Shown: positions 1 through 38,835, numbered from the stretch's first letter. The stretch: 38,835 bases of DNA from Vulcanimicrobiota bacterium (GCA_003136655.1 PLFC01000060.1:16437-55271); one strand, 5' to 3'. Numbers and translations are program-made. The notes: generated by a model from the sequence alone, not told the origin.

Positions 1-672
1 GACATCAACGTCACCGGCACGGTCAAGCTCTTCGAGGCGGCGCGACGCGCCGGCGTGAAGCGCGTGATCTACGCCGAATCGTCGGCGGTGTACGAGGGCT
101 CGCAGATCCTGCCCACGCCCGAGCACGACGTGCATCCGGAAAGCTTTTACGCGGTCAGCAAAGCCGCGGGCATGCTCTTTGCCGAAGCGTATCGCCGCTT
201 CTACGGCATGGAGACGACGGCGCTGCGCTATTTCAACGTCTACGGCCCGCGCCAGGATTACCGGCGCACGATTCCGCCCGTGATGAGCGCGTTCATCATC
301 AAGCTGCTGCGCGGCGAACGGCCGGTCATTTACGGCGACGGCAGCAAGCGTCGCGATTTCGTCTACGTCGACGACGTCAACGCGTTCCATCTGCTCTGCT
401 TGCGCGACGAGCGCACGATCGGCAACGTGTACAACGTGGGCAGCGGCACGAGCACGTCGGTGCGCGAGATCTACGACACGATCGCCGGCCTGACCGGCTC
501 GACGCTCGAACCGATCTTCAAGCCCGACCTCTCCGGCGAAGCGCAAGAGAATCGCGCCGACGTCTCGGCGGCGCGTGCCCTCGGCTGGGCGCCGACGGTC
601 GATCTCCGCGAAGGCCTGCGCCGCTCGATCGATTACATCAAGCTCAACGTTCCCGCGCCCGCGTTGAACTGA
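1..672 (+). CDS. NAD-dependent sugar epimerase/dehydratase, 5'-truncated
   Basis: The reading frame is open from base 1, so the N-terminus with the GxxGxxG NAD-binding loop lies outside the window; 223 residues remain. What is left is typical of extended SDR nucleotide-sugar epimerases: a strand leading into 'YAESSAVY' with the catalytic Ser region, the YxxxK pair as 'YAVSK', 'RYFNVYGPRQ' for substrate binding, and 'RDFVYVDDV' followed by 'NVGSG'. The family acts on NDP-sugars in the cytosol, for example UDP-glucose/UDP-GlcNAc 4-epimerases. The exact substrate cannot be read from this fragment. Its 3' end overlaps the convergent oxidoreductase gene by 40 bp. Its place beside nucleotidyltransferase and oxidoreductase genes suggests precursor supply for the polysaccharide locus. 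Confidence 0.9.
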   Translation, partial: DINVTGTVKLFEAARRAGVKRVIYAESSAVYEGSQILPTPEHDVHPESFYAVSKAAGMLFAEAYRRFYGMETTALRYFNVYGPRQDYRRTIPPVMSAFIIKLLRGERPVIYGDGSKRRDFVYVDDVNAFHLLCLRDERTIGNVYNVGSGTSTSVREIYDTIAGLTGSTLEPIFKPDLSGEAQENRADVSAARALGWAPTVDLREGLRRSIDYIKLNVPAPALN

Positions 673-1679
673 ACCGCCTGCAGCGATTGCGCCGAGGCGT
701 AGAGATCGCGCAGCATCGCCATCACGGCCAGGCCGTCGCGAGGTCCGCCGTGATACGGCTTGCCTTCGAGGAGAGCGGCCGTGAAGTCGGCCCACTCGAG
801 GGTCCACGATGCGTCGGGACCTTCGAAGGCCTCGACGTGCGTCCGGGGCGCGCCGCCTTGCATCGCGCGCTCGTGAACGGTTAACGTCTCGACGCCGTAA
901 CTTCCGCCGAGGCCCTCAACGATCAGCGCACCCCGTTCGCCGAAGATCTCGAGCGAGAAGAGATTCTTCCACTGCGTCCAGGTCGTGTGCACGCTGGCGA
1001 TGCGCGCGCCGTCGAAGCGTAGCAGCGCGAAGCCGTTGTCTTCGAGCGGGGCGATCGGCCAGACCGCGGTTTGCGTCATGGCGAACAGGTGCGTGGGCAA
1101 GCCCGCAAACCAGTGCACGAGGTCGAGCGCGTGAACGCCTTGATCGGTCAGTTCGCCGCCGCCGGCCAACTCGAAGTTGCCGCGCCACTCCTTTTCATAT
1201 CCGGGCCGGCCGCCGTGCCCGTAGCGCACGCGCAGGTTGATCAACGGGCCGATCTCGCCCAGGGCGAAGCGCTCGTGCGCGCGTGCGATCGCCGGATGGT
1301 ACCGATGGTTGAAGCCGACCTTGACCAGGCGTCGCGCGGCGTGCGCGGCATCGGCTATGGCACGCGCCTCGGCGACGTTGCGGCCCATCGGCTTTTCGAG
1401 CAGCACGTGTTTTCCCGCGGCGAGCGCGGCGAGCGCGACCTCGGCGAGAAAGCCGTTCGGCGTGGCCACGATCACGACGTCGACGTCGGGCGCGGCGACG
1501 ATGTCGTGCCAATCGGCGACGGCGCGGCCGCCGAATTCGGCGACGGTTTCGCTCGCGCTCTCGGGACGCGCGTCGCTCGCCGCGACCAGCCGCGAATGTG
1601 CCGATGCCGCGGCCTCGCGCGCACGCCGCTTGCCGATCAAGCCGCAGCCCACGACGCCGACCCCGAGTTCGCCGTTCAC
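633..1679 (-). CDS. Gfo/Idh/MocA-family NAD(P)-dependent oxidoreductase
   Basis: This is a 348-residue protein, the usual size for the family. The N-terminal Rossmann domain begins 'GVGVVGCGLIGK' and contains 'VIVATPN' and the family hallmark 'EKPMGRN', in which the Lys contacts cofactor and substrate. The C-terminal half ('GFNHRYHP', then 'GGGELTDQGVHALD') is the alpha/beta sheet domain with the conserved His. I chose the GTG at 1679 because it overlaps the SDR stop as GTGA, a coupled arrangement, and because it places the Rossmann strand at residue 5. The frame stays open further upstream, but that part reads as low-complexity Arg-rich shadow. Members oxidise or reduce sugars or NDP-sugars. 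With the upstream nucleotidyltransferase and SDR it probably makes a modified sugar; the substrate is unknown. Confidence 0.9.
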   Translation of the reverse strand: MNGELGVGVVGCGLIGKRRAREAAASAHSRLVAASDARPESASETVAEFGGRAVADWHDIVAAPDVDVVIVATPNGFLAEVALAALAAGKHVLLEKPMGRNVAEARAIADAAHAARRLVKVGFNHRYHPAIARAHERFALGEIGPLINLRVRYGHGGRPGYEKEWRGNFELAGGGELTDQGVHALDLVHWFAGLPTHLFAMTQTAVWPIAPLEDNGFALLRFDGARIASVHTTWTQWKNLFSLEIFGERGALIVEGLGGSYGVETLTVHERAMQGGAPRTHVEAFEGPDASWTLEWADFTAALLEGKPYHGGPRDGLAVMAMLRDLYASAQSLQAVQFNAGAGTLSLM

Positions 1680-2530
1680 TGCCACGAGAGGCCTCGCTCC
1701 TTCGGTACGATGCGGCGCAGCGTGAACAGATCGCTGCCCTCTATTTCGGCCAGATGCTCGGGCCACGTCTGCCAACCATCGTAGACCGCCGAGACGAACT
1801 TCCCGGTGATGCCGCGCGCGGCATCGGAGATCAAGAAGACGGCCGCCGCCGCGGGCACCTCCGGCGGCACGCCGCCGCTTTCGAGTTCGCCTTTGGTTCG
1901 TTCGAGGTAGTCGCTGCCGGCCGCCTCCGCGCCCGCGGCCAGCGTCTCCTGATGCATGCGCGTGGCCACGAAGCCGGGCGCGAGCGCATTGATCTCGATG
2001 CCTTCGGCGCGCAGCTCGTGCGCGACCGTCTCGACGAAACGCACCACCGCGACCTTCGAACACGCGTAGGCAGTATAGTTCGGAAACGGTCCCGACGCAC
2101 CGCCGCCGGAGAAGGCCACGATGCGGCCGCCCCGGCCACGCATGTGCCGGCCCGCGTGCCGCACCACGGCGAACGTGCCGAAGACGTTGACGTCGAGGTT
2201 CGCGCGCCACGCCGCGGGGTCGACCTCGAGGACGTTACCGATCGGAGCCAAGACCGCGGCTGCGTGAATCACCGCGTCGATGCCGCCGAAGACCCCGGCC
2301 GCGGCGGCGCAGACGCGCTCGACATCGGCTTCGCTGGACACGTCGGCGGGCTGGGCGACGACCCGGTCCGCGCCGAACTCGCCGGCGAGCAGATCGTGCG
2401 CGGCGCGCAATTCGGTCGCTCCGCGCGCGCACAGGGTGACCGACGCGCCCGCACGCAAGGCTTCGGCGGCGCAGGCGAAGCCGATGCCGCGGCTGCCGCC
2501 GGTCACGAGCACGCTCTTGCCCGTCAACAT
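1676..2530 (-). CDS. Short-chain dehydrogenase/reductase (SDR)
   Basis: The protein is 284 residues, a classical SDR. It shows the TGxxxGxG cofactor loop 'TGGSRGIG' at residues 10-17, a VIHAA motif (the NNAG equivalent), a catalytic Ser region 'FSGGGASG', and the YxxxK pair in 'YACSK'. 'APGFVATRM' follows, as is usual. The ATG at 2530 lies inside the end of the nucleotidyltransferase gene (7-bp overlap, ATGTTGA), so the two are probably translationally coupled. The C-terminus runs about 30 residues beyond the core and ends in the GTGA overlap with the oxidoreductase. It probably acts as an NAD(P)-dependent sugar or sugar-nucleotide oxidoreductase; specificity cannot be told from sequence alone. 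Confidence 0.9.
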   Translation of the reverse strand: MLTGKSVLVTGGSRGIGFACAAEALRAGASVTLCARGATELRAAHDLLAGEFGADRVVAQPADVSSEADVERVCAAAAGVFGGIDAVIHAAAVLAPIGNVLEVDPAAWRANLDVNVFGTFAVVRHAGRHMRGRGGRIVAFSGGGASGPFPNYTAYACSKVAVVRFVETVAHELRAEGIEINALAPGFVATRMHQETLAAGAEAAGSDYLERTKGELESGGVPPEVPAAAAVFLISDAARGITGKFVSAVYDGWQTWPEHLAEIEGSDLFTLRRIVPKERGLSWQ

Positions 2531-3234
2531 AATTCGGCGGTTGCCGGATCGGCGACGGTACGTTCGTAATCGGCCTGCGAGTCGATCCACCAGAGCCGTT
2601 CGTCCATGCGATATCCCTCGATGCGGCGGCCCGCGGCGAGCGCGCCGGGCAACACGTCGCGCCCGATGTCGCTCGCACCGGCGGGCGGAATGAAATCGAA
2701 GATTCCGGGTGCGAGCACCATTAAACCCGCGCTGACCCAATGGCTCGGCTCGGTTCCGGGCGCGGGCTTTTCGACGAAGGCGGTGATGCGCCCGGCCGCG
2801 TCGAGGGCGGCCACGCCGCTGTGCGCCACGTCTTCGCGTTCGAAGAGCGCGACGGTCGCGACTGCATCCGCCGGGTGGCGCGCGCGCAGGCGATCGAGAC
2901 GGCAGGTGGTCAGGTTGTCGCCGTACACGAGAAAAAATGGTTCGCGAAAGCGCTCGCGCACCGCGTTGAGCGCGCCGGCCGTTCCGAGTAAAGTCGGCTC
3001 GGGCGCGTACGAAATCTTTACGCCGAAGCGCGAACCGTCGCCGAAGTGCGCGCGTATGCTCTCGCCGCGATGGTGCAGATTGATCGTGACGTCGCGTACG
3101 CCGAAATGGGCCAACATGCTCACGTTGTGCTCGAGAATGGGACGGCCGCGTATCGCGATCATCGGCTTGGGAACGTCGTCGGTGAGCGGACGGAGACGAG
3201 AACCCTCGCCGGCCGCCAATATGAATGCTTGCAC
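2524..3234 (-). CDS. Sugar-1-phosphate nucleotidyltransferase
   Basis: This 236-residue protein starts with the nucleotidyltransferase signature: 'LAAGEGSRLRPLT' followed by 'PKPM' at about residues 6-25, which binds the NTP and catalytic Mg. 'LLGTAGAL' and the metal-binding Asp in 'FLVYGDN' follow, then 'VEKP'. It lacks the C-terminal left-handed beta-helix of GlmU or GlgC, so it is the short form seen in HddC, RfbF-like or MurNAc-1-P uridylyltransferases. The GTG at 3234 puts the signature right at the N-terminus. It is first in a leftward coupled operon with the SDR and Gfo/Idh genes. It activates a sugar phosphate to an NDP-sugar; the base and sugar are not determined. Confidence 0.9.
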   Translation of the reverse strand: MQAFILAAGEGSRLRPLTDDVPKPMIAIRGRPILEHNVSMLAHFGVRDVTINLHHRGESIRAHFGDGSRFGVKISYAPEPTLLGTAGALNAVRERFREPFFLVYGDNLTTCRLDRLRARHPADAVATVALFEREDVAHSGVAALDAAGRITAFVEKPAPGTEPSHWVSAGLMVLAPGIFDFIPPAGASDIGRDVLPGALAAGRRIEGYRMDERLWWIDSQADYERTVADPATAELC

Positions 3235-3302
3235 TGTGTCTCGCTGTTCGCAGCGGCGCCGCGTGCTCCCGTCGGCGCGGAAGGCGCTCGTTCTCGCTGC
3301 GC

Positions 3303-3308
3303 TAATAT
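3303..3308 (+). promoter_or_regulatory. Candidate -10 element just upstream of the first NHL gene
   Basis: TAATAT lies 9 bases before the ATG at 3318 in the 83-bp gap between the divergent nucleotidyltransferase and NHL-SGNH genes. It stands out as AT-rich in GC-rich sequence. No convincing -35 is visible at the expected distance, and there is no good ribosome-binding site before the ATG. If used, transcription would begin within a few bases of the start codon, giving a leaderless or nearly leaderless mRNA. Confidence 0.3.
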
Positions 3309-3317
3309 CAGCAGACC

Positions 3318-5150
3318 ATGCACATCGGACGCGCGCTCTCTGCCACCGCGCTGGCTTTCTCGTTGAGCGCGAGCGTACGGGCATCGGCTGAGGTCGTGAT
3401 GCCGCCGGCTTCCGCCGGCGCAACCGTGCACACCATTGCCGGAAACGGAACCGCGGGCAACGTCGACGGCGTGCGCGACAAAGCCGAATTCATGTTCCCG
3501 GTTGCGGTGGGCTACGACCCGAGCGACGGGGCGATCTACGTCGTCGATTCGGCGGCCCAACGGATTCGCAAGATCGCGAGCGACGGCGCCGTGTCCACGG
3601 TGGCCGGCTCCGGGCCGCCGGCCACCTCGGGCTTAGAAGTGCAAGGCGGCTTTGCCGATGGTCCGGCGGCGAGCGCGCGCTTCAACTACCCGATGTCCAT
3701 CGCGGTCGCGCCGGGAGGCACGCTCTACGTCGCCGATTCGATCAACCGCTGCATTCGCAAGATCGCGGGCGGCATCGTCTCGACGTATGCGGGCACGTGC
3801 GGCATGCAGGGCGCAAAGGACGGAACGACGGCAACGGCCACCTTCAACGATCCGCGAGGCCTCACGCTCGCCCGCGACGGCACGCTCTTCGTGGCCGACT
3901 TCGGCGTCGGCATCCGCTCGATCGCCGCGAACGGCGCCGTCGAGACGATGAAAATTCCGACGCAGTGGGTGCGCCAGATCTCGACGCTCGCGATTTACGA
4001 GAGCGGCGCGGTGCGCATGCTGTACGCCGCGGGCAATGCGGGCTTCTTGCGCTACAACCTCGTCTTCAAGCGCCTCGACGGCGTGCGCTCCGCGTCGGAT
4101 GTCGAACGGCTGACCCCATTCGGCATCCTGCCCTTGAGCGAACAGACGGTGCTCGTCTCGAGCCCGCGCTGGCACGGCATCTACTTTCTGCACTTCGCCG
4201 GAACGTGGCGTCGCGTCGCGGGTCAGGGCGGCCAGGATCCGGCGTTACTCGGCGGCTTCGCCGACGGCGCTCCGGCCGACGCAAAGTTTTACGCGCCGAT
4301 GGGTTTGACCGCGGGGCCGAACGGCGAAGCGATCGTGGCCGATGCGGGCAACCGCAGGATCCGCAGCGTCCCGACCGTCGACCCGCGCTGGACGGCCAAC
4401 TACGGGTCGGGCACGCCGCCCAAGGAGCCGGACGTCTATCACGCCTTCTTCGTGAGCAACTCGTTTGCGTTCGAGAACGTGGTGTGGGCAGATTCCATTC
4501 CGGGCCTCATCGAGAAACGCATCAATGCCGAGCGCGCGAAGCTGGGCCTGAGCAAACCGCTGAAGTTCGACGTGGGTTATTTCACCGCCGTGCCGCTCGC
4601 GCCCCAGGCACAGTACATCGGCGAATCGCTCGCCGACGGCACGATCGATCTGGTGATCTGGAATCTCAACCCGCACTTCTTCCACGATAGCACGGGCGAT
4701 TGGGAAGTCGCGTTGCCGCAATTCACTCCCGAAGCTCGAGCCGGCTGGAAGGCCGCGGTCGATGCCGCCTACGCAAAGCTGAAGGCGAGCAACACCAAGC
4801 TGATCCTCGTCGACGAGCCGCTCGGACAACATCTGGGGCCCGGGGAATCTTTTGCCTATCGCGACTATCTGTCGTACGACAAATCGGTGCGTCAAGGCTA
4901 CGACAAGTTCGGACAGTTGCCGCGCAAGCCCGGCTACGGCTACGACACCAACGTCGAGATGGAACGGTTCCTGGGCTCGCTCGGCATTCCGTACATCCCC
5001 ACGCTGGAGCGATTCCTCGAGTACGAACGCGGCGCGCACTCACCGTTGTATTCGAATTACGACTTCCATTTCACGCCCGCCGGGGACGCGTTCTTGGCCG
5101 ACATCATCTCGACGTATCTCGAAAAGACGCGCCCGTGGAACGACCGCTGA
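3318..5150 (+). CDS. Exported NHL beta-propeller / SGNH-hydrolase-like fusion, paralogue 1
   Basis: This is a 610-residue protein with a Sec signal peptide (hydrophobic stretch at about residues 5-20, cleavage likely after 'VRASA'). Residues about 35-350 hold NHL-type propeller blades, each with a 'YVVDSAAQRIRKI' or 'YVADSINRCIRKI' type strand followed by 'STVAG'. Residues about 365-610 read as a degenerate SGNH domain: the nucleophile region 'VSNSF' (Ser382), a block III-like 'VIWNLNP', and a C-terminal block 'YDFHFTPAG' (His584, with Asp at -2 and Tyr at the usual Asp -3 position). It is first of three tandem paralogues and overlaps the next by one base (TGATG). SGNH proteins in polysaccharide loci often transfer or remove acyl groups. 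A role in polysaccharide modification is inference; the substrate is unknown. Confidence 0.8.
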   Translation: MHIGRALSATALAFSLSASVRASAEVVMPPASAGATVHTIAGNGTAGNVDGVRDKAEFMFPVAVGYDPSDGAIYVVDSAAQRIRKIASDGAVSTVAGSGPPATSGLEVQGGFADGPAASARFNYPMSIAVAPGGTLYVADSINRCIRKIAGGIVSTYAGTCGMQGAKDGTTATATFNDPRGLTLARDGTLFVADFGVGIRSIAANGAVETMKIPTQWVRQISTLAIYESGAVRMLYAAGNAGFLRYNLVFKRLDGVRSASDVERLTPFGILPLSEQTVLVSSPRWHGIYFLHFAGTWRRVAGQGGQDPALLGGFADGAPADAKFYAPMGLTAGPNGEAIVADAGNRRIRSVPTVDPRWTANYGSGTPPKEPDVYHAFFVSNSFAFENVVWADSIPGLIEKRINAERAKLGLSKPLKFDVGYFTAVPLAPQAQYIGESLADGTIDLVIWNLNPHFFHDSTGDWEVALPQFTPEARAGWKAAVDAAYAKLKASNTKLILVDEPLGQHLGPGESFAYRDYLSYDKSVRQGYDKFGQLPRKPGYGYDTNVEMERFLGSLGIPYIPTLERFLEYERGAHSPLYSNYDFHFTPAGDAFLADIISTYLEKTRPWNDR

Positions 5151-6958
5151 TGCGCGCCCTCGGCCTCGTTTTCTGCGCGACGCTCGGAGCGCAGGCGGCC
5201 GTTGCCGGCGTCGCATCGGCCGCCCCGTTTGCGGCCACGATGCAGCCCGACGCGCCGGTGCGCACGCTGGCCGGCAACGGCATCGCGGGCAACCTCGACG
5301 GCCCGCGCGGTCAAGCCGAATTCATGTTCCCGGTTGCGGTCGCGGTGGATAAGCGCACCGGCGACATCGTCGTCGCCGACCCGGGCGGCCAGCGCATCCG
5401 CAAGATCGCACCCGACGGCCGCGTCTCGACGATAGCGGGCGGCGGCGAGCCGCTGCCCTCGGGCCTCGAGGTCGCGGGCGGTTATCTCGACGGCCCCGCG
5501 CTGAGCGCGCGTTTCAACCGGCCCACGGGCGTGGCCATCGGCGGCGACGGCGCGATTTACGTCGCCGACTCCTTCAACCATTGCATCCGCAAGATCGCCG
5601 GCGGCGTGGTCAGTACGTTTGCGGGCGATCCGAAAAACGCGGGCGGGTCCGACGGCGAACTCAAGGACGCAACCTTCCTCGAACCTCGCTCGATTGCGAT
5701 CGCTTCCGACGGCACCATCTACGTTGCCGATTACACCGTCGGCGTGCGCGTGATCACGCCCGCCGGCCTCGTCTGGTCGCTCGGCTTCACCGGCTCCGAC
5801 CTCACCGGCCTCTCGCTCTGGGAGGGCCCCGACTCCTCGGTCTTGTTTGCCGCGTCGAAGTTTTCGGTGGCGTACTACAGCTTCAAGGATCACGGCAGCA
5901 ACGGGATGTTCTCTACGGCGCAACGCAGCTCGGGCATGGGCCCGACGGGCATCGTGGGCCTCGGACCGGACTCGGCCGCAATCTCGAGCGTCACCTGGCA
6001 AGGCGTCTTCTTCGCCAAATTCCCCGGCTCGTGGAGCCCCTACAACGGCTTCTCGCGCCTGATGGTCGGACCCGACGAAAAGGACTGGCAGCAGAAGGGC
6101 GGCTTCGCCGACGGCCCGGCGGCGGCGGCGCAAGTTTACGATCCGATGGGCATGGCGCTCGACGCGCACGGCGACATCGTCTTGGCCGACGCGGGCAACC
6201 GCCGCATCCGGCTGTTGCCCGCGCCGGATGCGCGCTGGGCCTACACGCGCGACGATACACTGCCGCCGAAGCCGGCCGGCGTCTACCGCATCGCGATCGT
6301 CGGCGATTACGGGATGTTCTACCATTCGATGGCCGACGATTCGATCGCCGCCGACTTGCAACGCCGGCTCGAGGCGGATCGTGCGAAGAACGGCTTGGGC
6401 AATCGCCGCGTCGACGTCGTGACGATCAGTCTGAATTCGGGCGACGTGACCCAGCAAGCCGAATACATTCTGGATAAGCTCGAGAAGGGCAGCGTCGACG
6501 CGGTCGTGTGGTCGTTGGGGCCGAGCGCCTACGACGGCTATCCGCACGGCGTCGGCCGGTATTTTGCGGACGAACCGTTCGTCGACGGCATCGTGAAGCA
6601 CACGGCTGCGGCGCTCCAAGCGGCGGGAACGGCCCTGGTCGTCACGGTGCGGCCGGTGGCCTCGCAAGTCGCCCTCGACGAATCGACCTACACCACCTAT
6701 CTCGGTCCGGGCGGCGGCATCGACGGGGGCCTCCAGAGCTTCTTCGAGGCCGAGCGTTACGTCGACGGTTTGGGCGTGCCGGCGGTGCCGTTCGCCCAAC
6801 GGCTAGCCGACGCCGAGCGCGGGCCGCACGTGCCCTTCTTCGATACCGACTACGGGCAATTCACGCCGGCCGGTAACGAACTCTTTGCGCAAGCGCTCGC
6901 CGACGGCCTGACCGGCCTGCATCCCTGGTCGAACGCGCCCGCACCGGCGGCTCGCTGA
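5150..6958 (+). CDS. Exported NHL beta-propeller / SGNH-like fusion, paralogue 2 (probable pseudoenzyme)
   Basis: This 602-residue protein has a signal peptide ('LGLVFCATLGAQAAVAG', cleavage near 'ASA'). The ATG at 5150 shares one base with the upstream stop. Four or more NHL-type blades ('YVADSFNHCIRKI', 'YVADYTVGVRVI', 'LADAGNRRIRLL') cover residues about 35-365. The SGNH-like domain begins 'RIAIVGDYG', where block I should be GDS: Tyr387 replaces the nucleophile Ser. At the other end, 'DYGQFTPAG' has Asp567 but Gln570 in place of the catalytic His. Two of three catalytic residues are therefore missing while the fold-defining context is kept. It probably binds rather than hydrolyses, or partners one of the flanking paralogues. 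That reading is inference. Confidence 0.8.
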   Translation: MRALGLVFCATLGAQAAVAGVASAAPFAATMQPDAPVRTLAGNGIAGNLDGPRGQAEFMFPVAVAVDKRTGDIVVADPGGQRIRKIAPDGRVSTIAGGGEPLPSGLEVAGGYLDGPALSARFNRPTGVAIGGDGAIYVADSFNHCIRKIAGGVVSTFAGDPKNAGGSDGELKDATFLEPRSIAIASDGTIYVADYTVGVRVITPAGLVWSLGFTGSDLTGLSLWEGPDSSVLFAASKFSVAYYSFKDHGSNGMFSTAQRSSGMGPTGIVGLGPDSAAISSVTWQGVFFAKFPGSWSPYNGFSRLMVGPDEKDWQQKGGFADGPAAAAQVYDPMGMALDAHGDIVLADAGNRRIRLLPAPDARWAYTRDDTLPPKPAGVYRIAIVGDYGMFYHSMADDSIAADLQRRLEADRAKNGLGNRRVDVVTISLNSGDVTQQAEYILDKLEKGSVDAVVWSLGPSAYDGYPHGVGRYFADEPFVDGIVKHTAAALQAAGTALVVTVRPVASQVALDESTYTTYLGPGGGIDGGLQSFFEAERYVDGLGVPAVPFAQRLADAERGPHVPFFDTDYGQFTPAGNELFAQALADGLTGLHPWSNAPAPAAR

Positions 6959-6985
6959 AGATTTCGGCAGCCTTTTCGCTCACTC

Positions 6986-6997
6986 GCACTGCAGTGC
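6986..6997. promoter_or_regulatory. 12-bp perfect palindrome upstream of the third NHL gene
   Basis: GCACTGCAGTGC is a perfect palindrome in the 92-bp gap between the second and third NHL-SGNH genes, 54 bases before the chosen ATG at 7051. It could be an operator half-site pair for a dimeric regulator. It could also be chance in GC-rich DNA; I saw no second copy near another promoter. Confidence 0.2.
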
Positions 6998-7050
6998 AGG
7001 CCAAAACCCGCGGAGATGACCCGGCTGAAATGGACGCGAAGCGCTACGGT

Positions 7051-8889
7051 ATGAAGGCCCGAACCCTGTCCGTTCGTCTGGTTTGCCTGTTGTCGGCGAT
7101 CGCTTTTTCCCTTGCCGGCTGTGCCCAGCACGGCTCGGACGACGCGACCGCAGGCACGATCGTAGCAGCCGGACCGACGGCTGCCCCGAGCGGACCCGAC
7201 GAGGTCAAAACGGTCGCAGGCTCGGGATACCCGGGCATCGCCGACGGGCCGGCGAGTTCGGCGACGTTCCTGATGCCGTCGGGGCTGGCCCGCGGCAAGG
7301 ACGGTACGCTCTACATCGCCGATGAGGCCGCGCAACGCATCCGGACGCTCTCACCCGGGGGCAGGGTCGGTACGCTCGCCGGGTCGGGTCCGGTGGAACC
7401 GCCCGGGCTCTCGGTCAAGGGCGGCTTTCTCGACGGGCCCGCCGGCTCGGCACGCTTCAACCGCCCCCAGGGCCTCGCCGTGGGTCCGGACGGCTCGCTG
7501 TATGTGGCCGACGAGCGCAACGCTTGCGTGCGCAGGATCGCGCACAACCAGGTAACGACCGTGGCCGGGGTCTGCGATCGGCGCGGCAACGAGGCCGGGC
7601 CCGAGGCGGGCCGGCTCAGCGACCCGCGCGCCTTGGCCTTCGACGATCGCGGCAACCTCTACATTGCCGACTACGGCGTGGGCGTCTTGCGGCTGGGTCG
7701 CGACGGCCACCTCAACCGCGTCAAATTGACGACCGGCGAGAAACAGATCCTGGGGCTTTCGGTCGTGACCGACCCGGCGGGCGGCTCGACGCTCATCGCC
7801 TCGTCGCCGTCGATTTTCATCATTCAGCCGCTCAGCGGCGGCGTCGGCGCGGTCAGCAACATCCGTAACTACGCTGAGGGAAACCGGCCCTTCGGCGATC
7901 CGTACCAATTCGTCCCGCGCAACGCGCGCGAGTTCTTCTTCAGCGACATCCGCTCCGATACGGTGCGTTATCTGCGCCTGCCGGCGCCGCCCTTCGTCAC
8001 CACGGTCTTCACGCGCACGATTGCCGGGGGAACGGCCGAACGCCCCATCGACAACGCCGGTTTCCGCGACGGCACGCGCGAGGATTCGCGCTTCAACGCG
8101 CCCTCAGGCCTCGCACTCGACGGCAATACGCTCTACGTGGCCGACACCGGGAACCGGCGTATCCGGGCCATCGGTCTGCCGGCCACCCGGCTTTCCGAGA
8201 CGGGTCTGGGCACCGGCATCAAGCCCGACTCGAACCACTACGAGATCGCCTACGTCGGCGCGTCGTGGGCCTTTTGGGACAGCCTGGGCGAGGATTCGTT
8301 CTGCGCGCACCTCGAAAAGTACATGAACGAGTCGCACAAATTCTCCAAGCCCGTCCGCTGTCACCCGATCCGGATCGACGCGGCCGGCCTGCCCCAGATG
8401 GAAGACTACATCAAGAACGTGCTCGCCGACGAACGCTTCGACGAGATCCTGATCAACATGACGCCGGGCGCGGCCAACGCGATCTTCCCGAACAACGCCC
8501 CACCGTCGGCGGCGGCCGGAGCGGCGGGCCTCCGCGCGCACATCGAGTCGCTGCTCAAGGTGCTCGCGCCCGAACACACCAAGCTCGCCATCGCCTGGAC
8601 GTTCGAACCCGACGACGTGTCGAACACCGAGAATCTGTACGAACGTCAGCAGAGCTCCAACGGCCATGCGCTGCCGGGCGAATTGATCAACTCGCTCCAA
8701 GATTTCAAGCTGGAGTACGACGGCGCGAAGGCTCTGCCGATCACCGAGTACGACGAATACGCCGACGCCATCGCGCACGCGAAGTCGTCGGACCCCGCGC
8801 CGCTCTACGGAACCGACGACAGTCACATGTCCGCGCGCGGCGAAGACTTCCTGGCCAAGCGCGTAGCCCGCGCGCTGAGCGGCTCGTAA
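7051..8889 (+). CDS. NHL beta-propeller / SGNH-like lipoprotein, paralogue 3
   Basis: The protein is 612 residues. I chose the ATG at 7051 because it gives a clean lipoprotein signal: a basic n-region, a hydrophobic core and the lipobox 'SLAGC'. An ATG at 7030 would add seven residues. The mature protein starts with a Ser/Ala/Gly/Pro-rich linker, then NHL blades ('YIADEAAQRIRTL', 'YVADERNACVRRI', 'YIADYGVGVLRL', 'YVADTGNRRIRAI') to about residue 385. The SGNH-like part has 'YVGASW' (Ser405), block III-like 'LINMTPG' and 'DDSHMSARG' (Asp589, His592), so this paralogue alone keeps a full Ser/Asp/His set with the DxxH spacing. It would sit on a membrane facing the periplasm or the surface. Modification of the locus polysaccharide is inferred from context. 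Confidence 0.8.
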   Translation: MKARTLSVRLVCLLSAIAFSLAGCAQHGSDDATAGTIVAAGPTAAPSGPDEVKTVAGSGYPGIADGPASSATFLMPSGLARGKDGTLYIADEAAQRIRTLSPGGRVGTLAGSGPVEPPGLSVKGGFLDGPAGSARFNRPQGLAVGPDGSLYVADERNACVRRIAHNQVTTVAGVCDRRGNEAGPEAGRLSDPRALAFDDRGNLYIADYGVGVLRLGRDGHLNRVKLTTGEKQILGLSVVTDPAGGSTLIASSPSIFIIQPLSGGVGAVSNIRNYAEGNRPFGDPYQFVPRNAREFFFSDIRSDTVRYLRLPAPPFVTTVFTRTIAGGTAERPIDNAGFRDGTREDSRFNAPSGLALDGNTLYVADTGNRRIRAIGLPATRLSETGLGTGIKPDSNHYEIAYVGASWAFWDSLGEDSFCAHLEKYMNESHKFSKPVRCHPIRIDAAGLPQMEDYIKNVLADERFDEILINMTPGAANAIFPNNAPPSAAAGAAGLRAHIESLLKVLAPEHTKLAIAWTFEPDDVSNTENLYERQQSSNGHALPGELINSLQDFKLEYDGAKALPITEYDEYADAIAHAKSSDPAPLYGTDDSHMSARGEDFLAKRVARALSGS

Positions 8890-8913
8890 CCCGATGAGGC
8901 CCGCCGCGTAGTC

Positions 8914-11802
8914 ATGCTCGCACTCTTGCTGCAATGCGCGATCTTCGCGCTCTTTGCGTTCGTGGGTTATGGGATCGCGGTCGCGCTCGTACCCGAACGC
9001 GACTCGCTGCGCAACGCGCTGCTCGCCCCCGTGCTCGGCGCCGCGGCCTTCACGATCCCGGCGGTATTGCTCAACCACCTCGGCTTACCGGTGAACGCAT
9101 TCGCCTGGCCGCTCGCGATCGTGCTGAGCGCCTTCGCCGGGTATTCGCTCTACGTGCGGCGCGCAAAGTCCCGCGTGCCGTGGCGCGCGCTCGCTCCGTT
9201 CTTGATCTTGCTCCCGTTCGCGTTCGCGCTGAGCTGCCGTCCGGCGCTCGAGTTCGGCACCAATTGGCTGAGCTTCAGCAACGAAGACATGATCAATTAC
9301 GCATCCGACGCGCAGCGTCTGCAGAGCTATGGCTTCTACGCGCAGCCCGCCGCGCTCGACGTGGCTGCGGGCCAACGCCTGAGCGAGGAAGGCTTCTGGT
9401 TCCAGGGCGTGATGGGCAACGAGCGGGTCGGCGTCGACACGCTGCTTTCGGTCGTGTCCTCGCTGGCCGGAATGCGCCCGTTCAACATCTTCATGCCGCT
9501 CATCGGCGCCGGCTATTTCATGCTGATCTGGGCGACCGCGGCGCTGGGCTTGGCGCGCGAGTTACGCGTGCGGCTCGCGCTGTGCATAGGGATCGCGATG
9601 GCGCTGTCGTCGTTGACCACGCTGGGCATGCTCTCGCAACTGCTGGGACAAATCTTCGGCCTGTCGGGCTGCGTCGGCGCGATCGCGCTCCTGGGCGAAT
9701 CCGACTCCGAAGCGGTGCGCGAGAATCCCGCCGGCCAAATCGGACTTCGCGTGCTCATCTCGGCGTTCGTGGTGGCGGCCTATCCGGAACTCTTTCCGTT
9801 CGTGCTCCTGGCCATGGTGCTCGAACATTTCGTCGTGCCCGTGCTGGAGCGGCGCAAGCCCGACTACATCGCAGGTTCGGCGGCGCTCGTCTCCTGCGGC
9901 CTCGCGTTCCTCGTGTTGTGGAACTACGGCCGCACGATGGCCCAGGTGATCGTCGACCGTTTCCACTCGGCCACCCTGCCCACGCACGACGTACTCTTCC
10001 CCTACTTTTTGCTGCCCAGCGGCATCGCCAATCTGTGGGGACTGGTCAAGGTCGCCGACTATCCGGCCGATCCGTACATGTCGATCGCGATCGTCGTGGG
10101 CCTCGTGCTGCTCGTGCTCCAAATCGTCGCGGTGCTGATCGCGGCGCGACGCATTCACCCGGCGGCGTTGACGGCTCTCGTGATGCTCTTGCTCGGCGGA
10201 TTCTTCTTCGTGCACCGCGACGATTTCGCACTCTTCAAAACGGCCATGTACATCCAGCCGTTCTTCGTCGCCAGCTTGGCGCTGGGCACCTACGGACTCT
10301 TGCGCATCCTGGGCCGGGAGCGCCCCGAGTGGGCGGCGGGTGCGGTGGCCGTGGCCTTCGCGCTGGTCGGCATCGGCGCGCAACAAGGGTACGTCGAATT
10401 CAGTCGCTCGGCGCCCGACGCCGACCGGTACACGTTCTCGCAACTGCCGATGGCCTCGCCGCGCAAGCTGCTCCAGGATCTCGACGCGGCCGCAAAGACC
10501 GTGGGCACCGATCCCGTGGCGATCGACGCATACGAACCCGAGTACGCGAAGCTCGCCGAGGCGTATTTCTCGGCGGCGCCGTTGACGACGCTTTCAGACG
10601 ATTTCCTCAATCGCTTCCGCAGCGACGGTCCCATCTTCGGCGTGCCCGATGCCGAGACCGCGCACGAAGACGCGCAGATCGACGTGCAAGAGTTCCGCAA
10701 TCGCGAACAGCTAGCGACGCTGGCCTTTCCGCCGATCGTCGCCGCCGACGGCTCGCCCAACCGTTTCCGCGAGCCGTGGATGCCCGCGGGCAAACCGAAA
10801 TGGCTGCTCGAGATGGGCGCCGACGCCTCGATCCTCAACCGCTCGGGCGACGCGGAACCCGACAAACTGATCCAGTTGCGCCCCTGGAACAGCGTGCGCA
10901 ATCACCTCGTCTCGTTGCAGAGCGAACTCTTCGGGCTCGACGGCTGGAGCGGCGCGTGGCAAGACGGCTCGCCGGGCGGCAGCCCGACGCTGTACCGTCC
11001 CGAACGCGACTTCTTCAAATCCGGGGTGGGCACGTTCGTGGGCCTGGGGCGGTATCAGGCCTTCGAAGCGGTCAATCCGAGCGGTCCCGTGCGGCTGGTG
11101 TTCTGGGCTTCGGCGACGCTCAAGAGCGAGGGCCGCAACAAGTTGCCGCCGGCTACGATTTACGCGGCGGAAAGCGTGCCGCTCGCAGGCGTCGGCAGCG
11201 GTTCGGAACGACTGGTGTCGGAAGCCTTCGAACCGGCCGACGTCCACGGGATTTCGGTCATCGGTTTGGATCTAGGCGAAAACGGCGTGCACTTCCGCAA
11301 GCCGCTCTCGGGGCTCATGAACTGGTTCAATCGCGACATCGCGATCGATCCGCGCGAGCTGGTCGTCTTCGGCCGCGACATCAGCTTGATTTCCGACGAG
11401 GACTTCCGCAGTTGGGAGCCGCCGTCTTGGATCACCGACCTCCCGACGGCGCTCGAGAATCCGCAGTTGGTCTTCTCGGGCATCTACGAAGACGGCGGTT
11501 GGGTCTCCGACGCGAGCGAACTCAACCTGCGCTCGCAGCCGGGCGCCAAACGCTTGCAGATCCAAGGGGAGATCCCGCGCCTCGGCTCGGACTCGTTCAA
11601 GACGACCGCCACCGTCTCGGTCGACGGGACGCCCGTCATCGTGCAGAAACTCGGCGTCGGCGGATTTTCGCTCGAGACGAGCGCGCCGAGCGTTCCGGGC
11701 AACCACAAGATCGGCATCACATTCTCGCCGGCGCAACACTTCCAAGCGCCCGACGGCCGCATCGTCGGCGCGCGCATCGACCAAATCGGCTTCCCGCCGT
11801 AA
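8914..11802 (+). CDS. Large polytopic membrane protein, GT-C-like, with long C-terminal extracytoplasmic region
   Basis: This is a 962-residue protein. Residues 1 to about 470 contain roughly a dozen hydrophobic segments, starting at the first residue. A loop after the first few segments carries 'SNEDMINYASD', an acidic pair like the DE/ED motif in the first periplasmic loop of GT-C glycosyltransferases. Residues about 480-962 have no obvious membrane segment and look soluble with beta-rich stretches near the end. I do not recognise a named family. GT-C enzymes use lipid-linked sugars on the outer face of the inner membrane, which would fit a gene between the NHL-SGNH proteins and the ligase. 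Its stop shares a base with the next ATG (TAATG), so it is co-translated with the glycosidase-like gene. Confidence 0.75.
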   Translation: MLALLLQCAIFALFAFVGYGIAVALVPERDSLRNALLAPVLGAAAFTIPAVLLNHLGLPVNAFAWPLAIVLSAFAGYSLYVRRAKSRVPWRALAPFLILLPFAFALSCRPALEFGTNWLSFSNEDMINYASDAQRLQSYGFYAQPAALDVAAGQRLSEEGFWFQGVMGNERVGVDTLLSVVSSLAGMRPFNIFMPLIGAGYFMLIWATAALGLARELRVRLALCIGIAMALSSLTTLGMLSQLLGQIFGLSGCVGAIALLGESDSEAVRENPAGQIGLRVLISAFVVAAYPELFPFVLLAMVLEHFVVPVLERRKPDYIAGSAALVSCGLAFLVLWNYGRTMAQVIVDRFHSATLPTHDVLFPYFLLPSGIANLWGLVKVADYPADPYMSIAIVVGLVLLVLQIVAVLIAARRIHPAALTALVMLLLGGFFFVHRDDFALFKTAMYIQPFFVASLALGTYGLLRILGRERPEWAAGAVAVAFALVGIGAQQGYVEFSRSAPDADRYTFSQLPMASPRKLLQDLDAAAKTVGTDPVAIDAYEPEYAKLAEAYFSAAPLTTLSDDFLNRFRSDGPIFGVPDAETAHEDAQIDVQEFRNREQLATLAFPPIVAADGSPNRFREPWMPAGKPKWLLEMGADASILNRSGDAEPDKLIQLRPWNSVRNHLVSLQSELFGLDGWSGAWQDGSPGGSPTLYRPERDFFKSGVGTFVGLGRYQAFEAVNPSGPVRLVFWASATLKSEGRNKLPPATIYAAESVPLAGVGSGSERLVSEAFEPADVHGISVIGLDLGENGVHFRKPLSGLMNWFNRDIAIDPRELVVFGRDISLISDEDFRSWEPPSWITDLPTALENPQLVFSGIYEDGGWVSDASELNLRSQPGAKRLQIQGEIPRLGSDSFKTTATVSVDGTPVIVQKLGVGGFSLETSAPSVPGNHKIGITFSPAQHFQAPDGRIVGARIDQIGFPP

Positions 11803-12935
11803 TGCGCCGAGCGGCGTTCGTGGGCGGGTCGGCGGCGCTTGCCCTCGCCGCTGCGCGCCCCCTGAGCGCCGCGCAGCCCACGCCGGCGAACGGATACCCG
11901 GCCTTCAGTTGGGAGCGCGTTCCGTATGCGGCGCAGATCGGAAAATTCCGCGGCGACTTCACGCCGGCCGAGGTCGACTTCATCGCCCAACGGTTTGCCT
12001 TCATCGCCCTCGGGCCGGGTACCGGACGCGGCTCGACGCCCGACGACCGCTTCGTGCAGGAGACCGGCTTCTATCGCAATGCGAGCGCGATAAAGCGCGC
12101 GAACCCGGCTTGTAAGGTGCTCTTCTTCTGGGGCGTGCCGGGCAACATTCGCAATTACGCGGCGTACGCCGACTACGACCCGGCCTGGCGCGTTCCCAAC
12201 GCTGCGGGCACCGGTTTCGAGAGCGACGCGTCCAACCCGGGATTTCGCTCGTGGTGGGCGCGGAGTTGCGCGAAGATCGTCGCGCACCCCGACATCGACG
12301 GCGTCTTCGTCGACGGCGCAAATCCCGAGGGCGACCATCCGCACCACACCGAGATGCTCCGGTTGCTGCGCGACGCGCTCGACGCGCTGCCCGAACCCGC
12401 ATTGCTGCTCGTCAACGGCGTGCCCGCGCCCGGCCGGCACGGTCTGCCGTCGATGCTCGAACTCTGCGACGGGATCATGATCGAATACTTCGGCATCGTG
12501 GGCAAGCACGAGCCCGCTAAGCTCAAGGAGTACATGCTCGACGTCATCGGCTTGGGAAAAGCGGGCAAGATCGTCATGGCCCGTGCCTTTCCGGGCTTTA
12601 CGTTCTTCGACCCGGAGGTGCGGGACTGGAGCTACGAGCGCAAACTCGCCGAAGCAAAACGCAACGTCGCGTTCTCCCTCGCGACGTACCTCGCGTGCGC
12701 GCAACGCTACACCTATTTACAATACGGCTGGGGCTACGAGAACATCGGCGGAGCGTACGTGCTCGAAGCCGACGGCACCACGCCCGACCCCGCGTGGTAT
12801 CCGGAATTCCTCAAACCGCTGGGCGAGCCGCTCGAGGATCCCGTCATCGACGGCTACGTCTTCACCAGACGCTTTCGCCACGCCGACGTGCGCGCCGATC
12901 TGCAAGCGCGCGAGGGCCGCGTGACCTTTCGGTGA
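11802..12935 (+). CDS. Exported putative glycoside hydrolase (GHL15-like TIM barrel)
   Basis: This 377-residue protein has an N-terminal export signal ('MRRAAFVGGSAALALAAA', cleavage near 'LSAA'). The rest reads as a TIM barrel: successive strands 'FAFIALGPG', 'KVLFFWGV', 'IDGVFVDGANPEG', 'LLLVNGVP', 'CDGIMIEYFG' and 'KIVMARAF', then 'YTYLQYGWG'. Acidic residues at strand ends (the Asp in 'FVDGA', the Glu in 'IEYFG') are good catalytic candidates. The pattern resembles the hypothetical glycosyl hydrolase family GHL15; this is from memory of the family, not a search. It starts in a 1-base overlap with the upstream gene and ends in GTGA overlap with the ligase. It may trim or edit the polysaccharide in the periplasm. 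Confidence 0.7.
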   Translation: MRRAAFVGGSAALALAAARPLSAAQPTPANGYPAFSWERVPYAAQIGKFRGDFTPAEVDFIAQRFAFIALGPGTGRGSTPDDRFVQETGFYRNASAIKRANPACKVLFFWGVPGNIRNYAAYADYDPAWRVPNAAGTGFESDASNPGFRSWWARSCAKIVAHPDIDGVFVDGANPEGDHPHHTEMLRLLRDALDALPEPALLLVNGVPAPGRHGLPSMLELCDGIMIEYFGIVGKHEPAKLKEYMLDVIGLGKAGKIVMARAFPGFTFFDPEVRDWSYERKLAEAKRNVAFSLATYLACAQRYTYLQYGWGYENIGGAYVLEADGTTPDPAWYPEFLKPLGEPLEDPVIDGYVFTRRFRHADVRADLQAREGRVTFR

Positions 12936-14221
12936 CCGCCCCGCTCGGCGCCGGGCACGTGGCCCTCTATCTCTTCGCCCTCTTTGCCGCCGCGGGCCTC
13001 ACCTGGGTTCGCCCCATCTACGGTCTGGCAGCGCTGCTCGTAATCGATCCGTTCGATCTCAGCAGCGCCGCGGCCGGCACGACGGTCACGCTGCCCAAGG
13101 CGGCGCTCGTCGGCTTCCTCATAGCGCTGGCCTTGCGGCGCACGCCGCCGGGGCCGTTGTGGTCCCCGGCCGTACGGCCCATCTTGCTCGGTGCAGTCGC
13201 GATCGTCGTGGCGACGGCCTTGGCCGCAACCCGGGCGGACTATCTGCCGCCCGCGCTCCGCGAGATCGCGAAAGCCTGCGAATACCTCGCCGCGTTCTGC
13301 GGCGCGGCGCTCGCTTTTGCCGCCGATCCCGACGAAGGCTTCGCGGCAAACGCTCTCGCCGCGGGGGCTTCGCTCGTAGCGGTGCTCGCGCTGGCTCAGG
13401 AATGGACGGGCGCGCCGTCGTCGCTGCTCTTGCACGGCCGGACGTTTCCGCGCATCGCCGGTCCCCTCGAGGGTCCCAATCAGCTCGCGGGTTATTTCGA
13501 CGTCGCAGTCCCGGCGATTCTCGCGTTCGTCTTGGCCGGCAGGATGCGGCGTCTCGGCGTCGCGCTCGGGCTCTGCGTCGTCGCCGACGTGTTGACCCTG
13601 GGCCGCGGCGGAATTCTGGCGGTCACCGTCGCCTGTTGCGCGGTCGTGGGCCTGGGGGCGAGCGGGACCCGGGCGCGGCGCTACGCGTCGTACGTTGCCG
13701 GAACCGTCTTGCTGATCTTCGTGGGCTTGGGCGCTCTCGGCGTGCTCGGCCGGTTCGCCAGCTTCGACACGCCGGAACGTCCGACGGGGCTCGGGACCCG
13801 GGCCGAACTGTGGCGCGCGGCGCTCGAATTGTGGCGGATGCATCCCTGGCTCGGCGTCGGGGGCGGCAACTACGAATTGGAACTGCCGCGCGCGGGCGTG
13901 ACCGACGCGCAGACGCACGCCAACAGCCTCTACCTGCAGAGCTTGGCCGAGGGCGGGCTGGCGCTCTTCTTCGCGACCGTCGGCACGCTCTTGGCGGCGC
14001 TGACCAGCCTAGGCAAGCGCGCGTCCCGATCGGCCTTCGCGCTCGCCGCCTTCGGCGCGACGCTGGCCCTCGCGCTGCACCAGATCTTCGACCTGCTGGT
14101 GTTCTTCCCGAAGGTGGGATTGCTCTGGTGGCTCGTACTCGGGGCCGGCTCGGCCGCGGTTCGCAACGTATCTTTTACGCAGGTTCCGCGGGAATTGGAT
14201 GCCGCAGCAGGTGCAGCGTAG
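12932..14221 (+). CDS. O-antigen ligase/polymerase (WaaL/Wzy_C family)
   Basis: This 429-residue polytopic membrane protein has about ten to twelve hydrophobic segments. The diagnostic part is the large periplasmic loop, with 'LGRGGILA' before it and 'HPWLGVGGGNYE' followed by 'THANSLYLQSLAEGGL', which matches the Wzy_C pattern GxGxxxf...HxxNxxLqxlxExG. These proteins move undecaprenyl-linked glycan onto lipid A core or another acceptor, or polymerise repeat units. The GTG at 12932 overlaps the upstream stop as GTGA. Its presence beside an ABC exporter fits ligation of ABC-exported chains; polymerase activity is an alternative. Confidence 0.85.
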   Translation: MTAPLGAGHVALYLFALFAAAGLTWVRPIYGLAALLVIDPFDLSSAAAGTTVTLPKAALVGFLIALALRRTPPGPLWSPAVRPILLGAVAIVVATALAATRADYLPPALREIAKACEYLAAFCGAALAFAADPDEGFAANALAAGASLVAVLALAQEWTGAPSSLLLHGRTFPRIAGPLEGPNQLAGYFDVAVPAILAFVLAGRMRRLGVALGLCVVADVLTLGRGGILAVTVACCAVVGLGASGTRARRYASYVAGTVLLIFVGLGALGVLGRFASFDTPERPTGLGTRAELWRAALELWRMHPWLGVGGGNYELELPRAGVTDAQTHANSLYLQSLAEGGLALFFATVGTLLAALTSLGKRASRSAFALAAFGATLALALHQIFDLLVFFPKVGLLWWLVLGAGSAAVRNVSFTQVPRELDAAAGAA

Positions 14222-14232
14222 AAAACGACCCG

Positions 14233-14745
14233 ATGATCGTAGAGTCTGAGGCCCTGCAGACCCGGATCGCCGAACTCGAGGCGACCCTCAAGCAGCGCGA
14301 CGCCGCGCAACAAACCCAAACGGCGGTCATCGCCGACCTCGAAGCCGTCGTGGCGGAACGTCAACGCATCATCGACGAACTCTCCGCCTCCAATCGCCGC
14401 CTCCAAGACGCGTGCGAAGAACGCCTCGCGCTCATCGTGAAGCAGCAGCGCACGATCGCGGAACTGCAGCGCGACCTGCAGGCCTCGAGCGCCTTCCCGG
14501 GGATCGTCAAACTCCAGGAAGAGAATCAAGCCAAGCTCGACGATCAGCTCGCGGCCAACGCACGGCTGCAGACGGTGGCAGACGAACGCGCGGCGCTGAT
14601 CGAATCGCAAGCCCAGTCGCTGGCCATGATGGCCGAAGAGTGCAATCAGCGCGATGAGGAAATAGCGCGCCTCCATGCGACCGCCCTCGAACGTCTGGCG
14701 GTCATCGAGGCGCTCAACGCCGCTCTGGAACGGCTTCCGCGCTAA
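14233..14745 (+). CDS. Coiled-coil protein with 21-residue periodicity
   Basis: This 170-residue protein is almost entirely predicted coiled coil, rich in Glu, Ala, Gln, Leu and Arg, with no signal peptide or membrane segment. A motif of the form 'ERxxxIxxL' recurs; Arg22, Arg43 and Arg64 are exactly 21 apart, and Arg119 and Arg140 again 21 apart. A break with 'SSAFPG' at residues 85-90 divides two halves. It starts 11 bases after the ligase stop and closes that operon. A paralogue-like protein lies at 22661-23284. No catalytic function is visible; a scaffold or length-measuring role is inference. Confidence 0.75.
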   Translation: MIVESEALQTRIAELEATLKQRDAAQQTQTAVIADLEAVVAERQRIIDELSASNRRLQDACEERLALIVKQQRTIAELQRDLQASSAFPGIVKLQEENQAKLDDQLAANARLQTVADERAALIESQAQSLAMMAEECNQRDEEIARLHATALERLAVIEALNAALERLPR

Positions 14746-14926
14746 GAGCGCGCCGAACGGTAAGAATACTCTTACGGAGAAGCACTTCGTCCCGGTACGG
14801 GTCCGGCGGGTCGCCCAGCGTCGGCAGGGAGGCGGCCGAAAGCCAAGTAAGGTTCGAGTGCTTGAGAGTAGGGGTTCCGCAGGACCCTGGCTTCGGCAAC
14901 TGCCCTGGCCCTACGAAGGACACCTG
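14746..14926 (+). promoter_or_regulatory. Structured leader between operons (candidate cis-regulatory RNA)
   Basis: This 181-bp gap has no gene. It begins with a 6-bp inverted repeat, GTAAGA/TCTTAC (14760-14775), AT-rich enough to overlap a promoter. Further on, 14835-14845 (gccgaaagcca) can pair with 14888-14897 (tggcttcggc), enclosing a hairpin at 14872-14887 (gggttcc/ggaccc with one bulged base). The same strand segment 14835-14839 can instead pair with tcggc at 14821-14825, which is repeated at 14893-14897. The two stems exclude each other, as in an attenuator or riboswitch. I do not recognise a known class. Confidence 0.4.
14915..14920 (+). promoter_or_regulatory. Ribosome-binding site deciding the start at 14927
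   Basis: GAAGGA sits 6 bases before the ATG at 14927. The reading frame remains open far upstream through the leader and the previous gene, but that part is low-complexity and non-conserved in look. The site and the onset of the FRWVNNDA repeat together fix the start. Confidence 0.7.
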
Positions 14927-15745
14927 ATGATCACCGACATCGTAACGGGCAACGACGTGGCGTTGGGAGCCGGATGGGACCGGCTCGAAACGTATCGCGG
15001 CGAAAGCTTCCGTTGGGTGAACAACGACGCAGTCTTGTACGTCGCCACCCTCAGACGGTTCGAGTACCAAGTGCAAGTACAAGTCGAACCAGGACCCGGC
15101 GTGGGTCTTCGCCCCTTCACGCTCAAGGCCGTCGAAGACGGCAAGCCGCTGGCCGACGTTCCGGTCAAGGGACGTCAGCAGGTTTCGTTCACGATCCCGG
15201 CAGGCGACCCGAAAGTGCACGCGATCACGCTCCGTACCAATGAGGGGGGCAAGCCCGCGCCCAACGATCCTCGAGTGCTGAACTTTCGCATATTCAAGGT
15301 GGTGGTCAGCGCGCTCCCCGGCGACGTTATTCCGCCCAACGCCGGCTTCCGGCTCGGGACCGGCTGGTACCCGCTGGAATCCTTCGGCGGTGAGACCTTC
15401 CGCTGGGTCAACAACGACGCGATGATCGAAGTGACGGGCACCCCGGCGGGCCCGCTCGAACTCGAACTCGAGCCCGGCCCGGGCGTCGAGCAAAAGGCCT
15501 TCGACTTGACCGTCTTCGACGGCGCCGGCGAGCAGCTGGAGAAGGTCTCGGTCAAGACCCGTCAGCGCGTGAAGATCGCGGTCCCGCCCGGGGCGCGTCC
15601 GCCCAGTGCCGTCCGCCTCCATGTGGAAGGCGGCGGCAAGACCACCTCGCAAGATGCACGGGTGATGAACTTCCGCGTCTTCGAACACGTCCCGGGCACC
15701 ACCGTCGCGAGCGCCGAGCAGACCCTTGCGGGAGCCGCGAAGTGA
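14927..15745 (+). CDS. Cytosolic protein with two tandem FRWVNNDA domains
   Basis: This 272-residue protein has no signal peptide and consists of two copies of a roughly 115-residue domain, at about residues 11-125 and 140-257. Each copy runs GxGW...E, then (S/T)FRWVNNDA, then a strand pair ending in PGPG, a second set of strands, GG(G)K, and ends D(P/A)RVxNFR(I/V)F. The alternating hydrophobic pattern suggests a beta sandwich. The same domain occurs twice in the exported protein at 19611-20486. I do not recognise a named family. The stop overlaps the isomerase start as GTGA, so it is co-translated with sugar-phosphate enzymes. A carbohydrate- or NDP-sugar-binding role is an inference from context. 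Confidence 0.75.
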   Translation: MITDIVTGNDVALGAGWDRLETYRGESFRWVNNDAVLYVATLRRFEYQVQVQVEPGPGVGLRPFTLKAVEDGKPLADVPVKGRQQVSFTIPAGDPKVHAITLRTNEGGKPAPNDPRVLNFRIFKVVVSALPGDVIPPNAGFRLGTGWYPLESFGGETFRWVNNDAMIEVTGTPAGPLELELEPGPGVEQKAFDLTVFDGAGEQLEKVSVKTRQRVKIAVPPGARPPSAVRLHVEGGGKTTSQDARVMNFRVFEHVPGTTVASAEQTLAGAAK

Positions 15746-16356
15746 ATTCGGTCGCCACCACCTTCAGCGCGCAGTTTCTCGCTGAAGCACACCGCGTCAT
15801 CGACGGTCTCGACGTCGAGGCCATCGAACGCGCGGTCGACATTCTGGCGAAAACGCGGGCAAGCGGCGGACGCCTGTTCATCCTCGGCGTCGGCGGCAGC
15901 GCGGGCAACGCCTCGCACGCCGTCAACGATTTCCGCAAGATCGTGGGACTCGAGGCCTACGCGCCGACCGACAACGTTTCGGAGTTGACGGCGCGCACCA
16001 ACGACGAAGGTTGGGACACGATCTTCTCCGAGTGGCTCAAGGTCAGCAAGCTGCAGCCCGGCGACACGATCCTCGTGTTCTCGGTCGGCGGCGGCAACGT
16101 CGAGAAAAACGTAAGCCCCAACTTGGTGAAGGCCCTGCAATACGCCAAGGAAGTCGGCAGCAAGGTCATCGGCGTGGTCGGCCGCGACGGCGGCTACACC
16201 GGGCAGGTCGCGGACGCGGCCGTCATCGTGCCGGTCGTCAATCCCGACAATATCACGCCGCATTCCGAGGCCTTTCAGGCCGTGGTCTGGCACCTCATGG
16301 TCAGCCACCCGGCGCTGAAGGCCGCGCAAACCAAGTGGGAGTCGGTCGCCAAGTAG
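15742..16356 (+). CDS. SIS-domain sugar-phosphate isomerase (GmhA-related)
   Basis: This 204-residue, single SIS-domain protein is the size of GmhA, the sedoheptulose-7-phosphate isomerase. It has the phosphosugar loop 'GVGGSAGNASH', a second phosphate loop 'FSVGGGN' where GmhA has the STSGNS type, and 'TPHSEAFQAVVWH' near the C-terminus, where GmhA has its QExH...H active site. The Glu and last His are kept, but the first His of GmhA is not in the same place, so the substrate may differ. The GTG start overlaps the upstream stop as GTGA. It is followed by a GmhB-like phosphatase and a transaldolase, which supports a heptose- or ketose-phosphate route. Confidence 0.8.
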   Translation: MNSVATTFSAQFLAEAHRVIDGLDVEAIERAVDILAKTRASGGRLFILGVGGSAGNASHAVNDFRKIVGLEAYAPTDNVSELTARTNDEGWDTIFSEWLKVSKLQPGDTILVFSVGGGNVEKNVSPNLVKALQYAKEVGSKVIGVVGRDGGYTGQVADAAVIVPVVNPDNITPHSEAFQAVVWHLMVSHPALKAAQTKWESVAK

Positions 16357-16901
16357 ACACCTCGCTGCCCGCGCGACGCGCCGTCTTCCTCGACCGCGAC
16401 GGCGTCCTCAATAAGGCGATCGTCCGCGAGCGGAAGCCCTTTCCACCCGAAACCGTGGAAGCGCTGGAACTCTTGCCCGGCGTCGCTCCGGCGCTCGAGC
16501 GGTTGCGTCGCCGCGGTTTCTTGTTGCTCGTGGTCACCAATCAACCCGACGTCGCGCGCGGCGATCAGCGCCGGGCGACGGTCGACGCACTCAACGCCGA
16601 ACTCGCCCGGCGCCTGCCGCTCGACGACGTCCTGGTCTGTTTTCACGACGACCGCGATGGATGCGATTGCCGCAAACCCTTGCCCGGCTTGCTCTTGCAC
16701 GGAGCGCACCGCTACGGTATCGATTTGCACGGCAGTTTCTTGATCGGCGACCGCTGGCGCGACGTGGAAGCCGGACGGCGGGCGGGAGTTCGCACCGTCT
16801 TCATCGACTATCAATATGACGAACGGCGGCCGGAACCGCCGGCCGATGCGACGGTCGCCGATCTCGGAGCCGCCGTCGACTGGATTGAATCTCACGCCTA
16901 A
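16335..16901 (+). CDS. HAD-IIIA sugar bisphosphate phosphatase (GmhB-like)
   Basis: This 188-residue protein has all the HAD-IIIA/GmhB motifs: 'FLDRDGVLNK' (nucleophile Asp and acid-base Asp), 'VVTNQPDVARG', the zinc-site Cys/His set in 'CFHDDRDGCDCRKP', whose Lys is motif III, and 'IGDRWRDVEAG' as motif IV. GmhB removes the 7-phosphate of D-glycero-manno-heptose 1,7-bisphosphate. There is no ATG near the N-terminus. The GTG at 16335 lies inside the end of the isomerase gene and puts the first motif at about residue 19, so I chose it. It lies in a coupled operon with the isomerase and transaldolase. Confidence 0.85.
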   Translation: MGVGRQVDTSLPARRAVFLDRDGVLNKAIVRERKPFPPETVEALELLPGVAPALERLRRRGFLLLVVTNQPDVARGDQRRATVDALNAELARRLPLDDVLVCFHDDRDGCDCRKPLPGLLLHGAHRYGIDLHGSFLIGDRWRDVEAGRRAGVRTVFIDYQYDERRPEPPADATVADLGAAVDWIESHA

Positions 16902-16905
16902 GGAG
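16900..16905 (+). promoter_or_regulatory. Ribosome-binding site deciding the transaldolase start
   Basis: AAGGAG overlaps the stop of the HAD phosphatase gene and lies 6 bases before the GTG at 16912. The frame is open further upstream inside the phosphatase gene, but this strong site and the family N-terminus point to the GTG. Confidence 0.75.
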
Positions 16906-16911
16906 TGCGCC

Positions 16912-17655
16912 GTGCTACAGAGCTCGCCAAGTCTCGACCATCCCTCCATCGAAAGCCTCAAGGTCAAGATCTTTGCCGACGGCGCGGATAAGGCGGCGAT
17001 CGTCGCGCTCGCGAAAAATCCGGCGATCAAGGGCTTCACGACGAACCCGACGCTGATGCACAAGGCCGGCATCACCGATTACGAGGCATTCGCCCGCGAT
17101 CTGCTCGAAGCGATCGGCGGCTATCCGATTTCGTTCGAAGTCTTCGCCGATGAAAACGCCGAGATGGTGCGCCAAGCAAAACGCATCGCCACCTGGGGCG
17201 ACGAGGTCTACGTCAAAATTCCGGTCACCAATACGCGCCGCGAAACGACGGCGCCCGTCGTGCGCGAGCTGACGCTCTCCGGCGTGAAGGTCAACGTCAC
17301 CGCGCTGATGACCGCGGAACAAGTCGCCGAGGTATGCACCGCACTGGTCGGCGGCGCTCCCGCATGCATCTCCGTCTTTGCCGGACGCGTCGCCGACACC
17401 GGGCGCGATCCCCTGCCGATCATGCGCCGCTCGCTCGAATTCATCGCACCGCTACCCGGCGTGGAATTGATCTGGGCCAGCCCGCGCGAGCTGCTCAACA
17501 TCTTTCACGCCGACTCCATCGGCACGCACATCATCACGGTGACGCACGACATTCTGGGCAAGCTCGGGCTCGTCGGTAAGGACCTCGACGACTATTCGCT
17601 CGATACGGTGAAGATGTTCGCGGCCGACGCGGCCAAAGCGGGCTTCAGCCTCTAG
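16912..17655 (+). CDS. tal: Transaldolase (TalC/F6P-aldolase-like class)
   Basis: This 247-residue protein is of the short transaldolase class. 'IKGFTTNPTLM' near the N-terminus and 'VYVKIPVTNT' are diagnostic, the latter Lys forming the Schiff base. 'VNVTALMT' and 'SVFAGRVADTGRDP' follow, the last being the phosphate-binding part of the barrel. The enzyme moves a dihydroxyacetone unit between sugar phosphates, such as F6P plus E4P to S7P plus G3P, or acts as an aldolase. Being last in an operon with a GmhA-like isomerase and a GmhB-like phosphatase, it may supply sedoheptulose 7-phosphate for a surface sugar rather than serve central metabolism. That role is inference. Confidence 0.9.
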   Translation: MLQSSPSLDHPSIESLKVKIFADGADKAAIVALAKNPAIKGFTTNPTLMHKAGITDYEAFARDLLEAIGGYPISFEVFADENAEMVRQAKRIATWGDEVYVKIPVTNTRRETTAPVVRELTLSGVKVNVTALMTAEQVAEVCTALVGGAPACISVFAGRVADTGRDPLPIMRRSLEFIAPLPGVELIWASPRELLNIFHADSIGTHIITVTHDILGKLGLVGKDLDDYSLDTVKMFAADAAKAGFSL

Positions 17656-17684
17656 CGCACTTTCGCTAGAGCGACACTCTAGCG
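17650..17684. terminator. Bidirectional three-arm hairpin between convergent genes
   Basis: CTCTAGCG occurs at 17650-17657 and again at 17677-17684, and its complement CGCTAGAG lies between at 17664-17671. The middle arm can pair perfectly (8 bp) with either outer arm. The transaldolase stop lies in the left arm and the convergent lipoprotein stop in the right arm, so it probably serves both transcripts. No U-run follows in either direction, so it may act as an mRNA 3'-end stabiliser or a Rho-assisted stop. Confidence 0.55.
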
Positions 17685-17921
17685 CGGGCTCTGCTGCTTC
17701 GACTGGATGATGATGATGACCGACGAGGTCGGGCTCGGATTCGGATTGACCGTCGGCGTGGGCACGGGCGTGGGCACGGGCGTAAAGGGCACCGACGTCG
17801 GGATGCTGCCCGGGCCCGTACTCGACGAACCTCCGCCGCACGCGACCTCCGTCGCCAGAGCACAGAGCCCGACGAGCACGAAAAGAACCTGACGGAGTGG
17901 AGAGCGGCCCAGTGACGTCAT
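17679..17921 (-). CDS. Small Pro/Thr-rich lipoprotein
   Basis: This 80-residue protein has a basic N-terminus, a hydrophobic core 'VLFVLVGLCALA' and a Cys followed by 'GGGSSSTGPG', the usual look of a lipoprotein Cys and linker. The -3 residue is Glu rather than Leu, so the lipobox is weak. The mature part is a short Pro/Thr/Val linker. A 12-bp unit, gtgggcacgggc, is tandemly repeated at 17758-17781 and encodes the repeated 'PVPT'. A hydrophobic 'SSVIIII' patch lies near the C-terminus. No function is evident. It follows the exporter ATPase gene in the same direction. Confidence 0.55.
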   Translation of the reverse strand: MTSLGRSPLRQVLFVLVGLCALATEVACGGGSSSTGPGSIPTSVPFTPVPTPVPTPTVNPNPSPTSSVIIIIQSKQQSPR

Positions 17922-17925
17922 AGAG

Positions 17926-17943
17926 GCCGCGTTTCGCCGCGGC
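17926..17943 (-). terminator. GC-rich hairpin after the exporter ATPase gene
   Basis: GCCGCG-N6-CGCGGC forms a 6-bp stem in the 52-bp gap between the ATPase stop and the lipoprotein start. It has no U-run. It could weaken read-through from the exporter genes or cover the lipoprotein translation start. In such GC-rich DNA chance is possible. Confidence 0.25.
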
Positions 17944-17973
17944 GGGTCGCCGCCCTTCGCCCTCGGACTGCCG

Positions 17974-18747
17974 TTACGGAGCCAAGCGGGCTCGGGCCCG
18001 CGCCAGCCGTTCTTGGGCCGAAGAGTCGACCGAGCGCAGATAGGCGTCGACGACGTCGCCCGGCGACCCGTCCTTGACGATCCCGCCGGCCTGCATCCAA
18101 ATGGCGCGGCTGCACGACTCGCGGATGAACTGCAGATCGTGCGAAACCAGCAGCACGGTCACGTGATCGTGCCACATGCTTTCGATGCGCCGGCGGCTCT
18201 TGTTGCGGAACGACTCATCGCCGACGGATAAGACTTCGTCGAGGATCAGGATGTCGGGATTGGTGTCGGTCGCGATGGCAAAACCCAGGCGCGCCACCAT
18301 GCCCGACGACAGCGCGCGGACGGGCACGTCGGCGAATTCGTCCAGCTCGGCGAATTCCAAAATGAATGGCATCTTGGCGCGCATCTCCGCCGCCGAGTGG
18401 CCCAACAGCACGCCGTAGAGCAGGATGTTGTCGCGCACGGCCAAGTCGGGATCGAAGCCCGCCCCGAGTTCGATCAGCGGCGCGATCGAGCCCTCGACGC
18501 TGACCTTACCTTCGGAAGGCGAGAGTATGCCGCAGATGATTTTGAGCATCGTCGACTTGCCCGACCCGTTGGGCCCGATGATTCCGAGCTTCTCGCCCTT
18601 GGGCAGATCCAGCGACACCGCATCGAGCACGCGCCGCCGCCTGCGCTCGTAGCGCCGCGCCTTCAAGAGCGTGAAGATCCGCCGCTTGAGGTCGAAGCTC
18701 GCCTCTTCTTGAAGCCGCCGCCAGAGACTGACGGCCTCCAAACGCAC
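17974..18747 (-). CDS. wzt: Polysaccharide ABC exporter, ATP-binding subunit (Wzt/KpsT/TagH type)
   Basis: This protein of about 257 residues has an ABC ATPase with Walker A 'GPNGSGKST', signature 'LSSGMVARLGFAI', Walker B 'ILILDEVLSVGDESF' and H-loop 'LLVSHD'. The signature and the 'SVGDESF' tail of Walker B are typical of polysaccharide and teichoic-acid exporters. It ends soon after the nucleotide-binding domain, so it lacks the C-terminal carbohydrate-binding domain of E. coli O8/O9a Wzt. The start is uncertain: GTG at 18747, or TTG at 18756 overlapping the permease stop. It powers export of the lipid-linked glycan with the permease encoded just upstream. Confidence 0.85.
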   Translation of the reverse strand: MRLEAVSLWRRLQEEASFDLKRRIFTLLKARRYERRRRRVLDAVSLDLPKGEKLGIIGPNGSGKSTMLKIICGILSPSEGKVSVEGSIAPLIELGAGFDPDLAVRDNILLYGVLLGHSAAEMRAKMPFILEFAELDEFADVPVRALSSGMVARLGFAIATDTNPDILILDEVLSVGDESFRNKSRRRIESMWHDHVTVLLVSHDLQFIRESCSRAIWMQAGGIVKDGSPGDVVDAYLRSVDSSAQERLARARARLAP

Positions 18748-18752
18748 CGAAC

Positions 18753-19520
18753 TCAAATCAGGTCCATGAACTCGCGACGACGCCACGTGAAGATCGTCAG
18801 TCCCAGACCCAGGCCCAGCGCCCCGATGGCCAAGCTCGCGGCGATGGAGGGCAGGTCGGGCCAGCCGCTGCCCAGCGCCAGATCGCGCAGACTCTGCACC
18901 GTCGGAAACAACGGGTTGAAGACCAGGAAGCGGCGCACGTGCTCGGGCACGATCGCCGCCGGATAGAAGATCGGCAACGTGACCCATGCAAAGAACGTGA
19001 TCAACTCGTAGATGTGCGGGATGTCGCGGAAGTAGACATAGATAGTACTCATCAAATACGCGACGCCCGCACTGAACAGAATCAATCCGGCCAACGGAAG
19101 CGGGAGCAAGAGCGCCCGGAAGACGTCGTGCGTGGAAAAGAGCGTGACCACGATCAACAACGGCAGGACGCCGATGCCCAGTTGCACCGCGTGCGAGGCC
19201 ACGGTCGAGGCCGGAAAGACTTCGAACGGCACGCGAATCTTATTGAGCAAGCCGCTGTTGACCACGATGCTGCTCAGCGCTTGCGACGTAGAGCCGGAGA
19301 AGAACTGGATCACGGTCAGTCCGATGAAAACCACGAGCGCGTAGTGCAGGACCGAACCCGCGTAGTACTGCCGAAAGGCGTAGCCGAAAACGGCCGTGTA
19401 CACGCCCGTCATCAGGAGTGGATTCATCAAAGACCAAACGATGCCCAGGATCGACCCGCGGTAACGCGCCCTCAGCATGCGTTCGGTCAGGACCACCAAG
19501 AGGTCCAACCGGCGCCTCAT
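18753..19520 (-). CDS. wzm: Polysaccharide ABC exporter, permease subunit (Wzm/TagG type)
   Basis: This 255-residue ABC-2-type permease has six hydrophobic segments. 'RARYRGSILGIVWSLMNPL' near the N-terminus is the amphipathic coupling region typical of Wzm/TagG. 'YFRDIPHIYELITFFAWVTLPIFYP' near the C-terminal half is also characteristic. I chose the ATG at 19520 because it gives the usual family length; a longer frame to 19610 would run into the divergent gene's ribosome-binding site. It forms the membrane channel for undecaprenyl-linked polysaccharide. Confidence 0.88.
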   Translation of the reverse strand: MRRRLDLLVVLTERMLRARYRGSILGIVWSLMNPLLMTGVYTAVFGYAFRQYYAGSVLHYALVVFIGLTVIQFFSGSTSQALSSIVVNSGLLNKIRVPFEVFPASTVASHAVQLGIGVLPLLIVVTLFSTHDVFRALLLPLPLAGLILFSAGVAYLMSTIYVYFRDIPHIYELITFFAWVTLPIFYPAAIVPEHVRRFLVFNPLFPTVQSLRDLALGSGWPDLPSIAASLAIGALGLGLGLTIFTWRRREFMDLI

Positions 19521-19556
19521 ACGTGACGGTTCAAAGTCCAAGTGGCACGTTCCCTT

Positions 19557-19580
19557 GCTTTCGCCAGGGCAGTCGAAAGC
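19557..19580. promoter_or_regulatory. Operator-like dyad in the divergent promoter region
   Basis: GCTTTCG and CGAAAGC form a perfect 7-bp inverted repeat with a 10-bp spacer. It sits midway in the 90-bp gap between the leftward exporter operon and the rightward exported FRWVNNDA protein. A dimeric regulator bound here could control both directions. No clear -10/-35 pair is visible. Confidence 0.35.
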
Positions 19581-19610
19581 GAGCGTGGAACGGGCGGCGC
19601 GGAGGTTCAC

Positions 19611-20486
19611 ATGCGAAGTTTTTGGTTTAGACTCGTCGCCCTATCGGCGTGGGCGCTCGTGACCGTGGCGCCGGTCGCCGCAGCGCCCAGCGACATCGTC
19701 TCGCCCGGCAGCGGCCTGACGCTCGGTACGGGATGGTACCTGCACGAGACCGCCGCTGGAAACAGCTTCCGCTGGGTCGCGAACAACGCGCAAATCGTCG
19801 TTAACCGGCCGATCGGTTCTGTAAAGAAAATCGCAATCGTCGCCGAAGCGGGGCCGGGTCTGGGCCAGCCCAAGATGACGGTGCACGTTCTGGATCGCGC
19901 CGGCAAGGAAGTCGCGAGCGGCGTCTTCGACGGCAAACAGCGCGTGCGCTTCGATTTGCCGGTGTCGCCCGGACAAGATACGTCCTTTACGTTGCGCGTC
20001 GACGGCGGCGGCAAGAAGGCGCCGCGCGATCCTCGCACGCTGAACTTCCGCGTCTTCAGCATCGACGACGCGACGAGCGACGCGGCGATCGGCGCGGGCC
20101 ATCCCGACATCGCGGGGCCCGGCATCACCATCGCCGACAATTGGTATCCGCTCGAAGAGTTCAACGGCGCCACGTTTCGCTGGGTCAACAACGACGCGCA
20201 GTTCGAGGTGAAGGCCGATCAGTCGGGCAACCGGCGCCTCAAACTTCTCGTCGCGCCGGGACCCGGTTTACAGAAACCGACGAGCTTCGCCATCTCCCTG
20301 CGCGACGCTTCGGGTCACGAGATCCAAAAGGCCGCCGTTCGCGGCCTGAGCACCGTGTACTTGAGCCTGCCGCTCGCGGCCGGCTCCAATAAGTTCTCGC
20401 TGCACGTCGACGGCGGCGGCAAGTCCGGCATCCACGGCGACAGCAGAACGCTCGATTTCCGGGTGTTCTCGCTGACGGTCGTTTAG
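19611..20486 (+). CDS. Exported protein with two tandem FRWVNNDA domains
   Basis: This 291-residue protein has a signal peptide ('FWFRLVALSAWALVTVAPVAA', cleavage near 'AAA') and two copies of the same roughly 115-residue domain as the protein at 14927-15745. Copy 1 has 'GTGWY', 'SFRWVANNA', 'GPGLG', 'VDGGGKK' and 'LNFRVFSI'. Copy 2 has 'NWYPLE', 'TFRWVNNDA', 'PGPGL', 'VDGGGK' and 'LDFRVFSL'. A GGAGG site 5 bases before the ATG at 19611 decides the start. The mature protein would lie in the periplasm or outside. It is divergent from the exporter operon. Its function is unknown; glycan binding after export is an inference. Confidence 0.75.
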   Translation: MRSFWFRLVALSAWALVTVAPVAAAPSDIVSPGSGLTLGTGWYLHETAAGNSFRWVANNAQIVVNRPIGSVKKIAIVAEAGPGLGQPKMTVHVLDRAGKEVASGVFDGKQRVRFDLPVSPGQDTSFTLRVDGGGKKAPRDPRTLNFRVFSIDDATSDAAIGAGHPDIAGPGITIADNWYPLEEFNGATFRWVNNDAQFEVKADQSGNRRLKLLVAPGPGLQKPTSFAISLRDASGHEIQKAAVRGLSTVYLSLPLAAGSNKFSLHVDGGGKSGIHGDSRTLDFRVFSLTVV

Positions 20487-20558
20487 GGGCCTGTGGGGCT
20501 TGGGACAAGAGGCGGCGCGAAGGCGTACACGTGCCTGAGTCCTACGGCTCCTTTGCGT

Positions 20559-21830
20559 TCACCGGTGCGCGGAGTCGGCGCGGCGCTCGCTGTAGCCGAT
20601 TCCCCGCACCAAATAACACAGCTTACGACGGTCGGCGCCGCGCTCGACCGACGCGGGCCGAAACCAGGAACGCGCCTTGATCGTCAGTTCCAGCGTCTGA
20701 TTCCAAATCGTTTCGGGCAGACGCACGGGCAGCCGGTATTCACCGGGCGATAAACTCTCGACTGCGACCTTTCGCCCGTTGGCGACGACCTCGAGGACTT
20801 GGCGGGCAAACATGCCGGGCGGCAACGAGATGTGCAGTTCGAGAAAACGTCCGTGGCCCGGCGGCAACATGTAGTGGAGTTTTCTCGTCGCCCAGCCGTC
20901 GACGTAGAGCCCTTGGCTCTCGCGGATGACGTAGTGCACGATCCGTCCGCACCAACGCGCAATGAACGCCTGGGCTTTATTGCCGAGCCGGCGTAACGGT
21001 CCGCGGCAGATCGCGGCGATGCGCTCGCCGACGATGCGCTGGTACGTCTCCACACCGTAGATCACGAAGCCCGGCGGAAACGCCGAGCGCCCGTGCCGGC
21101 GCATGATCTTGACCAGCTCCCAAAAGCGGCGTGCGCCGCCGGTCGAGGTCTTGGCCTCGCCGTATTCGCGAATCGAGCCCATGTAGTAGGGCAGGTAGCG
21201 CAACATATGGCGTTTGCCGATGCGCATGAGGATTTCCCAATCCATGCCGTAGTGCAGGTCTCGATCGAGTAGCCCGATCTCGTCGAAGACGTCGCGCCGG
21301 AAGAACACGGTCTGCTGCAAGATGTAGTCGGACATATAGACGAGCTTCCAGAGATTGAACGGCTCCGTGACCGAGAAGCGCTGCTTCACGTTCCCGTCGA
21401 TGTCGATCTGGTAGCCCTCGCCGTACACCGCGCCCAGATCCGGCTCGCGCAAGAACGCGGAGACGACGTGGCCGATCGCACCCGGCAAGAAAACGTCGTC
21501 GGAATTCAACCACGCGACGATCTCTCCGCGAGCCATCGCGAAGCCTTTGTTGATCGCATCGGACTGCCCGCGGTCCTTCTCGGAGATGAAGGTCAGCCGG
21601 TCGGCGTATTCCGCACAGACGGACGCGGTATCGTCGGTCGAGGCGCCGTCGATGATGATGTACTCGACGTTGGGGTAGTCCTGCGCGAGAACGCTCTCGA
21701 TCGTGTCGCGAATGAAACGGCCTTGATTGAATGACGGGGTCACTACCGTTACAAGCGGCAGGTCGGGTCGACGGAGCCTGAACGGCTCAGCTACGATTGA
21801 TTCCGAAGCCACGATGCGCGAGCCAATCAC
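20559..21830 (-). CDS. Family 2 glycosyltransferase with C-terminal beta domain
   Basis: This protein of about 423 residues has a GT-A, GT2 catalytic domain at residues 25-250: 'VVTPSFNQGRFI', 'SVLAQDYPNVEYIIIDG', the metal-binding 'LNSDD', and 'GMDWEILMRI' with the base-supplying acidic residue. From about residue 300 a separate domain follows ('GLYVDGWATRKLHYMLPPG' to 'VRGIGYS'), which reads as a beta sandwich of the kind appended to some polysaccharide GTs. The start is uncertain: GTG at 21830 or at 21812; both overlap the upstream GT2 gene. It is the last gene of the leftward GT operon and converges on the exported FRWVNNDA gene. Donor and acceptor are unknown. Confidence 0.85.
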   Translation of the reverse strand: MIGSRIVASESIVAEPFRLRRPDLPLVTVVTPSFNQGRFIRDTIESVLAQDYPNVEYIIIDGASTDDTASVCAEYADRLTFISEKDRGQSDAINKGFAMARGEIVAWLNSDDVFLPGAIGHVVSAFLREPDLGAVYGEGYQIDIDGNVKQRFSVTEPFNLWKLVYMSDYILQQTVFFRRDVFDEIGLLDRDLHYGMDWEILMRIGKRHMLRYLPYYMGSIREYGEAKTSTGGARRFWELVKIMRRHGRSAFPPGFVIYGVETYQRIVGERIAAICRGPLRRLGNKAQAFIARWCGRIVHYVIRESQGLYVDGWATRKLHYMLPPGHGRFLELHISLPPGMFARQVLEVVANGRKVAVESLSPGEYRLPVRLPETIWNQTLELTIKARSWFRPASVERGADRRKLCYLVRGIGYSERRADSAHR

Positions 21831-22692
21831 GGAGGTAGCGGACGCGATGCCGGTTGATCACCAGGCCGAGGGCCAGGCTCGAAAGCACGTTTAGGCGGCC
21901 CCCGCGCGATTCCTGGAAGAAGTTGTCGCTCCGGTCGAACACGTGGTTGGAGTACGCGACGACCCAATCGTAGGGCACGTACCCGTAGTGCCGGCGGAGC
22001 ACCCTCATCGACTCCTCGTATGCGGCGCGCCGGCGTCCGAGCGTCTTATTGCCCGGGTGCATGCACGAAAACGCGATCTTCGAATCAAACTTCACCGGTG
22101 AAGCGGTTCGCGAAAGCCTGATCCACAGGTCGTAATCGAGCGCGTAGTTCAGCGCCGGATCGAAGCCGCCGGCCGCGCGGAACGCCTCCGCGCGGAAAAA
22201 CGCCGCGGGCTGGCACACGATGCAGCGCATGCCGAGCGAGATCGCGTCGTACGGCTCGACCGGATACGGCCCCAAACGCGAGCCGCCCTCATCGACGTGA
22301 TCGGCCTCGCCGTACACGAACGGAGCCGCCGGATTGCTCGCGAGCGTGGCGACTGCCGCGGAGATGGCGCCGGGAAGATACGCGTCGTCGGCGTTGATGA
22401 AGCCGAATATGTCGCCGCCGGCCGCGGCGAAGCCGGCGTTGAGCGCCTGCGCTTGGCTCGTGCCTTCGAGCACGATGGTCCGAATGCGGTCGCCGTAACT
22501 GCGCACGATCTCCATCGTGCCGTCGCGCGAGCCGCCGTCCACCACGATGTACTCGACGTTCGGATAGTCCTGGGCCAAGACGCTCTCGACCGCCCGCGCG
22601 ATGAACTGGACTCCGTCCAGGACCGGCGTGACGATGGTGACGCGCGGAGGCGACTGCGGACTATTTTCTGGCGCGGAGCCGCTCAATCTCAC
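21787..22692 (-). CDS. Family 2 glycosyltransferase
   Basis: This protein of about 301 residues is of GT2 type. It shows 'TIVTPVLDGVQFI', 'SVLAQDYPNVEYIVVDGGS', 'INADD' as the DxD-like metal site and 'ALDYDLWIRLS' as the ED-type motif. The first 200 residues closely resemble the neighbouring GT2, suggesting duplication, but this one lacks the added C-terminal beta domain. I chose GTG at 22692 (TTG at 22686 is possible); either overlaps the end of the coiled-coil gene by about 30 bp. Confidence 0.85.
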   Translation of the reverse strand: MRLSGSAPENSPQSPPRVTIVTPVLDGVQFIARAVESVLAQDYPNVEYIVVDGGSRDGTMEIVRSYGDRIRTIVLEGTSQAQALNAGFAAAGGDIFGFINADDAYLPGAISAAVATLASNPAAPFVYGEADHVDEGGSRLGPYPVEPYDAISLGMRCIVCQPAAFFRAEAFRAAGGFDPALNYALDYDLWIRLSRTASPVKFDSKIAFSCMHPGNKTLGRRRAAYEESMRVLRRHYGYVPYDWVVAYSNHVFDRSDNFFQESRGGRLNVLSSLALGLVINRHRVRYLRDWLAHRGFGINRS

Positions 22693-23284
22693 GGTCCTGG
22701 CGCTCGAGGACGTCCGACATGTCCGCCAGGACGACGGCGCGCTTCTCAGCTTCATCGCGCATCTGCGCGAGCGCCGTTTCGATTTGCTTCATGCCCGCGA
22801 GCCGCTCTTCGGCGACGCGCTTGAGGTCTTCGATGATCTCGGCGCGCTCGGCGAGTTCGCCGTCCTTGCGCGCAATGGCGGCACGCAACGAGGCAACTTC
22901 CGCGGTCGCCGCATCGAGCGCAGCCAACCGCTCGTCGGCGGCACTCTGCAACTGCGCCATGCGTTTTTCCGAGTCGGCGAGGGCGGTGCCGATACGCGCC
23001 TCGGCTTCCGCCGAATGGCGCTCGAGATTGCCGGCCAGCCGCTCGATGACGGCCAGCCGCTCCTCCGCCGCACCAACGGCGCGCTCGAGTTCGGCCTGCA
23101 ACTCTTCGATCACCGCCTGCCGCTCTTCCGCAATGCGCTGCAGGTCGTCGGCGACGGCTTTGCGCCGGTCGGCCTCGCCCGAAAGGCGATGCAAAGCCGT
23201 GCTCGTGATCTCGAGGAAGCGTCCGCGCTCCTCGGCGATCGCGCGCAGGTCGGCGATTTCCGTTTCGAGTTGATTCGTCAGCAT
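22661..23284 (-). CDS. Long coiled-coil protein with 21-residue repeats
   Basis: This 207-residue protein is nearly all coiled coil, with no signal peptide or membrane segment. A recurring '(A/D)EERxxxIxxL' motif places ER pairs at residues 19-20, 54-55, 75-76, 118-119 and 160-161, close to multiples of 21. It resembles the 170-residue protein at 14233-14745. It sits between the GT9 gene (2-bp gap) and a GT2 gene (overlap), so it is made together with the transferases. A scaffold or chain-length ruler for GTs, like the WbdD coiled coil, is an inference. The ATG at 23284 marks the beginning of the heptads. Confidence 0.75.
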   Translation of the reverse strand: MLTNQLETEIADLRAIAEERGRFLEITSTALHRLSGEADRRKAVADDLQRIAEERQAVIEELQAELERAVGAAEERLAVIERLAGNLERHSAEAEARIGTALADSEKRMAQLQSAADERLAALDAATAEVASLRAAIARKDGELAERAEIIEDLKRVAEERLAGMKQIETALAQMRDEAEKRAVVLADMSDVLERQDREIERLRARK

Positions 23285-23286
23285 TC

Positions 23287-24537
23287 TTAACCTGAAGTCA
23301 ATTTTCGCTTCTGCGAAAGGAGCGCCTCTAGGCGGGCGGCCCGGTCGGCCTGGGCGGCGCGGTAGGTCGCCGAGGCGTCCCGGATCAGCCCGATAACTTC
23401 GGGGCCGAACGTGGACACCTCCGAGACGGCGGGCGCCGCCACCGGCGCCGCGACGGCGGCCGACAGCGCAGCGACGACCGGCTCGACCGCGATCTGTTCG
23501 ACGCACACCGCGCGGCCGAACGTGCAGTCCCAAAAGCAGCCGAAACAGGGCAAGGGATGCACGACGCCCACGCTGCCCGGAGCCCAAGGCGCGTACGAGG
23601 GCCAGGTTCCACCGCCGTACACGGTCACGCCGGGCACCCCGTGGACCGCGGCCAGGTGCGCGGGCCCGGTGTCGTTGCCGAGGTAGCCCCAGGCGTTGGC
23701 CACGAGCGCGCGCAGGGCGCCCGCATCGGCCAGCCTGCCCGCGAAGACGTGCGGCTCGAGGCCGGCCACCGCGCAGCGCCGGGCGACGTCGTCGAGCAGT
23801 TCGCGCTCGCCGGTATCGCCCACCAACAAGACCCTGCCGCCGAAGCGTTCGCGCACCGCTGCAAGCGTCGCGACGAAGCGCTCGGGAGCCCAGCGGCGCG
23901 CCGGCGTGGCGGCCGAGCCTCCGGGAAAGCAGACGATGTACGAGTGCGGCGTCAGGCCGTGGGTCTTGAGCGTCTGCCGGGAGCGCGCCGGCAGGGGCCA
24001 GTGGGGCGGCTCCACCTCGTCCGCGCCGAGCGCCTTGGCCAGCCGCTCGTAGCGCAGGAGTTCGTGCGTTCGCGAGCGCGCGTCGGCGTACCGCCGGAAC
24101 GCCGGAACGGCCAAACCGAAGCGGTCGCAGACGGCGCCGACCAAAGCCCGCGAGTAGTCCACGCTGCGCAAGGTGACCGCGAGCCGCGGCTTCAGCCGCG
24201 CGCCCAGCACGAAGGTCAGCCAGGTCGGACGCAGCTCCGCGCTCACGAACGTATCCGCCGGCCGGCGGCCCACCGCGGCGAAGGTCCGCTCGAGCGCGCC
24301 GAAGAGTACGTCGGACGGCGCGGCCCAGCGATAAGGGTCGATGGGCAGCGGCACCACGCCGTCGACCGCGTCGCGCAGCGGGGACACCGACACGAAGGGT
24401 GCGACCGTCGCGCGCGTTGCGAGCGTGATCCGCGCCGTGGGACGCGCCGCGCGCAGCGCGCTCAAGAAGCCCGAAGCGAGAACCAGATCTCCGAGGCCGC
24501 CCGCGTGCAGGATGAAGAGGCTATCGCGTTTGTCCAG
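23287..24537 (-). CDS. Family 9 glycosyltransferase (heptosyltransferase-like), unusual start
   Basis: This GT-B protein of about 416 residues has the GT9 C-terminal signature 'LGNDTGPAHLAAVHG', 'VTVYGGG' and a phosphate-binding 'CFPGGSA'. The GT9 N-terminal loop 'ILHAGGLGDLVLASGFL' is encoded upstream of the first standard start codon (TTG at 24465). The frame is closed by a TGA at 24544-24546, leaving CTG at 24537 as the only plausible start that keeps it, so I used that. About 60 residues rich in Ala and helices extend the C-terminus beyond the family core. GT9 enzymes add heptose or other sugars from NDP donors, which fits the GmhA/GmhB-like enzymes in this locus. Confidence 0.8.
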   Translation of the reverse strand: MDKRDSLFILHAGGLGDLVLASGFLSALRAARPTARITLATRATVAPFVSVSPLRDAVDGVVPLPIDPYRWAAPSDVLFGALERTFAAVGRRPADTFVSAELRPTWLTFVLGARLKPRLAVTLRSVDYSRALVGAVCDRFGLAVPAFRRYADARSRTHELLRYERLAKALGADEVEPPHWPLPARSRQTLKTHGLTPHSYIVCFPGGSAATPARRWAPERFVATLAAVRERFGGRVLLVGDTGERELLDDVARRCAVAGLEPHVFAGRLADAGALRALVANAWGYLGNDTGPAHLAAVHGVPGVTVYGGGTWPSYAPWAPGSVGVVHPLPCFGCFWDCTFGRAVCVEQIAVEPVVAALSAAVAAPVAAPAVSEVSTFGPEVIGLIRDASATYRAAQADRAARLEALLSQKRKLTSG

Positions 24538-24559
24538 TTTGGCTCAGTCCGACGGACGG

Positions 24560-25531
24560 CTAAGCGGGGACGGCCTCCGGCATCGCGTCGAGATACCACG
24601 CGATCGTTTTTTGCAGACCGTCACGCAGCGTCGTCTTCGCGGTGAAGCCGAAGGACCGCTCCGCGCGCGTAATGTCGAGCTTGCGCCGCGGTTGACCGTT
24701 GGGCCGGGACGTATCCCACACGATGTTGCCGCGATAACCGACCATCTCGGCGACCATTTCGACCAGATCGCGAATCGCGATCTCTTCGCCGCTGCCCAGG
24801 TTGACGGGCTCGGCGCCGTTGAAGCGCTCCGCCGCGAGCACCAGCGCGTCGGCGCAGTCGCGGACGTACAAAAACTCGCGCGTGGGCGAACCGTCGCCCC
24901 AGCAGGCCACTTCCGACGCGCCCACGCGCTTGGCCTCGACCATCTTGCGGATCAGCGCGGGAATGACGTGGGACGATTCGAGATCGAAATTATCCCGCGG
25001 TCCGTAGAGATTGACCGGGAGCACGTAAATGGAATTCATGCCGTACTGCTGGCGATACGCCTGACACTGCACGAGCAAGGCCTTCTTCGCGATGCCGTAC
25101 GGAGCGTTCGTCTCTTCGGGATAACCGTCCCAGAGCGCGTCCTCGTTGAACGGAACCGGCGCAAATTTTGGATAGGCACAGATCGTGCCGACGACGATCA
25201 CCTTCTGCACGCCGTAGCGGCGCGCGTACTCGATCAGCTGAATGCCCATGATCGCGTTCTGATAAAAGAACGAACCGGGATTCTTCTCGTTGGCCCCGAT
25301 ACCACCGACGACCGCCGCCAAGTGGAAGAGCACCTCGGGCCGCGATTGCTCGAACAGGCGCTCGATCGACTCTTCCTTCGTGAGGTCGAAGTCTTTACGA
25401 CGGGGGAGAATCAGGTTGCTCGCACCGCGAGCACGCAAGGCTTCGACGACGAACGAACCGAGAAATCCACCGCTGCCGGTAACGCAGACGCGGCTACGCT
25501 TAAGGTCCAAATGATCTGACTGACCGTTCAT
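24560..25531 (-). CDS. fcl: GDP-L-fucose synthase-like epimerase/reductase
   Basis: This 323-residue extended SDR has the GxxGxxG loop 'TGSGGFLGS', and '[16 protein letters not shown]', the hallmark of GDP-4-keto-6-deoxymannose epimerase/reductases. 'TICAYPK' carries the conserved Cys, with Thr at the usual Ser position. The YxxxK pair is in 'PYGIAKK', and 'SSHVIPALI' contains the catalytic His. GDP-L-fucose synthase makes GDP-L-fucose from GDP-4-keto-6-deoxymannose with NADPH. The partner GDP-mannose 4,6-dehydratase is not in this window, so a related 6-deoxyhexose product is possible. The ATG at 25531 overlaps the upstream GT4 gene by 32 bp, and no later start keeps the NAD loop. Confidence 0.85.
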
Positions 25532-26738
25532 GGTCGAACGCCCCGTTCGGAAACGCAGTGAGGGGAACTGCGTCCAGGATATCGCGGTACGCGAGGACGG
25601 TATCGGACCAGTTATATGCACTGCGAACGTGCTCCTGTCCTTGCCGACCTAGCCGCTCGCGCAGCTCCCCGTCGAAGAGGTCGAGCGCGACCTCGAACTC
25701 TTCGTAGGAATCGTACCAGATACCGCCTTGAGCGCGCCTGCACTGACCGACCAGAACGCTGGACCGAGCGTTGACCAGGACCGGCTTCGCGCAGGCCCAC
25801 GCCTCGAGCAGCACCAGAGACAGGCTTTCGTACTGCGAGGGCATGACCAGCAGGTTGCACGCGGCCAAGGCATCCCACTTGGTGCGCTCGTCGACCTGGC
25901 CCACCGCGATGATGTCGCGGTGTTGCGGGATCGTCGTATGCGCCCGGCCCACGAGCACCAGCTTCAGGGGCGTGGTCGAGCCCCTGCGGTAGCGCATGAA
26001 ATCCTCGAAGAGCACGTCGACGCCCTTCGACTTTTCGATGCGGCCCAGGTAGAGCACGAAGGGTTCCTCGATGTCGAAGCGTTTACGAAAGCGCTCCGGA
26101 TTGCGGTCGGGCGGGGCTTCGATGCCCACCCCGATCGTCGCCGAGCGTTCCGGAAGCCGTTCGAATCGGCGCTCGAGAAATTCGCGCTCTTCGCTCGTGC
26201 TGAAGATCAGCGCCCGCGGCGCGGCGAACAGCTCGTCCCACATCGACATGCGGATCGGCCACTCGTCGTGCGCGAAGGGGATGAGCACGGCCTTCTTGGC
26301 GACGCGCGGCAAACCAAAGTACGTCGTCGCGTACAAGTACGTGAAAAACGCGAAGGCGTCGTAGTAGGGCTCGTACTCGGCGAGGTAGTGCAAGAGCGGC
26401 GTCGAGAGCGGCCCTTGCGCGCGCATCCAGTCCTCTTGTTGCGTCAGCGTCTGTCCGGCCAGGTCGCCAGCAACCCGTGCCGACAAACGATCGAACGACC
26501 GGACGTCGCGCGGCTTGTCGACGGGAAAGCGCCGGACGTGGACTTCGCGCACGATGCTGTGACCGACGGGCAGTTCGTTGCGCCAGGTTTGGTAATCCAG
26601 GGCGCACGTGGTCAGAATGTCGACGTCGTAGGAATAGCGCAGACGCTCGGCTACCTGCAGCGCCATGGACTCGGCTCCGCCGACCACGTCTTCGCCGCAG
26701 CGCTGTACGACGAAAGCGATGCGCCGTTGTGACTCCAC
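25500..26738 (-). CDS. Family 4 glycosyltransferase
   Basis: This 412-residue GT-B protein begins '[21 protein letters not shown]', a typical GT4 N-terminal acceptor-side loop. The C-terminal domain has '[17 protein letters not shown]', 'LVLVGRA' and the EX7E motif in '[12 protein letters not shown]', which contacts the nucleotide-sugar donor. It is a retaining enzyme acting at the cytosolic face of the membrane. The GTG at 26738 lies 10 bases after the preceding gene in the operon. Confidence 0.88.
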
Positions 26739-26748
26739 CGCCGAAGCC

Positions 26749-28965
26749 TTAGCCTGCGGGGACCGCGACCCTGCCCAAAAGGGTCTCGACCAGCCGGCCG
26801 CCGGCGGGCAAGTCGAGCGTAAAGGCCGACCGGCGCGCTTCTTGGGCGTGGCGCACCTTTCCGCGCAGGATCTTGTCGCCGATGAGCAGCTTGGCGAGCG
26901 CGGCCAGCCCGCGCAAGTCGTTCTTGCGCCGGTAGAGCAACCCGGCCGAGCCCAGCAGCCGGATGATCCTGGGCGTGGAGAAGGCCATCACCGGCACGTC
27001 GTGCCAGAGCGCGTCGACGAACGGTACCCGGGGCTCGATGCCCTCGCTCATCGACCAGAAAATGGACGCCTGGCGATAGGCCGCGGCCAGAGCCCCGGCG
27101 TCGACGGGATCGACGAAGACCACCCGCTCGCCCAGGCGATGAGCGACGATCAGCGACCTGATCCACGCGGCGTAGACGGGGTCGTCGAAGGACACCGCCA
27201 GGATCAGCCGGGCATCGACCTCCAGGGCGATCAGGTACGCGAACGAGGCGACGAGCTGTTCGCAGCAGGAAATCGGCGTCAGCGGCCCGGCAAAGAGGCA
27301 GTTGGCCTTGCCGTCTCCGAGAGCGGCCGAGAGTTCCCGGTCGGGTTCCACGTCCCAGCAGCGCAGATCGAATTGGAAGGGCCAGATTTCGATCGACGCG
27401 GCGCCCTCGCGGCGCAGGGCGGCGGCCTCATCGGGCGTGCGCACCATCGAGAGCAGCGCCTGAGGGATCAGGCGCGAGACCAAGCCCGCCGACTCGGCGA
27501 AGCGCACGGGATCGTAGGCCAAGGCCGCGCCGCCCGGCCAGTCGAGCGCGCGGTCGATCTCGTCGGGGTCGGGCGAGTGCACGACCAGCAGCGAGTGGCG
27601 GTCCTCGTCCGGCGGCGTTTCACCGGGCGCGAGCACGCGGCAGGCGTAGCCGGCCTGCGACGCCCACGCTTCCAGCGTCAGGGCACGCCGGTACAGCTCG
27701 TCGTTGAGATCGTTCGACGGAACCGAGAGCACGAGGCGGCCGCCCGCGGGCAGGCGCGGAAGCGGATCGCCGGCGCGCCACAAAGCGTCGTCGTAGCGGG
27801 CCAGCACGCCGTCCTGCGTCGCGTGCATCAAATAGTACACGCGTCCGCGTTCGCCCATCTCCGCGAGCAACGACGCGTCGGCGCGGTCGACGAAGCCCAT
27901 CAGTTCGGCCCACTCGCCCTTGCTGGTCGCCGTCCAGCCGCCGCGCGAACGGCCGACCGCGAGCGACGTCGAGATGCACTGCGCGTTGACGGCGACCGGG
28001 CGGCCCATGGCCCACGCCTCCATCAGCACGCGCGAGAAACTCTCGTTGTAGCTCGGCTGAAAGAGGGCCAGCGTCTGCGAGAGCAACGTATCGCGTTGCA
28101 CGTCGCTGACCTGACCCAGATCGTAGACGCCGTGGACCGGATCGTGATAATTCGTCGAGCCCGAGCCGGCCAGCACGAGTTTCAGCGTAGAGGCGTAATC
28201 GTGTCGGCGGTACAGTCGAAAGGCCTCGATGAGCAAGCCGACGTTCTTGGTTTCGTCGCGGCGTCCGAGATAGAGCACGTAGCGCTCCTGCGCGGGCGAG
28301 AAGGCGCCGACGCGGGTGGGCAAGCCGGACGCCGCCGCGGGCGTCTCGATCCACTCGCCCACCACGAACGACTTGTCGCGCAAACCCGGTCCGAACAGGC
28401 GCAAGGCCAATTCGCACTCACCGTCGCTGTTGAACAACAGCCCGCGGGCGGCGTGAAAGATCGCGGCCACCTGCGGCAAATGCGCGTAGGACTCGTGATG
28501 CAGACACGGCTGCAACCAGGCGCGCTCGCGCACGAGCGGAATCCCGCGCAGCACGGGGCCGTACAAATACGGAAGAAAGATGACCGCATCGTAGTCGCGG
28601 CCGTAGGCCGCGAGAAATTGCAAGAGTTCGCGCGAATTGATGTTGTTGTCGACGAACGCTTCGACGTGTTCGGGCGGCAGCGCGGGCGCGCGGCGCCAGC
28701 CCGGCGGCTGGCTGAGAAAGAATGCGTTGGCCCGGTCGAAGGCTTCCTGGTCGCGCCGGTCGAGTTTGAAGCGGCGCACCGTGACGCCCGCGTCGACGCT
28801 CGCACCCGCCGCGAAATGGTTGGTGGCCCAATCGTCGGCCGGCGAACGCGCGGTCGTCGTCAAGACGTCGACGACGTCGCCTTGCTGAGCGAAGCCCTCC
28901 GCGAGTTGCCGGGCCTGACGTTCCGCACCGCCGGTGAGGTGACGACCGTACCAGGGCGTCACCAC
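26749..28965 (-). CDS. Two-domain family 4 glycosyltransferase, second domain degenerate
   Basis: This 738-residue protein contains two GT-B units. Residues 1 to about 385 form a full GT4: 'TPWYGRHLTGGAERQ', 'YVLYLGRRDETKNVGLL', and the EX7E motif in 'ESFSRVLMEAWAMGRPV'. Residues about 390-738 resemble a second GT4-like unit ('LFAGPLTP', 'ARLILAVSF'), but its EX7E equivalent 'EGIEPRVPFVDAL' lacks the second Glu in position and it has no clear N-terminal glycine loop. It may be an inactive partner domain or act on another donor. The start is GTG at 28965, and the N-terminal strand is then slightly short; no ATG lies between it and the upstream gene. Confidence 0.82.
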   Translation of the reverse strand: MVTPWYGRHLTGGAERQARQLAEGFAQQGDVVDVLTTTARSPADDWATNHFAAGASVDAGVTVRRFKLDRRDQEAFDRANAFFLSQPPGWRRAPALPPEHVEAFVDNNINSRELLQFLAAYGRDYDAVIFLPYLYGPVLRGIPLVRERAWLQPCLHHESYAHLPQVAAIFHAARGLLFNSDGECELALRLFGPGLRDKSFVVGEWIETPAAASGLPTRVGAFSPAQERYVLYLGRRDETKNVGLLIEAFRLYRRHDYASTLKLVLAGSGSTNYHDPVHGVYDLGQVSDVQRDTLLSQTLALFQPSYNESFSRVLMEAWAMGRPVAVNAQCISTSLAVGRSRGGWTATSKGEWAELMGFVDRADASLLAEMGERGRVYYLMHATQDGVLARYDDALWRAGDPLPRLPAGGRLVLSVPSNDLNDELYRRALTLEAWASQAGYACRVLAPGETPPDEDRHSLLVVHSPDPDEIDRALDWPGGAALAYDPVRFAESAGLVSRLIPQALLSMVRTPDEAAALRREGAASIEIWPFQFDLRCWDVEPDRELSAALGDGKANCLFAGPLTPISCCEQLVASFAYLIALEVDARLILAVSFDDPVYAAWIRSLIVAHRLGERVVFVDPVDAGALAAAYRQASIFWSMSEGIEPRVPFVDALWHDVPVMAFSTPRIIRLLGSAGLLYRRKNDLRGLAALAKLLIGDKILRGKVRHAQEARRSAFTLDLPAGGRLVETLLGRVAVPAG

Positions 28966-28988
28966 GGCGATCCGGTGAGGCGGACGCG

Positions 28989-29411
28989 CTATTTGCGCAG
29001 CTCCGTTTCGCGCAGATCGGCCTGCAGCCGTTGCACTTCGGTCTCGAGCAGGATCAGCCGCCGCAAGAGCCCGCGGTTGACCGCCAGCGATTCGCGCAGG
29101 GAGGCGATCAACGCGAAGTTGACGTGACGCTGATCCTTGAAGAGATAGGCCAGGCCGCGCAACGCGAGGCGCTGCAGCTTCGGGCTGCGGTCGAACGGGA
29201 AGATGCGCAATTGACCCGACCAGCGGGTACGAATCTCGGCCTTGGCCTGAGCCGTATTCAACAACGCTTCGATCGAGGCCAAGGGTAGCGGAGCCGACGG
29301 ATCACCGGTGAAGGTGACGGGCTCGTAACCGACCCCGCGTTTGGCGACTTCCTGCTGGATGCGCGCCATCAAGTCGTCGACGTCAATCGCCGGGTTGTTG
29401 TGTTCTAGCAT
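28989..29411 (-). CDS. Helical protein of unknown function, first gene of the GT operon
   Basis: This 140-residue protein has no signal peptide. The N-terminus 'IDVDDLMARIQQEVAKRG' resembles a helix found before some polysaccharide-locus GTs and methyltransferases. A short Pro-rich stretch follows, then helices, ending in heptads ('LIALRESLAV'-like and 'LLETEVQRLQADLRETEL'). It may help anchor or assemble the transferases. It starts 59 bp from the divergent VanZ-like gene, so the operon promoter should lie in that gap, though I see no clear -10/-35 pair there. Confidence 0.65.
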   Translation of the reverse strand: MLEHNNPAIDVDDLMARIQQEVAKRGVGYEPVTFTGDPSAPLPLASIEALLNTAQAKAEIRTRWSGQLRIFPFDRSPKLQRLALRGLAYLFKDQRHVNFALIASLRESLAVNRGLLRRLILLETEVQRLQADLRETELRK

Positions 29412-29470
29412 GAGGGTCCCGTTGCGTTCGCGCCGGGGGAATGGGGCTCCCGGTACGGCAACGAGGCGGC

Positions 29471-29860
29471 ATGAAAATCTGGACTGCCCTGGCGGTGGCC
29501 GTCGCGGCGGTGCTCTTCGGTCTGGCGCTGAGCAACGAGGTCTATGCGCTCACCTCGCCGCCCTCGCTCAGTTGGCACGTTCTGCTCCGGAAGGCCTACA
29601 GCATCGGCGCCTTCGCGATCCTCGGCTACGTGTCGGGGCGCGCGGCGTACGAATGGCGCCTCAAGCCGACCATTCCCGGATTGACCCTCGCCGTCGGGCT
29701 CTACAGCGCGGCCATCGAGGTGGCCCAATTCCTCAACGGCTCGACCGAAGGCTTGGGTTGGAACGTCTTCGATACCGCATGCGGCGCCGTAGGAGGCCTG
29801 CTCGCGGGAATCGCGCTCCGCTTTACGCCGCGCCGAGCTCGCGGACGGCGGCCGCGTTGA
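29471..29860 (+). CDS. VanZ-like small membrane protein
   Basis: This 129-residue protein has about four hydrophobic segments. 'LYSAAIEVAQFLNGSTEG', then 'NVFDTACGAVGGLLAG', follows the VanZ-family pattern of a conserved Glu and Gln in a membrane segment, then a D...N/G-rich segment. The role of VanZ-like proteins is poorly known; VanZ itself gives low-level teicoplanin resistance. A GAGG four bases before the ATG at 29471 supports the start. The 3' end overlaps the convergent metH by 38 bp. Confidence 0.75.
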   Translation: MKIWTALAVAVAAVLFGLALSNEVYALTSPPSLSWHVLLRKAYSIGAFAILGYVSGRAAYEWRLKPTIPGLTLAVGLYSAAIEVAQFLNGSTEGLGWNVFDTACGAVGGLLAGIALRFTPRRARGRRPR

Positions 29861-32800
29861 AGTACGACGCATCGGGGTGGTGCATCACGATGGCCGCGGT
29901 CGACTGCTCCGGCACGATCTGGTAGGCGTCGGTCAGGGCCGCCCCGATCGACGCCTCGACGTCGAGCAGGCGCCACACCAGCGCGTGTTGCGAGAGATCC
30001 GGGCAGGCCCCGTAGCCCCACGAGTAGCGCTTGCCCCGCTCGGGCGCAAGCCCGAGTTCGCGGCGAATGCGGCGCTGCGTCCACTCCGCGAGCGCCTCGG
30101 CGGCTTGCACCGAGAAGCCGTGGAGGAAATAAGCGCCGCTGTAGTCGCCGGCGCGCTGAAGACGATCGATCTCGAGCGAGACGCCCGGCCCGGCCGTGAC
30201 CACTTGCAGCCCGACGATGTCGCTCGCACCGCCGGCCAGCGGCGTGCGCAGATAATCCGCGAGGCACAGATGCTTTCCGCCGGCTTGTCGCGTGAAGCGG
30301 AAGCGCGCGATCTCTCGGCCGGGCGTCGACGGCTCGTAGAGCACGACGTCGTCACCGTCGCCCGCGGCGCGGAAATAACCGTACACGACCGCGGGGGCCA
30401 ACAGCGGTTCGCGTTCGGCGCGCGCTTGCAAGGCGCGCAAGCGCGGCGCGAACTCCTCGCGCACCAACGTCTCCCACGCGGCGCCCTTGGCGTTGCCGCC
30501 GCCCCAGGACAAGCGGAAGAGACTGCGCTCGTCGAAACACGCCCACAATTCTTCGAGCGCGACATCCTGCACGACGCGCTTGCCGAAAAACGGCGCAACC
30601 GGCACGTCGGCGCGCGCCAATCCCGCGCGCGCGTTGCGCCCCGCCGGGGCGACTGCGACGGGTGCGGCAACGTGTGCGCGCGCGCGCTCGGCCTCGTCGC
30701 GCACGCGCCTCGCGAAGGCCTCGCGCCGCGCCGGATCGCCGGTCAACGCATCCACGATCTCGAGACCTTCGAAGGCATCTTTGGCATAGAAGACGCCGGG
30801 ATCGAAATAGCGTTCGCCGCCTTCGCCGCGTTCGAGAAACGAGATGCGCCGTCCGAAATCGCGATTGATCGCCGCGCCGCCGACGACGACCGGGAAGTGC
30901 AAGCCGCGCGAATCTTGCTCTTGCACGCAGACCGTCATCTGCTTCGAGGTCGAGACCAGCAGCGCCGAGAGCCCGATCGCATCCGCGCCGACTTCGACGG
31001 CTTTATCGAGGATGACGCTCATCGGGACTTGCTTGCCCAAATCGTATACGGTGTAGCCGTTGTTGGTCAGGATCGTATCGACTAAATTCTTGCCGATGTC
31101 GTGCACGTCGCCGAAGACCGTGGCCAGCACCACCTTGCCCTTGCTGACGCCGTCCTTCTTCTCCAAAAATTGCTCGAGGTGCGCGACGGCCTTCTTCATC
31201 ACTTCGGCGGACTGCAGCACGAAGGGCAAGATCAGTTCGCCCGAGCCGAAGCGATCGCCGACGTCCTTCATCGCGGGCAACAGAATCTCGTTGAGCACGG
31301 CGACCGGATCGCGCTCCAGCAGCGCCTCGTCGATCTTGGCCTCGATGCCGTCCTTGCGCCGGCGCAGGATCGCTTCGTGAATGCGCCGCTCGACCGGCGC
31401 ATCGGCATCTTCGGCGACGGCGGCCACGGCCACCGTACCCGGCGCGGAACGCGACTCGAAGTATTCGATCAAGCGCGCGAGGGCGTCGGCGCGACGGTCG
31501 AAGACCAGATCGTCGCACAGTTCGCGCTCGGTCGCGTCGAGTTCGCCGTACGGGGTGACTTCCTTGGCGTTGACGATGGCCATGTCGAGCCCGGCCTGCA
31601 CCGAGTGATGCAGCATGACCGAGTTGAGCGCGGCGCGCGCCGCCGGCTTGAGCCCGAACGAAACGTTCGAAACGCCGAGCGAGGTCAAGACGCCGGGCAA
31701 CTCGGCCTTGATCTTCTTGATGCCCTCGAGCGTCTCGAGCGCCGAGGGACGGAACTCCGCTTCACCGGTAGCCAGCGTGAAGGTCAACGCATCGAAGATG
31801 AGCGCGCCCGGCGGTATGCCGTATTCGCCCACGACGATGTCGTGAATGCGTCGCGCGACCTCGAGCTTGCGCGCGGCCGTTTTGGCCATGCCCGTTTCGT
31901 CGATGGTGAGCGCCACGACCGCGGCGCCTGCTTCGACCACGAGCGGCATCACGCGGTCGAGCTTCTCACGCCCGTTCTCGAGATTGATCGAGTTGACCGC
32001 CGGCCGCCCGGCGTAGATCTTGAGCGCGGCTTCGATCACCTCGGGTTCGGTCGAGTCGATCATCAGGGGCGCGGGCACGGCCTGCGCGAGCTTCTTCACC
32101 AGCGTGGCCATTTGCCCGGCTTCGTCGCTGCGCTCGGTCAGCGCGGTACAGACGTCGAGGATGTGCGCGCCGTTCTCGACCTGCTCGCGCGCCACCAGCA
32201 AAATCTCGTCGTAATCGTCGGCCAAGAGCAGACGTTTGATGCGGCGCGAACCCTGCGAATTGATCCGCTCGCCGATCAAGAGCGGGCTGCCGTCTTGCAC
32301 GAGCGCGGTCGCGCTCATCGCCGACGCGGCGAACTGCAGCGGCTTGGGCCTGGGCGCGCGCCCGCGCAACCCGGCGACGGCGGCCGCGAAGGCGCGCACG
32401 TGCGCGGGCGTCGTGCCGCAGCAACCGCCGATCGCGTTGACGCCGTATTCGCGCACGAACGCGGCCAGGTCGCGCGACATTTCATCGGGCCGCTCGGGAT
32501 AGATCGTTTCGCCTTTGGGGCCCATGAGCGGCAAGCCCGCATTGGGAATGACCGAGACGAAGCAGCGCGAGTTCTCGACGAGGTAGCGTACCGCGTCGCG
32601 CATGTGCGCCGGGCCGGTCGAACAATTCAAACCGATCACGTCGATCGGCAGCGCGTCGAGCGTCGCGCAGACCGCGGCGATGTCGGTGCCCAGCAGCATG
32701 CGGCCGGTCACGTCGAGCGTCGCTTGCGCTTGGATCGGCACGCGCCGCACGCCGCGCGCGAAGGCGCGCACGATGCCCGCGATCGCGGCCTTCATCTCGA

Positions 32801-33320
32801 GCAGATCCTGACTGGTCTCGAGCAAGAGCAGATCGACGCCGCCCTCCACGAGCGCCGCCGACTGCTCGGCGTACAGTTCGGCCAATTCGTCGAACGTAAT
32901 CTTGGAGAGGGCGGGATCCGACGAGGAGATCAGCATGCCCGTGGGCCCGAGCGAACCGGCCACGAAGCGCGGGCGCTCGGGCGTCGAGAATTTGTCGGCG
33001 GCTTCGCGCGCGATCTCGGCGGAGCGGCGGTTGAGTTCCACGGTCCGCTCGCCCAGGCCGTACTCGTCGAGCTTGAGCCGCGAGGCGGTGAACGAGTCGG
33101 TCTCGACGACGTCGGCGCCGGCCTCGAAATAGCGCTCGTGGATGCCCCGGATCAGCTCGGGCCGGAAGAGGACGATCGCCTCGTTGCAGCCCCGGTGGCG
33201 GCTGCCGCCGAAGGCCGCATCATCGAGTTCGAGGGCCATCAGTTCGGTGCCCATGGCGCCATCGAAGACCAATACGCGCTCGGCGAGTGCGGCCAGATAT
33301 CCAGAGTCCATTGTTCGCAT
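29823..33320 (-). CDS. metH: Cobalamin-dependent methionine synthase
   Basis: This 1165-residue full-length MetH methylates homocysteine from 5-methyl-THF through methylcobalamin. The homocysteine domain has the zinc ligands Cys233 ('LNCSTGP') and Cys300-Cys301 ('GGCCGTTP'). The pterin domain follows ('LLIGERINSQGSR', then 'MIDSTEPE'). The cobalamin domain has DxHxxG around His740 ('GDVHDIGKN'), followed by 'SALLVSTSKQM'. The C-terminal part ('WGYGACPDLSQH') is the SAM-binding reactivation domain. ATGs at 33320 and 33311 are both possible. I see no cobalamin or SAM riboswitch: only 32 bp separate it from the divergent Fic-like gene. Confidence 0.97.
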   Translation of the reverse strand: MRTMDSGYLAALAERVLVFDGAMGTELMALELDDAAFGGSRHRGCNEAIVLFRPELIRGIHERYFEAGADVVETDSFTASRLKLDEYGLGERTVELNRRSAEIAREAADKFSTPERPRFVAGSLGPTGMLISSSDPALSKITFDELAELYAEQSAALVEGGVDLLLLETSQDLLEMKAAIAGIVRAFARGVRRVPIQAQATLDVTGRMLLGTDIAAVCATLDALPIDVIGLNCSTGPAHMRDAVRYLVENSRCFVSVIPNAGLPLMGPKGETIYPERPDEMSRDLAAFVREYGVNAIGGCCGTTPAHVRAFAAAVAGLRGRAPRPKPLQFAASAMSATALVQDGSPLLIGERINSQGSRRIKRLLLADDYDEILLVAREQVENGAHILDVCTALTERSDEAGQMATLVKKLAQAVPAPLMIDSTEPEVIEAALKIYAGRPAVNSINLENGREKLDRVMPLVVEAGAAVVALTIDETGMAKTAARKLEVARRIHDIVVGEYGIPPGALIFDALTFTLATGEAEFRPSALETLEGIKKIKAELPGVLTSLGVSNVSFGLKPAARAALNSVMLHHSVQAGLDMAIVNAKEVTPYGELDATERELCDDLVFDRRADALARLIEYFESRSAPGTVAVAAVAEDADAPVERRIHEAILRRRKDGIEAKIDEALLERDPVAVLNEILLPAMKDVGDRFGSGELILPFVLQSAEVMKKAVAHLEQFLEKKDGVSKGKVVLATVFGDVHDIGKNLVDTILTNNGYTVYDLGKQVPMSVILDKAVEVGADAIGLSALLVSTSKQMTVCVQEQDSRGLHFPVVVGGAAINRDFGRRISFLERGEGGERYFDPGVFYAKDAFEGLEIVDALTGDPARREAFARRVRDEAERARAHVAAPVAVAPAGRNARAGLARADVPVAPFFGKRVVQDVALEELWACFDERSLFRLSWGGGNAKGAAWETLVREEFAPRLRALQARAEREPLLAPAVVYGYFRAAGDGDDVVLYEPSTPGREIARFRFTRQAGGKHLCLADYLRTPLAGGASDIVGLQVVTAGPGVSLEIDRLQRAGDYSGAYFLHGFSVQAAEALAEWTQRRIRRELGLAPERGKRYSWGYGACPDLSQHALVWRLLDVEASIGAALTDAYQIVPEQSTAAIVMHHPDASYFNAAAVRELGAA

Positions 33321-33352
33321 TATGCGCTAGAATGGACGAAGGTGAGCAGAGC

Positions 33353-34312
33353 ATGAGTCCACAAGCGGCAAAAAAGGTAAATCTGGACCAAGCGGCTCCG
33401 GGACCGTTCCTGCGCCTCGATGCCGAACTCGCCGCCGAGCGTCAGCGCCTGCGCACGGCTCCCGACGGCGCGCCGCGGCGGCGCGAACTGCAGACGCTGG
33501 TCCTCGAAGAGGTGGCGGCCTCGTGCGCCCTGTCGCGGGCGCCGATCGAACTCGACGAGTTGCGCGTGCTCGTCGACCGCGGGCTCGCGACCGGTGGCCG
33601 CCCGCTGCGCACCTACCTCGTGGCCGCGGCCTACGCCGACGCGGCGCGTTGGGTCGCGCAAGCCAAACTGCCGCGGCCGGGCCAGCCCCTGCTCCGGCTC
33701 GACGAGCTGGTGGATCTGCACGCGCGCGCGTTGCGCCTCGAGCCCGAGTCCGGCCCCGGTGCCTGGCGACGCACGACGTTGCCGGCGTTTCGGGGCGGCG
33801 TCGTGCCGCCGGCGTTCTGGCTCGTGCCGCGCGAGATGGCGCGCTTCGTCGAACGCTTTGCCGCCGGCCCCGGCCAAGCGTCCCCGGCGCTCTGGGTGGC
33901 GCAGGCCCTCGAACGCTTCGACCGCATCCGCCCGTTCGCATCGGGCAACGGGCGCGTGGGCCGACTGGTGGCCAACCTCTTGCTGCGGCGGCTCGATCTG
34001 CCGCCGTTCGCGGTGCGTCCGCGGGACGCGCGCCGCTACCTCGCTTCGCTCGCGCGCGCGGACGACGGCGATCCCTGGCCGCTGGCGATCCTGGTGGGCC
34101 GGTCGGTGCTCGGCGGACTGCAGCGTCTGGCCGGAGCGTCGGAGCAAAGCCCCACCGAGGAACTCGTCAGCGTCGCATCGCTCGCGCGCGGGCCCGAACG
34201 CGAAGCGCTCTACAAGGCGATCCAGCGCGGGCGGCTGCGCGTCGTGCGACGCGGCCGCGCGCTCTACACGAGCGCCGCCTGGCTCGAGGCGTACCGCGCC
34301 TCGCGCGGCTGA
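33353..34312 (+). CDS. Fic-fold protein with degenerate active site and C-terminal DNA-binding-like domain
   Basis: This 319-residue protein has the Fic layout: an N-terminal helix with an SRxPIE element like the inhibitory 'SxxIEG' of class II Fic proteins, 'DLHARAL', then a loop with 'FRGGVVPP' and 'LVPREMARFVERF', and the core motif. The core reads 'IRPFASGNGRVGR' where active enzymes have HPFx(D/E)GNGRxxR. The catalytic His is Arg193 and the Asp/Glu is Ser197, while the phosphate-binding GNGR is intact. The C-terminal 55 residues look like a small helix-turn-helix domain. AMPylation is therefore unlikely; ligand sensing or regulation is an inference. An AAGGTGAG site 6 bases before the ATG at 33353 sets the start. 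Confidence 0.8.
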   Translation: MSPQAAKKVNLDQAAPGPFLRLDAELAAERQRLRTAPDGAPRRRELQTLVLEEVAASCALSRAPIELDELRVLVDRGLATGGRPLRTYLVAAAYADAARWVAQAKLPRPGQPLLRLDELVDLHARALRLEPESGPGAWRRTTLPAFRGGVVPPAFWLVPREMARFVERFAAGPGQASPALWVAQALERFDRIRPFASGNGRVGRLVANLLLRRLDLPPFAVRPRDARRYLASLARADDGDPWPLAILVGRSVLGGLQRLAGASEQSPTEELVSVASLARGPEREALYKAIQRGRLRVVRRGRALYTSAAWLEAYRASRG

Positions 34313-35451
34313 TGCGCAACGCTCTCGCACTGGTCGTGGCGACGCTCGCACTCTTCGTCGAGATCTGGACGATCGTGCCCGCGCCGAACGGGCTGCTCTT
34401 GGTACCCGCCGTCGTCGTGCCCGAGATCGCCCCGTGGGGCGTTATCGCCTCGGCGCTGGCGCTGGCGGTCGTGGCTGCCTGGGCGCGCGGACGCATTCGC
34501 GTGGCGAGCGTCGCGATGTGCGCCATCGCGCTCGGCTGCGCGCTGTTGCCGCTGGCGCAATTACCCGGCACGATAGCGGCCGCCGATCGCGCGATGCGCG
34601 CGACGCTCGGTCCCACCTACGTTCGCGGCGGCGGGTTCGACGTGGCGCGGTTCTTTCGCGGGCCGCATCCGCCGCAGGATATCCGGATCGAGCGCGGCCT
34701 GCCCTTCGTCACGCGCGACGGCGCGCGGCTCGCGCTCGACCTGTACCACGCGCCGGGCGCGTGGCCGCATCCGGCGGTCGTCGTGATCTTCGGCGGCGGC
34801 TGGCGTTTCGGCGCGCGCGGCGACACCGCCGGCGAAGACCGGCGCCTCGCCGCGCTCGGCTACGACGTGCTCGCGGTCGACTATAGGCTCGTGCCGCGTT
34901 ACCGCTATCCCACCCAGGTGAACGACGTGGAGGATGCGCTCGCCGCGATCGCGCGCAACGCTCGCGCATGGGGCATCGATCCCAAACGCGTCGCGCTGCT
35001 CGGGCGCTCGGCGGGCGGCGAACTCGCGCTGGTCGCGGGCTACCGGCACGAGCCGGTGACGATCGAGGCAGTCGTGGCATATTATCCGCCGGTCGATCTC
35101 GCCGAGGGTTATCGCGAACCACCAACCCCCGATCCCGCGAACATCCGCAAGCTCGTGAGCGATTACCTGGACGGGACGCCCGAGGCCGTGCCCGCCGCCT
35201 ATCGTTCGGCCTCGCCGCTCGCCTACGTGCGGCCCGGCTTGCCGCCGACGCTGCTCGTCGGCGGCGCGCGCGATCAACTCGTGCTGCTGCGCTTCCAGCG
35301 ACAGATGCGCGACGCGCTGCTGGCCGCCCACGACACCGTCGTCTCGCTCGAGATACCCTGGAGCAATCACGCTTTCGATTCTATTCCCGAAGGGCTCGGA
35401 GGCCAGCTCGCACGCGACTACGTCGCACAATTCCTTAACGCGACGCTCTGA
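34312..35451 (+). CDS. Membrane-anchored alpha/beta hydrolase (esterase/lipase BD-FAE-like)
   Basis: This 379-residue protein has about three hydrophobic segments in the first 90 residues, then an alpha/beta hydrolase domain. It has an oxyanion-loop 'VIFGGGW' (HGGG type with Phe in place of His), the nucleophile elbow 'GRSAGG', the acidic residue in 'GGARDQLV' and the catalytic His in 'SNHAFD'. The pattern suits a carboxylesterase or deacylase facing outward; the substrate is unknown. Its ATG shares one base with the Fic-like stop (TGATG), so the two genes are co-translated. Confidence 0.85.
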   Translation: MRNALALVVATLALFVEIWTIVPAPNGLLLVPAVVVPEIAPWGVIASALALAVVAAWARGRIRVASVAMCAIALGCALLPLAQLPGTIAAADRAMRATLGPTYVRGGGFDVARFFRGPHPPQDIRIERGLPFVTRDGARLALDLYHAPGAWPHPAVVVIFGGGWRFGARGDTAGEDRRLAALGYDVLAVDYRLVPRYRYPTQVNDVEDALAAIARNARAWGIDPKRVALLGRSAGGELALVAGYRHEPVTIEAVVAYYPPVDLAEGYREPPTPDPANIRKLVSDYLDGTPEAVPAAYRSASPLAYVRPGLPPTLLVGGARDQLVLLRFQRQMRDALLAAHDTVVSLEIPWSNHAFDSIPEGLGGQLARDYVAQFLNATL

Positions 35452-35514
35452 CCGACAGGGCCTTTCGCAAAACAGAGTAAAGCCGCTCTCGTCGCGCGCG
35501 TACGGCGTTCGACG

Positions 35515-35521
35515 AAGGAGG
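35515..35521 (+). promoter_or_regulatory. Strong ribosome-binding site of the multicopper oxidase
   Basis: AAGGAGG, a near-complete anti-16S match, lies 6 bases before the ATG at 35528. It is the strongest such site I see in the window, suggesting high expression of this gene compared with its coupled neighbours. Confidence 0.75.
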
Positions 35522-35527
35522 TTCACG

Positions 35528-36691
35528 ATGCAGTTCGGTCTTCGCCTCAAGGCGGCGGCGCTTTTCGCGTTTCTTTCGCTCGCCGTGTTGTTGCCGCCGC
35601 CCTTGCCCGCGCAGCAACAGCAGGGTATGGTGCGGCGCTACTATATCGCAGCCGACGAGATCGACTGGGACTACGTGCCCGGCATGGCGCTGCACATGAG
35701 CATGCCCGGCAGCTACGCCAAAGAGTACTCCACGGCTGGGCCGCATACGATCGGGAAAGTCTATCGCAAGGCCGTGTATCGCGAGTACACCGACGCTACC
35801 TTCGCTCATCTGAAGCCGCGTCCGCCGAGCGAAGCCTATCTCGGCATCGTCGGGCCGGTCCTCCACGCGGAAGTCGGCGATACGATCGAAGTGGTCTTCC
35901 GGAACAACGGGACGCATCCGTACAGCGTCCACCCGCACGGGGTATTTTACGATAAGGCTTCGGAGGGTTCGGGGTACGCCGACGGCGTGGCGCCCGGGCG
36001 CAAAGGCGGCGCCTCCGTGGCGCCCGGCAAGACGTTTACCTACACGTGGTCCGTGCCCGAACGCGCCGGGCCGGGGCCGGCCGACCCGAGTTCGATCGTG
36101 TGGGTCTACCATTCGCACGTAGAGGAACGACGCGACGTGAACTCGGGCCTGATCGGAGCGATCGTCGTAACGCGCCGAGGCCAAGCGCGCGCCGACGGCA
36201 CGCCGCAGGACGTCGACCGCGAGGTCGTCGGAGTCTTCGTCACCTTCGATGAAAACTGGAGCTGGTTCCTCAACGACAACATCAAGCGCTTCATCAAGGG
36301 CAATAAGAAACTGAACAAGGTCGAAGCCGTCGGCGCCGACCCGGTTACCGGAGGCGCCGACATCCTGGGCCGAGGCTTCGCGCCGTCGAATCTTCGCTGG
36401 ACCGTGAACGGCTATCAGTTTGCATCCGGTCCGGTTCCGCAGATGCACGAGGGGCAGCGCGTGCGCTGGTACGTCATCGCGTTGGGCGAAGGGCTCAACT
36501 TTCATACGCCGCATTGGCACGGCAACACGGTTCTGGTGGGCGGGCAGCGCACCGACGTGTTGAATCTAGCGCCGGCCCAGATGATCACCGCCGACATGGT
36601 TCCCGACGATCCGGGGACGTGGATGTTCCACTGCCACGTGAGCGAACACATGGAAGGCGGGATGTCGTCCCTGTACGAGGTACTTCCCTAA
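35528..36691 (+). CDS. Secreted multicopper oxidase, two-domain type
   Basis: This 387-residue protein has a signal peptide (hydrophobic residues about 8-25, cleavage near 'PAQQ'). Copper ligands are visible: His135/His137 in 'HPHG', His195/His197 in 'HSH', His326/329/331 in 'HTPHWHG', and 'HCHVSEHMEGGM' with Cys369, His374 and Met379 of the type 1 site. Only the C-terminal domain carries a type 1 Cys; the first has none. That suits the two-domain, trimer-forming laccases, though a hephaestin/ceruloplasmin-like class is possible. It would oxidise phenols or metal ions such as Cu(I), Fe(II) or Mn(II) outside the cytoplasm. The 76-bp gap before it should hold its promoter, but no clear -10/-35 is seen. 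Confidence 0.92.
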   Translation: MQFGLRLKAAALFAFLSLAVLLPPPLPAQQQQGMVRRYYIAADEIDWDYVPGMALHMSMPGSYAKEYSTAGPHTIGKVYRKAVYREYTDATFAHLKPRPPSEAYLGIVGPVLHAEVGDTIEVVFRNNGTHPYSVHPHGVFYDKASEGSGYADGVAPGRKGGASVAPGKTFTYTWSVPERAGPGPADPSSIVWVYHSHVEERRDVNSGLIGAIVVTRRGQARADGTPQDVDREVVGVFVTFDENWSWFLNDNIKRFIKGNKKLNKVEAVGADPVTGGADILGRGFAPSNLRWTVNGYQFASGPVPQMHEGQRVRWYVIALGEGLNFHTPHWHGNTVLVGGQRTDVLNLAPAQMITADMVPDDPGTWMFHCHVSEHMEGGMSSLYEVLP

Positions 36692-36695
36692 CCTG

Positions 36696-37454
36696 ATGGC
36701 GGCGATCGTCGAGACTCGGGACCTGACCAAATCGTTCGGCGGCTACCGGGCGATCGACGGCGTCTCGCTCTCCATCGAGGCGGGCACGATCCACGCGATC
36801 ATCGGGCCCAACGGGGCGGGCAAGACCACGTTCTTCAACCTGCTCTCGGGTTTCGTCGCGCCCACCTCGGGCACGATCCGCTTCAAGGGCCGCGAACTCA
36901 ACGGCCTCGACGCGCCGAAGATCGCGCGCTTGGGCATGGTGCGCAGCTTTCAGATCAACAGCATCTTCACGCACCTCAGCGTGATCGACAACGTCAAGGT
37001 GTCGCTGGAAGCGAAGACCGAGTTGCCCGCGCAATTCTGGTTGTCGGGCGCGGCGACGAAACGGCTCGAGCCACGCGCGCTCGAACTCTTGCGCGACGTG
37101 GGCTTGGAACGCGAGCGCGACCTGCTCGCGGTGCAACTCTCCTACGGGCGCAAACGCGCGCTGGAACTCGCGATCTCGCTGGCGCAAGAGCCGGAGATCC
37201 TGTTGCTCGACGAGCCGACGGCGGGCATGGGCACCGAGGACGTCGGCCGCATCTCGCAGTTGATCGGCCGCGTGGCGGCGGGGCGCACGGTCGTGCTCGT
37301 GGAGCACAACCTCAGCGTGGTGGCCGACCTCTCGCAACGAATCACGGTGCTGCAACGGGGCAAGGTGCTCGTCGAAGGCAGCTACGCCGAGGTCCGCGCC
37401 GACCAGCGCGTGATCGACGCCTATCTCGGCGGAGGTGCGGGCGCCCATGCTTGA
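36696..37454 (+). CDS. livG: Branched-chain amino-acid-type ABC transporter ATPase LivG
   Basis: This 252-residue ABC ATPase has Walker A 'GPNGAGKTT', 'FQINSIF' Q-loop region, signature 'LSYGRKRALELAISLA' (the LSYG form usual in LivG instead of LSGGQ), Walker B 'ILLLDEPTAGM' and H-loop 'VLVEHN'. LivG with LivF drives uptake of branched-chain or other amino acids through LivH/LivM. It starts 4 bp after the oxidase stop and overlaps livF by 8 bp. The substrate may be an amino acid, amide or urea; there is no binding protein in the window to decide. Confidence 0.9.
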   Translation: MAAIVETRDLTKSFGGYRAIDGVSLSIEAGTIHAIIGPNGAGKTTFFNLLSGFVAPTSGTIRFKGRELNGLDAPKIARLGMVRSFQINSIFTHLSVIDNVKVSLEAKTELPAQFWLSGAATKRLEPRALELLRDVGLERERDLLAVQLSYGRKRALELAISLAQEPEILLLDEPTAGMGTEDVGRISQLIGRVAAGRTVVLVEHNLSVVADLSQRITVLQRGKVLVEGSYAEVRADQRVIDAYLGGGAGAHA

Positions 37455-38142
37455 GACCCGCGACCTCAACGCCTATTACGACGAGAGCCACGTCTTACGC
37501 GGCGTCGACCTGCGCGTGGAACGCGGCGAGGTGGTGACGCTCGTGGGCCGCAACGGCGCCGGCAAGACCACGACGCTCAAATCGATCATGGGCATCGTGC
37601 GCCGCCGTACGGGTTCGATCACCTTCGAAGACGAGCCCATCGGCGCGCTGACGTCCGATAAGATCGCGCGCCGCGGCATCGGCTTCGTACCCGAAGAGCG
37701 CGGCATTTACGCGTCGCTGACCGTCGCCGAGAATTTGGCGTTGCCGCCGGTCGTGTCGCGCGACGAGGCCTGGCCGCTCGAACGCATCTACGCGCTGTTC
37801 CCCATCCTCAAGGAACGCGGCAAGGCGATGGGCACGATGCTCTCGGGCGGCGAGCAACAGATGCTCGCGATCGCGCGCGTGCTGCGCAGCGGCGCGCGAT
37901 TGATCTTGCTCGACGAACCGACGGAGGGCCTCGCACCCGTGATCGTCGACGCCATCGGCGACCTGATCGCGCAGATCAAAGCTTCCGGCGTGACCATTCT
38001 GCTCGTCGAGCAAAACCTGCGCTTCGCGACCCGCGTCGCCGACCGCCACTACCTGATGGTGCACGGCAAGATCGTCGAGTCGATGAGCAACGCGGAAGTG
38101 ATAGAACGCGAAACGGACCTGCTGGCGCACCTCGGGGTTTAG
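37447..38142 (+). CDS. livF: Branched-chain amino-acid-type ABC transporter ATPase LivF
   Basis: This 231-residue ABC ATPase has Walker A 'GRNGAGKTT', the LivF-typical 'GFVPEERGIYASLTVAENL', signature 'LSGGEQQMLAIARVL', Walker B 'LILLDEPTEGLAP' and H-loop 'LLVEQN'. It partners LivG. The ATG at 37447 lies within the end of livG, indicating translational coupling. It converges on the livM permease gene, with a nuclease remnant in between, rather than sharing one operon with it. Confidence 0.92.
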   Translation: MLETRDLNAYYDESHVLRGVDLRVERGEVVTLVGRNGAGKTTTLKSIMGIVRRRTGSITFEDEPIGALTSDKIARRGIGFVPEERGIYASLTVAENLALPPVVSRDEAWPLERIYALFPILKERGKAMGTMLSGGEQQMLAIARVLRSGARLILLDEPTEGLAPVIVDAIGDLIAQIKASGVTILLVEQNLRFATRVADRHYLMVHGKIVESMSNAEVIERETDLLAHLGV

Positions 38143-38220
38143 CGCCCATCCGCAGCACACTTCGACCTCCCGCTTCTTCACGTCGACGAGCCAATATTCG
38201 CGGAGGGCATAGCGCGCGGA
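38143..38220 (-). pseudogene. Remnant of a Uma2-family (DUF820) nuclease
   Basis: In the 100-bp gap between the convergent livF and livM genes, the minus strand encodes 'SARYALREYWLVDVKKREVEV', which matches the C-terminal Uma2 pattern KxxxYxxxGVxEYWxVDxxxxxVEV. Nothing upstream of it in the frame resembles the rest of that roughly 190-residue PD-(D/E)xK domain, since livM begins there. It seems to be a broken tail, not a working gene. Confidence 0.5.
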
Positions 38221-38242
38221 GCGAGGGCAAGAGCGCGACGGG

Positions 38243-38835
38243 CTAAACCGGGCTCGGCTCCGGGTCGGGGATGAGGCGGTCGGGATCGTCTTCGTCTTCC
38301 ACCAAACGCGTCTTGGGCGTGAATGCGCGGTGCAAGACCTCGCCGACCACGCCACGCCGCGCGATGAGAATAACGATCGCGAAGATGAGCCCCATCACCA
38401 CGTCGGTCTTGTCGCCGATCGGCGTCTTGGAGATGAAATATTCGAGCGATTGAAAGATCGCCGCGCCCACGATCGGGCCGTAGATCGTGCCGATGCCGCC
38501 CAGGATCGTCATCATGATGATCGCGCCCGAGGTGTGCCAGTCGACGCCGTCGAGTCCCGAGAGGCGATTCCCGATCGCGTAGAGCGAGCCCGCCAGCCCG
38601 GCGAGCGTGCCCGACATGACGAACGCGGCGAGTTTGAAACGGTCGGTGTCGTAGCCGATGCTCTTGGCGCGCGTCTCGTTTTCGCGCATCGCGGCCAGCA
38701 CTTGACCGAAGGGCGAGGTCACGATGCGGACGGCGAGCGCCGCGCACAGCGCGGTGATGGCCAGCACCACGTAGTAATAGACGCGATCGTTCTCGAGCGA
38801 GAGCCCGAAGAAGCTGCCGCGGGTGGTGATCTGCA
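38243..38835 (-). CDS. livM: Branched-chain amino-acid-type ABC transporter permease LivM, N-terminus cut by window end
   Basis: About 196 residues of the C-terminal part are present, and the frame is open to the last base. 'SPFGQVLAAMRENETRAKSIGYD' is the conserved cytoplasmic loop of LivM/LivH that meets the ATPases, with the EAA-type Gly spacing. 'FVMSGTLAGLAGSLYA', 'IIMMTILGGIGTIYGP' and several membrane segments follow. The tail ('DEDDPDRLIPDPEP') is acidic. Together with LivG and LivF it would form the importer, but it is convergent to them. Confidence 0.9.
   Translation of the reverse strand, partial: QITTRGSFFGLSLENDRVYYYVVLAITALCAALAVRIVTSPFGQVLAAMRENETRAKSIGYDTDRFKLAAFVMSGTLAGLAGSLYAIGNRLSGLDGVDWHTSGAIIMMTILGGIGTIYGPIVGAAIFQSLEYFISKTPIGDKTDVVMGLIFAIVILIARRGVVGEVLHRAFTPKTRLVEDEDDPDRLIPDPEPSPV

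Follow-up and report, generated by a model that had tools for sequence, protein, structure and literature searches.

We analysed a stretch of 38,835 nucleotides (GCA_003136655.1 PLFC01000060.1:16437-55271; hereafter the window) from an uncultured soil bacterium of the phylum Vulcanimicrobiota/Eremiobacterota. Three tandem paralogues occupy positions 3318-8889 of its plus strand and encode exported proteins of 610, 602 and 612 residues, in which NHL repeats are followed by a domain of SGNH character that takes up the C-terminal 240 residues or so; we refer to them as NHL-SGNH proteins 1 to 3 (Table 1). Proteins 1 and 2 begin with Sec-like N-termini, and protein 3 is probably a lipoprotein, because a lipobox (LAGC) is found at its N-terminus; an alternative in-frame ATG at 7030 is possible for this protein. 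The start codon of protein 2 overlaps the stop codon of protein 1 (TGATG), and 24 bases separate protein 3 from the gene of a multi-spanning membrane protein of 962 residues, which had no match in a Pfam search. Because of this overlap and this short gap, the membrane protein is probably co-transcribed with the NHL-SGNH genes as one transcription unit.

The preliminary description of this DNA had placed the three genes in a polysaccharide locus, and the annotation bears this out. The window encodes a Wzy_C O-antigen ligase, an ABC-2 permease and its ATPase (an export pair), glycosyltransferases of the GT2, GT4 and GT9 families, a SIS-domain protein with a HAD phosphatase, a GHL15 protein and an NTP transferase. 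With these genes, the locus has the appearance of one for polysaccharide synthesis and export.

Table 1. Features of the NHL-SGNH genes and their downstream neighbour, in window coordinates.
Feature	Position	Strand	Remarks
NHL-SGNH protein 1	3318-5150	+	610 aa; Sec-type signal; active-site Ser and DxH present
NHL propeller of protein 1	3429-4364	+	residues ~38-349; Pfam NHL/TEN_NHL; propeller modelled in protein 3
Block I Ser, protein 1	4461-4463	+	residue 382; motif SNS
Block V DxH, protein 1	5061-5069	+	D582, H584
NHL-SGNH protein 2	5150-6958	+	602 aa; degenerate active site; paralogue of protein 1
Tyr replacing block I Ser, protein 2	6308-6310	+	residue 387
Gln replacing block V His, protein 2	6857-6859	+	residue 570
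NHL-SGNH protein 3	7051-8889	+	612 aa; lipobox LAGC; active-site residues kept; GASW clade
SGNH domain of protein 3	8167-8886	+	modelled alone, pLDDT 85
Block I Ser, protein 3	8263-8265	+	residue 405; motif GAS
Block V DxH, protein 3	8818-8826	+	D590, H592
Multi-spanning membrane protein	8914-11802	+	962 residues; directly downstream of protein 3, 24 bp gap

Domain structure

Pfam NHL repeats were detected in proteins 1, 2 and 3 (E = 7e-17, 4e-21 and 1e-23). The full-length AlphaFold model of protein 3 (pLDDT 86.5, pTM 0.86) folds residues 50-374, mostly at pLDDT >90, into a closed propeller with six blades, as counted from the predicted strands. The closest propellers by fold and sequence are those of Teneurin, NHLRC2 and SUPPRESSOR OF QUENCHING, which, unlike the window proteins, have no SGNH domain.

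The C-terminal domain had been called SGNH-like from short sequence blocks. Structure prediction, Foldseek and a sequence profile now agree on this assignment, and an unrelated fold was not seen. The AlphaFold model of the protein 3 domain alone (pTM 0.86) has the three-layer alpha/beta/alpha arrangement of SGNH/GDSL proteins; its best Foldseek matches were GDSL/SGNH esterases (4rsh, E = 8e-8, TM to target 0.74), and PatB (7tlv) was matched at 1.6e-5. When the profile of this domain from 30 relatives was compared with PDB sequences, AlgX (1.8e-6) and AlgJ (3.7e-5) were found. Twenty-two of the 30 relatives matched PF16822 (ALGX) at E <= 0.1 (best 2e-10), and 12 matched PF19040, an SGNH domain fused to AT3 acyltransferases; protein 2 scored 15.7 against PF16822, where the cut-off is 26.5, and proteins 1 and 3 were not among the PF16822 matches.

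In the aligned members the Ser comes first and the DxH lies near the end (S...DxH), which is the canonical order, whereas AlgX and AlgJ are circularly permuted (H-S-G-N; PMC4148444, PMC9487903). Because of this canonical, non-permuted order we do not assign them to the AlgX family, and we consider the NHL-SGNH proteins at most AlgX-like in working. For block III, an Asn after strand 3 (vvLxxN) is common and not uniformly kept: some GASW members, protein 3 among them, do not have it.

Active sites and degenerate copies

All three paralogues had been presented as NHL/SGNH fusions, and their reading frames, export signals, NHL repeats and SGNH fold hold for each, but protein 2 lacks the active-site Ser and His. 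With Tyr387 in place of the Ser and Gln570 in place of the His, it is SGNH-like by fold and not by active site. Across 46 near-complete family members, Ser and His were both kept in 39 and both lost in 7, with no case of a single loss (p = 2e-8 on the assumption of independent members, which paralogues are not). Since the two residues are lost only together, they mark one working active site. A maximum-likelihood tree resolves the losses as four independent events and places protein 2 as sister of protein 1 (support 100/99). The one comparable pair of dead orthologues has a dN/dS of 0.17, equal to the level of live pairs (0.14-0.18), so the dead copy of that pair is still under selection.

Copies and distribution

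The genome holds ten copies of the family: three in the window and seven on five other contigs (three in tandem on C78, and singles on C118, C73, C57 and C137), most of which adjoin housekeeping genes. Because several copies have such neighbours, the acceptor need not be the polymer of the window locus. Within the phylum, 20 of 149 genomes carry the family. A scan of the genome collection with protein 3 alone returned no relatives; an alignment scan returned full-length relatives only in records of Vulcanimicrobiota/Eremiobacterota. The alignment scan relied on a single peptide pattern taken from the NHL region, with the best 80 of 269 places retained, and could therefore miss fusions elsewhere.

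Two variants were seen among the copies. At one locus (L173; G107 C110), fragments of extra NHL-SGNH copies lie between intact ones and suggest decay or assembly breaks in an expanding family. At another (L041/L187; G033 C163), one NHL-SGNH protein is extended at its C-terminus by about 140 residues, which resemble separate small secreted proteins that adjoin other NHL-SGNH genes (L035 11304-11624, L165 6846-7184).

A partner module in relatives

In 18 of the 20 family genomes, about 10 kb or less separates a family gene from an MBOAT gene, an anchored SGNH gene, a gene for a small secreted protein that we call small157, or several of these. The module comprises a membrane microprotein, a membrane-anchored SGNH protein (TM-SGNH), an MBOAT, small157 and one to three NHL-SGNH genes, frequently in the operon order microprotein / TM-SGNH / MBOAT / small157 / NHL-SGNH. 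TM-SGNH has about 330 residues, the motifs GDSVLWGY...DNDHL and a weak match to DUF1574; the MBOAT found with microproteins has about 400 residues and retains the WHG His. A second module type contains an acyl carrier protein, an FkbH-like protein or AMP-ligase, and an MBOAT of 475 residues. The two exceptions to linkage are the window's own genome and G130, the relevant contigs of which are short.

Co-occurrence across the 149 phylum genomes follows the same pattern. Small157 is present in all 20 family genomes and in only two others (p = 7e-23), and a short MBOAT (hand count of frames <600 residues) in 19 of 20 versus 24 of 129 others (p = 3e-11); both p-values overstate the evidence because they ignore the shared ancestry of the genomes. 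One of the two genomes with small157 and no NHL-SGNH gene has the full core module (G015) and the other is 56% complete (G110). In G109, 95% complete, we found small157 and the SGNH stretch of the family and did not find an MBOAT. Small157 itself has no match among PDB sequences and a Pfam match only at chance level.

Two other candidate partners were rejected. AT3 (PF01757) as acyl donor partner occurs in 47 of 60 relatives and is therefore not discriminating; the long MBOAT (frames of 786-1079 residues) is common in genomes without the family and probably belongs to a separate pathway. A long-type MBOAT (870-residue frame; L142, G000 C84) is the second MBOAT of the window's own genome, and the last residues of a long-type relative in G033 are YVYFKF. 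In some genomes, two or three MBOAT modules of different type coexist (L076, L175, L163, and L160-L164 of G004), either with a carrier protein and FkbH-like protein or with a microprotein.

The preliminary description had also noted the lack of an MBOAT acyl donor. This is correct for the window and not for the organism: most relatives have an MBOAT adjoining the family genes, and in the window's own genome one lies on contig C34 (9.2 kb, L149). Gene calls with family-trained codon scores identified on this contig an RmlD-like gene, a microprotein ending in FIYTDF, a TM-SGNH (GDSVLWGYK...DNDHL), an MBOAT with the WHG His (PF03062, E = 8e-25), two small157 genes and an epimerase gene. None of the ten NHL-SGNH copies is linked to the C34 module, which counts against our reading, in which this module would serve the copies in the window.

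A shuttle motif at the C-terminus

The motif FXYXXF stands at the C-terminus of DltX or of other MBOATs, where its Tyr accepts the acyl group and then hands it over to the Ser of an SGNH protein (PMC12148441). The microproteins of the module end in FIYTDF or FFYGNF, with one variant FYYGPQF. The 400-residue MBOATs beside them have no FXYXXF of their own, and the 475-residue type ends in a relaxed form, [VIA]xYxxF. Among 10,645 stop-terminated ORFs in the loci, 18 have an F.Y..F ending (one with an extra residue), and all of them are a microprotein or an MBOAT. The ending played no part in how the module was defined, and it provides the strongest single test.

Discussion

Gene neighbourhoods and motifs suggest that the NHL-SGNH family works with an MBOAT-SGNH envelope acylation machine, and three known systems offer comparisons. 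The alginate system of Pseudomonas (AlgI-AlgJ-AlgF-AlgX) likewise has an MBOAT, an anchored SGNH protein, a small secreted protein, and a soluble SGNH protein with a second domain, which in AlgX binds glycan. AlgX also shares the block V DxH and is the best PDB sequence relative of the SGNH domain, but it has a carbohydrate-binding module where the NHL-SGNH proteins have a propeller. The alginate system further differs from ours, which has many NHL-SGNH paralogues and, in one module type, a separate shuttle microprotein; small157 has no Pfam or PDB relationship to AlgF.

The Dlt system (DltX-DltA-DltB-DltC-DltD) shares a microprotein with a C-terminal FXYXXF, an MBOAT without its own shuttle motif and an anchored SGNH protein; with the second module type it also shares an acyl carrier protein and, in some loci, an AMP-ligase. 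The NHL-SGNH proteins and small157 are additional to the Dlt set, and an FkbH-like protein replaces DltA in several loci. For a D-Ala supply of the DltA-DltC type, we found no linked carrier protein or AMP-ligase in the microprotein-type loci or on C34, and this phylum is not known for teichoic acids. PatA-PatB, which O-acetylates peptidoglycan, has the same logic of an MBOAT-SGNH pair, and PatB is among the Foldseek matches; however, PatA carries FXYXXF on its own C-terminus, and the pair has no propeller.

We consider it reasonably probable that the NHL-SGNH proteins act at the end of an MBOAT-SGNH system of envelope acylation, as its terminal acyltransferases (or editors). From the fold, active site, module and motif we infer acyl transfer, its direction, an acceptor and a role for small157 along the following lines. 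The short MBOAT would bring an acyl group through the inner membrane and load it onto the Tyr of the DltX-like microprotein or, in the second module type with its linked acyl carrier protein, onto the Tyr near its own C-terminus ([VIA]xYxxF). The anchored SGNH protein, DltD- or AlgJ-like in position, would receive the group next, and the periplasmic NHL-SGNH protein would pass it on to an exported glycan in the manner of AlgX in the alginate system, with the propeller as binding platform. Small157 would be a near-obligate partner, possibly an AlgF-like go-between, and copies without Ser and His could be binding or scaffold subunits. An argument by analogy runs the other way: the anchored SGNH protein, like DltD, could be the terminal transferase by itself. 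In alginate acetylation, AlgJ and AlgX act as successive SGNH proteins, and the anchored and the soluble one are both needed (PMC4148444). A more specific proposal, which we put forward tentatively and with more doubt than confidence, is a distinct machine in which a DltX-like shuttle microprotein from outside the Dlt pathway feeds the anchored SGNH protein; this in turn passes the acyl group to an expandable set of propeller-SGNH transferases, live ones and conserved dead ones, with small157 obligate and the propellers choosing the glycan.

The main rival to terminal acyl transfer reverses the chemistry: the NHL-SGNH proteins would be esterases that remove or edit acyl groups, and the MBOAT and anchored SGNH protein alone would acylate, like DltB and DltD. 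Esterases are the closest PDB folds, the anchored SGNH protein is intact and directly beside the MBOAT and microprotein, and the presence of small157 without NHL-SGNH in G015 and G110 suggests that the core may work without the family. We nevertheless judge this unlikely, as the co-occurrence with small157 and the operon position suggest a forward role, the alginate precedent requires both kinds of SGNH protein (PMC4148444), the block V DxH is that of AlgX and AlgJ, and the conservation of dead copies is easier to reconcile with scaffolding or binding than with hydrolysis.

Two further readings detach the family from acylation or from catalysis. That the NHL-SGNH proteins are stand-alone secreted esterases of polymer breakdown, with the MBOAT link a by-product of shared envelope loci, would suit the scattered copies of the window's genome, unlinked to the module; linkage in 18 of 20 genomes and the near-perfect co-occurrence with small157 of the same operons make it very improbable. 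We give a similarly slim chance to the propeller being the working part, as a surface lectin, receptor or adhesion platform, with the SGNH domain largely vestigial or structural. That the active site was lost four times independently, and that one dead pair has stayed under constraint, would agree with such a role, but Ser and His are both present in 39 of 46 copies and are lost only together.

The position of NHL-SGNH genes in a conserved membrane acylation operon of relatives suggests that their products act last in a route of surface-sugar decoration not yet described. As the preliminary description had suggested, no equivalent of the NHL-SGNH proteins was found in the literature searched: our search, in literature mostly from outside subscription journals, returned no mention of NHL repeats with SGNH or with MBOAT proteins, and a review of SGNH proteins does not mention the fusion (PMC9487903). 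Pathways other than Dlt were stated in 2025 to lack a DltX-like microprotein (PMC12148441); the operons described here, from a phylum of which few members are cultured, would be an exception to that rule. Up to ten propeller-SGNH proteins, conserved pseudoenzymes included, appear to share one acylation core, and the case makes acceptor choice by such acylation systems testable.

Two pairs of proteins encoded in the window were observed besides. Two stand-alone coiled-coil proteins with EERLAxI-type heptads lie within the polysaccharide locus (14233-14745 and 22661-23284). Two members of one family without a Pfam match, encoded on the plus strand at 14927-15745 and 19659-20486, share the motif LGxGWYPLExxxxxxFRWVxNDA; this family also adjoins NHL-SGNH and small157 genes in three other genomes (L153, L062 and L063) and may belong to the NHL-SGNH system.
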